Shown here: positions 1-45,519 of the stretch, piece by piece | How positions within the stretch are numbered: the stretch's first letter is position 1 | Layout of the letters: the number at the start of each line of letters is the position of its first letter | Source: Verrucomicrobiota bacterium | Lineage (GTDB): Bacteria; Verrucomicrobiota; Verrucomicrobiia; Opitutales; Opitutaceae | NCBI GenBank assembly: GCA_025361935.1 | Contig: JANYJB010000038.1 | Location: 1 to 45,519, forward strand | Reading direction: 5' to 3' | DNA: 45,519 bases | Translations under genes and position numbers: made by a program | The notes under the pieces: generated by a model | The model's input: only the letters and a program-made list of their open reading frames with translations | Told to the model about the DNA's origin: nothing | Database searches by the model: none

Positions 1-54
1 AAAACCGACTTCCTAAGTGCGTGACCATCAACGGCCTGACGCACAATAAACATT

Positions 55-1602
55 ATGTCTAATCAAGATAGGCGCGCCGAGTCTCCTTTGTTTTCTTGGC
101 TTTCCAAACGGTCCGCCGGCGTTTTGTTGCACCCCACCTCATTCCCGGGCGATCAAGGAATCGGTGTTCTCGATGACTCGGTTGACCGGCTCTTCGCGTT
201 CCTGAACGCCGCCGGCATTCGCCAGTGGCAGTTCTGCCCGCTCGGGCCTACCGGTTACGGCGATTCGCCCTACCAGTGTTTCTCCGCCTTCGCGGGCAAT
301 CCCTACCTGATCGATCTTCAGGCGCTGGTGCGCGCAGGACTCCTCGCCGATTTTGATTTGGCCGGACTGCGCGAACTTCCCCGGCACCAGGTGGATTTCG
401 GCTGGCTCTACGTCACCAAGTGGCCGGTTCTTTTCCGCGCGTTTCAAAACTTCAAGGCCTGCGGTGGCGCCGGACTGCCTTACGGCGATTTCGCGCGGTT
501 CCAGACCGAGCACCGTTCGTGGCTAGAATCCTACACGCTGTTCCTCGCGCTTAAAGACCACTTCAAGGGCCAGCCTTGGTGGGAATGGCCCGCCGAGGTT
601 CGCTTTTTCACGCAGGCCAAGCTCTCTCCGCTCTCCAAGGCCGTCGCCGAGCGCGCCGAGGCCCACGCTTTCTTCCAATACCTTTTCTTCGGCCAGTGGC
701 AAGAGGTCCGTGCCAAGGCCCGCGCGGCTAACATCGAGCTTATCGGCGACGCCCCCATCTTTGTCGCCCGCGACAGCGCCGACGTGTGGACGCATCCGCA
801 CCTCTTCCAACTCGACGCGAAGACCGGCCACCCGCTTGCCGTCGCCGGCGTGCCGCCCGACTATTTCTCCGCCGACGGCCAGCTCTGGGGCAATCCGCTC
901 TACGCCTGGGAGGTTCATCAGTCTGAAAACTACGCCTGGTGGATCGACCGCCTGCGTGCCAATTTCGAGTTGTGCGACATCGTGCGCATCGACCACTTCC
1001 GCGCCTTCGACACCTATTGGTCGATCCCCGCCTCCGCCAAAACCGCCAAGACCGGCGAATGGAAACAAGGCCCCGGCCTCGCCTTCTTCCAGGCCGTGAA
1101 AGCCGCCCTGCCCGACGCCCGCCTCATCGCCGAGGATCTCGGCGAACTCCTGCCCAGCGTGATCGAGCTGCGCAACGCCACCGGCCTGCCCGGCATGACG
1201 ATTCTCCAGTTCGCCTTCGGTGGCGACTCCGCGAATCTCTACCTGCCCCACAATCTACGCGCCAACAGCGTCGTTTATCCCGGCACTCACGACAACGACA
1301 CCACTCTCGGCTGGTATCGTTCGTCCGACGACAAGACCCGCGACCACGTGCGCAGCTATTTCCGCATCAGCGGCCAGGAGATCAGTTGGGATTTCATCCG
1401 CGTGGCCTACGCCTCCGTGAGCAATCTCGCGGTCATCCCCATGCAGGATTTCATGAGCCTCGGCGCCGAGGCTCGTATCAACACTCCCGGCGTCGCCGCC
1501 GGCAACTGGCAGTGGCGCTATTCACGGGAACAGCTCGACCGCCTGCTTCACGAAAGCGCGCCCTACCTCGGGAAAATCGCCGCGCTCTACGGGCGCGGCT
1601 GA
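55..1602 (+). CDS. malQ: 4-alpha-glucanotransferase (amylomaltase, GH77)
   Basis: This cytoplasmic enzyme transfers alpha-1,4-glucan segments between maltodextrins, in maltose or glycogen metabolism. The 515-residue length fits bacterial MalQ. The N-terminal signature RSAGVLLHPTSFPGDQGIG is typical of GH77. The three catalytic acids are recognisable: the nucleophile Asp in RIDHFRAFD (about residue 314), the acid/base Glu in IAEDLGE (about 361), and the stabilising Asp in GTHDND (about 411). The ATG at 55 is the first in-frame start and no Shine-Dalgarno is visible before it. The gene converges on the oleB-like gene with a single base between stop codons and no terminator. It is probably unrelated to the neighbouring lipid genes. 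Confidence 0.95.
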   Translation: MSNQDRRAESPLFSWLSKRSAGVLLHPTSFPGDQGIGVLDDSVDRLFAFLNAAGIRQWQFCPLGPTGYGDSPYQCFSAFAGNPYLIDLQALVRAGLLADFDLAGLRELPRHQVDFGWLYVTKWPVLFRAFQNFKACGGAGLPYGDFARFQTEHRSWLESYTLFLALKDHFKGQPWWEWPAEVRFFTQAKLSPLSKAVAERAEAHAFFQYLFFGQWQEVRAKARAANIELIGDAPIFVARDSADVWTHPHLFQLDAKTGHPLAVAGVPPDYFSADGQLWGNPLYAWEVHQSENYAWWIDRLRANFELCDIVRIDHFRAFDTYWSIPASAKTAKTGEWKQGPGLAFFQAVKAALPDARLIAEDLGELLPSVIELRNATGLPGMTILQFAFGGDSANLYLPHNLRANSVVYPGTHDNDTTLGWYRSSDDKTRDHVRSYFRISGQEISWDFIRVAYASVSNLAVIPMQDFMSLGAEARINTPGVAAGNWQWRYSREQLDRLLHESAPYLGKIAALYGRG

Positions 1603-1603
1603 A

Positions 1604-2497
1604 TCAGTCCTGCCGTTGCCGCAAGAACGCCGCGATGCGCGGCACCGCCTCGTCGTTGGCGTCGGCCAGCACGTAGTGCCCGGCATCGGCCAAATAATAC
1701 GTCTGCGCCTGTGGCAGGCGTTTTTTCCACTCCTTGTAGAAGTGGTCGTTGAAACAGAAATCGCGTCCGCCCCACACGATCATCGCCGGGTTGGTCGCGA
1801 AATTTTTCAGGCCGGCCGCCGTCGCTGTGAGCTTGCGCCACGTCGGGTGCGACGGCGTCATGGGAATGTCCTTCACGAAGGCGTCCACCGCGACGCGGTT
1901 GGCCCACGAGTCGTATGGCAGCAGAAACGCGCGTTTCTCGTCGCGTGTCAGCTTGCGGCGGTGCATTGACATCCAGGTCGCCGGTCCCGCGAAGCCGTTG
2001 AGCCCGCGCACGAGCGCCGTGCCGGGGAAACGCGTCTTGCACACGCCGATGCGCCGCGGGATGTGCGGCGACGGGAACGCCCCGGTGTTCAGCACCACGA
2101 GGCGGCCGATCTTCTGCGGATAACGCGACGCGTAGCCGAAGCCGATTGCCCCGCCCCAGTCGTGCACCACGAGGTGGATGCGTTGCAGGCCGAGGTGCGT
2201 CACGAGCGCGTCGATGTCGGTGATGCGTGACTCCAGCGTGTAGGGGTGGTTCTCCGGCTTGTCGGAGAGGCCCATGCCAACGTGGTCGGGCACGATGCAG
2301 CGCAGGTGCGGGGCGATGGCTTGGACCAGCTCGCGGTAGTAAAACGACCACGTCGGGTTGCCGTGCAACATGAGCACCGCCTCGGTCGCACCGGGCGCGC
2401 CCTCGTCGAGGTAGCTCATGCGCGCGCCCTGCGGGGTCGCGAAGGATTTCGGCGTGAAGGGATAAAGAGGCCGGAGCCAGTCGGGGATCGTTACCAT
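1604..2497 (-). CDS. oleB: OleB-like alpha/beta hydrolase (haloalkane dehalogenase fold)
   Basis: A 297-residue alpha/beta hydrolase of the haloalkane-dehalogenase-like subgroup. HGNPTW (H45-W50) supplies the oxyanion hole and halide-type residues, VHDWGG gives the Asp nucleophile (D113), and AGHYVLAD gives the catalytic His (H274). In olefin-producing bacteria OleB decarboxylates a beta-lactone to a cis-alkene. The assignment rests on this motif set together with direct coupling to an oleA-like gene, whose stop codon lies inside the first codons here (7-nt overlap). No oleC or oleD occurs in the window, so the substrate may differ from the classical beta-lactone. A generic haloalkane dehalogenase or epoxide hydrolase is the alternative. 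Confidence 0.75.
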   Translation of the reverse strand: MVTIPDWLRPLYPFTPKSFATPQGARMSYLDEGAPGATEAVLMLHGNPTWSFYYRELVQAIAPHLRCIVPDHVGMGLSDKPENHPYTLESRITDIDALVTHLGLQRIHLVVHDWGGAIGFGYASRYPQKIGRLVVLNTGAFPSPHIPRRIGVCKTRFPGTALVRGLNGFAGPATWMSMHRRKLTRDEKRAFLLPYDSWANRVAVDAFVKDIPMTPSHPTWRKLTATAAGLKNFATNPAMIVWGGRDFCFNDHFYKEWKKRLPQAQTYYLADAGHYVLADANDEAVPRIAAFLRQRQD

Positions 2498-3531
2498 TCG
2501 AGGGCGAGCATCAGGCAGTTGAGGCCGCTGCCGATGCCGAGCAGGCCGACCTTGGAACCTTCGCGCACCGCGCCCGCCTCGACGGCCTTGGCCAGCGTCG
2601 CGGGCAGCGCCACCGAGCCGGTGTTGCCGAGGGTTTCAAACGTGGAAAAATCCTTCGCGAGATCGAGGCCGAGCGCCTCGTAAAGTTTGCGCCGGTGCGT
2701 GCTGCCCACCTGGTGGCAGATGAAACGGTCCGCCGTCGCCGCGTCGTAGCCGGTCTCCGCCGTGAACGCCTTCCAAGTGTCCTGCGCGAGCGCGAGTCCG
2801 GCGACGAGCAGCGCCTCGCTGTCGGTCTGCATCGCGAGCGCATCGGCGCCGTGGGTGTCGCCCTGGCAAAGCTCGCTGTGGGCCGTAGCCGCGCGCGCGA
2901 TGCCGCCGAGCAACCGGTGCGCTCGCGCTCCACGCGGCAGCAGCGATTCGTGGCACACGACCGCGCCGACCGCGCCCGAACCGATCGTGAGGTTGGCGAA
3001 GTAGGGCTTGATGCCGTTGCGGTCGAGCGGCTGCTCCAGCAACGTCTTGAGTGTCTGGCGCACGAGCGGCCCGCCGTCCTCTCCGGAAACGACAAGTGCG
3101 CACTTGATCTGCCCACTCTCGATCATGCCCGCCGCAACCGTGAGCGAGTTGAGAAAACCGAGGCACGCGTTCGACACGTCGAAGATCTGCGCGGTTGCGG
3201 GCAGACCGATCTTGCGGTGGGCAAACGAGGCCGTCGCCGGCTCCATCATGTCGCGGCACACCGCGCTGTGGATGAACAACTCGACCTGCTCCGCGCAAAG
3301 GCCCGACTTCGCGAGCGCGGCCTTCCCCGCCTTGGCGCTGGCGTCGGATGGACGCGTGCCCGCCGGCCACACACGGCGCTCGCGGATGCCCGTCATCAGT
3401 TCGAGGCGGCCGAAGGGCAGCTTCAACCGTTCGTAGAGCGGGCGCAGCGTTTCCTCCAACTGCGCGGTGGTGAGGATTTCGTCGGGCAGCGCGACCGCCA
3501 GCGACTCGATGCAAGTGTGGTGAAAAACCAT
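2491..3531 (-). CDS. oleA: OleA-like thiolase (3-oxoacyl-ACP synthase III family)
   Basis: A 346-residue KAS-III/thiolase-fold enzyme. OleA joins two acyl chains by non-decarboxylative Claisen condensation to a 2-alkyl-3-ketoacid. The sequence carries OleA-type landmarks: CRDMMEPAT with Glu97, DVSNACLGF with the nucleophile Cys123, FICHQVG with His273, LGNTG with Asn303, and the C-terminal GIGSGLNC motif. The start at 3531 (MVFHHTCIES) is preferred over an upstream start because homology begins there. It is translationally coupled to oleB. A 79-nt gap with a 15-bp hairpin separates it from the fabI-like gene. The wider setting of FabI, FabZ, ACP and CrtI-like genes suggests it condenses chains made by the same cluster, which is inference. 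Confidence 0.85.
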   Translation of the reverse strand: MVFHHTCIESLAVALPDEILTTAQLEETLRPLYERLKLPFGRLELMTGIRERRVWPAGTRPSDASAKAGKAALAKSGLCAEQVELFIHSAVCRDMMEPATASFAHRKIGLPATAQIFDVSNACLGFLNSLTVAAGMIESGQIKCALVVSGEDGGPLVRQTLKTLLEQPLDRNGIKPYFANLTIGSGAVGAVVCHESLLPRGARAHRLLGGIARAATAHSELCQGDTHGADALAMQTDSEALLVAGLALAQDTWKAFTAETGYDAATADRFICHQVGSTHRRKLYEALGLDLAKDFSTFETLGNTGSVALPATLAKAVEAGAVREGSKVGLLGIGSGLNCLMLALEW

Positions 3532-3553
3532 TTTTACAGAAAGTAACGAAGGA

Positions 3554-3595
3554 AACGAAGAGAACAAAAAATATCGGGCCTTTGTTCTCTTCGTT
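3554..3595. repeat. 15-bp inverted repeat between fabI-like and oleA
   Basis: Arms 3554-3568 and 3581-3595 are perfectly complementary (AACGAAGAGAACAAA and its complement) around a 12-nt loop. The flanks hold further AACGAAG and TTCGTTA units. No clear T-run follows on the minus strand, so it is not a convincing intrinsic terminator. It may stabilise or process the mRNA, or be a copy of an interspersed intergenic repeat. Confidence 0.6.
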
Positions 3596-3610
3596 ATCTT
3601 TTGTAAGAAA

Positions 3611-4429
3611 TTAGGTTATTTTTTCGGGTCTCATCGCGAGCCGCACGATTTCCTTGTCGAAGAAATTACTCCCTAGGCCCGCGTCCACCGTGACAGTCGC
3701 GCCGTTGAGCCCGCTGCTGCGCTCGCTGAGCAGAAACACCGCAGTGTTGGCTACTTCCTGCGTGCTCAGGTTGCGCTTACGGAACGTGAGTTTCTCCGCG
3801 TAAAGGTAGCTTTCCAAATAACCCGGAATGCCCGCCGAGGCGCTCGTCTTGAGCGGGCCGGAGCCGACGACGTTGAAACGCACCTCGCTGTCGGCGCTGA
3901 AGGACTTCGCGAGGAACCGCGAGGACGAGTCGAGCGCGGCCTTGATCGGGCCCATGTAGCCGTAGTTGTCGGGCGTCACTTGGAGCGAGGAGATGCCGAT
4001 GGTCACGACGGACGCATTTTTCGCGAGGAGCGGCTTGAAGGCGTTGGCGACTTCGACGAGCGAAAACGCCGAGATGGCGGTCGCCTGCAGGAAATCCTTT
4101 CGCTTCGTCTCGTGGAAGGGCTTGAAGCCCTCGCTGTAGTTGGCGAACGCGATCGAGTGAACGATGCCGTGAATCACGCCGTGTCCGGCGGCGGCGATTT
4201 CACCGGCGAGACGGGCGGCCGCGCCCTCCTCCTCCACGTCGCATAGAAACACCGGCTTTCCGGCGAGCGTGGCTTCAAGCGACGCCTTGCGAGCGGGCGA
4301 GCGCACGCTGTAAACGACCGTGGCCCCCTGCTCTTCCAGCGTCTTCGCGGTGAACCACGCGACGCTCTTCTTGTTGGCGACGCCGAGGACGACGAAGGTC
4401 TTGCCGGAGAGGTTAAGGAAGTCGGGCAT
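3611..4429 (-). CDS. fabI: FabI-like enoyl-[ACP] reductase (SDR)
   Basis: A 272-residue FabI-type SDR that would reduce the 2,3 double bond of enoyl-ACP with NAD(P)H. Starting at MPDFLNLSGK (4429), the Rossmann region GVANKKSVAWF matches the FabI-specific form. The active-site pair falls at Tyr156 and Lys163 (NYGYMGPIK), the same numbers as in E. coli FabI. The other conserved FabI tyrosine (Tyr146 in E. coli) aligns with Ile146 here. The protein may therefore be a specialised paralogue rather than the housekeeping enzyme. The start gives an 11-nt gap to the fabZ-like gene upstream. Being tightly packed with FabZ argues for joint action on ACP-bound intermediates. Confidence 0.85.
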   Translation of the reverse strand: MPDFLNLSGKTFVVLGVANKKSVAWFTAKTLEEQGATVVYSVRSPARKASLEATLAGKPVFLCDVEEEGAAARLAGEIAAAGHGVIHGIVHSIAFANYSEGFKPFHETKRKDFLQATAISAFSLVEVANAFKPLLAKNASVVTIGISSLQVTPDNYGYMGPIKAALDSSSRFLAKSFSADSEVRFNVVGSGPLKTSASAGIPGYLESYLYAEKLTFRKRNLSTQEVANTAVFLLSERSSGLNGATVTVDAGLGSNFFDKEIVRLAMRPEKIT

Positions 4430-4440
4430 GGGAAATCGGC

Positions 4441-4917
4441 TTACTGCTGCTGCTGGGCTTGCTGCGCGGAGGGCGAGCCCTCGGGGTTTTTCCACGCCAC
4501 CGCGAAATCCACCGTGAGCACGCGGGTGCCGTCGGCCTTCTTGATCGCACCGCCCATCATGGTGAAGCCGCCCATCACTTCCTTTTTCTTAACTTCGATG
4601 AGGATGGTGTCGCCCGGGTAGATCGGGTTGCGGAAACGCACGTCGGCGATCTTGGCGAGCAGCGGCACGCCCTCGCCGGGCTTGGCGCCCGCCGCCAGCG
4701 CCTGCTTCGCCATGAAGAGCGCGCCCGTCTGGAACACCGCCTCGCACAACAGCACGCCGGGCGTGATCGGCGCGTTCGGATAGTGCCCCTTGTAGAAATC
4801 TTCCTCGGCGCGCCAAGTGCGCTTCGCGGTGAGGCTGTCGGCGGTCTCGGCGACGATCTCGTCAACAAACAGAAACGGCGGCCGGTGGGGGATGAGGTCG
4901 GTGACGGCTTTGTTCAT
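4441..4917 (-). CDS. fabZ: FabZ-like 3-hydroxyacyl-[ACP] dehydratase
   Basis: A 158-residue hot-dog-fold dehydratase that removes water from 3-hydroxyacyl-ACP. IPHRPPFLFVDEI is the classic FabZ opening. Catalytic His45 lies in GHYPNAPITPG and Glu59 in LLCEAV, with the same 14-residue spacing as in E. coli FabZ. The start at 4917 (MNKAVTD) gives family length. The C-terminus ends in a Gln/Ala-rich tail. It sits between a CrtI-like oxidoreductase (49 nt upstream) and the fabI-like gene (11 nt downstream). With FabI it would complete the dehydration-reduction half of a chain-elongation cycle. No FabG-type reductase is present in the cluster. Confidence 0.88.
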   Translation of the reverse strand: MNKAVTDLIPHRPPFLFVDEIVAETADSLTAKRTWRAEEDFYKGHYPNAPITPGVLLCEAVFQTGALFMAKQALAAGAKPGEGVPLLAKIADVRFRNPIYPGDTILIEVKKKEVMGGFTMMGGAIKKADGTRVLTVDFAVAWKNPEGSPSAQQAQQQQ

Positions 4918-4966
4918 AGCGGAGGTAAAACACACCGCGCCCTTCCCCGCCCCGCAAGGCTGGAAA

Positions 4967-6415
4967 TCACGGTGCGACGGGCGCGTTTTTGAGCGCGAAG
5001 AGGTATTTGTCGATCTTGTTGGACGTGATCACCCCGTAATTGATCGTGCCCAGCCAGCCCGACATGATGATGCCCACGCTGCCCGCATGGAAGAGTCCGG
5101 GCAGTTTATCGGAAAGATTCATCGACACCGGCAGCCCCTCGAACTTCGTGCCGAACGACGTGCCGTTCATGTGCGTCGTGTAACGCTCGATGGTGCGCGG
5201 CGTCGCCGCCTCCTTCCAGTCGATCTTCGCGCGCACATCGGGAATGTATTTTTCGAGTGCAACGATGCTCTCCTCGATCATGCGCTCCTTGTGTTTTTCG
5301 TAGTCCGCCTCGGAGAGATTGTTCCAGTCCGGATACTGGCCGTTGAGCGACGCCACCACCGTGTAGCGGTCGGTGCCCGGACGCGTCTCTGGATAATAAA
5401 CCGAGAACGTGCGGCTCGTCGTATGCAGCGATGTCAGCTCCTGCGGGCTGTAGGTCGGTGCCTCCGAAGTGAACACCAGGTCGCCGATGTGCGGGATGCT
5501 CTCGCCCTTGCGGATGCCCAGATACACCTGGCACGAACTGCTGTTGATGCGCACCGCCCTCGCCTGCTCCACGAAGTCGGCGGGGAAGTTCTCCTCCCCC
5601 GCGAGCCGGAAGATCGTGTTCTTGATGTTCGCGTTGGAGAGGACGGCCTTGGCGCGGATCACGCGGCCGCTCTTCGCCACGATGCCGCATGCGACCTTTT
5701 TGCCGTTCCGCTCCTCGACGAGGATACGCTCCACGAGCACCTTCTTGCGCAGTTCGACGCCGTTCTTTTGGAGCTCGGCCACCATCTTTTCGATGAGCAG
5801 GTCGGAGCCGCCCTGAAACGTGAAGACACCCGCGCCCATGAAGTTGGAAAACACGATGCCGAAGGTGATCGCCGGGTCGTCGAAGGTGGAGCCGTTGGCG
5901 TAGGAGATGGGCTCCATCAGCAGCCGGTGCACGTCGGCGCGCCCCGGGAAGAACCGCTCGAACATCTGCCCCGTGGTCTCGGGGTTGTTGTCGTAGTAAT
6001 TCATCGCCCGCAGGTAATCGTAGAACGTCTCGACCTGCTCGCGCGGCAGCTTGAACTGCTCGACCAGCACGCGGGTGTAGTCTTCGCGGGTGAAAGTCGT
6101 CCACACATCCATTTGCGGATTCACGAACCGCACGTCCTTGAGCTGGTGGATGGAGTCGGCGATTTCCTTGGTCCAGTAGCGGCGGCAGCTCTTGATCATG
6201 CCGCTGGGGAAACCGTGCAGGGAGATGTCGAAGATATGGCCGCCCTTGCGGGTGAACCACGTGGCGAGGCCGCCGTATTGGTAGTGGTGCTCGAGGAGGA
6301 GGACCTTGTGGCCGGCCTTGGCGAGCACGTTTGCGCCGGTGAGACCGCCGAGGCCGGAGCCAATGACGATCACGTCGTATTCATCTGCGACACCTTTGAG
6401 CCAGTCGTAAGCCAT
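4967..6415 (-). CDS. CrtI/phytoene-desaturase-like FAD oxidoreductase, copy 1
   Basis: A 482-residue flavoprotein. The N-terminal dinucleotide-binding motif [18 protein letters not shown] is followed by an adenine-ribose Glu in [12 protein letters not shown]. The C-terminal [17 protein letters not shown] matches the second FAD-binding segment of the phytoene desaturase / carotenoid isomerase / retinol saturase superfamily. The reaction would be desaturation, saturation or isomerisation of a long hydrophobic chain at the membrane surface. No phytoene synthase or other carotenoid gene accompanies it. The neighbours are FabZ/FabI/OleA/OleB, as in ladderane-type gene clusters where CrtI-like enzymes sit with fatty-acid genes. 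The substrate is therefore inferred to be an acyl chain. A paralogue lies at 17730-19175. Confidence 0.8.
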
Positions 6416-6484
6416 GCGGGTAAAGGCAACGAGTGAAGGCGCGAAGCCCGCAGGCGCAAGGGGTTTTATGATTTTGCCACACCC

Positions 6485-7219
6485 TCACTCATCCGTCGTG
6501 ACTCGCCGGATATTTCCCAAGCCGGTGTCCATAACCAGCCATTGGCCTTCCCTGTGGACGCGCCCGCTCACTTCGACTGGTTCGGCCACGGTGCGCAGCA
6601 GGCCGTCCGTATCGCCAGACGCCACGCGCAACGCCACATGAATCTCCTGACCCGCGCGGTCTCGCACCACCAAAACCGGCGTGATGCCGCCGCGCAGGCA
6701 GAGGATGGCGCAAGCGCGGTGCAGCCGGCCTTCACCGGGATTCATGACGCCAAAGTAGCATTTGGGATCAACTATCTCCCCGCGCAGCGTGAACTCCCCC
6801 AGTTCGCCAGATGGTTGGTTTGGCGCAACCGTCTCTGTGATTTTTGCCGAGCCTGGCACTAATTCCAAGACTTCGCTGGTTCCCCTCGCGATGCGCGTGG
6901 CTTCCACCGCTATTGACCTTCCCGCTTCGCCGCAAAATTCCGGAGGCACCCCGTGTTTCCCCGGCCCGACCAACAGGTAATCGATTTCGGCGGTCGTCAG
7001 CCGCGCGACTCCGTTGCACTGCGCCACCCCGCGATAAACCTTCGGATGCCCAAACTCGAAGACACCCTCCCCGTAAAATGGCAGCACCGCCGCGACCCAC
7101 GCGCACGCCGCCAGCGCACCGCAGATGATCACTGTGACCACCCTCCGCGTGAAACGCCCCGTGCCTGCCGGTGCCTTCGGCAGATAACCCACGTAAAACT
7201 CTTCGTCCTCGTGCTTCAT
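6485..7219 (-). CDS. Membrane-anchored protein with a Cys/His motif, unknown function
   Basis: A 244-residue protein with one transmembrane helix (about 27-47) and a large, probably extracytoplasmic, C-terminal region. A compact cluster DPKCYFGVMNPGEG followed by HRACAILC places Cys154, His167, Cys170 and Cys174 together, suggesting a metal, haem or Fe-S site. This is a reading of spacing, not an identified fold. The ATG at 7219 overlaps the Rieske gene stop as ATGA, so the two proteins are probably made in fixed ratio and may form one electron-transfer complex. I do not recognise an experimentally characterised family. An upstream in-frame start would add 20 residues but would lie inside the Rieske gene. 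Confidence 0.6.
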   Translation of the reverse strand: MKHEDEEFYVGYLPKAPAGTGRFTRRVVTVIICGALAACAWVAAVLPFYGEGVFEFGHPKVYRGVAQCNGVARLTTAEIDYLLVGPGKHGVPPEFCGEAGRSIAVEATRIARGTSEVLELVPGSAKITETVAPNQPSGELGEFTLRGEIVDPKCYFGVMNPGEGRLHRACAILCLRGGITPVLVVRDRAGQEIHVALRVASGDTDGLLRTVAEPVEVSGRVHREGQWLVMDTGLGNIRRVTTDE

Positions 7220-8253
7220 GTCTCGATGAGAGCCGGCTCCACCCGCGTGCCCGCGGGCAACGGCTTGCTGTGAATCCACACGCGCCCGTCACGCACCGCC
7301 ACGCGGAAGGTTGGGATTTTCTCCGTAAACGGCGGCGGCGACGCTCCCGTGTCCGGCAGGTATTGGTAGCCGTGCCAGGGACAAGTGATGCAGCCGTCGA
7401 TCACCCTGCCCTCACCCAGCGGCCCATTCTGGTGTTGGCACACGGATGACACCGCGCTGATTTTTCCGTCATAGCGAAAAATCGCCACGCGCTCGCCCGC
7501 CGCCACGACGACCTTGGCGCGGTTGTCCGGGATCGCCTCCACCGGCCCCGCGTCGATCCAGCCGTCTTCGGCGACCACAGGCCGGGCTTGGTCTGTTTTT
7601 CCTCCGCGCCCCGCCGCGAGCAAATGCAGGCCGACCACGACGACGGCGCCAATCCCCACGACCCCGAGGATGATTCCTCCGTGCGGAGTCTGCCCCGCGC
7701 CAAACGCCACATGCGCGACCAGCAGCGCATACGCCGCATACACGAGCATGTGCAGCGCCTTCCACACCGGCGCGGTCAGGTTCGCCAGCCAGAAGTCATG
7801 GCTCGTCGCCGCCATCAGCACGAGGATCACCAGCGCGAAAAATCCGAACACCTGAAAAGGAAACAACGACGCCCGCGCCCAATCACCCTCGCCCGCCAGC
7901 ACATTCGCCAGCGGATCGACCACGCCCAACGCATGAAACTGGATAACTGCCACCGCCGCATGACCCATCGCCAGCACGCACATCGTCACCCCGAGATGAC
8001 GCCGATTGTAGAGCAGCGGCAGGAACCGCGCATCCAGCCGCGCCAGCGGGCCGATGCAGAGAATGACATGCAGCAGCACAAACGCCGCCGATCCCAGTGC
8101 GCGGATGAGCAACGTCTCCGGCGTGGCCCCCGCGTAAAGCAGCGCCCCCGTCGCGCAGAACACCGCGAGATACGCCCCGACGCCGCCCGCCAGCGCGAGA
8201 TCATAGAGCTTCTTCTGCCGGTTCCAACCCACCGCCTGATAACCCACGCTCAT
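7216..8253 (-). CDS. Ferric-reductase-like membrane protein fused to Rieske [2Fe-2S] domain
   Basis: A 345-residue fusion. The first 220 residues form several hydrophobic helices with His residues placed as in ferric-reductase/cytochrome b-type haem proteins, for example VLLHVILCIGPLARLD, GHAAVAVIQFHAL and ALHMLVYAAYALLVAH. The C-terminal third is a Rieske ferredoxin domain with both ligand pairs present: CQH in VCQHQNGPLGEG and CPWH in ITCPWHGYQY. It could pass electrons across or along the membrane. ATGA overlaps link it to a 50-residue membrane protein upstream and the Cys/His protein downstream. In this cluster it may feed an oxidative or reductive step on the lipid product, which is inference. 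Confidence 0.8.
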   Translation of the reverse strand: MSVGYQAVGWNRQKKLYDLALAGGVGAYLAVFCATGALLYAGATPETLLIRALGSAAFVLLHVILCIGPLARLDARFLPLLYNRRHLGVTMCVLAMGHAAVAVIQFHALGVVDPLANVLAGEGDWARASLFPFQVFGFFALVILVLMAATSHDFWLANLTAPVWKALHMLVYAAYALLVAHVAFGAGQTPHGGIILGVVGIGAVVVVGLHLLAAGRGGKTDQARPVVAEDGWIDAGPVEAIPDNRAKVVVAAGERVAIFRYDGKISAVSSVCQHQNGPLGEGRVIDGCITCPWHGYQYLPDTGASPPPFTEKIPTFRVAVRDGRVWIHSKPLPAGTRVEPALIET

Positions 8254-8402
8254 GGTTTTGCCTCCGCCTTCAAGACCGCCGGAATCGCCTCCATCGTCGC
8301 CGGAGCCTGCCGCGACCGCCAGGCGGACACCAACACCACCGGAATCAAGATCGCCAGCACCAGAAAAACCGCCCGATGCACCCGCCGTTGCGGACGAATC
8401 AT
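8250..8402 (-). CDS. Small 50-residue single-helix membrane protein
   Basis: The ATG at 8402 begins MIRPQRRVHRAV followed by a strongly hydrophobic stretch (VFLVLAILIPVVLVSAW) and a short polar tail. This is one predicted transmembrane helix with a basic N-terminus. Its ATG overlaps the stop of the 92-residue gene upstream (ATGA), and its own stop overlaps the Rieske-fusion start (ATGA), so it sits inside a coupled chain. A longer reading of the same frame to 8627 is rejected because it would overlap the 92-residue gene throughout. It is probably a small subunit of the ferric-reductase/Rieske complex. No family recognised. Confidence 0.6.
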   Translation of the reverse strand: MIRPQRRVHRAVFLVLAILIPVVLVSAWRSRQAPATMEAIPAVLKAEAKP

Positions 8403-8677
8403 GACGCGTTCTCCTCGTGCGAAGCGCACCGGTGCGGATTGCGCTCTGTGCGCGGATGTCCGCGCCCGGCCAGCGCAGTCCTCAGCAGAAACGGCCACAG
8501 TAAAATCAGTCCCGGCGTGATCAGCAGACGAAATCCCCACGTCCCCCGCGCGGCGGTGGCGTCCACTCGGCGCAGCCCGCCCGCCTGCAACCACAGCGCG
8601 ACGCCGGCGCCCACGATCAAGTAGCAATAGAAAACGCGGGCGATCCCGCTGGCGATTTCGAGCGTCATGCCGGTCAT
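8399..8677 (-). CDS. Small 92-residue membrane protein heading the Rieske operon
   Basis: A 92-residue protein with two hydrophobic segments, IARVFYCYLIVGAGVALWL (about 12-30) and GFRLLITPGLILLWPFLL (about 48-65). The C-terminal tail is polar with His and Cys (HRCASHEE). It is the first minus-strand gene downstream of the restriction-modification operon, so its promoter should lie in 8678-8827, shared divergently with hsdM. The stop overlaps the next small gene as ATGA. The alternative in-frame start MTLEIASG four residues on is possible. Function is unknown; the operon position suggests a membrane component of the Rieske/ferric-reductase complex. Confidence 0.6.
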   Translation of the reverse strand: MTGMTLEIASGIARVFYCYLIVGAGVALWLQAGGLRRVDATAARGTWGFRLLITPGLILLWPFLLRTALAGRGHPRTERNPHRCASHEENAS

Positions 8678-8827
8678 GTGAGAACGAGCTTCACGGTAAT
8701 TATTCCTGCCACAACGCGAAAAGCGGCCCCGCCGCTTGGCTAGAAGCTAACGGCTCCCGGCTTTTACCTCATTCCCCAAAACCATCGTTGCGCCCGTCGC
8801 CGTGTTTTCGCTTCCTGTTCGCACCTC

Positions 8828-10306
8828 ATGTTCGAACAAGCCTTCAAAAATATCGACGACGTCCTCTGGAAGGATGCCGGCTGCACCAGCGAACTCGATT
8901 ACACCGAACAGACCTCCTGGCTCCTCTTCCTCAAATACCTCGACGCCCTCGAAAACGACAAGGCCACCGAGGCCGCCCTCGACGGCAAAAAATACGCCCA
9001 CATCCTCGACAAACCCTACCGCTGGGAATCCTGGGCCGCGCCCAAGGGCAAAGACGGCAAGATCGACCACAACACCGCCCGGACTGGCGACGACCTCATC
9101 CAGTTCGTCAACGCCAAGCTCTTCCCCCACCTGCAAGGTTTTAAGGCCAAGGCCACCGGTCCCAACACCATCGAATACAAGATCGGCGAGATCTTCGGTG
9201 AGATTAAGAACCGCATCCAGAGCGGCTACAACCTGCGCGAGATCATCGACCATATCGACGAACTCCGCTTCGCCTCCCAGACCGAGAAGCACGAGCTCTC
9301 CCATCTCTACGAGGCCAAGATCAAAAACATGGGCAACGCCGGTCGCAACGGCGGCGAATACTACACCCCGCGCCCGCTCATCCGCGCCATCGTCGCCGTC
9401 ACCGCGCCCCAGCTCGGCGAGACCCTCTGCGACCCCGCCGTCGGCTCGGCCGGCTTCCTCTGCGAAGCCTTCGATTACCTCCGCGTCCGGAACCCGAAGC
9501 GCACCACCGCCCAAGACAAGCGCCTCCAGGAAGCCACCCTCTACGGCAAGGAGAAGAAGTCCCTGGCCTACGTCATCGCGATCATGAACATGATCCTGCA
9601 CGGCATCGAGGCCCCCAATGTCATTCACACCAACACGCTCGCCGAAAACCTCGCCGACGTGCAGGAGAAGGACCGCTTCCACATCATCCTCGCCAACCCG
9701 CCCTTCGGCGGCAAAGAGCGCAAGGAGGTCCAGCAAAACTTCCCCATCCGCACCGGCGAGACCGCGTTCCTCTTCCTCCAGCACTTCATCAAGCTCCTCA
9801 AGGCCGGCGGTAGCGCCGGCGTGGTCATCAAAAACACCTTCCTGTCCAACACCGACAACGCGTCCGTCAGCCTGCGCAAAAAACTCCTCGAAGAGTGCAA
9901 CCTCCACACCGTCCTTGATTGCCCCGGCGGCACGTTCATCGGCGCCGGCGTGAAGACCGTCGTGCTCTTCTTTGAGAAAGGCGCCAAAACGCGCAAGGTG
10001 TGGTTCTACCAACTCGACCCCGGCCGCAACATGGGGAAGACCAACCCGCTCAACGACGCCGACCTCGCCGAGTTCATCGCGTTGCAGCAGACCAAGGCCG
10101 GCTCCCCGAAGAGCTGGAGCGTGGACGTGGCGGACATCGACCCGCAGACCTTCGACCTCTCCGTGAAGAACCCCAACGGTGGCGAGGAAGTCACCCACCG
10201 CAGCCCGGCGGACATCATGGAAGAAATCGCCGCGCTGGACGCCGAGAGCGCCGAAGTGCTGGGTCAAATCAAGCAACTTTTGAAGACCGAGAAAACCCAT
10301 GCCTAA
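8828..10306 (+). CDS. hsdM: Type I restriction-modification methyltransferase subunit HsdM
   Basis: A 492-residue N6-adenine DNA methyltransferase. With HsdS it protects the recognition site, and with HsdR it forms the restriction complex. The helical N-terminal domain is followed by GEYYTPRPLI, AdoMet-binding motif I DPAVGSAGFL (about D202) and catalytic motif IV NPPFGG (N290-F293). The ATG at 8828 begins MFEQAFKNID, standard for the family. The stop is overlapped by the KilA-N gene (8 nt). The C-terminal codons (AESAEVLGQIKQLL, from 10241) recur in shortened form before the DUF3800 gene and before hsdS. Those copies read GNIKALL and end there, so this tail (KQLLKTEKTHA) may have been altered when the KilA-N gene arrived. 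Confidence 0.95.
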   Translation: MFEQAFKNIDDVLWKDAGCTSELDYTEQTSWLLFLKYLDALENDKATEAALDGKKYAHILDKPYRWESWAAPKGKDGKIDHNTARTGDDLIQFVNAKLFPHLQGFKAKATGPNTIEYKIGEIFGEIKNRIQSGYNLREIIDHIDELRFASQTEKHELSHLYEAKIKNMGNAGRNGGEYYTPRPLIRAIVAVTAPQLGETLCDPAVGSAGFLCEAFDYLRVRNPKRTTAQDKRLQEATLYGKEKKSLAYVIAIMNMILHGIEAPNVIHTNTLAENLADVQEKDRFHIILANPPFGGKERKEVQQNFPIRTGETAFLFLQHFIKLLKAGGSAGVVIKNTFLSNTDNASVSLRKKLLEECNLHTVLDCPGGTFIGAGVKTVVLFFEKGAKTRKVWFYQLDPGRNMGKTNPLNDADLAEFIALQQTKAGSPKSWSVDVADIDPQTFDLSVKNPNGGEEVTHRSPADIMEEIAALDAESAEVLGQIKQLLKTEKTHA

Positions 10307-11129
10307 GAAGATCGAAGTTCTCGCCCGCGAAGTCCGCCTCACCGGCGTCAACGACCAGGATTACGTCTGCCTGACCGACATCGCCCGCTACAAAAACGCG
10401 GATGCCAGTGACGACCTGATCCGCAACTGGCTGCGCAACCGCAACACCCTCGAATTCCTCGGTCTCTGGGAGCAGATTAACAACCCCGGTTTTAATCCCG
10501 TCGAATTCGACGGGATTAGAATGCAGGCCGGTCTCAACAGCTTCACCCTCACGCCGAAGCAGTGGATCGAGCGCACGGGCGCCATCGGTATCCAGTCCAA
10601 GGCCGGTCGCTACGGCGGCACTTACGCCCATCTCGACATCGCCCTCGAGTTCGCCGCGTGGATCTCGGTCGAGTTCAAGCTCTACCTCATCAAAGAATTC
10701 CAGCGCCTCAAGGAAACCGAGCGCCAGACCCTCGGCTGGGACATCCGCCGCAACCTCGCCAGGATCAATTACCGCATCCACACCGACGCCATTCAGACTC
10801 ACCTCATCCCGCCGGAGCTGGGCAAAGCGCAGACCAGTCTCGTCTATGCCAGCGAGGCCGACGTGCTCAACATGGCCCTCTTCGGCCAGACCGCCGCCCA
10901 ATGGCGCGGCCAAAACCCCGGCGAGCAGGGCAACATCCGCGACCAGGCCACCGGTGCCCAGCTCGTGTGCCTCTCAAATCTCGAAAACCTCAACGCTCTG
11001 TTTATCGGCCAAGCCTTGCCCCAATCCGAACGCCTCACCCGCCTCAACCAGATCGCCATCCAGCAGATGAAACTGCTCACCGCCGATGAGCGGACGCCCA
11101 AATTGCCTGAAGGGAAGAAGGGCAAATGA
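10299..11129 (+). CDS. KilA-N domain DNA-binding protein
   Basis: A 276-residue protein. The N-terminal 130 residues match the KilA-N/APSES-type DNA-binding domain of phage and plasmid proteins (DYVCLTDIARYKN, IRNWLRNRNTLEFLGLWE, SFTLTPKQWIERTGAIGI, GGTYAHLDIALEFAAWIS). A helical C-terminal region follows. It starts 8 nt inside hsdM and its stop overlaps an ATG at 11126 (ATGA). KilA-N genes between hsdM and hsdS are accessory: they are not needed for type I activity and may be regulatory or anti-phage. A 26-bp perfect palindrome lies within it. A non-defensive passenger role is possible. Confidence 0.85.
   Translation: MPKKIEVLAREVRLTGVNDQDYVCLTDIARYKNADASDDLIRNWLRNRNTLEFLGLWEQINNPGFNPVEFDGIRMQAGLNSFTLTPKQWIERTGAIGIQSKAGRYGGTYAHLDIALEFAAWISVEFKLYLIKEFQRLKETERQTLGWDIRRNLARINYRIHTDAIQTHLIPPELGKAQTSLVYASEADVLNMALFGQTAAQWRGQNPGEQGNIRDQATGAQLVCLSNLENLNALFIGQALPQSERLTRLNQIAIQQMKLLTADERTPKLPEGKKGK
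10493..10518. repeat. 26-bp perfect palindrome inside the KilA-N gene
   Basis: Positions 10493-10505 are the exact reverse complement of 10506-10518, centred on TCGAATTCGA. The encoded residues (FNPVEFDGI) are typical of the KilA-N family, so the palindrome is made from normal coding sequence rather than an obvious insertion. It could form a cruciform or an mRNA hairpin, or act as an operator for the KilA-N protein itself. The last is speculation. Confidence 0.7.
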
Positions 11130-11149
11130 AAGCCATGGGAAACGGAGAG

Positions 11150-11210
11150 CCTGCCCTGAGCAAAGTCGAAGGGTGCCGAAGTGCTGGGCAACATCAAGGC
11201 GCTGTTATGA
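11150..11210 (+). pseudogene. Short interspersed repeat joined to truncated hsdM 3'-end copy
   Basis: Positions 11150-11174 are a short dyad element (CCTGCCCTGAGCAAAG onward, with CCCT/AGGG arms). This repeat type, translated as SKVEG or DFAQGR, is seen scattered through many bacterial genomes. Directly attached, 11175-11204 is a 30-nt stretch identical to 12080-12109. It encodes the HsdM tail AEVLGNIKAL and ends in L and TGA at 11205-11210. It is out of frame with its surroundings and cannot be translated as HsdM. The TGA overlaps the DUF3800 ATG. It is best read as a scar of recombination at the hsdM end. Confidence 0.75.
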
Positions 11211-11953
11211 ATGCCGGGGCCGAATCGCGTTTCATCGCCTTCTTCGATGAGTGCGGCGACCACTCGATGGACAAGATCGACCGGGATTTCCCCCTCTTTG
11301 TGCTCTCCACGATCATCGTGGAACGCACCGCCTACATCGAGACCGTGGTGCCCGCACTCACGCGGCTCAAGCTGCGCTTCTGGCCGCACGAAGGCGTCAA
11401 TCTCCACAGTCGCGACATTCGCAAAGCCCACGGCGATTTCGCTTTTCTCCAGGTGCCCGCCCAACGCCACGCCCTCCTCGGCGCCTTGAGCGAAATGTTG
11501 GCGGCTCTGCCATTCACGCTCTTCATCACCGCCATTCACAAGCAGGACCACCGCGACCGCTATGGCGCGCACGCCACCAATCCCTACGACCTTGCGCTCA
11601 CCTACACGTTTGAGCGCGTGCTCCACTTCCTCGAGGGCCACGGCGAAACCGCGTTGCCCGTGACCGCCGAGGCGCGCGGTAAAAATGAGGACAACGAACT
11701 CTCCGCCGCCTTCCTCCGCATCCTGACCCAGGGCACCCGCTACACCGACGCCGCGCGTTTTCAGCCGCTGCTTTGCCCGCTCACCTTTCGGCGCAAGTCC
11801 GACAATATCGCCGGCACCCAACTCGCCGATCTTTGTGCCCACCCCGCCGCGCGCAAAATCCTCAACCCCGACCAACCCAACCAAGCCTACGACATCATCG
11901 CCCGCCACCTCTACCGCCGCGACGCCGTCACCGGCTGGAAGGTGTTTCCGTGA
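11207..11953 (+). CDS. DUF3800 domain protein
   Basis: A 248-residue protein beginning FIAFFDECGDHS, the DUF3800 signature with acidic residues. It closes with SDNIAGTQLADLCAHPAARKIL, the conserved C-terminal segment. DUF3800 is thought to have an RNase H-like fold, but no activity is established. ATG 11207 is chosen because homology begins just after it and because it overlaps the TGA of the hsdM-tail remnant as ATGA. An ATG at 11126 overlapping the KilA-N stop would add 27 residues translated from repeat sequence and is less likely. These proteins often accompany defence and mobile loci. Here it sits between hsdM and hsdS as an accessory gene. Confidence 0.8.
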   Translation: MNAGAESRFIAFFDECGDHSMDKIDRDFPLFVLSTIIVERTAYIETVVPALTRLKLRFWPHEGVNLHSRDIRKAHGDFAFLQVPAQRHALLGALSEMLAALPFTLFITAIHKQDHRDRYGAHATNPYDLALTYTFERVLHFLEGHGETALPVTAEARGKNEDNELSAAFLRILTQGTRYTDAARFQPLLCPLTFRRKSDNIAGTQLADLCAHPAARKILNPDQPNQAYDIIARHLYRRDAVTGWKVFP

Positions 11954-12070
11954 GCAATAAAAAAGCGGCTCCGAGTAAACCCGGAAACCGCCTTCCGACC
12001 GAGAATTCCCAGTCCGTGCCAAAAACGTCACCCGTCGCCCCACTCCTGTCAACCCCGCCTTTGCCACCAC
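11954..12070. other. Spacer between DUF3800 gene and the hsdM-tail copy
   Basis: A 117-nt non-coding stretch. An imperfect hairpin near 11963-11994 (GCGG and CCGC outer arms with an inner TCCG/CGGA pair) lies just after the DUF3800 stop, but it lacks a T-run. The frame is open through to hsdS, but the encoded residues (Pro/Ser/Lys-rich) resemble nothing in HsdS. I see no gene here. Confidence 0.5.
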
Positions 12071-12115
12071 GCCGAGAGCGCCGAAGTGCTGGGCAACATC
12101 AAGGCGCTGCTTTGA
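12071..12115 (+). pseudogene. hsdM 3'-end remnant overlapping the hsdS start
   Basis: This segment encodes AESAEVLGNIKALL and a stop, the ancestral-looking tail of HsdM. It matches 10241-10263 in hsdM for 23 nt and 11175-11204 for 30 nt. Its TGA (12113-12115) overlaps the hsdS TTG start by TTGA. That is the arrangement expected when hsdM lay directly upstream of hsdS. It is now separated from hsdM by two inserted genes. Confidence 0.8.
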
Positions 12116-13332
12116 AGAAGGGGTGGCAGACAAAGAAGCTGGGCGATGTGTGTTCGTTACTGAACCGTGGTATTTCTCCGGCATATCTGGAGGAAGGCGG
12201 AGTCTGCGTTCTCAATCAGAAGTGCATTCGCGACCACGAGGTCAGCTACGAGCCTTCGCGCCGGCATGATTCGAAGGCAAAGAAGGTCGCGGCAGAGCGG
12301 TTTATTCAACTTGGTGATGTGTTGGTCAACTCGACGGGCACTGGCACGCTTGGACGTGTCGCGCAGGTGCGCGACGAACCCGAAGAAGCGACGACAGTTG
12401 ATTCCCACGTTACAATCGTGCGGCCCAAACCAGGTCTCTTTCACCTCGATTTCTTCGGTTACATGTTGGTCGTGATCGAAGACGCCATTAAGGAGGCCGG
12501 TGAAGGCTGTGGCGGCCAAACGGAACTTGCGCGGTCAGTTTTAGCGGAGCAGTTCTCGGTGAGTTATCCCGAGTCGTTGGCCGAACAGCAGCGGATCGTC
12601 GGCCTGCTCGACGAAGCGTTTGAGGGCATCGCCACCGCCAAAGCCAACGCCGAAAAGAACCTCCAAAACGCCCGCGCCCTCTTCGAAAGCCACCTCCAAT
12701 CCGTCTTCACCCAGCGCGGTAAGGGGTGGAAAGCGACAACGCTTGGAGCGGAGATTGATCTTCTCGCCGGGTTTGCATTCAAGAGCGCGCAATACACAAA
12801 CGACGACGATGACATTCGCCTTCTTCGGGGCGACAACATCATCCAAGGATGTCTTCGTTGGGACGATGTGAAGAGATGGCCAGCCGACGACACCGAAGAA
12901 TACGAGCGATACCAACTTGAAGAAGGCGATGTCGTGTTGGCGATGGATCGTCCGTGGGTAAAGGCCGGCTTGAAGCACGCGACCATTTCCGCAGACGACC
13001 TGCCATGCTTGCTTGTTCAGCGAACTGCTCGCCTGCGCGGCGGGGCGAATCTGGACAACCGTTTCCTGAAACTGCTCATCGGCAGTTCTGCTTTCACCAG
13101 TCACATTCTTGGCGTTCAAACGGGCATTGGCGTTCCGCACATCAGCGGGCAGCAAATCAAAGACTTCGAGCTTGCGCGTCCGCCAATCGCCGACCAACGC
13201 CGCATCGCAGACAATCTCGAATCCCTCCGCGAAGAAACCCAGCGCCTCGCCCGCCTCTACGAGCGGAAGCTCGCCGCGCTGGAGGCGTTAAAGAAGTCGC
13301 TCCTGCACCAAGCCTTCACTGGCGCACTCTGA
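12112..13332 (+). CDS. hsdS: Type I restriction-modification specificity subunit HsdS
   Basis: A 406-residue HsdS with two target-recognition domains, each opening in the usual way: WQTKKLGDVCSLLNRG near the N-terminus and WKATTLGAEIDLLAGF at about residue 205. Each is followed by a conserved helical spacer (LAEQQRIVGLLDEAF and IADQRRIADNLESL). The two TRDs differ, predicting a bipartite target whose sequence cannot be read from here. I take TTG 12112 as start because it gives KKGWQTKKLG, the normal HsdS opening, and overlaps the hsdM-tail stop. The open frame extends upstream to 11773 but that part is non-homologous. The gap to the BRO-like gene is 54 nt. Confidence 0.9.
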   Translation: MKKGWQTKKLGDVCSLLNRGISPAYLEEGGVCVLNQKCIRDHEVSYEPSRRHDSKAKKVAAERFIQLGDVLVNSTGTGTLGRVAQVRDEPEEATTVDSHVTIVRPKPGLFHLDFFGYMLVVIEDAIKEAGEGCGGQTELARSVLAEQFSVSYPESLAEQQRIVGLLDEAFEGIATAKANAEKNLQNARALFESHLQSVFTQRGKGWKATTLGAEIDLLAGFAFKSAQYTNDDDDIRLLRGDNIIQGCLRWDDVKRWPADDTEEYERYQLEEGDVVLAMDRPWVKAGLKHATISADDLPCLLVQRTARLRGGANLDNRFLKLLIGSSAFTSHILGVQTGIGVPHISGQQIKDFELARPPIADQRRIADNLESLREETQRLARLYERKLAALEALKKSLLHQAFTGAL

Positions 13333-13386
13333 TCCACCCCGAGATTGCCCAGCCCGTTTTTCTTTATAACGCTTTCGCCCACGCCC

Positions 13387-14247
13387 ATGAGCCACCTCGT
13401 CCTCTTCGAGCAAAAACAGGTCCGCCGCGTCTGGCACGGCGAGGCGTGGTGGTTCGTCATCGTCGATATCGTCGCCGCCCTCACCGACTCGGCCAATCCG
13501 GCCGGCTATCTCAAGGACATGCGCCGCCGTGATGCGAGTTTGGGAGCGGTGTTCAAAGGGGGGGGGCAAATTGCCCCCCCCCTTACGCTCAAGGTCGAAA
13601 CGGAGGGTGGCAGCCAAAAAATCCTCTGCTGGCATACACCCGGCATCCTGCGCCTGATCCAGTCGATCCCTTCGCCCAAGGCCGAGCCATTCAAACGCTG
13701 GCTGGCCCAGGTCGGCTACGAGCGGTTGCAGGAAATCGAAAATCCCGAGATCGCCGCGCGGCGGATGAAAGAGATTTACCGCCTGAAAGGTTACTCCGGG
13801 GCGTGGATCGAAAAACGCATGCGCGGTATCGCCGTGCGTGACGAATTGACCGACGAGTGGAAGAAGCGCGGCGTCAAAGAAGACCGCGACTATGCGATCC
13901 TCACCGCCGAAATCAGCAAAGCCACCTTCGGCATGACACCGTCCGAGTATCGCGAACACAAGGCCTTGGATCGCCCGACCGACAACCTGCGCGATCACAT
14001 GACCGACTTGGAACTGATTTTCACGATGCTCGGCGAAGCCTCCACGACCGAAATCGCCCGGAACACCGACGCTCAGGGGTTTCCGCAGAACAAAGTGGCC
14101 GCCCGGCAGGGGGGTAAAATCGCCGGCAACGCCCGCCGCGAACTCGAAACCAAGAGCGGACGTCGCGTTTCAACCCGGGAAAATTTCAAGGAATTGACCG
14201 AAAGCCAGCGGCGGTTGCGGGAGAAGACCAAGGGCGACACCCCATGA
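13387..14247 (+). CDS. BRO / DinD-like protein
   Basis: A 286-residue protein. The N-terminal half is a BRO-N-type DNA-binding domain (VWHGEAWWFVIVDIVAALTDS, QSIPSPKAEPFKRWLAQVGYERLQEIENPE). The C-terminal half resembles DNA-damage-inducible protein D (YAILTAEISKATFGMTPSEYREHK, LRDHMTDLELIFTMLGEASTTEIA, GGKIAGNARRELE). The start at 13387 (MSHLVLFEQK) is supported by homology, and the stop overlaps hsdR by ATGA. Within the BRO domain a run of nine G and nine C forms a 25-nt inverted repeat. Position between hsdS and hsdR suggests a regulator or accessory of the restriction system, which is inference. Confidence 0.82.
   Translation: MSHLVLFEQKQVRRVWHGEAWWFVIVDIVAALTDSANPAGYLKDMRRRDASLGAVFKGGGQIAPPLTLKVETEGGSQKILCWHTPGILRLIQSIPSPKAEPFKRWLAQVGYERLQEIENPEIAARRMKEIYRLKGYSGAWIEKRMRGIAVRDELTDEWKKRGVKEDRDYAILTAEISKATFGMTPSEYREHKALDRPTDNLRDHMTDLELIFTMLGEASTTEIARNTDAQGFPQNKVAARQGGKIAGNARRELETKSGRRVSTRENFKELTESQRRLREKTKGDTP
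13558..13582. repeat. G9/C9 inverted repeat inside the BRO-like gene
   Basis: Nine G (13558-13566), a seven-base centre CAAATTG and nine C (13574-13582) form a near-perfect hairpin in coding sequence for GGGQIAPPL. Relatives commonly read KGWGQI..PL here, so the residues are family-like but the codons have converged on homopolymers. Runs of this length are prone to slippage. A one-base change in either run would frameshift the gene. Confidence 0.8.
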
Positions 14248-16646
14248 ACGAAGCCGAGACACGCGCCGAGCATATCGACCCCGCTTTGAAGGCGGCGGGC
14301 TGGGGCGTCGTCGAAGGCAGCAAGATTCTCCGCGAGCACCGCATCACCGCCGGTCGCATCGAAGGCCACGGAAGGCGCGGCAAGGCCGACATCGCCGACT
14401 ACGTGCTCGTCTATCGCAACACCAAGCTCGCCGTCATCGAGGCCAAGGCGTGGGACGAGGAACTCACCGAGGGCGTCGGCCAGGCCAAGGATTACGCCGC
14501 CAAGCTCGCCATCCGGTTCACCTATTCCACCAACGGACGCGGCATCTACGCCATCGACATGGAGACGGCCAAGGAAGGCGAGGTCACCGCCTATCCATCG
14601 CCGGACCAGCTCTGGGCGATGACCTTCATCAAGGCGAACGCGTGGCGCGACCGTTTCGCCGCCGTGACGTCGCCCGACAAGAGCGGCAGTTGGACGCTGC
14701 GGTTTTACCAAGAGATCGCCGTCAACCGCGTGTTGGAGCGCATCGCCGGCGAGCATCCGCGCATCCTGCTCACGCTGGCCACCGGCACGGGCAAAACATC
14801 CATCGCGTTCCAGATCGTGTGGAAGCTGTTTCAAGCCCGCTGGAATCTTGGTGATTGGAAAAAGACCAGCGAGCCGACGCGCCGCCCGCGCATTCTTTTT
14901 CTTGCCGACCGCAACACCCTCGCGACCCAAGCCTACAACGATTTCACGTCATTCGCCGCCTTTGCCGACGACGCGCTGGTGCGCATCAAGCCGGAAGACA
15001 TTCGCAAGAAAGGTTCCGTCCCCAAGAACGGCAGCCTGTTCTTCACGATCTTCCAAACGTTCATGTCCGGCCCCGATGATTCCGCCTACTTTGGCGAGTA
15101 TCCGGCGGACTTTTTTGATTTCATCGTCATCGACGAGTGTCACCGCGGCGGCGCCAACGACGAGAGCAGCTGGCGGGAGATTCTGGAATATTTCAAACCC
15201 GCCGTGCAACTCGGCCTCACTGCCACGCCCAAGCGCAAGGACAACGTCGATACCTACGCCTATTTCGGCGAACCGGTTTACACCTACTCGCTCAAGGACG
15301 GCATCAACGACGGCTTCCTCACGCCGTTCAAGGTGAAGCAGATTCAGACCACGCTCGACTACTACATCTACACGCCCGACGACGCCGTGGTGGAAGGCGA
15401 GATCGAGAAGGGGAAACTTTACGAGGAGGCTGACTTCAACCGCACCATCGAGATCCGCGAGCGCGAGAAGAAGCGCGTGCAACTCTTCCTGTCGCAGATC
15501 AACCAGAACGAAAAGACGCTCGTTTTCTGCGCCAACCAAGCCCACGCCCTCGTCATCCGCGACCTCATCAACCAGCTCAAGACGAGCAAAGACTCGAACT
15601 ATTGCGTGCGCGTCACGGCGGACGACGGCGAACGCGGCGAGCAGGCGTTGCGGGATTTCCAGGACAACGAGAAGACGATCCCCACGATCCTCACCACGTC
15701 GCAAAAACTCTCGACCGGCGTCGATGCGCGCAACATCCGCAACATCGTCCTGATGCGGCCGGTCAACTCGATGATCGAGTTCAAGCAGATCATCGGGCGC
15801 GGCACGCGGCTCTACGACGGGAAGGATTACTTCACGATCTACGACTTCGTGAAGGCGCACCTCAAATTCCAAGACCCCGAATGGGACGGCCCGCCCGAGC
15901 CCGACGAGCCCTGCACGAAGTGCTGCCAGATCCCGTGCATCTGCGAGACGACTCCGCCCAAACCATGTCCGCAATGCGGCAAGGTCCCGTGCGAATGCGG
16001 AAAAGAACCATGCCCCGCGTGCGGCAAGGTGAAGTGCGAATGCGAGCGGAAGCGAAAGGTGAAAGTGAAACTCGCCGACGGCAAAGAGCGCGCCATCCAG
16101 CACATGATGACGACGACGTTCTGGCATCCCGACGGAACGCCGATGAGCGCGCAGCAATTCATGGAGTTGCTCTTCGGCAAGCTGCCGGACTTCTTCCAAA
16201 GCGAAGCCGAACTCCGCACGCTATGGAGCGCGCCCGACACGCGGGCCAAGCTCCTGCAGGGTCTCGCCGAAAAGGATTTCGGCCACGACAAGCTGGTCGC
16301 GATGCAGCAACTCATCGACGCGGAGAACAGCGACCTCTTCGACGTGCTGGCTTACGTGGCTTATCTGTTGCCGCCGGTGACGCGGGCCGAGCGCGCCGAT
16401 CATGCGCGGGTGTATATCAACTCGCACTTCACCTCGAAGCAGCAGGCCTTCCTGAATTTCGTGCTCCAGCACTACGTGACGGAAGGCGTGACGGAACTGG
16501 ACCAGAGCAAGCTGAACCCCTTGTTGCGGCTAAAGTATCACGACTCCATCGCCGACGCCGTAGCCGACCTCGGCGGCAAGCCCGAAGAGATAAACCAAGT
16601 CTTCGCGGGTTTCCAGAAGTATCTCTACACTGAGAAGTCGAGTTGA
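14244..16646 (+). CDS. hsdR: Type I restriction endonuclease subunit HsdR
   Basis: An 800-residue motor and nuclease subunit. The N-terminal PD-(D/E)xK nuclease is visible as D52 then E66-A-K68 (ADYVLVY, VIEAKAW). The helicase core has Walker A GTGKT (about 181-185), DECH (about 297-300), TATPKRKDN, and motif VI QIIGRGTRLYDG. Between the helicase and C-terminal domains (about 557-600) lies a segment with 13 Cys arranged as three CxxC...CxC repeats (CPQCGKVPCEC, CPACGKVKCEC), probably zinc-binding. It overlaps the BRO-like gene by ATGA. This is the last gene of the RM operon and no terminator follows it. Intact landmarks suggest activity. Confidence 0.94.
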   Translation: MNEAETRAEHIDPALKAAGWGVVEGSKILREHRITAGRIEGHGRRGKADIADYVLVYRNTKLAVIEAKAWDEELTEGVGQAKDYAAKLAIRFTYSTNGRGIYAIDMETAKEGEVTAYPSPDQLWAMTFIKANAWRDRFAAVTSPDKSGSWTLRFYQEIAVNRVLERIAGEHPRILLTLATGTGKTSIAFQIVWKLFQARWNLGDWKKTSEPTRRPRILFLADRNTLATQAYNDFTSFAAFADDALVRIKPEDIRKKGSVPKNGSLFFTIFQTFMSGPDDSAYFGEYPADFFDFIVIDECHRGGANDESSWREILEYFKPAVQLGLTATPKRKDNVDTYAYFGEPVYTYSLKDGINDGFLTPFKVKQIQTTLDYYIYTPDDAVVEGEIEKGKLYEEADFNRTIEIREREKKRVQLFLSQINQNEKTLVFCANQAHALVIRDLINQLKTSKDSNYCVRVTADDGERGEQALRDFQDNEKTIPTILTTSQKLSTGVDARNIRNIVLMRPVNSMIEFKQIIGRGTRLYDGKDYFTIYDFVKAHLKFQDPEWDGPPEPDEPCTKCCQIPCICETTPPKPCPQCGKVPCECGKEPCPACGKVKCECERKRKVKVKLADGKERAIQHMMTTTFWHPDGTPMSAQQFMELLFGKLPDFFQSEAELRTLWSAPDTRAKLLQGLAEKDFGHDKLVAMQQLIDAENSDLFDVLAYVAYLLPPVTRAERADHARVYINSHFTSKQQAFLNFVLQHYVTEGVTELDQSKLNPLLRLKYHDSIADAVADLGGKPEEINQVFAGFQKYLYTEKSS

Positions 16647-16712
16647 TCGTGGCGGCAAGCCGGCGGCCTGAAGTTGAGGTCGCGGGCGAGGTAATCCAAA
16701 GCCCGGAGATCA

Positions 16713-16810
16713 CCCGCGGATTTCACGGATTACCACGGATTCAGAACCGGCAGGTTTGATCCCCATCCTCGAATAGAATTCTATTCGCGCCCATCCGCGT
16801 AATCCGCGGG
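16713..16810. repeat. Intergenic inverted repeats with 18-bp palindrome
   Basis: In the 187-nt space after hsdR, CCCGCGGATT (16713-16722) is mirrored by AATCCGCGGG (16801-16810). An ACGGATT motif is repeated near 16725 and 16735. Between the arms lies an 18-bp perfect palindrome, CGAATAGAATTCTATTCG (16770-16787). This looks like a REP- or MITE-type element. It sits where the RM operon meets the EamA gene tail and could also act as a convergent transcription barrier. Confidence 0.6.
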
Positions 16811-16833
16811 AAAATCGCCGCTTTCCCCTGCTT

Positions 16834-17733
16834 TCATCCGAGGACCGTCAGCACTATGCCCGCGACGATGCCGAGCACCGCCCAGAGCTTGGGCCAGTTG
16901 TAACGTTCGCCGAAGAAGATCAACCCGCCCGCAAACGCCACCAGCGTGCTGCCGCGCCGGAAGCTCGATACGAGCGACACCAGCGCATCGGGCGATCGCA
17001 GGGCGTCGAAATACAGAAAATCCGCCACCAGCAGCGCGAGCGAAATGCCGAGGATGCTCCAGCGCCAGTGAAACACGTTGCGCGGCCACCAGCGCAGTTT
17101 CCAGCCGACGGCCAGCGGAAGGAACAGGAGTGCGAGGTAGATGGAGAACCAGCATTGCACGGTGGCGGCGGTGAAGCCGCACCGGCCCAGGAGAAACTTG
17201 TCGTAGAGCCCGCTCACCGCGCCGATGAGCGTGCCGCCGAGCAGGAATCCGATCCACTTGTTGCGATGAAAATGGATGCCTTCGCGCGCCCCGGCCAGCG
17301 AGAGGCCGAGGAACGCCACGAGCGTGATCATCACGCCGGTGATTTCCATGCCGGTGGGCCGCTCGGCGAGGACGATCAATGCGCCGAAGAGCGTCCACAT
17401 GGGGCCGGTGGCGCGGATGGGCGCGGCGATGGACACGGGGAGGTTTTTGACCGCGAAGTAGCTGCACACCCACGAGGCGGCGACAATGGCGGACTTGAGC
17501 AGGAGCTGGAGGTGCTGGCCGAATGTGAGCGAGTCAACGTGGAGAATCGGCGGGAGTCCGCCGGGCACGGTGGCGTTGACCGCGAGGATGGAGAGCCAGA
17601 CGGCCGTGCTGCACACGTTGGCAAAGAAGAGCACGGGCAGGACGGCGTTGTCGCGCACCGCGTGCTTGGTGCTCAGGTCGTAGAGACCGAGGAAAAAGGC
17701 GGAGAGAAGGCTGGCGGCGATCCAGGGAATCAC
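16834..17733 (-). CDS. EamA/DMT-superfamily transporter
   Basis: A 299-residue integral membrane protein with about ten hydrophobic helices in two repeats. The pattern is that of drug/metabolite transporters (LNPVSIAAPIRATGPMWTLF-like half-site, AERPTGMEITGVMI, SLVSSFRRGSTLVAFAGGLIFFGER). I place the start at GTG 17733, which overlaps the stop of the CrtI-like gene as GTGA and gives IPWIAASLLSAFF at the N-terminus. The much longer open frame to 18480 is antisense-like read-through of another frame. Coupling to the flavoenzyme suggests it moves the cluster's product or a precursor, which is inference. The minus-strand gene order is broken here by the opposite-strand RM operon. Confidence 0.8.
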   Translation of the reverse strand: MIPWIAASLLSAFFLGLYDLSTKHAVRDNAVLPVLFFANVCSTAVWLSILAVNATVPGGLPPILHVDSLTFGQHLQLLLKSAIVAASWVCSYFAVKNLPVSIAAPIRATGPMWTLFGALIVLAERPTGMEITGVMITLVAFLGLSLAGAREGIHFHRNKWIGFLLGGTLIGAVSGLYDKFLLGRCGFTAATVQCWFSIYLALLFLPLAVGWKLRWWPRNVFHWRWSILGISLALLVADFLYFDALRSPDALVSLVSSFRRGSTLVAFAGGLIFFGERYNWPKLWAVLGIVAGIVLTVLG

Positions 17734-19175
17734 ACGCGCGCCTGGAGGATGTGGAAGTTGGCCATCGAGATGCCGCTGAGCATGGCGCCGACGATGCCGA
17801 GAAAACCTTGGTCGGTGCCGGCGAGGTAGAGGTTGGCGAGCGAGGTGCGGCCGTCGCGGAGTTTGACAGGCGAGCCGTAGATCGCGCCGCCCGCGTGGCC
17901 GGTGAACTTGGTGATGGTGCGCGGGGTGAACATGTCGGTCGCGAGCGTGGCGGCGGCGAGCGCGTCGGGCGACGGGAGCGGCGGTAGGAAGCGTTGGGCG
18001 CTGCGCTGGATCTCGGCATACCAACGGGCCTTGTCGGCACGGTAAACGTCCTCCGGCAAATGCGCCCACTGCGGATAGCTGGCGAGGCAGGTGCAGCGGA
18101 ACAACCCCTCGGGCAGCTCGCGGCCGGGGCCGAAGTCGAAGTTGTTGGGCATGCAGATGACGCCGCTGCGCACATCCACCTGCTGCTCGCTGGCGGCGTA
18201 GGTGAACTTGTCGGAGTCGTTGAAGAAAACGATGGTGTCGTCGCCCCAGCCCAGCGCGGCAGGCTGGCGGTCGAGCACGGTGATGGTTTCGCAGTAACTG
18301 AGAGCACCGGACGGAGCGGGATTTGAGACGGCGGGCGACAGGTGGCCGGAAGGCAGGAGGCGCTCGGTCTCGGGCGCGCCGATGGTGCTGATGACGTGGG
18401 TGGCGGTGACCTCGGTGCCGTCGTCGAGGAGGAGCGCGGACGCCCTGCCATCGCGGGAGACGATTTGTTTGACGCCGCACTTCATACGGCGTTCGCCGCC
18501 GGCTTCGCGGTATTTTTCGAGGAGGACGCGGAGGATGACGCGCACGCCGTCGAAGGGTCGGGCGAAGCCTTCGAGGAAGAGAGCCTTGAACATGATGACG
18601 AACTGGCCGAACTCCATGTCACGCTCGGTGGCGCTGCCGTAATACATGACCGGGCAAAACAGCATATCCTCCAGCAGCGGATCGGTCACATGGCGGCGCA
18701 CGACGGCGCGGGCGGACTCGGGCTGCGCGCCGAGGGAAACGTCGTCGTAAGTTTTGACGAGCGCGACGAGACGGCGGAAGCCGTCGATCTGCGCGGGGAA
18801 TTTTTGTGCGACCTCGGACTCGAAGACGGCGAAGTCGTTGGTGAAGGTCAGCGACGTCTCGCCGCGCGGGCCAAAGGCGACGCGGGAGCGCTTCTGTTCG
18901 CAGAGGGCGAACTCCTCGCGCTCGATGCGGAGCTGGCGGAGGAGCTTGCCCAGAGGAGTGCCCTTCACGCCGGGGCGCACGAAATTGGTCATGGCGTGGA
19001 GGCCCACGTCGTATTTGCGTCCGCCGATGCTGTAAAAGCTGTTGAGCCCGCCGACGGCGTTGTGGCGCTCGAAGATGCACACCTTCTTGCCGAAGTGCGC
19101 CAGCCGGATGCCTGCGGCGAGGCCGGCCATGCCCGCGCCGATGATGGCGACGTCGTAATGGGTGGTGGTGTTCAA
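17730..19175 (-). CDS. CrtI/phytoene-desaturase-like FAD oxidoreductase, copy 2
   Basis: A 481-residue flavoprotein with VAIIGAGMAGLAAGIRLAHFG at the N-terminus, an adenine-ribose Glu in CIFERHNAVGGLNS, and a C-terminal NLYLAGTDQGFLGIVGAMLSG matching the second FAD segment. It belongs to the same superfamily as the 4967-6415 protein but is clearly divergent from it, so the two probably act on different bonds or intermediates. The only reasonable start is TTG 19175, since the Rossmann motif begins eight residues later and no ATG or GTG precedes it in frame. That start lies 10 nt downstream of an intrinsic terminator, an unusual and probably regulatory arrangement. The stop overlaps the transporter GTG. 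Confidence 0.8.
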   Translation of the reverse strand: MNTTTHYDVAIIGAGMAGLAAGIRLAHFGKKVCIFERHNAVGGLNSFYSIGGRKYDVGLHAMTNFVRPGVKGTPLGKLLRQLRIEREEFALCEQKRSRVAFGPRGETSLTFTNDFAVFESEVAQKFPAQIDGFRRLVALVKTYDDVSLGAQPESARAVVRRHVTDPLLEDMLFCPVMYYGSATERDMEFGQFVIMFKALFLEGFARPFDGVRVILRVLLEKYREAGGERRMKCGVKQIVSRDGRASALLLDDGTEVTATHVISTIGAPETERLLPSGHLSPAVSNPAPSGALSYCETITVLDRQPAALGWGDDTIVFFNDSDKFTYAASEQQVDVRSGVICMPNNFDFGPGRELPEGLFRCTCLASYPQWAHLPEDVYRADKARWYAEIQRSAQRFLPPLPSPDALAAATLATDMFTPRTITKFTGHAGGAIYGSPVKLRDGRTSLANLYLAGTDQGFLGIVGAMLSGISMANFHILQARV

Positions 19176-19184
19176 GAGGGGCGC

Positions 19185-19211
19185 AAAAAAGGCCTGACAT
19201 AGAGTCAGGCC
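19185..19211 (-). terminator. Intrinsic terminator/attenuator between ACP and CrtI-like genes
   Basis: On the minus strand GGCCTGAC (19211-19204) pairs with GTCAGGCC (19198-19191) around a five-base loop and is followed by six T (19190-19185). It is a textbook terminator for the KAS-ACP pair, yet the next gene starts 10 nt later on the same strand. Downstream expression must come from read-through, antitermination or an unrecognised internal promoter. Confidence 0.85.
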
Positions 19212-19238
19212 CGAAAGATTGGGTTGCGCGAGAGAGGA

Positions 19239-19496
19239 TTACTTGCCCAGCGCGGCGAACTTCGGCGTGAGGTAGTCGGCGCAGCTGTCGAGGGTGGCGA
19301 GGTGGATGTAGTCGGCCTCGGGAACCTCGATGTTGTGGCGCTTGCGGAGCTCCATGACGATGTCGAGGAAGTCCATCGAGTCCAATTGCATCTGGTCGCG
19401 CAGGCGGACGTCGCCTTTGAGATTGGAAATGTCTTCGTCCGGAGCGATGTCGGCGATGATTTCGAGGACTACCTTTTTCGTTTCGTCTTTGGTCAT
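19239..19496 (-). CDS. Acyl carrier protein
   Basis: An 85-residue acidic four-helix carrier protein. The phosphopantetheine attachment Ser40 lies in the LDSMDF motif, the ACP signature. ATG 19496 (MTKDETKKVV) gives the usual ACP length; an upstream start would add an unsupported 11 residues. The gene lies 22 nt after the beta-ketoacyl synthase and is closed by a strong terminator. A dedicated ACP paired with its own KAS, away from a general fab operon, is typical of specialised lipid or polyketide synthesis. It is presumably loaded by a phosphopantetheinyl transferase encoded outside the window. Confidence 0.9.
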   Translation of the reverse strand: MTKDETKKVVLEIIADIAPDEDISNLKGDVRLRDQMQLDSMDFLDIVMELRKRHNIEVPEADYIHLATLDSCADYLTPKFAALGK

Positions 19497-19518
19497 GGAG
19501 CGTGTGTAAGGGGCGAGG

Positions 19519-20763
19519 TTAGGGCACAAAGCGTTTCACAATCAACGTGGAATTTATGCCGAGCATACCAAACGAGTTGTTGAGGATGGCGTCAACCCGA
19601 CCGACCTTTTTTGGGGTGTTCAGGACGAGGCCGGGCAAGGCGCAGAGCGGGTCGAGGTCGTCCACATTGATTGTGGGGTGAACGACGAGATCGTCGAAGG
19701 ACGGCAGGTTGCCCGCGAGCTCCAGCGCGCCGGCCGCGCCCATGCAGTGGCCGATGAAGCTCGTGGTGTTGTTGATGTAGGTGTCGGGGCAGCCGTCGCC
19801 GAAGACGGCGCGGATGGCCTCGCACTCTTGGATGTCGCCGAGCGGCGTGGCGGTGGCGTGGGTGTTGACGATGTGGATGTCCTTCGCTTCGAGACCGGCG
19901 GAGACAAGGGCCTTGCGCACGCACTCGGCCTGGCGGCCGGGATTGGGAAGAACGTAGTCGGAGGCGTCGGAATTGACGCAGTAGCCGGCGATCTCGCCGT
20001 AGATCTTAGCGCCGCGGGCGAGCGCGTCGTCGAGGCGTTCGAGCGTGTAGAGCGCGCCGCCCTCGGAGATGACGATGCCGTTGCGGGCCTTGTCGAAGGG
20101 ACGGGAGGCCTTGAGCGGGTCGATGTGGGTTGCGAGGGCGTTCTGGGACTTGAAACCGGCGTAGATGCCAAAGGTGTGGATGCTCTCGCTGATGCCGCCG
20201 CAGATCGCCAGATCGACCTCGCCGAGGCGGAGCATCTGGGCGGCGTGGATCAGGCCCATGTTACCGGCGGCGCAGGCGGCCCCGATCGTGTAGGCGGGAC
20301 CGGTGATGCCCATGCTAAGCGAGACCTCGCCGGCGGGGTTGTTGGCGACGGTGCGCGGGTTGTGGTAATGCGACCAATACTTCGTGTCGTAATTGAACTT
20401 CGAGATGGCGTAGATCTCGTTCTCGGTCTCGACGTTGCCATGCTCGGTGCAGCCCACGTAGATGCCGACGCGGTCCTTCGGGAAGGCGGCGAAGTTGATG
20501 CCGCTGTCGGCCATGGCCTCATGAGCGCAATAAATCGAGATGGAACCGGCGCGGGTGCCGACGCGGAGTTCCTTCTTCTTCTGGTATTTGAGCGGGTCGT
20601 AGTGGCAGACGCCGGCCAGGCACTCGCCCATGTAACGAATTTCCTTCTTCTCGATGCCCGCGACGCCATTGAGGAGGTTGTGGCGGAATTGGGCGAGGGA
20701 GTCGCCATTGGGCGCGGTCAGACCGACTCCGGTGATGACGATGCGGGCGGGTTTGTAAGCCAT
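19519..20763 (-). CDS. Beta-ketoacyl-ACP synthase (KAS II/FabF family), atypical
   Basis: A 414-residue condensing enzyme. Cys164 (GAACAAGNMG), His302 (NTHATATPLGD) and His339 (SFIGHCMGAAG) match the FabF triad C163/H303/H340. The FabF active-site lysine (K335) is replaced by Thr334 (NNTTSFIGH), which is unusual and may alter decarboxylation or substrate choice. ATG 20763 (MAYKPARIVITG) is supported by homology. The same open frame runs a further 119 codons upstream but is antisense to galE. It is the first gene of the minus-strand cluster, divergent from galE with a 60-nt shared promoter region. A chain-length-factor-like or priming role is the alternative to a standard elongase. Confidence 0.88.
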   Translation of the reverse strand: MAYKPARIVITGVGLTAPNGDSLAQFRHNLLNGVAGIEKKEIRYMGECLAGVCHYDPLKYQKKKELRVGTRAGSISIYCAHEAMADSGINFAAFPKDRVGIYVGCTEHGNVETENEIYAISKFNYDTKYWSHYHNPRTVANNPAGEVSLSMGITGPAYTIGAACAAGNMGLIHAAQMLRLGEVDLAICGGISESIHTFGIYAGFKSQNALATHIDPLKASRPFDKARNGIVISEGGALYTLERLDDALARGAKIYGEIAGYCVNSDASDYVLPNPGRQAECVRKALVSAGLEAKDIHIVNTHATATPLGDIQECEAIRAVFGDGCPDTYINNTTSFIGHCMGAAGALELAGNLPSFDDLVVHPTINVDDLDPLCALPGLVLNTPKKVGRVDAILNNSFGMLGINSTLIVKRFVP

Positions 20764-20823
20764 GGGGAAGGAAATCGCTAGCCAACCACGCAACAAATGC
20801 AATACAACGCTCTTCCCAAAATT

Positions 20824-21813
20824 ATGAACGTTCTTGTTGTTGGCGGAGCCGGTTACATCGGCAGTCACTGTGTCAGGCAACTGGTTGCCGCAGGTCACAA
20901 CCCCGTGGTCCTGGACAACCTCATCTTCGGGCACCGCGCGGCGGTGTCCAAGGACATCCCCTTTTACCCCGCCAATCTCGGTAACGAGAGCGAAGTGGGT
21001 AAAATCCTCCGCAAGGAGAAGATCGATCTCGTGATGCACTTCGCCGCCTACGCCTACGTGGGCGAGAGCGTCACCGACCCGCTCAAATACTACTTTAACA
21101 ACGTCGCCGCCCCCCTTCACCTACTCCGCGCCATGATGGCGGCCGGCGTGAAGAAGTTCGTTTTTTCCTCCACCTGCGCGACCTACGGCATCCCCGAGAA
21201 GATGCCGCTCGTGGAAACGATGCCCCAGGCCCCGATCAACCCCTACGGCCAGACCAAGCTGGACATGGAGAACGCCCTCAAGGCCTTCGCCCACGCTTAT
21301 GGCCTGAGCTTCGCCGCCTTCCGTTATTTCAACGCCGCCGGCGCGGCCGAGGACGGCACCATCGGCGAGCAGCACAACCCTGAGACGCACCTCATCCCGC
21401 TCCTCATCGACGCCGCCGTCGGCAAGCGTGAGAACGTCCAGATTTTCGGCACCGACTACCCCACCCCGGACGGCACCTGCCTCCGAGACTACGTTCATGT
21501 GGACGACCTCAGCCGCGCCCACATCGCCGTGTTCGACAAGCTGGACAAGCCCGGCACCGCGCTCTTCTACAACCTCGGCACCGGCACGCCCACGTCCGTG
21601 CTCGAAGTCATCAAGGCCGTGGAAAAAGTCACCGGCAAGAAAGTGCCGACCGTGATCGCCCCCCGCCGCGCCGGCGACCCGCCCGCGCTCTACGCCGATT
21701 CCTCGAAAGCCATCAGCGAGCTCGGCTGGGAGATTAAATTCAAATCCATCGAGCCCATCGTCGCCACCGCTTGGAAGTGGCACTCCGAGCACCCCGACGG
21801 TTTCAAGAAGTAA
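20824..21813 (+). CDS. galE: UDP-glucose 4-epimerase
   Basis: A 329-residue extended SDR that interconverts UDP-glucose and UDP-galactose in the cytoplasm for surface polysaccharide or galactose use. The N-terminal NAD-binding motif is VVGGAGYIGSH. Catalytic Ser sits in FSSTCATYG and the YxxxK motif is YGQTK. GalE-typical segments RYFNAAGA, GTDYPTPDGTCLRDYVHVDDL and NLGTGTPTSVLEV are all present. ATG 20824 is chosen because the Rossmann motif follows at once; the upstream in-frame codons are unneeded. It is divergent from the KAS gene and followed by a strong bidirectional terminator. No functional link to the lipid cluster is evident. Confidence 0.95.
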   Translation: MNVLVVGGAGYIGSHCVRQLVAAGHNPVVLDNLIFGHRAAVSKDIPFYPANLGNESEVGKILRKEKIDLVMHFAAYAYVGESVTDPLKYYFNNVAAPLHLLRAMMAAGVKKFVFSSTCATYGIPEKMPLVETMPQAPINPYGQTKLDMENALKAFAHAYGLSFAAFRYFNAAGAAEDGTIGEQHNPETHLIPLLIDAAVGKRENVQIFGTDYPTPDGTCLRDYVHVDDLSRAHIAVFDKLDKPGTALFYNLGTGTPTSVLEVIKAVEKVTGKKVPTVIAPRRAGDPPALYADSSKAISELGWEIKFKSIEPIVATAWKWHSEHPDGFKK

Positions 21814-21834
21814 GCAACGGGAAATTTCTCGTGA

Positions 21835-21868
21835 TAAAAAAGAGCCGACGCAGTCGGCTCTTTTTTTA
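21835..21868. terminator. Bidirectional intrinsic terminator after galE
   Basis: A perfect 9-bp stem, AGAGCCGAC (21841-21849) with GTCGGCTCT (21853-21861), has a GCA loop. A T-run follows on the plus strand and an A-run precedes it, giving T's on the minus strand. It ends galE and can also stop transcripts of the convergent regulator gene. Confidence 0.92.
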
Positions 21869-21908
21869 TGGGAAGCACAGGAACTCTGCCGTCGCCCGAT
21901 TTCGCGGA

Positions 21909-23444
<1,536 letters not shown>

Positions 23445-23621
23445 GGAAACGTGTGGAAGGCCCCGGGGTTGCCAGCACTGGCGCTGGCGATAGCCACGAA
23501 GCTTGTTTTCACTAGGGCGCATATGGTCGGCTGGTCAATGCACTTGTTCCAAGGGCGGGTATTCGGAAATATTTGAATTCGCAGACTGGCTTTTCCATCG
23601 AACCCGCATTTGGTGCGGGCC

Positions 23622-24302
23622 ATGCACCATTCCCCCGCCCCGGTCCTTGCGGCAGAAGCTGTCACCAAAAACTATGGTGCACGGCGCGTGTTGGACGCTG
23701 TCTCGTTCTCGGTAGCGGCGGGCGAACGCGTCGCTCTCACCGGCCCCTCGGGCAGCGGCAAGACCACGCTGCTTAACTGTCTCGGCGGCGTGGACCGGCC
23801 CGATTCCGGCAGCATCACCCTCCACGACCTCCGCATCGACCAACTCGACAGCAACGGCCTCGCCCGCCTGCGCCGCGAACGCGTCGGCACGGTGTTTCAG
23901 TTTTTCCACCTGCTGCCGACCTTGAGCGTGTCTGAAAACATCGAGCTGCCGTTGCAACTCGTCGGCCTGGCATCCGCCGAACGCGCGGAACGCGTTGATC
24001 ATTTTCTAACGCGCGTGGGGCTCGCCCATCGCGCAGACGCCCTTCCATCGCAACTTTCCGGCGGCGAACAACAGCGCGTCGCCATTGCCCGTGCGCTGAT
24101 CCACCGTCCCGACCTCATCCTTGCCGACGAGCCTACCGGCAATCTCGATTCCGCCAACGGCGCCAACATCCTCGCCCTCCTGCGCGAACTGACCGACGAA
24201 ACCCGCACCGCCCTCGTGCTCGTCACGCACAGCGAGGAAGCCGCCGCCATTTGCCACCGCCGCATCAACCTGCGTGACGGCCGCGTGAGCCACGTTTCAT
24301 GA
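23622..24302 (+). CDS. ABC transporter ATP-binding protein (LolD/MacB type)
   Basis: A 226-residue ATPase of the type that powers FtsX-like permeases. Walker A is GPSGSGKTT, the Q-loop lies in GTVFQFFHLLPTLSV, the signature is LSGGEQQR, Walker B is DLILADEPTGNLD, and the switch His is in LVTHSEE. ATG 23622 is preferred; a TTG at 23610 would add four residues. The stop overlaps the permease ATG (ATGA). With the permease and the AttH-like protein it forms an export or lipoprotein-handling system in the inner membrane. It is divergent from the NtrC-type regulator across 177 nt in which I see no clear promoter. Confidence 0.93.
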   Translation: MHHSPAPVLAAEAVTKNYGARRVLDAVSFSVAAGERVALTGPSGSGKTTLLNCLGGVDRPDSGSITLHDLRIDQLDSNGLARLRRERVGTVFQFFHLLPTLSVSENIELPLQLVGLASAERAERVDHFLTRVGLAHRADALPSQLSGGEQQRVAIARALIHRPDLILADEPTGNLDSANGANILALLRELTDETRTALVLVTHSEEAAAICHRRINLRDGRVSHVS

Positions 24303-26929
24303 GCGCATCTTTGACCGCGCTTTTTCTCCGCCGCATCACCCTGCGGCACTGGCGGACCTCGCCGAAGCAGAGCGCGCTGCTTGTGCTCATACTGTCGCTA
24401 GGCGTGGCGGTTTTCGTGTCCATTCGGCTCGCCAACCATGCGGCGGTCGCGAGCTTTGAAAACTTCACCGGCACGCTCACCGGCCAGAGCGACTGGATAA
24501 TCCGCGCTCCCGCCGGAACCCTGCCCGAAAACATTCTGCCTGAATTGCGCGAGGCGCTTGGTTCTCGGCCCGTGCATATCTTCCCGATCGTCGAGGCCAC
24601 CGCCTCGCCGCCGCCGGAGCCCGGCGCTGAAAATCGTTTCGGTCGCCCTACCTACACCCTCATGGGCTTGGATCTGGTCGGCATCACCAATCTCGCCCGT
24701 CCCCAGGACAAGCCGTTCTACGGCCATGCCGCCGACTCCGTTCAAACCGAAGGCAGCGACGACTTCTGGAACGCGGTCAAGGCGACGCCGTGGCTTTGGA
24801 TAAGCCGTGACTTCGCTCCGATTTTACCCACGACACTCAAACTCGTCATCGACGAAACCGTGCGAACTTTGCCGGTATCCGGAGCGATCCCGACCGCGGC
24901 CGACGCCCCGCGTGCACCGGCCAATCTGTTCATCCTCGATCTCGCCCAACTTCAGGCGATCACCGGAAAAAACGGCCGCCTTGACCGGGTCGAGTTTCTG
25001 GTGGAGAGCGGCCCACGCATTGCCGAGCGCCGTGCGGAACTCCAACCCATCCTCGAAAAACTCGGCCGCTCAGGCGAACGCTGGATTGTCACCACTCCGG
25101 GCGCCCGCCGCGATGCCGCCGAGACCATGACGCGCGCTTTCCGCCTCAACCTCACCATCCTGTCCCTCATCGCCCTGCTTGTGGGGCTCTACTTGATTTT
25201 TCAGGCACTCGATGGCGCGGTCGTGCGCCGGCGCCCGGAGATTGCCATTCTGCGCTCCCTAGGTGTCGAGGAATCCACCATCAGGCGCGGCTGGCTGTGC
25301 GAATCGGCCATTCTTGGACTCTTGGGCGGAGCCCTTGGCCTTCTCCTCGGCTGGGCGGGCGCACAGGTCTCGGTGCGGGCAGTAGGGCAAACGGTAAACG
25401 CTCTCTACTACACGACCACCGTCAACTCCGCCAATCTCACACCCGTCGAGATTGGCATCGGGTTGGCTCTTGGCCTGATCACCGCATTGATCGCGGGATG
25501 GTGGCCGGCTCGTGAGGCCGCCCGCACTCCGCCCGCGCAAGTCCTCCAACGAGGCGCCGCGCCCGCCGCCGGCCATCGCATCATGCGCAGTCTGGCGGCC
25601 GGAGCGGGCTTTGTGCTGGCCGGTCTCGCGTGCGCGCAACTGCCCCCGCTGCACTTCGAGGCTGGCAGCCGCTTTCCGTTTGCGGGCTATGCCGCCGCTT
25701 TCCTGTGGATATTCGGCGCGGGGATTTTGTGCGCATTCCTCCTGCCACCGATCGCGCGGCTTGGGATTGGTGCGGGCGGGCGCAGCGCGGCTGTGCGGGT
25801 TGCGCTCGGGCACCTGCGCAAACCGTCCGGCAGGCATCGGCTCGCTGCCGCCGCGTTGTTGTGCGCCATCGGAATGACGGCGGGCATGGCCATCCTCGTG
25901 GCGAGTTTTGATCAGACTATGCAGGGCTGGGTGCGGCGCACCCTGCAGGCCGATCTCTACATCTCCAGCAGCGGTGCCCAGAGCGCTTCGTCTCAAAATC
26001 GAATCTCCGCCGCCGCCGCCCACGACATGGCTTCGCATGCCGCCGTGGCGCACGCCGCCCTGCTCGTCGCTTATCCCATCGAAATCGACCACATCCCGAC
26101 GATACTCTCCGGCGTGGACTTGGACGACCCCGCCATCCGCCCCGATCTACCCTGGATAGCGGCTCCGGCGCTCGACGATCCGATTTTTGATTCTTCGCGC
26201 GGCAGTTTGCGCGCACTCGTCAGCGAAACTTTTACCGCACGCTTCAACCTCGGACGCGGGGACACGGTTCGCCTACCCACGCCCGACGGCGTCAAGTCCG
26301 TGGTGATCGCGGGAGTGTTCGCAGACTACGGCAACGAACGCGGCTCCATTCTCATCGCACGCCGTCAGGTGAGCACATGGTTTGCCGACGACACGATCAC
26401 CAACGTTTCTCTTTACGTGAAACCCGGCGTGGACCCCGACACTCTCCGAGCGGAACTTGCGCAGCGTTATCCGGGACTTTCCCTTTTTACCAATGCACGG
26501 CTGCGGAACGAGGTGCTGAGGATTTTCCATCAGACATTTTCTATTACCTATGCGCTTGAGGTCATCGGCGTCCTGGTGGCCGTAACGGGTCTGGGGCTCA
26601 CTCTTGTCAGCGTATTGCTCGACCGTCGTGACGAACTCACCACGCTGCGCGCGCTAGGTTTCCAGCGGCGTGAAATCGCCCTCGCCGCCTCGGTCGAGGG
26701 ACTCGCGGTTTCTATCTGCGCCGCAGTCGGCGGACTCGTGCTAAGCCTCGCGTTGGGCTGGCTGCTTATTCATGTGATCAACAAACAATCGTTCGGCTGG
26801 ACGCTGAGCTATGCGCTTCCGTGGCGGCAACTCGCCGCGCTTGCTCTGGCGGTAAGCGCAACCGGCTGGATAGTGAGTTACGGCGTGGGATTATGGGGTG
26901 CAGACCTTCCGGCTGATCGCGAAGAATAA
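24299..26929 (+). CDS. FtsX-like ABC transporter permease (long, two-domain)
   Basis: An 876-residue permease built from two FtsX-type halves. A signal-anchor helix (about 24-42) precedes a large periplasmic domain, then about eight further transmembrane segments (for example LNLTILSLIALLVGLYLIF near 280-300 and the final EVIGVLVAVTGLGLTLVSVLL near 750). A second periplasmic domain lies between them. The typical cytoplasmic coupling motifs are ALRSLGVEESTIRRGW-like (ILRSLGVEES) and TLRALGFQRREIALAASVEG. It pairs with the upstream ATPase by ATGA overlap and with the secreted AttH-like protein 4 nt downstream. This composition resembles attEFGH-type operons. Confidence 0.9.
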   Translation: MSASLTALFLRRITLRHWRTSPKQSALLVLILSLGVAVFVSIRLANHAAVASFENFTGTLTGQSDWIIRAPAGTLPENILPELREALGSRPVHIFPIVEATASPPPEPGAENRFGRPTYTLMGLDLVGITNLARPQDKPFYGHAADSVQTEGSDDFWNAVKATPWLWISRDFAPILPTTLKLVIDETVRTLPVSGAIPTAADAPRAPANLFILDLAQLQAITGKNGRLDRVEFLVESGPRIAERRAELQPILEKLGRSGERWIVTTPGARRDAAETMTRAFRLNLTILSLIALLVGLYLIFQALDGAVVRRRPEIAILRSLGVEESTIRRGWLCESAILGLLGGALGLLLGWAGAQVSVRAVGQTVNALYYTTTVNSANLTPVEIGIGLALGLITALIAGWWPAREAARTPPAQVLQRGAAPAAGHRIMRSLAAGAGFVLAGLACAQLPPLHFEAGSRFPFAGYAAAFLWIFGAGILCAFLLPPIARLGIGAGGRSAAVRVALGHLRKPSGRHRLAAAALLCAIGMTAGMAILVASFDQTMQGWVRRTLQADLYISSSGAQSASSQNRISAAAAHDMASHAAVAHAALLVAYPIEIDHIPTILSGVDLDDPAIRPDLPWIAAPALDDPIFDSSRGSLRALVSETFTARFNLGRGDTVRLPTPDGVKSVVIAGVFADYGNERGSILIARRQVSTWFADDTITNVSLYVKPGVDPDTLRAELAQRYPGLSLFTNARLRNEVLRIFHQTFSITYALEVIGVLVAVTGLGLTLVSVLLDRRDELTTLRALGFQRREIALAASVEGLAVSICAAVGGLVLSLALGWLLIHVINKQSFGWTLSYALPWRQLAALALAVSATGWIVSYGVGLWGADLPADREE

Positions 26930-26933
26930 ACCC

Positions 26934-28019
26934 ATGAAAATCCGATTCGTATTTATCACAGGAATATTTGCCGGCGCGGCGTTTTTTTCGCGCGCGCAGG
27001 TGCCGCTTTTCACGACGGAAGGCTTCGCTGTGCCGCAGCCGGGCCATGCGTTTTTGTTTCCTCAAGACCATGGCGCCCACCCCGAGTTCAAACTCGAATG
27101 GTGGTATCTCACGGGACATCTGTTCTCCAAGGACGGGCGTCGCTTCGGGTATCAGGCGACGTTTTTCCGTAGCGCCGCGCCCGACAAATCCACGCAGGTT
27201 TATCTCGCGCACATGGCGGTCATTGATGCGAAGACAGGGAAATTTTATTATCAGGAAAGGCTTAACCGCGAAGGTTGGGATGCCGATGTGGAGCTCGGCG
27301 GACTCAACGTCCACAACGGCCCGTGGTCGCTGCGGATGACCGATACTAAAAACTCACGCATGGAACTTCATGGCGGGGTTCGCGCCGACGCGCTCTTCGC
27401 GTTGGACCTGTTCCCCGCCAAGCCACTGGTGATCTTCGGTGAGAACGGCGTCTCGCGCAAAGGCGCGGAGCCGACCGCCGCGAGCTATTACCTGACCTTC
27501 CCGCGGCTTCGAACGACGGGAACGATTACTTTTGGCAGTGAAACTATTCCCGTGACCGGTGAAAGCTGGATGGACCACGAGATCAGCAGCAGCCAGCTCG
27601 GGGCGGATCAGGTCGGCTGGGACTGGGCAGGTATCCAGTTTAACGATGGCCGGGAAATCATGCTCTACCGCCTGCGGTTGCGCGACGGCATGGCGGATCC
27701 CGCGTCTTCACTCACATGGGTGGACGCCGCCGGAACCCCAAAGAAATCCACCTTCACGTGGGAGGTGCTGGCGCGGTGGACCAGTCCGTCCACAGGCGCG
27801 GTCTATCCCTCGCGTGTTCGCATCACGACCATGGATCCGGCGACCAAGCAGGAGACGGCATTTACGCTCGAGCCGCTTGCGCAAAGTCAGGAATTGGCCG
27901 GCCGGATCGGGGGCATTCCGTATTGGGAAGGAGCGTGTCGCGTGCTCTCCGCCGACGGCCATGAAATCGGTTCAGCTTACCTGGAACTCACCGGCTACGC
28001 GAAAGATCTTAAATTATGA
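26934..28019 (+). CDS. AttH/CrtC-like lipocalin-fold secreted protein
   Basis: A 361-residue exported protein. The signal peptide MKIRFVFITGIFAGAAFFSRAQ is followed by the family hallmarks LEWWYLTGHLFS, FGYQATFFRS, YYLTFPRL, GESWMDHEIS and DWAGIQFNDGREIMLYRLR. The superfamily includes AttH and hydroxyneurosporene synthase (CrtC, carotenoid 1,2-hydratase). ABC/FtsX context argues for the AttH type, a periplasmic partner of the transporter, rather than a carotenoid enzyme. ATG 26934 gives a proper signal peptide; a start further upstream would not. The stop overlaps the SDR start (ATGA), so the SDR belongs to the same operon. Confidence 0.85.
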   Translation: MKIRFVFITGIFAGAAFFSRAQVPLFTTEGFAVPQPGHAFLFPQDHGAHPEFKLEWWYLTGHLFSKDGRRFGYQATFFRSAAPDKSTQVYLAHMAVIDAKTGKFYYQERLNREGWDADVELGGLNVHNGPWSLRMTDTKNSRMELHGGVRADALFALDLFPAKPLVIFGENGVSRKGAEPTAASYYLTFPRLRTTGTITFGSETIPVTGESWMDHEISSSQLGADQVGWDWAGIQFNDGREIMLYRLRLRDGMADPASSLTWVDAAGTPKKSTFTWEVLARWTSPSTGAVYPSRVRITTMDPATKQETAFTLEPLAQSQELAGRIGGIPYWEGACRVLSADGHEIGSAYLELTGYAKDLKL

Positions 28020-28783
28020 ACGATCAAACAAACATGGTCTCCTCTCCGGTTGCACTGATCGCCGGTGTCACGGGCGGCATCGGTTCTGATGTCGCTCATC
28101 GTCTCGCCGCCGCAGGCTGGCGCGTGGCGGGCTACGCGCGTGACGCGGCCAAGCTCGGTGCGCTGCGGGAAAAGTTGCCCGAGCTTCACGTCATGGAAGC
28201 TGATGCGACCCGGCCCGAACAGGTGGAGGCCGCCGTGCAATCGACGGTCACGCAATTCGGGGAACTTGACGCTTACGTTCATTGCATCGGATCAATTTTC
28301 ATCAAGCCGGCCCACCTCACCAAGATCGAAGAATGGCAGCGCACGATGGATATTAACCTCAACTCGGCTTTCTATGGATTGAGATCGGCGGTCGTTCCGA
28401 TGCAAACTAGGGGTGGATCGATTGTTTTTATCAGTTCAGTCGCTGCGCAGTCCGGCATTGCCAGCCACGAAGCCATCGCTGCGGCCAAGGGTGGCATCAA
28501 CGGCCTCGTTCTCGCCTCCGCCGCCAGCTACGCACCGCGCAACATCCGCATCAATGCAATCGCGCCCGGGCTGGTTGACACTCCTCTGGCGGCATCGCTG
28601 CTCGCATCCGACCAAGCGCGTCAGTTGTCGGGAAAAATGCATCCGCTCGGACGAGTTGGTCGCCCCGCCAACATCGGAGCTCTCATCGCGTGGCTCCTAT
28701 CGCCCGATGCGGACTGGGTGACGGGCCAAATTTGGTCGGTGGATGGGGGAATGGCGCACCTCCGCCCCAAACCCAAAGCGTAA
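28016..28783 (+). CDS. Short-chain dehydrogenase/reductase family protein lacking the catalytic Tyr
   Basis: A 255-residue classical SDR fold. The cofactor motif GVTGGIG (about 17-23), the NxxG-type segment AYVHCIGS and the catalytic Ser region FISSVAAQ are present. The YxxxK motif reads I154-A-A-A-K158 within HEAIAAAKGG, so the proton-donating Tyr is absent while Lys is kept. A subset of SDR-like proteins shares this HEAIAAAK form, so it is probably a real subfamily rather than a sequencing error. The C-terminal substrate-loop and VDGGM motif are normal. It is the last gene of the ABC/AttH operon by ATGA overlap. Activity is uncertain. Confidence 0.85.
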   Translation: MNDQTNMVSSPVALIAGVTGGIGSDVAHRLAAAGWRVAGYARDAAKLGALREKLPELHVMEADATRPEQVEAAVQSTVTQFGELDAYVHCIGSIFIKPAHLTKIEEWQRTMDINLNSAFYGLRSAVVPMQTRGGSIVFISSVAAQSGIASHEAIAAAKGGINGLVLASAASYAPRNIRINAIAPGLVDTPLAASLLASDQARQLSGKMHPLGRVGRPANIGALIAWLLSPDADWVTGQIWSVDGGMAHLRPKPKA

Positions 28784-28793
28784 GGCTGATTGA

Positions 28794-28816
28794 GCCGACG
28801 CAGACAATCGGCTTGC
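28794..28816 (+). terminator. Possible weak terminator hairpin after the SDR gene
   Basis: AGCCGA and TCGGCT can pair around a nine-base loop just after the SDR stop. No T-run follows. It resembles the first half of the galE terminator (GAGCCGACGCAG). This is a weak candidate only. Confidence 0.3.
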
Positions 28817-28890
28817 ACCGCAGGTTTCAGGACTTTTACCTCCCTTCCCGCATCCGCTTCGACCTCCGAAGGGCGCATGCGCAATGCAAG

Positions 28891-28966
28891 GGGGCAGTAG
28901 CTCAGTTGATAGAGCGCGTCGTTCGCAACGACGAGGTCGCCAGTTTGATCCTGGTCTGCTCCACCA
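28891..28966 (+). tRNA. tRNA-Ala, anticodon CGC
   Basis: A 76-nt cloverleaf including encoded CCA. The acceptor stem is GGGGCAG/CTGCTCC and contains the alanine identity pair G3-U70. The D stem is GCTC/GAGC, the anticodon stem CGTCG/CGACG has loop TTCGCAA (anticodon CGC at 28924-28926), the variable loop is AGGTC, and the T stem is GCCAG/CTGGT with loop TTTGATC. The normally invariant tertiary pair G19-C56 is replaced by A19 (28909) and U56 (28946), a matching double change. The gene stands alone between the SDR and PIN-TRAM genes. No T-run terminator follows. Confidence 0.95.
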
Positions 28967-29001
28967 TTGCTTTTCGATATGCACGGCGCGGCCGTTGCGA
29001 C

Positions 29002-30003
29002 TTATTCTTCCACCAGACAGGCAAACACCATTTTGCCCGAGGAGGACGGAAGCACGCTGGTAATTTCCACGGGGACCATTCGGCCGATGTGCTGGCGGGC
29101 TCCGTTGACCACCACCAAAGAGTTGTCGTCGAGGTAGCCGACGGCCTGTCCTTCCTCTTTGCCTGTTTTGACCAACTCAACCTCAATCACCTCGCCGATC
29201 ACCAGCTCCGGTCTCATGGCCTTGCCTAGTTGGTTTAGATTAAGCCAAGAGACCCCGTGAAACTCGGCTAGTTTGGAAAGATTGTAGTCCGTTGTGAGCA
29301 GCTTGGCGCGCATCGATTGCGCGAGAAAAACAAGCTTCGCATCGATATCCTGGGGTTTAGCTACATCACTTTCGTGAATACGGATATCGATGTTCTTGGT
29401 CTTGCGCAGCTCGCCCAACATCTCGATTCCCCGACGCCCGCGCATCTGTTTCTTGGGATCGTTCGAGTCGGCGATGGCCTGGAGTTCCGCCATAACGAAA
29501 CGCGGCACAACCAAGGCGGAGCTTAAAAAGCCAGTCTGGCATATCCTCACGATACGACCGTCGATGAGCGCGCTGGCGTCCAGCACGATCAGCGGAACTT
29601 CGACTTCGTGCGGGACGAATCTTACATAAGGGATCACCAAGTTAAACTCATCCTTCCCGCGAAGCGCGATCACCGTGCTCAAATAGGTCACGATGATGAA
29701 CAGGGCCAGTTGCACCATGTAGACGATTTGGGGGTCTCCTTCCCTCAACAATGGAGACCGGCTTATCATGTAGGCGATAAGGACACCCGCACCCAGACCG
29801 AAGGTGACCGCCGACAGCCCTCTGAGAGAGAATCCCCTCAGCATGATGTCCACCAGAACCACAAGTATGCCTATGGCCAGGCCGATGGTCACCGCCAGCC
29901 AGCGAAAATTATCCCAGTCGCGAATCGTGTAGCAGACCAGCCATCCCGCGGCGGCGCAGAGTGCGATAAAAACGATCCTGATGGGAAGAAGTGTCCGGTT
30001 CAT
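29002..30003 (-). CDS. Membrane-anchored PIN-TRAM domain protein (YacL-like)
   Basis: A 333-residue protein with about four transmembrane helices in the first 115 residues. A PIN nuclease domain follows (VLDASALIDGRIV, FVMAELQAIADS, DAKLVFLAQSMRAKLLTTDYNL), with the expected acidic residues. A C-terminal TRAM domain (about 270-333) may bind RNA. This is the YacL arrangement, thought to act on RNA at the membrane. ATG 30003 overlaps the stop of a 42-residue membrane protein (ATGA). Its stop lies 35 nt from the tRNA-Ala 3' end on the opposite strand. Confidence 0.88.
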   Translation of the reverse strand: MNRTLLPIRIVFIALCAAAGWLVCYTIRDWDNFRWLAVTIGLAIGILVVLVDIMLRGFSLRGLSAVTFGLGAGVLIAYMISRSPLLREGDPQIVYMVQLALFIIVTYLSTVIALRGKDEFNLVIPYVRFVPHEVEVPLIVLDASALIDGRIVRICQTGFLSSALVVPRFVMAELQAIADSNDPKKQMRGRRGIEMLGELRKTKNIDIRIHESDVAKPQDIDAKLVFLAQSMRAKLLTTDYNLSKLAEFHGVSWLNLNQLGKAMRPELVIGEVIEVELVKTGKEEGQAVGYLDDNSLVVVNGARQHIGRMVPVEITSVLPSSSGKMVFACLVEE

Positions 30004-30128
30004 GAACGAGGAGCTTGGCCCCTGATAAAATATACGACAAAAGGCAGAACGATTCCCGCAAACACGCAGATTTTGATTATCCGCAAATTTCGACGGGCTT
30101 TTGCTTTTTCAGCATCGCTCAACTTCAT
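30000..30128 (-). CDS. Small 42-residue membrane protein coupled to PIN-TRAM gene
   Basis: It begins MKLSDAEKAKARRNLRIIK, a basic amphipathic N-terminus, then one hydrophobic helix (ICVFAGIVLPFVVYFI) and a short tail. ATG 30128 is taken; a second ATG at 30143 would add five residues. The stop overlaps the PIN-TRAM ATG as ATGA, so the two are translationally linked and may interact in the membrane. No family recognised. It lies divergent from the EVE-domain gene. Confidence 0.6.
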   Translation of the reverse strand: MKLSDAEKAKARRNLRIIKICVFAGIVLPFVVYFIRGQAPRS

Positions 30129-30158
30129 GTAGTCAAATTGCATCCTTCGCTTCTCTCC

Positions 30159-30572
30159 ATGACAACCCAATACTGGCTGGTTAAAACAGAACCCGAGGCG
30201 TATTCTTGGGAAACTTTTGTTAAGGAAAAACGCACCGATTGGACGGGTGTGCGAAACTACCAGGCCCGAAATCACCTGAAAGCCATGCGCAAGGGCGATC
30301 GTGTTTTGTTTTATGCCAGCGTGACCACCAAAGCCGTTCTCGGAATCGCCGAGGTCACCAAGTCTGCGTTCCCTGATGCCACCGCGGAAGTGGTTGGCTG
30401 GGTTGCGGTGGAACTCAAGGCCATCGCGCCCCTTCCCCGGCCCGTGGCGCTCGCCCAGATCAAGGCCGAACCATCGCTCAAAGATATGGCCCTACTTCGG
30501 CAAAGCCGCCTGTCGGTCATGCCACTCAGCAACGCAGAGTTTAAAAAACTAACCGCGCTAGGCGGTTTTTGA
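30159..30572 (+). CDS. EVE-domain protein
   Basis: A 137-residue single-domain protein. MTTQYWLVKTEPEAYSWETF is the standard EVE opening, with WTGVRNYQARNHLKAMRKGDRVLFYAS and GIAEVTKSAFPD completing the PUA-like fold. EVE domains bind modified bases in DNA or RNA; the physiological ligand here is unknown. The start at 30159 is fixed by homology. The gene is monocistronic by appearance and converges on the sulfatase-modifying-factor-like gene with 15 nt between them. Confidence 0.93.
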   Translation: MTTQYWLVKTEPEAYSWETFVKEKRTDWTGVRNYQARNHLKAMRKGDRVLFYASVTTKAVLGIAEVTKSAFPDATAEVVGWVAVELKAIAPLPRPVALAQIKAEPSLKDMALLRQSRLSVMPLSNAEFKKLTALGGF

Positions 30573-30587
30573 GCGGGGACGAACGGG

Positions 30588-32309
30588 TTACTGCGAATCT
30601 TGATCGACCACGAAACGGAAACCAACATGGCGCGCGCGGTCGGTTTTTGGACGTATCTCGGATGGGATTTGCGAGATCGCGTCAGGCATATCCAGATAGC
30701 TGCCGCCAAAAACATAGGCTTTGTCGTCAATCTCGGTCCCCGTCCACTCGGAGAGGTTGCCCAGCAAATTGAAGAATCCGGTGCCATTGGGCCTTCCCGA
30801 TCCTGCCGGTTGGCTATGCCCGTCGCTGTTTGTTTGGCTCCACGAAATTTTTTGCCCGTCATCCAAGGCCACGCGGAACTCATCCCTCGTCGGCAGGCGC
30901 ACCGTCGAGCCAAGCAACCACCCCAGCCGCGTGCAAAACTCGCGCGCATCGCCCCAGCTCACGGAATCAACCGGAAACGCCCGTCCGGGATTGCGGCTCG
31001 GGTTGGTATTCATGACCAAAACATAAATGGATTGAGGCGCCTCTGTCTTGAGAAGCAACCGGTCCGAGGCTCCGGGCAACGGAAGCAGGCTTTCATAAAC
31101 CTCGTCCTGCAACGCGCGAATGTCCGCTCGTTTCAAAGCGAGATACGACAGTTTGAGTTTTAGATTGCCGTCGATGCGCAGGCTTTTGGGATATTTGGAA
31201 AAAAGCGTTTCCGCTGCCGCGACAGCCTCGCCGATTTTCTGGTCGGCCAGGACCACCTGTCGTTTTTTGAGATGATCGCCGATGGCGGTCGCCAACGTGG
31301 CCAACGAATCGGCAAGCGGTGTCGAAAGTGCGGTCTGTTGTTTGATTTCAAGACTTGCGACACGGTCAGGCGCCACAAATCGGCTACGTGGAAACTTTGT
31401 GTTAAGATCAGCCTGCAGTGTGCTTGCCTCGCCAAAATAAGCGGCGGCCTGATACGACTTTCCGGCCACGACCGCCTCGTCGCCTTTTATCTCCTTGGCA
31501 TCGATGTCCGCGGCGATTCCCGCAGCGTTCAGTGACTCGATTTCCGAGTCCAGGTTGTCAACCGCCGAAAGGTCTGCAAAAATGGTTCTTCCGTATTCCC
31601 GGTTGATGCGATCCTGCAGATCCCGCGCGTTCATGTAAGCTGACAACGCATCTGCCCAACGCTTTTCGGACGCAGCCTGCCGGGCGACCGTCACCGCCGC
31701 CGCCACCTGCTTTTGAAGGGGAGCCGCTTCCAGCCTGGCCAACTGCTGGGTGAGCGCAGTCTCGCGCACATAGTTTTTGTAACGCGAACTTGCCGAACTC
31801 AAATTGATCTCCCGCTGCAGACCAAGGGCCTCGGTAAACTTGGTCTTGGCCATGTCCGGATCGGCGTTTCCGAGGGCGTCCGCACCGTCTTTTTCAAGCC
31901 GGTCGATCTCGATGATCTTAAACTTGGCGGTGGCGGTGCCGAGTTCCGTTTCCAGACTCGTCAAACGGCTCGCCTGATCAAGCCCCGCATTCGGGTAGAG
32001 GCGGACCAATGTCTTTTGTTTTTCCAGTGCTAGCGTCAGCTTGTCCACGGCTCCCTGCGTCACGACGCCGGCGTCGGCCACCGCTTGATATTGTTTCATC
32101 AAGTCACTGATTTCGTTTGAGAGTTTTTCGACGGCGGGATCGTCGGGCGTGAGCACCTCGCTGGAGGTTTTTGTCACGCGGCGCGGACCCAGCGTGGTTA
32201 AAAAATAGAAAAAACATCCAAGTGTGACCACACCCAAGAATCCCAATATCCATGGGCGCAGGGTGTGCAAAAAGGGGACATAGTTACGACTTCTCCGTGG
32301 GGAGGACAT
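30588..32309 (-). CDS. Membrane-anchored protein with C-terminal FGE/SUMF1-like domain
   Basis: A 573-residue protein. One transmembrane helix (about 17-40) anchors a long alpha-helical, Ala/Leu/Lys-rich region (about 55-410) that may be coiled coil or TPR-like. A compact formylglycine-generating-enzyme-like domain follows (VDSVSWGDAREFCTRLGWLL, VRLPTRDEF, NLLGNLSEWTG, YVFGGSYLD). The domain is shorter than authentic FGE and I do not see the catalytic Cys pair, so it is more likely a binding or structural module than a sulfatase activator. It is divergent from tyrA. Confidence 0.75.
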   Translation of the reverse strand: MSSPRRSRNYVPFLHTLRPWILGFLGVVTLGCFFYFLTTLGPRRVTKTSSEVLTPDDPAVEKLSNEISDLMKQYQAVADAGVVTQGAVDKLTLALEKQKTLVRLYPNAGLDQASRLTSLETELGTATAKFKIIEIDRLEKDGADALGNADPDMAKTKFTEALGLQREINLSSASSRYKNYVRETALTQQLARLEAAPLQKQVAAAVTVARQAASEKRWADALSAYMNARDLQDRINREYGRTIFADLSAVDNLDSEIESLNAAGIAADIDAKEIKGDEAVVAGKSYQAAAYFGEASTLQADLNTKFPRSRFVAPDRVASLEIKQQTALSTPLADSLATLATAIGDHLKKRQVVLADQKIGEAVAAAETLFSKYPKSLRIDGNLKLKLSYLALKRADIRALQDEVYESLLPLPGASDRLLLKTEAPQSIYVLVMNTNPSRNPGRAFPVDSVSWGDAREFCTRLGWLLGSTVRLPTRDEFRVALDDGQKISWSQTNSDGHSQPAGSGRPNGTGFFNLLGNLSEWTGTEIDDKAYVFGGSYLDMPDAISQIPSEIRPKTDRARHVGFRFVVDQDSQ

Positions 32310-32351
32310 AGAGGGAAAAATGCACTAAGAAGAGCCGTCTGATAAAATGCA

Positions 32352-33263
32352 ATGCGATCCCTGCCCTTTATCGATAAACTCGACATCTCGCGATGGTTGG
32401 CGTTTTCACAACGTGTGTTCGAAAACCTCGTCATTCTCGCCCCCGGCCTGCTTGGCGGTTCAGTCGCCAAGACTGCGCATCACCGTGGTCTAGCTAAAAG
32501 GATCACCGTATGGGCGCGCCGCCCCGAGTCCCGGCTTAAATTGCGCGATCAACCCTGGTGCCATGCGGTCGCCGAGACCCCCGAAGACGCCGTGCGCGCG
32601 GCAAGCCTGGTCGTGGTCGCCGCGCCCGTTGAAAAAATTATCGAGCTCGCCCGGCAAATCGCACCGCACCTGCCCGCCGGGGCCATCGTCACAGACGTCG
32701 GAAGCGTCAAAGGCGAGCTCTGCCGCGCCTGCCACGCCGCACTTCCTGCCGGACGCCATTTTGTAGGTTCCCACCCGATGGCCGGAGGTGAAAAAAGCGG
32801 TTGGGAAAACGCCTCCGACACGCTTTTTGAGCGGCGGGTGTGTTTCGTCACGCCCTTGGAAAACACCGACAAGACCGCCGCCGCGACCGTTGTAAAGTTC
32901 TGGCACGAACTCGGCGCCGAGGTGACCACGGTTTCTCCTGATCAACACGACGAGATCGTGGCGAATATCAGTCATCTGCCCCAGATGCTGGCCACCACGC
33001 TCGCGACTTTTTTGGCGGGCAAAAATCCGGGCTGGCGCAATCTTTCGGGCAACGGGCTGCGTGACACCACGCGGATCGCCGCGAGCGACGCCACCATGTG
33101 GATCGAAATTTTCCAGCAAAACCACGACGAAGTCCTTCGCGCCCTCCGCCAGTTTGAGGACGAGTTACACGGTTTAAAATCCGCCCTCGCCAACCGGGAC
33201 TGGCTGGAAGTCCGTGCTCGCCTCGAACGCGGCAAGGCCTGGCGTGACGGCTTCCAGCCGTAA
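32352..33263 (+). CDS. tyrA: Prephenate dehydrogenase
   Basis: A 303-residue NAD-dependent enzyme that converts prephenate to 4-hydroxyphenylpyruvate in tyrosine synthesis. The N-terminal Rossmann motif is LAPGLLGGSVAK. Characteristic segments are TDVGSVKGELC, VGSHPMAGGEKSGWENA, ISHLPQMLATTLA and GLRDTTRIAASD. The conserved His of SHPMAG and of SHLPQ are both present. ATG 32352 is the first in-frame start, though homology begins only near residue 24, so a later start such as GTG at codon 22 is possible. It leads the run tyrA-aroA-cmk-plsC. Confidence 0.93.
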   Translation: MRSLPFIDKLDISRWLAFSQRVFENLVILAPGLLGGSVAKTAHHRGLAKRITVWARRPESRLKLRDQPWCHAVAETPEDAVRAASLVVVAAPVEKIIELARQIAPHLPAGAIVTDVGSVKGELCRACHAALPAGRHFVGSHPMAGGEKSGWENASDTLFERRVCFVTPLENTDKTAAATVVKFWHELGAEVTTVSPDQHDEIVANISHLPQMLATTLATFLAGKNPGWRNLSGNGLRDTTRIAASDATMWIEIFQQNHDEVLRALRQFEDELHGLKSALANRDWLEVRARLERGKAWRDGFQP

Positions 33264-33308
33264 AATCGCCTTGGCGGTCTCATGCCTTTGCGTGAACGTC
33301 ATCTATTC

Positions 33309-34655
33309 ATGTCGCCGCCGCTTCCCGCCGTCCTTCTCATCCATCCCTTTACCCGCCTGCTGCGCGGTGACGTTACTTTGCCCGGATCGAAAAGTCTCAC
33401 CAACCGCGCCCTGCTGCTGGCCGCTTTGTGCAAGGACAAGGTCACGCTCACCGCCGCGCTCTTCAGCGAAGACACGCATCTAATGGTCGAGGCGCTCAAC
33501 GCGCTCGGCTTCACCGTCAGTGCAAACGCCGAAGCTGGCGTCATTGAAGTTTCCGGACAGGACAACGGCTTCAAAAGCGAACGCCCGGTTGATCTTTTCG
33601 TTGGTCTTGCCGGCACCGCCGCCCGTTTTCTTACCGCGCTCTGCGCCGCCGCTCCGGGCGGTTTTTATCGCATCGACGGTATCCCTCAGATGCGCAAACG
33701 CCCGATGAAAGGTCTCATCGAAGCATTGCGTTCGCTCGGAGCTGATATCCGCTGCACAGAAGCCGAAGGGTTTTTCCCGATCGAGATTCGCGCCAAGGGC
33801 CTGCGCGGCGGCGAAGTAGCCATCGACGCAAGCGAGAGCAGCCAAATGTTGTCGGCGTTGCTCATGGTCGCGCCGAGGGCGGCGAAACCGATCACGATCT
33901 CCACGATAGGAGGTGTGCGGTGGCCCTTTGTTCAAATGACCGCACTCATCATGCGGGCCTTCAGTGCGGGTAATGCTCCGGGCGTCGACCGTCTTGACGA
34001 CAATCGTTTCCGCGTCACACAAACGGCCTGCGTCTCCCCGGGCGCCTACGCCATCGAGCCCGACGCCACCGCAGCCAGTTATTATGCCATCCTGCCAATC
34101 GTGGCAAACGGTGTCCTTACTTTGTGCAACTTGCATCCCGGGCTTCAGGGCGACACGCGCTTCATTGAAACTATTCAGCGCGTTGGCCTTACTGCGAAGC
34201 CCACCCAACGCGGCCTCGAGGTCTCTTTCTCCGCCGGCTCGTCAGGCCACGGTGTGGCTGAAAACTTTAACGAGTTCTCCGACACCTTCCTGACCCTCGC
34301 CGCGATTTCCCCGCTCCTCTCCGGGCCGACCACGATCACCGGCGTCGCCCACTCTCGCAAGCAGGAGACCGACCGCGTCGCCGGCATGGTGCGCGAACTC
34401 CGCAAACTCGGCCAGGAGGTCGAGGAGTTTGAGGATGGCCTCACCATCACCCCCCGCCCGCTCAAGTCAGGCGTCGAAATCGAGACCTACGGCGACCACC
34501 GTTTCGCCATGAGCTTCGGCATCCTCGGCTGCTACGATCTTCATGGCGACGGACGCCCCTGGCTTTCCATCAAGAATCCGGCGTGCTGCGCGAAAACCTT
34601 CCCGAATTTCTTCGAACTCCTCGAGGCCAAGCGCCAAGAATCCCTCTCCTCGTGA
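33309..34655 (+). CDS. aroA: 3-phosphoshikimate 1-carboxyvinyltransferase (EPSP synthase)
   Basis: A 448-residue shikimate-pathway enzyme joining shikimate-3-phosphate and PEP. PGSKSLTNRALLLAAL is the N-terminal substrate-binding motif, GLAGTAARFLTALC the phosphate-binding loop, QMRKRPM the Arg-rich strand, and SRKQETDRVAGM the C-terminal signature (KQETDR in place of the usual KESDR). GDHRFAMSF is also present. ATG 33309 fits homology; an upstream start would add nine residues. The stop overlaps the cmk ATG as TGATG, so the genes are coupled. It lies 45 nt after tyrA. Confidence 0.95.
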   Translation: MSPPLPAVLLIHPFTRLLRGDVTLPGSKSLTNRALLLAALCKDKVTLTAALFSEDTHLMVEALNALGFTVSANAEAGVIEVSGQDNGFKSERPVDLFVGLAGTAARFLTALCAAAPGGFYRIDGIPQMRKRPMKGLIEALRSLGADIRCTEAEGFFPIEIRAKGLRGGEVAIDASESSQMLSALLMVAPRAAKPITISTIGGVRWPFVQMTALIMRAFSAGNAPGVDRLDDNRFRVTQTACVSPGAYAIEPDATAASYYAILPIVANGVLTLCNLHPGLQGDTRFIETIQRVGLTAKPTQRGLEVSFSAGSSGHGVAENFNEFSDTFLTLAAISPLLSGPTTITGVAHSRKQETDRVAGMVRELRKLGQEVEEFEDGLTITPRPLKSGVEIETYGDHRFAMSFGILGCYDLHGDGRPWLSIKNPACCAKTFPNFFELLEAKRQESLSS

Positions 34656-35317
34656 TGTCCACTTTTCTCATCGTCGCCATTGATGGCGGCGCCGCTTCCG
34701 GCAAATCCTCCACCTCTCGCGCACTCAGCGAACGGTTCAACTTTCTCCACGTTGACACCGGCTCCTACTACCGGGCCATCACCGCCGAACTGCTCCGCCG
34801 AGGCCTGTGCATCGATCAGGTTGGCGCCGTCAAAGCCGCCCTGCCCTCCATCACCCTTGGCACGCAAGTCGACGGACGCGCCGCTCGCATGGAAATCGGC
34901 GGACGCGTCGTTCCCGAGTCCGAGATTCGCGGTCCGGAGGTCACCGCCGCCGTTTCTCATTTTGCCGCCATTCCCGAGGTGCGCGCCGCGCTTCTCGCCT
35001 ATCAGCGCAACCAAGCCGAGGTCGCCCGTCTCCACGGCTTTCGCGGCATGGTTATGGAAGGCCGTGACATCGGCTCTGTCATCTTCCCGAACGCCGATCT
35101 GCGCTTCTTCCTGCACGCCGACCCCGTCGCCCGGGCCAAGCGCCGCGAACTCGAAGGCCGTGCGGACGCCGTGGCCGAACGCGACCGCCTCGATGCCAGC
35201 CGCAAGACCGCCCCGCTCGTGCTCGCTTCGGGCGCCATCGATATCGACAGCACTTTTTTAACTTTGGAACAGGTCGTGGAAAAACTCTCCGGCCTGATCG
35301 CCGCCACACTTTCCTGA
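34655..35317 (+). CDS. cmk: Cytidylate kinase
   Basis: A 220-residue kinase that phosphorylates CMP and dCMP with ATP. The P-loop is IDGGAASGKSSTSRAL, the CMP-binding region HVDTGSYYRAITAELL, the central motif MVMEGRDIGSVIFPNADLRFFL, and the lid region RAKRRELEG. The start at 34655 overlaps the aroA stop (TGATG). The aroA-cmk pair is common in bacteria. plsC follows after 10 nt, completing an apparent four-gene operon. Confidence 0.95.
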   Translation: MSTFLIVAIDGGAASGKSSTSRALSERFNFLHVDTGSYYRAITAELLRRGLCIDQVGAVKAALPSITLGTQVDGRAARMEIGGRVVPESEIRGPEVTAAVSHFAAIPEVRAALLAYQRNQAEVARLHGFRGMVMEGRDIGSVIFPNADLRFFLHADPVARAKRRELEGRADAVAERDRLDASRKTAPLVLASGAIDIDSTFLTLEQVVEKLSGLIAATLS

Positions 35318-35327
35318 CGCGCACCCC

Positions 35328-35984
35328 ATGAATCGTCGCTACGACCATGCCTCGATGGACTGGCTCTATGGCATCTGCCACTACGCCATCATCGGGGTTT
35401 ACGACGCACTATTCCGCGGCGAGGTCGCCGGCCTCGAACACATTCCGCGCACTGGGCCATTTCTCATCGCCGCCAATCACGCAAGCCACCTCGATCCGCC
35501 GATCATCGGCTCACAGGTCTCAAGGCAGATCGCCTTCTTCGCGCGCAAGACCCTGTGGAAACCGGGCATCGCCAGTTGGTGGATGGACGGCGTGGGTTGC
35601 ATTCCTGTTGACCGTGACAGCTCCGACCTCGCCGCGATCAAGCGCGTGTTGCTAACCCTCAAATCCGGCAAGGCCCTCATCCTTTTCCCCGAAGGCACAC
35701 GATCACCCGACGGAACCCTGCAAACACCCAAAGGCGGCGTGGGTCTGATCGTGGCCAAGACCCAGGTGCCCGTTCTGCCGGTGCGAATCTTTGACTCGCA
35801 TGTCGCATTTGGTCGCGCCGGAAAACTGCGCATCGGCACGCCTGTTTCGGTTACCTTCGGCCCTCTCCTATATCCTGCGGATTATGATGAACCCGAGGGC
35901 GGCAAGGAGCGTTATCTGCGCATTTCCGAAAAAATCATGACTGCTATCGCCGCACTGAAGGAGCAGCCGACGAAGGTGGTTTGA
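35328..35984 (+). CDS. plsC: 1-acyl-sn-glycerol-3-phosphate acyltransferase
   Basis: A 218-residue membrane-associated acyltransferase that makes phosphatidic acid. The catalytic NHASHLD (motif I, NHx4D type), the substrate-binding segment near FARKTLWKPGI, and motif III FPEGTRSPDG are all present. A hydrophobic N-terminal region (YGICHYAIIGVYDALF) would associate with the membrane. It is the last gene of the tyrA-aroA-cmk-plsC run, 10 nt after cmk. It converges on the anti-sigma gene with 32 nt between, where no terminator is evident. Confidence 0.94.
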   Translation: MNRRYDHASMDWLYGICHYAIIGVYDALFRGEVAGLEHIPRTGPFLIAANHASHLDPPIIGSQVSRQIAFFARKTLWKPGIASWWMDGVGCIPVDRDSSDLAAIKRVLLTLKSGKALILFPEGTRSPDGTLQTPKGGVGLIVAKTQVPVLPVRIFDSHVAFGRAGKLRIGTPVSVTFGPLLYPADYDEPEGGKERYLRISEKIMTAIAALKEQPTKVV

Positions 35985-36016
35985 TTCAAGGAAAGGCCGG
36001 CCTTAACACCCGGTTG

Positions 36017-36703
36017 TTAGCGCTGAAACTGAAACGCCGTGAACTCAACGTTGCCTTGGATGGGACGACCGCTGCGGAACACGCGGTTGTTATCCTGTTG
36101 CAAGGTCGACCGTGTCTCAAAGGCCGAGTCATCCACAATCACTCGCTGAAGCTGCGGGAGTTGGACCTGTTGCATCCACTCGGTGTCGGCTGCGCGTTCA
36201 GGAAGAACCGCGTCTTCCCGCACCACCGCAAGATTCTGGCTGGCGAATAGAGGTTGGAACGCGGAGCTGCGGGCGGCCAGAGCCACGATCGGAAGCGTTG
36301 CGGATGCTTTTTCGGCCGGGATGGAGGCAACCGCCATCTTGGCGTCGGGAGCGGGCACTGTGTTCGAGCTCAAAAAGACAAATGCCACGCAGGCGGCCAT
36401 GGCCGTCAAGCCGCCAAGCGCCGCGGTGTAGGAGCCCCAACCGGCCTTGCGGCGCCCAGGGGCGGCGACGATCTTACGCTCGGTCTCTTGAAGCGATTGC
36501 TCGAGTGCAAAGGACGCGGGGGCCTGCTGGCTTTCACGGTCGAAAATCATCCCGCAGGCGCGCTGTATGCGGCAGTAGTCGCGGTAGGTTTTGCGCCGCT
36601 CGGGGCTGCGCAGGATCTCGGCCTCCAGCTCGGCGGCTTCCCCGGGGGCGATCTGGTGATCGACGTAGAGGTTTAGAAGTTCGATGAATCGGTTTTTTTT
36701 CAC
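36017..36703 (-). CDS. Probable membrane anti-sigma factor
   Basis: A 228-residue protein whose N-terminal 60 residues (MKKNRFIELLNLYVDHQI, GEAAELEAEILRSPERRKTYRDYCRIQRAC) look like an anti-sigma domain. A transmembrane helix (AALGGLTAMAACVAFVFLSS, about 93-112) and a periplasmic tail follow. It starts at GTG 36703, overlapping the sigma gene stop by GTGA. That coupling supports a stoichiometric sigma/anti-sigma pair. The trigger for release is unknown. A canonical zinc-binding HxxxCxxC is not visible. Confidence 0.75.
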   Translation of the reverse strand: MKKNRFIELLNLYVDHQIAPGEAAELEAEILRSPERRKTYRDYCRIQRACGMIFDRESQQAPASFALEQSLQETERKIVAAPGRRKAGWGSYTAALGGLTAMAACVAFVFLSSNTVPAPDAKMAVASIPAEKASATLPIVALAARSSAFQPLFASQNLAVVREDAVLPERAADTEWMQQVQLPQLQRVIVDDSAFETRSTLQQDNNRVFRSGRPIQGNVEFTAFQFQR

Positions 36704-37305
36704 TTGAAGTCCTCCCCGATCTCGGCGCGCAGGCTTTCGCGGGCGCGTGCAATGCGGCTTTTTACGGTGCCCACAGAAATGCCGAGGATCTCGGCGATTT
36801 CTTCGTAAGCCATATTTTTGACATTTCTCAAAATCAAGATCTCGCGGTGCTTGGCGCTGAGCTTTTCCATACCTGCGGAGATATGGTCAACGAGCTCCTG
36901 GGTCACAGTGATGCTTCCAGGCGTCTCCATCTCGTCGGCGGCGAAGACTTCGGAGAGAGGCGTGTCGTTGTCGGCGCTGACCGGCTGGTCGAAAGAGACC
37001 GTCTTGTCCCGTTTGCGGCGCCACCAATACCAGTAGCGGTTGCGGGCGAGGTTGGTCGCGATCTGGTAGAGCCAGGTCGAAAAGGCGGAATCGCCGCGGA
37101 AGTTCACGAGACCGCGATGGGCGCGGATAAACGCGTCCTGGGTGACCTCCTCGGCATCCTGCTGGTTGCGCAGGAGTTGGTGCACCATGCCATAAATGCG
37201 ATCCCAGTAACGGCTCACCATCTCGTTGAACGCGGCTTCATCGCCGTTTTTGAAACGGTCCACGAGCAGGCGGTCGAGGGCTACTTCCTGAGCTTTTGAG
37301 GACAT
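36700..37305 (-). CDS. ECF RNA polymerase sigma factor (RpoE type)
   Basis: A 201-residue group-4 sigma factor. Region 2 is intact (AAFNEMVSRYWDRIYGMVHQLL, DAEEVTQDAFIRAHRGLVNFRGDSAFSTWLYQIATNLARNRYWYW), with an acidic linker, then region 4 (LSAKHREILILRNVKNMAYEEIAEILGISVGTVKSRIARARESLR). ATG 37305 (MSSKAQEVALD) is preferred over an upstream start. It is coupled to the anti-sigma gene by GTGA. It is probably autoregulated from the 435-nt intergenic region upstream, but I could not identify a -35/-10 pair with confidence. Confidence 0.93.
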   Translation of the reverse strand: MSSKAQEVALDRLLVDRFKNGDEAAFNEMVSRYWDRIYGMVHQLLRNQQDAEEVTQDAFIRAHRGLVNFRGDSAFSTWLYQIATNLARNRYWYWWRRKRDKTVSFDQPVSADNDTPLSEVFAADEMETPGSITVTQELVDHISAGMEKLSAKHREILILRNVKNMAYEEIAEILGISVGTVKSRIARARESLRAEIGEDFK

Positions 37306-37538
37306 AAGTTCGTCGGAAGTATGACGCGCGTATTTTTCGATTGTTCCCAAATTTATACGGAGATTGACGGGGCTGGCGGGCCGGCTGGGCGTGGTTGGCG
37401 AGTGGTGATGCAGAGACGACTTTGTGACGGCAAAGTGTCAACGGACAAAGGGCGGCGCAAGCCCCCGGGGGAAATTGGAGGCCCCCTCCGTCGGTAGTGT
37501 CCTAATTTGGATCTAGGGCTATGAGAAACCTTTGACTA

Positions 37539-37596
37539 GCGAAAGCCTTCCTTCCGGGTGGGGCATAAAGCCAGCACCCGGAAGGAAGGCTTTCGC
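37539..37596. repeat. 22-bp perfect inverted repeat, 14-nt loop
   Basis: Arm 37539-37560 (beginning GCGAAAGCCTTCC) is exactly complementary to arm 37575-37596. The loop is GGGCATAAAGCCAG. With 22 bp and no mismatch it is far too strong to be chance, and it has no flanking T-run. It is likely one copy of a dispersed REP- or MITE-like element. I see no second copy in the window. Confidence 0.85.
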
Positions 37597-37684
37597 GGTA
37601 GGAGGAATGTGCGTATTGATACCTCATGCTCGAGGGTGCGGACAACTGAACCGTAAATATAAATCTAACGGGAATCCGTTTCAG

Positions 37685-37720
37685 GGAGCAAAAAGCCCCG
37701 TTCATTGCGAACGGGGCTTT
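37685..37720 (-). terminator. Intrinsic terminator of the small secreted-protein gene
   Basis: A 12-bp perfect stem (AAAGCCCCGTTC at 37692-37703 with its complement at 37709-37720) encloses a five-base loop. On the minus strand it ends in a T-run, 21 nt after the stop of the 86-residue gene. Confidence 0.92.
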
Positions 37721-37740
37721 GGCTTCTAATTAGACAGGCT

Positions 37741-38001
37741 TTAGCGGCCTGCGCAATGGGCTTTGCAGGCGGCGGTATCGGCAACCGAGCCAGTGCATTC
37801 GACCATGTGGGTCGTCCGCCCAATAGTGACGGGCATTTTCTCGCACTTTGTGGCAGGTTCGGGAGTGTTGGCCGCAACAGGTGCCTGTTCCTTAGCAGGG
37901 TTGCGGCGGGCATTCCAGTATTCGATACCGGGACCGGCAAATGCGGCGGAAGCGGCGGCGGCCGCTACGATTAACAGGGTGCTGAGACGTAGGGTTTTCA
38001 T
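37741..38001 (-). CDS. Small secreted Cys-containing protein
   Basis: An 86-residue protein with a clear signal peptide (MKTLRLSTLLIVAAAAASAAFA). The mature part is about 64 residues, with four Cys, two His and two Met toward the end (CEKMPVTIGRTTHMVEC, AACKAHC). The residues suit either two disulphides or a metal site. It is divergent from the metal-resistance operon across 185 nt and has its own terminator. A role in periplasmic metal binding alongside that operon is possible but only inferred. I recognise no family. ATG 38001 is chosen because it gives a normal signal peptide. Confidence 0.65.
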   Translation of the reverse strand: MKTLRLSTLLIVAAAAASAAFAGPGIEYWNARRNPAKEQAPVAANTPEPATKCEKMPVTIGRTTHMVECTGSVADTAACKAHCAGR

Positions 38002-38186
38002 GGTGGTTTGTGTTTTGAGTTTCTTCAGGGAGGGTTTCCCCCTTTGTAAGGTTAAACGCCGCCCAACCCGGGTCCCCTTGAATGTTCTTTGTTTTTTCCC
38101 GCGCATATTTTGCTCATGCAGGCATACATGATGTTCACTCTCTTTTTATTGAGGGATTTGCACCCCGACATCCGTTTAACGAAATC

Positions 38187-38546
38187 ATGAACCAAGATTC
38201 TCTCGACCGCCTGCTCGACGCCGGCGCACAAACGCCAGCCCCGTTGCTTGCAGGGCCTGCATTCACGCAGGCCGTGTGGGAAGCAATCGAACATCGCCGG
38301 AAACAATCGTTTTGGCGCGGGATGCTCCCGATGCTTCACTGGCAGGACTTTTTTGCACAGCCGCGCCTCGTGGTTCCGGCGCTGGCTTTGGTGCTTTTGG
38401 TAAGTGTTGTGCCTGCCGCCACCCTCTTCCAAGGTGATACTTCATCCGTGGTAGTTCGACAGTCACTTGGGCTTGATGTCTTCAGTGAAAATGCGCCCAA
38501 CATGCCTGCAACCCGTCTGGCTGCCGGTTCACTGGCCCGTCAATAA
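38187..38546 (+). CDS. Putative CnrY-like membrane anti-sigma factor
   Basis: A 119-residue protein with a cytoplasmic N-terminal region (MNQDSLDRLLDAGAQTP, FTQAVWEAIEHRRKQSFWRGM), one transmembrane helix (VVPALALVLLVSVVPAATLF, about 72-91) and a short periplasmic tail. Sequence identity to CnrY is not obvious by eye. The call rests on size, topology and position: it precedes a CnrX-like sensor by 3 nt and an ECF sigma gene, exactly as cnrY-cnrX-cnrH. It would hold the sigma factor inactive until metal is sensed. ATG 38187 fits this topology; the longer frame to 38082 does not. Confidence 0.6.
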   Translation: MNQDSLDRLLDAGAQTPAPLLAGPAFTQAVWEAIEHRRKQSFWRGMLPMLHWQDFFAQPRLVVPALALVLLVSVVPAATLFQGDTSSVVVRQSLGLDVFSENAPNMPATRLAAGSLARQ

Positions 38547-38549
38547 ACC

Positions 38550-38978
38550 ATGAAATCTATCATCGGTTTTTTTATCATCGTGATCGTGGTGGCCGCCGTA
38601 GCCTCCTTTTGCACGATGCACTGGGTGGCCGCCCGTAAAGCCAGCCCAATCGACCCTCACGATTGGATACATCAACAGCTTCAGCTTACTCCCGCCCAAC
38701 ATACGGCGCTGGATTCCATAGAAATGAAGTTCCAGGCAAAACGGAGCCTGTTGACCGGGCAATTACGCGAAGCCAATCACGAGTTGGCACTCGCCTTGGC
38801 GGAAGGAAAAGCCGATTCCCCAAAAATCTCGGCGGCAGTGGAAAAATCCCATCACTTCATGGGGGAGCTCCAGATGCTTTCCATCGAGCACCTTTTTGCC
38901 ATGCGTCAGGAGCTTAACCCTCAACAGGGTGACAAACTCCTCAGGCTGGCCCAGCAGGCTCTTCAGGATTCTCCCTAA
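38550..38978 (+). CDS. cnrX: CnrX-like periplasmic metal sensor
   Basis: A 142-residue protein with an N-terminal membrane anchor (IIGFFIIVIVVAAVASF) and a helical periplasmic domain. Residues corresponding to the CnrX metal ligands are present with matching spacing: H37 and H41 (PHDWIH), E58, and H114 with M118 (EHLFAM). The segment QLREANHELALALAEG aligns with CnrX RLRAANGKLADAIAK. CnrX binds nickel or cobalt and relieves CnrY inhibition of CnrH. It begins 3 nt after the putative anti-sigma gene and ends 6 nt before the ECF sigma gene. CpxP/Spy-type metal-resist proteins are the broader alternative. Confidence 0.8.
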   Translation: MKSIIGFFIIVIVVAAVASFCTMHWVAARKASPIDPHDWIHQQLQLTPAQHTALDSIEMKFQAKRSLLTGQLREANHELALALAEGKADSPKISAAVEKSHHFMGELQMLSIEHLFAMRQELNPQQGDKLLRLAQQALQDSP

Positions 38979-38984
38979 CCGGTC

Positions 38985-39572
38985 GTGGACCCAGACCTGC
39001 CTTTGATCGAAGCGCTCCAGGCGGGCGATGACTCGGCTTTGAGCGAGCTGATAAACCGCCACCGCGAACCGCTCCATCACTTTGTCTTCCGTTATTTGCA
39101 GGATGACGCCGCCGCACGTGATGTCACTCAGGAGACTTTTGTGCGGGTGTATTTCAAGGCGGACAAATTCAAGCCGCATTTCCTGACCAAAACATGGATT
39201 TACTCCATCGCGCTCAATCTGTGTCGGGATCATTCACGGAAGTATTGGAAACGCCGCAGCGATGTTTCCCTCGACCTGCCATCCACGGAACAACACCCCC
39301 GTCTTGAGTTGGCGGACCCGTCGGATCAGCCGTCTGCACGAGCCGTAAAAACCGACCACGTTGCGCTGCTGCACGCCGCCATCGACCGGCTGCCTCAAAA
39401 ACTGAAGGAAGCGTTGGTGCTGTTTACGCTGGATGGGAAATCGCAAAAGGAAGCCGCCGACATTCTGGGCACCAGCCCGAAAGCCGTAGAACTGCGTGTC
39501 CATCAGGCGAAACTCAAACTACGGGATATTTTAGGCGAGGTGATCTCGCCCGGAAAATTAACCTCCAAATGA
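38985..39572 (+). CDS. cnrH: ECF sigma factor (CnrH-like)
   Basis: A 195-residue ECF sigma factor starting at GTG 38985. Region 2 reads SALSELINRHREPLHHFVFRYL and RDVTQETFVRVYFKADKFK, then TKTWIYSIALNLCRDHSRKYW. Region 4 reads LPQKLKEALVLFTLDGKSQKEAADILGTSPKAVELRVHQAKLKLRDIL. It follows the CnrX-like gene and precedes the efflux genes, so it should drive this operon when metal releases it from the membrane anti-sigma. Short inter-gene gaps (3, 6 and 47 nt) support one transcript. CnrH-type promoter elements could not be read reliably in 38002-38186. Confidence 0.85.
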   Translation: MDPDLPLIEALQAGDDSALSELINRHREPLHHFVFRYLQDDAAARDVTQETFVRVYFKADKFKPHFLTKTWIYSIALNLCRDHSRKYWKRRSDVSLDLPSTEQHPRLELADPSDQPSARAVKTDHVALLHAAIDRLPQKLKEALVLFTLDGKSQKEAADILGTSPKAVELRVHQAKLKLRDILGEVISPGKLTSK

Positions 39573-39619
39573 GAATTTTTTGAGGGATTGGCCCCGTATC
39601 CGCGTTCAAGTGGAAAACC

Positions 39620-40927
39620 ATGGCGCGTCCACTCACTACCCGTTCGTTTTTCAAGTTCCTGAGACAGGCCGTCCTTTGCCCAACCTTGGTGACGGCAACG
39701 GTAGCGCTGGGTTATTCTGCCGAGCGGCTGTCCCTAGATGCCGCTCTCCGGCAAGCCCTCGCCAATAATCGTGACCTAAGCGCGGCATCCCTTGGCCCCG
39801 AAATCGCCCGCGGGCAGGTGGAACAGTCGGCCCTCAAGCCCAATCCTTCGCTCGATGTGGGTGCGCAAAGCGATTTGATCACCGGCAACACCGGGGCGCG
39901 TAAGTTTGGCGTAGGCATATCCCAGGCCATTCCATTGGGGAATCGTCTTCAGGAATCCCAATCCGTAGCCCGCACCGGCGTCACGCTGGCGGAAGATGAT
40001 CTGGCCAACCGTCAACGCCTGCTCCTTGGAGAAGTCAGCCGAGCGTATTTGGATTTACTCGTGCTTGTGCAGCAAGTCTCGCTGCGGGACCGGTTGATCG
40101 CTTCCAGCACGCGCCTAGTAGAGCTTTCCGATGCCCGTGCGAAGCGAGGGGAGGTGTCTTTGATAGAGGTAAACGCAGCGAGGCTGGACCTCGCCAAGGT
40201 GGAACAGGAGCGTGCTACGCTTCACGCCGAACAAGTGAGCCAGTTGCAGCGATTAAAGCCCCTGTTGGGACTTTCTCCTGACGATCCTCTCGAAATTAGC
40301 GACGATCTTGATGCGGTGATCTCTCGACTGGCGAATACCGCCGATGCCGAAAAATCCAACTGGAACCGTGCTGATCTCCGTCTGGCCAATGCCTCGTTCG
40401 AGCGGATTGGAGCCGAACAGCGTCTGGCCCACGCCGAGGCCCGTGGTGATCTGACGGTGGGAGCCACTTACGACTACGAGCGCGATACGGTCGGCGACTC
40501 CGCCCACTTCCTTGGGGTCAAGCTGTCCATACCGCTCCCCTTGAAGAACAAAAACCAAGGCAAGCTGCGCGAACTCAGGGCGGACCGGACCCGTGCGCAG
40601 CGGGAGACGGAGGCGCTCGAACTTTCGATTGCTTCCGAAGTCGCGGTCGCTCGGCAACGCGCGGCGCAGTTCAAGGAAATCATCACCGGTTATCAAACGA
40701 CCGTGCTGCCTCTTGGTCTTGCGGCTGAAAACAACCTTAACGCCGCCTATCAGCAAGGACAGGTGCCTATGGTTCAAGTGATCCAGAGCCAGCAACAGAG
40801 ACTAGCCTTGGAAGCGGGTGCGCTGGAGGCCAAAGCCACCTATGCCCGCGCCTTGGCGGAGCTGCAAACCGCTACGGGGAGCAACCCCCAGCTCGCCAGC
40901 GTTGCATCCGACAATTCTCAGCGCTGA
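39620..40927 (+). CDS. TolC-family outer-membrane efflux protein (CnrC/CzcC type)
   Basis: A 435-residue outer-membrane channel. A signal-like N-terminus (FLRQAVLCPTLVTATVALGYSAE) leads into two outer-membrane-efflux repeats rich in Leu, Ala, Gln and Arg helices (LSLDAALRQALANNRDLSAAS, GEVSRAYLDLLVLVQQVSLRDRL, FLGVKLSIPLPLKNKNQGKLRELRADR, VPMVQVIQSQQQRLALEAG). PNPSLDVGAQSDL is typical of CzcC/CnrC members. It would complete the tripartite efflux pump across the outer membrane. It lies 23 nt before the adaptor gene. Confidence 0.9.
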   Translation: MARPLTTRSFFKFLRQAVLCPTLVTATVALGYSAERLSLDAALRQALANNRDLSAASLGPEIARGQVEQSALKPNPSLDVGAQSDLITGNTGARKFGVGISQAIPLGNRLQESQSVARTGVTLAEDDLANRQRLLLGEVSRAYLDLLVLVQQVSLRDRLIASSTRLVELSDARAKRGEVSLIEVNAARLDLAKVEQERATLHAEQVSQLQRLKPLLGLSPDDPLEISDDLDAVISRLANTADAEKSNWNRADLRLANASFERIGAEQRLAHAEARGDLTVGATYDYERDTVGDSAHFLGVKLSIPLPLKNKNQGKLRELRADRTRAQRETEALELSIASEVAVARQRAAQFKEIITGYQTTVLPLGLAAENNLNAAYQQGQVPMVQVIQSQQQRLALEAGALEAKATYARALAELQTATGSNPQLASVASDNSQR

Positions 40928-40950
40928 TCCAAGTTTTTACATTTTCCACA

Positions 40951-41895
40951 ATGATTCGCCCACTTTTTTACATAACGGTTGTCGCCCTGTTCATTCAACC
41001 CACTCTTTCCGTGTTTGGTCACGGCGGGCAAATTGAGACCGGCGGCGGCGGTGGTGGCCCTGTCACCATCACCAAAGTTCAGCAGGCATCCATCGGCCTT
41101 CAAACCGCCCAGGCCGATTTCCGGACGATTGACAGCCTACTCCGGCTGACAGGCACCGTGAAGCTTGATCCCGACCGGCGAGCACACGTTACCACCCGCA
41201 TTTCCGGTAGGGTGGAAAAGCTTTTCGCCTCCGTCGGCGATCCCGTCGAAAAAGGACAAAAACTGGCCCTGATTCAATCGCGCCTGCCCGGTGACCCTCC
41301 ACCTGAAATAACCGTGGAAGCGCCTTTCAGCGGCACCATCAATGCGCGAGACGTCAGCTTGGGCGATGCGATTGAGCCCAACACGGAACTCTTCGACATT
41401 ATTGATTTCTCCCGGGTGATCGTCGTCGCCCGCGTTTACGAAGCGGACATTGGACTTGTGAAAAAAGGTCAGACCGCCCGGATCACCGCCCTCGGTTACC
41501 CGGGATTACATCTGACGGGCAAAGTAACTTTCATCGGTCTGGAACTCGACCCCGACAACCGCACCCTGCCGGTTTGGATCGCTGTTGATAATCCAGAGGG
41601 GAAACTGCGCCTGGGCCTGTTTGCCCAAGCCAATCTGATTCTCTCGGAAACCGAAGGTATTTTGACCGTGCCCAAGGAGGCCATCCTTGAGGAAGGTGGA
41701 GAGAAGTTTGTCTTTGTTCAGGCCGGAAACACCTTCAACCGGGTGGATGTGCAGGTCGGCGTGGCGGACGACCGTTTTGTTGAAATCAAGGACGGCCTCG
41801 TGCCGGGTGACGCCGTCGTCGTGCTTGGCCAGCGAGAACTTTTCACTCAGTGGCTGACTGGCGGAGTCAAAGCTCCCGCCAAGGATAACGACTGA
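40951..41895 (+). CDS. RND periplasmic adaptor (CnrB/CzcB type)
   Basis: A 314-residue membrane fusion protein with a signal peptide (MIRPLFYITVVALFIQPTLSVFGHGGQ) and a Gly-rich linker. A lipoyl/barrel-sandwich hybrid domain follows (RISGRVEKLFASVGDPVEKGQKLALIQS, VEAPFSGTINARDVSLGDAIEPNTELFDI), then beta-barrel and membrane-proximal domains (GRVIV-like DFSRVIVVARVYEADIGLVKKGQ, VPKEAILEEGGEKFVFVQ). It is shorter than many CzcB proteins, which often exceed 380 residues, and the usual long coiled-coil hairpin is nearly absent. It couples the RND pump to the TolC-like channel. The next gene starts 12 nt downstream. Confidence 0.9.
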   Translation: MIRPLFYITVVALFIQPTLSVFGHGGQIETGGGGGGPVTITKVQQASIGLQTAQADFRTIDSLLRLTGTVKLDPDRRAHVTTRISGRVEKLFASVGDPVEKGQKLALIQSRLPGDPPPEITVEAPFSGTINARDVSLGDAIEPNTELFDIIDFSRVIVVARVYEADIGLVKKGQTARITALGYPGLHLTGKVTFIGLELDPDNRTLPVWIAVDNPEGKLRLGLFAQANLILSETEGILTVPKEAILEEGGEKFVFVQAGNTFNRVDVQVGVADDRFVEIKDGLVPGDAVVVLGQRELFTQWLTGGVKAPAKDND

Positions 41896-41907
41896 CCTCA
41901 GCCGATC

Positions 41908-44900
41908 ATGTTCAATAAAATCATCCGCTGGTCGCTGAACAACCGGCTGCTCGTCGTAGTTGGCTTGGTGGTGTTCTTGTTCGGTTCCACCTATGTGACC
42001 CGCAACATGGCGGTGGATGTTTTCCCGGAGTTCGCCCCCCCGCAAGTCGTCATCCAGACGGAAGCCCCCGGACTGTCCCCCGAAGACATCGAGTCGCTCA
42101 TAACATTTCCCATCGAAAGCTCGGTCAACGGCACCCCCGATCTGGAAAATATCCGGTCTTCCTCGTCCGTCGGCCTGTCCACCGTGACCATCGTTTTCAA
42201 GTGGGGCACGGATGTTTATCTGGCACGCCAGCTCGTTAACGAACGCATCCAGGCGGTCCGAGACCGGTTCCCGAGCGGCACCCAGACTCCCGTGATGCTC
42301 CCCGTCACCTCGGCGGTCGGCTGGCTGGTCAAATACAGCCTCGAAAGCGACACGCGCTCTCCGATGGAACTGCGCACCCTTTCGGACTGGCAGATACGCC
42401 CCCGCATTCTCGCTCTGGGCGGCGTGGCCTCGGTGGTCGCAATCGGCGGTGAGGTTAAACAGTATCAAGTGCAGCTCGATCCCGTGCGATTGAGCGCCTA
42501 CCGCGTGAGCATCGCCGAGGTGCGCGACGCCTTGGCAAAATCCAACGTCAACGTGCCCGGCGCATTCCTCCAAGGATCCGGCCGCGAATATATCGTCACC
42601 GGCGTGGCCCGCATCGAGTCGCTCGAAGACGTCGGCAACACCGTCATCAAGTTCATCAAGGGCGTGCCCGTCTTCGTCCGCAACGTCGCGGACGTGACCT
42701 TCGCGCCGGACGTCAAGCGCGGCGACGGCGCGCTCAATCTCAAGCGAGCGGTGATCGGGACCATTTCCAAGGCCTACGGCGCCGATACACTGACCACCAC
42801 CTATAAGGTGGAGGCCGCCCTCAAGGACACCCAGCGCCAGCTTCCGCCGGACGTGAAGCTTAACTTTCATGTGTTCCGGCAGGCCGATTTCATCGAGGGC
42901 TCGATCCACAACCTAAACACCGCCCTGATCGAGGGCGGTATCATCGTCACGATTGTGCTGATCGTTTTCCTGATGAACGTCCGGGCGTCGTTTATCAGTT
43001 TCGTCTCGATGCCGGCCTCCTTGCTTGCCGGTGTCATGGTGTTGAAATGGTTCGGTATCAGCCTGAATTCTATGACCATCGGCGGACTCGCCATCGCCAT
43101 CGGCGAGGTCGTGGACGACGCCATCATCGGCGTCGAAAACGTCTTTCGGCGACTGCGACTGAATCGCGAGTCGCCGACACCCATGCCGGCCATCGAGGTG
43201 GTTTTCGAGGCGACCAGTGAAGTGCGAAACTCGGTTGTCTATGCGACCTTGATCGTGGGCATCGTCTTTCTCCCGATATTTTTCCTCTCAGGATTGGAAG
43301 GACGCGTCTTCACACCGCTTGGTCTGGCCTATCTCGGCTCCTTGTTCTGCTCGCTCTTCATCGCTGTGACTGTGACCCCGGTGCTTTGCTACCTGCTACT
43401 TGGCAATACCAAGAAGGATTTAAAAGAGAGTTTCGTCGCCCACGCACTCAAGGACATCTACGCGCACGTCCTGCGCTTCACGCTGCGGCATGTTTGGCCG
43501 GTGGCCATCGCTGCGTTGCTGCTGGCGGGCGTGGCCATCGCCATTATTCCTTACTTCGGGCGTTCGTTTCTGCCGGAATTTCACGAAGGGAATTTCATCG
43601 TGGCGATGACCACGCTGCCAGGAACTTCACTGGAAGAGTCCATGCGGCTCGGCGACATAGTGCGCCAGGATCTGCTGAAATACCCGCAAGTCGTCTCGAT
43701 CTCGCAGCGCGCCGGTCGCAGCGAACTGGACGATGACGCCCAACCGCCCAACTTCAGCGAATTCGACGTGAAGCTCGACTACGCCCGCGATGCAAAAATG
43801 CCACCCGATGAACTGCTCAACCGGATTCGCGCCGACCTGGCGCTTGTCCCCGGCACGGTTTTCAACGTCGGCCAGTTCATCGCCCACCGCATGGACGAGG
43901 TGCAGTCCGGCATCCGCGCTCAAGTCGCCATAAAAATCTACGGCGACGACTTGAGCGTTCTACGACAAAAAGGCCGTGACGTGCTCAAGGTCATGCAGGG
44001 CATTTCCGGTGTGGCCGACCTCGCCTTGGAACAGCAGGTGAACGTGCCTCAACTCATCATCAAGGTGGATCGCGAAAGAGCCGCCCGCTACGGCATCAGC
44101 GTTGGCGAACTGTCCGAAACGATTGAAACGCTCCTGAACGGCACCGCGGTTTCACAAGTGTTGGAGGGCCGTAAAACCTTTGATCTTTCGCTGCGTTTGC
44201 CGGAATCCGCCCGCAACGATGCGGACGCCATCCGCAACATTCTGGTTGATGCGCCGGCGCTGGGTGCCGACGGCGGTGCCAAGATACCCCTGCGGATGGT
44301 CGCCGACGTCCGCTTTGAGGACCGGCCCTACGTCATCAACCGTGAAAATGTCCAGCGGCGCATCGTGGTGCAGTGCAACGTGGCCGGCCGCGATCTGAAC
44401 AGCCTCATCACCGAAGCGCAGACCAAGATCGCTACGCAGATCAAACTGCCGACGGGATATTTCATCGAATACGGCGGCCAGTTTGAAAGCCAGCAGAAGG
44501 CCCAGCAGGTGCTGACGATATTCGGCATCGGAGCCGTCGTAGGAATCTTCCTCATGCTCTACCAAGCGTTTGGCACCACCCGCGAGGCGCTGCTGGTCAT
44601 GGTCAACCTGCCGCTCTCGCTCATCGGCGGCGTAGTCGCCGTTTATGTCACCGGCGGCGATCTGAGCGTTCCCGCCATCATCGGGTTCATAAGCCTTTTC
44701 GGCATCGCTTCCCGCAACGGCGTGATTCTGGTCAGCCGCTACAACCAGCTTCGACTGGAAGGAAAATCACTTCATGAAACTGTCATGGAGGGATCCATGG
44801 ACCGGCTGAATCCCGTGCTGATGACGGCGGCCACGGCCGCCCTCGGCCTGATTCCGCTCCTTTGGGGTAGTGCGACCGGCAAAGAACTCGAACGTCCGCT

Positions 44901-45063
44901 GGCCCATGTGATTCTCGGTGGTTTGTTCACCTCAACGTTCCTGAACATGATCGTGATCCCGACCCTCTATAATAAAATCGAGGAGTTTCGCGAACGCCGC
45001 CGCGCCAAATCCGCCGGCGCTACCGTCACGGCGATGACACCCGCTTCCCCGACTTCACTTTAA
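41908..45063 (+). CDS. Heavy-metal RND efflux pump (CzcA/CnrA/CusA family)
   Basis: A 1051-residue inner-membrane proton/metal antiporter of full family length. The N-terminal helix (LLVVVGLVVFLFGSTYVTRNM) is followed by the FPEFAPPQVVIQTEAPGLSPEDIE porter segment. TM4 carries the proton-relay signature IAIGEVVDDAIIGVENVFRRLR (about residues 394-415), of AIGx3DDA form rather than the DFGx3DGA of CzcA/CnrA or AIGx3DAA of CusA. The C-terminal half repeats the fold (GFISLFGIASRNGVILVSRYNQLR). The metal exported cannot be fixed from sequence; regulatory genes upstream point to nickel or cobalt. It is the terminal pump gene of the operon. Confidence 0.93.
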   Translation: MFNKIIRWSLNNRLLVVVGLVVFLFGSTYVTRNMAVDVFPEFAPPQVVIQTEAPGLSPEDIESLITFPIESSVNGTPDLENIRSSSSVGLSTVTIVFKWGTDVYLARQLVNERIQAVRDRFPSGTQTPVMLPVTSAVGWLVKYSLESDTRSPMELRTLSDWQIRPRILALGGVASVVAIGGEVKQYQVQLDPVRLSAYRVSIAEVRDALAKSNVNVPGAFLQGSGREYIVTGVARIESLEDVGNTVIKFIKGVPVFVRNVADVTFAPDVKRGDGALNLKRAVIGTISKAYGADTLTTTYKVEAALKDTQRQLPPDVKLNFHVFRQADFIEGSIHNLNTALIEGGIIVTIVLIVFLMNVRASFISFVSMPASLLAGVMVLKWFGISLNSMTIGGLAIAIGEVVDDAIIGVENVFRRLRLNRESPTPMPAIEVVFEATSEVRNSVVYATLIVGIVFLPIFFLSGLEGRVFTPLGLAYLGSLFCSLFIAVTVTPVLCYLLLGNTKKDLKESFVAHALKDIYAHVLRFTLRHVWPVAIAALLLAGVAIAIIPYFGRSFLPEFHEGNFIVAMTTLPGTSLEESMRLGDIVRQDLLKYPQVVSISQRAGRSELDDDAQPPNFSEFDVKLDYARDAKMPPDELLNRIRADLALVPGTVFNVGQFIAHRMDEVQSGIRAQVAIKIYGDDLSVLRQKGRDVLKVMQGISGVADLALEQQVNVPQLIIKVDRERAARYGISVGELSETIETLLNGTAVSQVLEGRKTFDLSLRLPESARNDADAIRNILVDAPALGADGGAKIPLRMVADVRFEDRPYVINRENVQRRIVVQCNVAGRDLNSLITEAQTKIATQIKLPTGYFIEYGGQFESQQKAQQVLTIFGIGAVVGIFLMLYQAFGTTREALLVMVNLPLSLIGGVVAVYVTGGDLSVPAIIGFISLFGIASRNGVILVSRYNQLRLEGKSLHETVMEGSMDRLNPVLMTAATAALGLIPLLWGSATGKELERPLAHVILGGLFTSTFLNMIVIPTLYNKIEEFRERRRAKSAGATVTAMTPASPTSL

Positions 45064-45138
45064 CGAAAGCGGTCACGGTTGCCGCCTCCGTTTTACCAAC
45101 CCATCCACAACTCAAACCGTAACAAATAAATCAAACTC

Positions 45139-45519
45139 ATGAAAAAATTAAAAATCTCCAGCATTCTGCTCCTCATGGCACTTGCCATTCGCCTGGTGCC
45201 GTCGGCCTGGGCCGAAGAAGAAGAGCCCAAGGTCAAAATCCCCGACACCGTTCCTGCAATCCTTCAGGCGGTCAAAGCCCAGGAAAATGAGTTGGACCAG
45301 ATGGTCACGGCGGGAAAACTCGACCACGTTCATGAGGCGGCTTTTGCCATTCGTGACTTGGTCAACGCGCTCGTCGATAAATCAGGCGATTTGGCATCCG
45401 ATAAACTCAGCAAAGTGAAGGCGAACGCCAAATTTGTCGCCGCACTTGCCGACCGTTTGGACAAATCCGGCGACGCCAATGACAAGGCCGCGACGGCGTT
45501 GAGCTTCAGAAAGCTTCAG
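45139..45519 (+). CDS. Secreted helical protein, cut by window end
   Basis: At least 127 residues, open to the last base. A signal peptide (MKKLKISSILLLMALAIRLVPSAWA) is followed by EEEE and an alpha-helical, Lys/Asp/Ala-rich domain (VPAILQAVKAQENELDQMVTAGKLDHVHEAAFAIRDLVNALVDKSG) with a His-x-His pair. It lies 75 nt after the pump gene, in the place where cnrT or a similar accessory gene is found elsewhere. It is probably a periplasmic accessory of metal efflux, which is inference. ATG 45139 is chosen from the signal peptide. Confidence 0.7.
   Translation, partial: MKKLKISSILLLMALAIRLVPSAWAEEEEPKVKIPDTVPAILQAVKAQENELDQMVTAGKLDHVHEAAFAIRDLVNALVDKSGDLASDKLSKVKANAKFVAALADRLDKSGDANDKAATALSFRKLQ

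Follow-up and report, generated by a model that had tools for sequence, protein, structure and literature searches.

Stubs of the hsdM 3' end suggest repeated insertion of probable defence genes between hsdM and hsdS in type I restriction-modification operons

The rlo and mlo genes of Campylobacter type I loci and prrC of EcoprrI are extra genes located inside hsd operons, and we know of no stub of an upstream gene in these loci. Defence candidates embedded in other defence operons were described in a preprint by Payne et al., as referenced in PMC12255303, and the same source places DarTG2 inside the type I operon of EPEC. In EcoKI, hsdM and hsdS overlap and are reported to be translationally coupled, and the HsdM tail is incorporated into HsdS by a frameshift that fuses the subunits (PMC3510504). 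Homology-facilitated illegitimate recombination, in turn, combines one homologous joint with one illegitimate joint, and the insert is generally accompanied by a deletion of similar size (PMC3240628).

The window, which is the whole stretch of 45,519 nucleotides analysed here, harbors a type I restriction-modification operon in which hsdM, hsdS and hsdR are clustered on one strand (Table 1), and the 3' end of hsdM is lengthened and overlaps the KilA-N gene. Two starts are conceivable for DUF3800, namely ATG 11207 at the end of tail copy 2 and ATG 11126, which overlaps the KilA-N stop and reads through copy 2. Similarly, hsdS may begin at TTG 12112, its ancestral place, or at GTG 11950, which overlaps the DUF3800 stop and yields a 54-codon extension through tail copy 3; both upstream codons are in frame and open across the tail copies into their respective genes. 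KilA-N and BRO-N match PADLOC profiles of PDC families, the names of which reportedly stem from Payne et al., and DUF3800 is without a PADLOC match. By these PDC profile matches, KilA-N and BRO-N would be candidate defence genes.

Table 1. Positions of the operon genes, hsdM tail copies and insert in the window
Feature	Positions	Strand	Basis
hsdM, type I methyltransferase	8828..10306	+	Pfam N6_Mtase 2e-61; PADLOC MTase_I 3.1e-164
KilA-N cargo gene	10299..11129	+	Pfam KilA-N 4.5e-21; PADLOC PDC-S22 4.7e-129
DUF3800 cargo gene	11126..11953	+	Pfam DUF3800 6.9e-13; ORF list
hsdS	11950..13332	+	Pfam Methylase_S 9.7e-12
BRO-N cargo gene, hsdS/hsdR interval	13387..14247	+	PADLOC PDC-S13
hsdR	14244..16646	+	Pfam ResIII 6e-37, EcoEI_R_C 8e-33
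Tail copy 1, functional hsdM 3' end	10245..10286	+	repeat search
Tail copy 2, hsdM stub, stop overlaps DUF3800 ATG	11175..11210	+	repeat search, tail profile, pattern search
Tail copy 3, hsdM stub preceding hsdS	12071..12115	+	tail profile, comparison with L006
24-nt insert within tail copy 2	11151..11174	+	comparison with L004

The first-pass annotation of this DNA had claimed that the hsdM end recurs before DUF3800 and hsdS, that the two downstream copies share 30 identical bases and that their stops overlap the next start, all of which was borne out. The repeat search returned a family of three copies at 10245-10286 (69%), 11170-11211 (the reference) and 12075-12116 (90%), the latter two in register with the next start, and a profile built from the hsdM tails of relatives scored the downstream copies at 54.1 and 46.1 bits, the top of 100 shuffles of the stretch being 18.4 bits. 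A core of 29 nt is shared without mismatch by 11175-11203 and 12080-12108 and the next base also agrees, while the stops coincide with possible starts in ATGA 11207 (copy 2) and TTGA 12112 (copy 3), the earlier in-frame starts being possible as well. Copy 1, inside hsdM, is the most diverged of the three, and its last codons are common to the hsdM/KilA-N junctions of three relatives (L004, L005 and L018) and unlike those of the cargo-free locus L006, from which copy 3 differs by 1 mismatch over the compared stretch. Two other sources of the copies were rejected. The 24-nt insert, which preserves the frame and is matched at the same point of the stub in L005, was considered as their cause, and CCCTGAGCNNNGTCGAAGGG matches four times, in 3 of 12 genomes; it sits within the stub and thus arrived after it. 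As for a repeat scattered over the genome, a BLAST search with the hsdM end retrieved itself and one stub in its own genome, and the 29-nt pattern retrieved the two stubs only.

The comparison covered 135 distinct loci (136 rows, with the window entered again as L084), and hsdM adjoins hsdS in 69 of them, 62 with the exact 4-nt NTGA overlap, in agreement with the earlier proposal that hsdM originally abutted hsdS and that cargo-free relatives should be sought. Among the rows neither abutting nor bearing cargo, hsdS was not found in 14 of the 136 (including L084) and the spacing was odd in five. From 48 loci with a gap, eight were dropped to leave 40 cargo loci: L144, which belongs to a distant family, and L045, L123, L124, L126, L188, L196 and L197, where the start was misplaced on the second half of HsdS, as judged from the peptides. 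Clear stubs, comprising 25-48 nt of hsdM tail exactly at the hsdS start, occur in 10 of the 40 (25.8-63.8 bits, scored at the single position set by the hsdS start); five further loci reach 10.8-16.8 bits there, and L190 reaches 37.6 bits after correction of its start. A stub is lacking in 24 of the 40 (25 before the L190 correction), and this absence is not firm in the roughly 8 of the 40 loci whose hsdS start is uncertain; in several stub-free loci the cargo's own stop overlaps the hsdS start.

The expectation that cargo is always flanked by the same tail held only partly: five kinds of cargo (KilA-N, DUF3800, YhcG, Fic and a four-helix bundle) stand ahead of it, YhcG and Fic matching PADLOC families PDC-S02 and PDC-S04, yet the stub-free loci depart from the rule. 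Relatives with the same cargo and no tail copy, named beforehand as a counter-case, were encountered to some extent among KilA-N loci, namely L034, L012 (a decayed copy) and L128 (hsdS start uncertain). The other counter-case, the tail before unrelated genes outside restriction-modification operons, was not encountered across 150 family genomes, where each of the 9 pattern hits, spread over 6 genomes, falls either at an hsdM end or ahead of hsdS or DUF3800 in an operon of this type. In 387 genomes, DUF3800 relatives occupy 16 places outside the window and directly follow hsdM in L144 only; they are also listed from plasmids, and 10 hsdM loci are found on viral contigs. The left edges and lengths of the stubs vary between loci, and no transposase, integrase or other recombinase family was found in the cargo proteins scanned, a set that predates the loci added later; neither a duplication of fixed length nor a recombinase gene, as expected of site-specific or transposon insertion, was thus seen in this set.

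The hsdS/hsdR border served as the control. Under the same position rule the top score among 84 hsdR starts was 7.0 bits, and in a like-for-like search of the 100 nt directly ahead of the next core gene, hsdM tails reaching at least 20.9 bits precede hsdS in 12 of the 40 loci and hsdS tails above 12.5 bits precede hsdR in 0 of 62 gaps. The idea that stubs arise at every junction was rejected on this recount and on a count of 51 gaps, with the two best hits for each, that likewise had none before hsdR. Strong hsdS-tail matches were also seen far upstream in L005, L041, L051, L062 and L115.

With a probability of about 0.64, the stubs are the remains of an earlier hsdM, left by insertion through one homologous and one illegitimate joint and kept for the hsdS start signal. 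Ancestrally, hsdM and hsdS would have overlapped by 4 nt, as seen in relatives, and the incoming DNA would have brought a cargo gene together with an hsdM 3' end. In relatives, two hsdM genes are chimeric, which suggests that the left joint was formed by homologous recombination within hsdM and the right joint, without long homology and non-allelically, inside the resident hsdM end, so that the resident's last codons would remain ahead of hsdS and preserve its start. In the window, the addition of DUF3800 would have left copy 3, and the subsequent addition of KilA-N would have left copy 2 before DUF3800. Genome G1261 shows the predicted intermediate hsdM-DUF3800-stub-hsdS without KilA-N across two contig ends, one reading hsdM-ATGA-DUF3800 (93%) and another the DUF3800 end, a linker, the stub, hsdS and hsdR, the two contigs not being joined.

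The first chimera, L120, agrees with cargo-free L006 at 90-100% per 60-nt block of hsdM (two blocks at 85-88%) up to about 10147 and then at 85, 63 and 72%; it mismatches L006 at 17/45 positions in its own hsdM tail and at 3/42 in its stub. This pair already resembles a filled and an empty site with L120's own tail as the newcomer. In L018 the nearest relatives of hsdM switch near 9630, and the 3' part is closest to L011 and L114, neither a KilA-N locus. The window's hsdM is no clear chimera, and no donor molecule carrying an hsdM end plus cargo was seen. For 9 of 10 stubs, the hsdM end directly upstream is a poorer match than some cargo-free tail from a different genome, an outcome that the choice of the nearest among many favours; together with the two chimeras, this makes the stubs look like resident leftovers. 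The earlier claim that recombination duplicated the tail with each added gene survives as apparent one-at-a-time addition, each leaving a copy, and is not supported as to where the copy came from.

The codons at the hsdM end suggest that the hsdS ribosome-binding site sits among them. Codon -4 is Arg in 31 of 62 tails, encoded by AGG in 17, CGG in 12, CGA in 2 and CGC in 0, against 66% CGC in gene bodies; AGR was expected there 2.05 times, and 17 was reached in 0 of 20,000 simulations. The plain count of SD matches before hsdS lay inside the range of shifted control windows, with no clear excess. The stop/start overlap typical of coupled hsdM and hsdS is available in the window only via the stub or the upstream starts. 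Stubs are probably kept because the hsdM tail contains the start signal, an arrangement that probably explains their retention better than duplication of a homology handle.

A broader version is put forward tentatively, in which the hsdM tail would act as a socket: as it carries the hsdS start signal, successful insertions would preserve it or substitute an equivalent end, stubs would accumulate, and these would then offer short homology for stacking or exchanging defence genes in succession, giving arrangements such as KilA-N, stub, DUF3800, stub, hsdS. If so, the same rule would hold wherever a start signal lies inside an upstream gene, and stubs would allow the history of gene loading in operons to be read. 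The earlier proposal, that the tail is a reusable homology handle whose copies recombine to load, swap and remove cargo, appears unlikely. The unrelated cargo kinds adjoining one tail accord with it. KilA-N and the stub insert are also common to L005 and the window, but what follows the stub differs, being hsdS in the former and DUF3800 in the latter; this probably places one recombination end in or beside the stub. Against it, stub edges are variable, 25-48 nt is short for homologous recombination, the stub-free loci are numerous, stubs are mostly nearer a foreign tail, and both mapped breakpoints lie upstream in hsdM, by about 130 nt (L120) and 650 nt (L018).

Ribosomes probably traverse the stub on their way to the downstream gene in one of two frames, and stubs seem to serve either as translated in-frame extensions or as leaders that end at ATGA. 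Beginning at a start codon that overlaps the stop of the cargo gene, the frame of the downstream gene is open through the stub in both copies of the window and in L004, L005, L008, L016, L018, L059, L060 and L071, and the old hsdM frame is open up to ATGA in L058, L120, L190 and G1261. That the stubs persist chiefly for their coding capacity, for N-terminal extensions of HsdS or DUF3800 in another hsdM frame (SAGQHQGA), is rather improbable. The open frames, the frame-preserving insert and the former start codon, which has become TTG in the window and TCG in L021, speak for it; however, 55 of 89 normal tails lack a stop in that frame regardless, the hsdS frame of L058 is interrupted by a stop, and a 1-nt difference in G1261 shifts the linker into the hsdM frame with the ATG retained. 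Stub substitutions by codon position (14, 12 and 19) do not reveal a kept frame.

Direct repeats flanking the cargo would also be expected if each insertion had duplicated the hsdM tail locally in tandem or had produced a short target-site duplication, and in L008 the stub differs from its own tail at 6 of 43 positions, no worse than the 7 mismatches to the nearest foreign tail. Nevertheless, little credence is given to this reading, in view of the nearer foreign tails in 9 of 10 stubs, of L120, whose own tail is unlike its lineage and whose stub is like it, and of the variable length and the scanned cargo free of transposase and integrase. Chance likeness or an assembly artefact is practically negligible: although the genomes are mostly metagenome-assembled, as their titles indicate, scores are far above the shuffles and the hsdR starts, and the same structure recurs in separate assemblies with titles naming different phyla.

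Most likely, then, extra genes of probable defence function have been spliced repeatedly between overlapping hsdM and hsdS, often leaving a stub of the hsdM end that would hold the start signal. This bears on how restriction operons can take up defence genes and still work. Were insertions obliged to leave intact the hsdS start signal in the hsdM tail, a stub would mark an event, date its order and separate resident from incoming DNA. Automatic start calls for hsdS and cargo genes beside stubs may be wrong and call for caution.

Like the embedded PDC candidates, the cargo here matches PDC-S22, PDC-S13, PDC-S02 and PDC-S04, whereas the accounts of embedded genes drawn on from PMC12255303 are without a junction stub. 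The EPEC operon with DarTG2 similarly holds additional defence genes within a type I operon, but its extra genes lie between hsdS and hsdR, a border without stubs here (PMC12255303). EcoKI shares the overlapping, coupled hsdM and hsdS and the idea that hsdM-tail DNA can enter HsdS, there by a frameshift fusion, whereas here a stub would be left after foreign genes were inserted, also before genes other than hsdS (PMC3510504). Compared with homology-facilitated illegitimate recombination as outlined in PMC3240628, the right joint here is located right at the end of the resident gene, but the combination of one homologous and one illegitimate joint, read here from sequence comparison, would be the same.

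The end of hsdM, which the first-pass annotation had reported to recur ahead of the DUF3800 gene and ahead of hsdS, was found again at both places by a repeat search of the window, and the 30 bases identical between these two later tail copies were verified in its sequence. With a profile built from relatives, the two copies scored 46.1 and 54.1 bits, against 18.4 bits for the top of 100 shuffles.

Genes of the type I operon in the window
Feature	Start	End (stop)
hsdM	8828	10306
KilA-N gene	10299	11129
DUF3800 gene		11953
hsdS		13332
BRO-N gene	13387	14247
hsdR	14244	16646

Inserts of 24 nt with CCCTGAGC and GTCGAA lie within stubs, as these short hsdM tail copies are termed here, at 11151-11174 of the window and before hsdS in the relative L005 (two inserts), each preserving the reading frame; the exact motif was matched four times among 12 genomes, in three of them. 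A perfect palindrome (AAGGGGGGGGGCAA/TTGCCCCCCCCCTT) occupies 13556-13584 within the BRO-N gene, and its G and C runs could allow on/off switching of that gene. The KilA-N gene holds another palindrome (10490-10521, 17-nt arms, 94%), at whose site KilA-N relatives also carry an inverted self-match, found on its own in L077.

Relatives' hsdM loci came from four kinds of source. Contigs of species genomes supplied the best 80 of 567 relatives; whole-genome searches covered 94, 387, 343 and 398 genomes, some of them searched twice, and gave matches at the set E-values in 9, 21, 10 and 15, respectively; plasmids (5 of 16 records taken) and viral contigs (10 loci) supplied the rest. Removal of duplicates left 136 rows, including the window twice and hence 135 distinct loci; hsdS was not found in 14 rows and the spacing was odd in 5. 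Direct abutment of hsdM and hsdS was observed in 69 of the 135 loci, 62 of which showed a stop/start overlap (ATGA 47, GTGA 12, TTGA 3), and the cargo-free state is represented close to the window by L006 (hsdM 93%). A gap separated the two genes in 48 loci, which were reduced to 40 cargo loci after exclusion of seven with a mis-placed start and one of a distant family.

At the single position set by the hsdS start, 10 of the 40 cargo loci scored 25.8-63.8 bits (the window, L004, L008, L016, L018, L021, L058, L059, L071 and L120), five further loci reached 10.8-16.8 bits (L005, whose stub is interrupted by a second insert, L011, L036, L050 and L060), and two others, at 8.1 and 7.6 bits, slightly exceeded 7.0 bits, the maximum of 84 hsdR starts. 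Of all positions in the gap, 13 loci had their top score here and 2 their second-best; the stub of L190 scored 37.6 bits once its hsdS start had been moved. As a control on equal terms, the 100 nt immediately upstream of the next core gene were compared: 12 of the 40 loci had an hsdM tail scoring 20.9 bits or more ahead of hsdS, and none of 62 gaps had an hsdS tail (normal median 48.7 bits) above 12.5 bits ahead of hsdR. The stub pattern is real, and it is found again in several lineages. Extra strong hsdS-tail matches, perhaps second hsdS genes or fragments, lie 885-1495 nt before hsdR in L005, L041, L051, L062 and L115.

The cargo adjoining stubs comprises KilA-N, DUF3800, YhcG/DUF1016, Fic and a four-helix bundle with a suffix domain (matched in L058 and L071, similar by eye in L120), and cargo matched PADLOC defence-candidate (PDC) profiles. 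No stub was detected in the KilA-N relatives L012, L034 and L128, which argues against a strict stub rule. Behind the four-helix cargo of L042, a decayed, internally deleted KilA-N gene (about 7099-7287) precedes hsdS in place of an hsdM stub and overlaps the hsdS start with its stop, so the retained piece may be the end of whatever gene stood before hsdS. DUF3800 also lies immediately behind the distant (29%) hsdM of L144, so this order extends to another type I family.

If KilA-N had arrived later than DUF3800, a genome with hsdM adjoining DUF3800 and a stub before hsdS would be expected. A 29-nt tail pattern (at most 3 mismatches) gave 9 matches in 6 of 150 family genomes, and its reversed control gave none in the same genomes. 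In one of the family genomes, G1261, a contig ends in hsdM-ATGA-DUF3800 (DUF3800 93% identical over residues 1-182) and another begins with the DUF3800 end, a linker, a stub, hsdS and hsdR; we infer that these two ends adjoin. The insertion history first proposed, in which hsdM originally abutted hsdS and the KilA-N and DUF3800 genes were added later, is mostly right, given the cargo-free relatives, the stubs beside varied cargo and the G1261 arrangement.

Copy 3, before hsdS, differs from the L006 tail by one base in the stretch compared. L120 and L006 hsdM are 90-100% identical per 60-nt block (two blocks 85-88%) up to roughly position 10147 of the window, beyond which the blocks show 85, 63 and 72%; against L006, the L120 hsdM tail has 17 mismatches in 45 and its stub 3 in 42. 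As L120 hsdM aligns in two overlapping pieces, it may carry a frameshift. In L018, the nearest hsdM relatives switch near 9630 to L011 and L114, not to KilA-N loci. Nine of ten stubs are closer to the nearest cargo-free tail than to their own hsdM end, an outcome that choosing the nearest of many favours. These comparisons fit a left joint that would have formed by homologous recombination within hsdM and a right, non-allelic joint within the resident hsdM tail. The L008 comparison does not decide on this model, and the window's own hsdM is no clear chimera.

The tail may serve as a homology handle, as first proposed, but the stubs are better explained by a retained start signal: an hsdS start signal within the hsdM tail would keep the stub in place. 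Arginine stands at hsdM codon -4 in 31 of 62 abutting tails, encoded mainly by AGG (17) and CGG (12) and never by CGC, which makes up 66% of arginine codons in gene bodies; 2.05 AGA/AGG were expected, and none of 20,000 simulations was as high as observed. This choice places a purine-rich, ribosome-binding-site-like stretch shortly upstream of the hsdS start, and the inference rests on codon choice because the plain SD-match count before hsdS fell inside the range of shifted windows. Ribosomes could pass through stubs in either of two frames: that of the downstream gene, if they begin at a start codon that overlaps the stop of the cargo gene (both window copies, L004, L005, L008, L016, L018, L059, L060, L071), or that of hsdM, as far as ATGA (L058, L120, L190, G1261). 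Stub mismatches by codon position (14, 12, 19) did not reveal a kept frame. In L021 and L036 the upstream reading frame enters HsdS with no intervening stop. In L021 (6893-7223), L036 (6895-7213), L087/L130 and L195, HsdS appears to be fused in frame to a reading frame whose end resembles that of a nucleotidyltransferase (LREHIERVGKLFYER, the ending seen in L069).

In searches of open-access literature on hsdM/hsdS coupling, genes lying between hsdM and hsdS, accessory or embedded genes, and illegitimate recombination in type I restriction, such stubs were not recognised as described, and no open-access paper combining hsdM, hsdS and KilA-N was found. According to PMC3510504, hsdM and hsdS of EcoKI are translationally coupled, and hsdM-tail DNA is proposed there to have entered HsdS; PMC12255303 places DarTG2 between hsdS and hsdR, and a passage of PMC8713573 was not relevant to the stubs. 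The joint pair proposed for the hsdM stubs is of the same kind as that of homology-facilitated illegitimate recombination, as outlined in PMC3240628.
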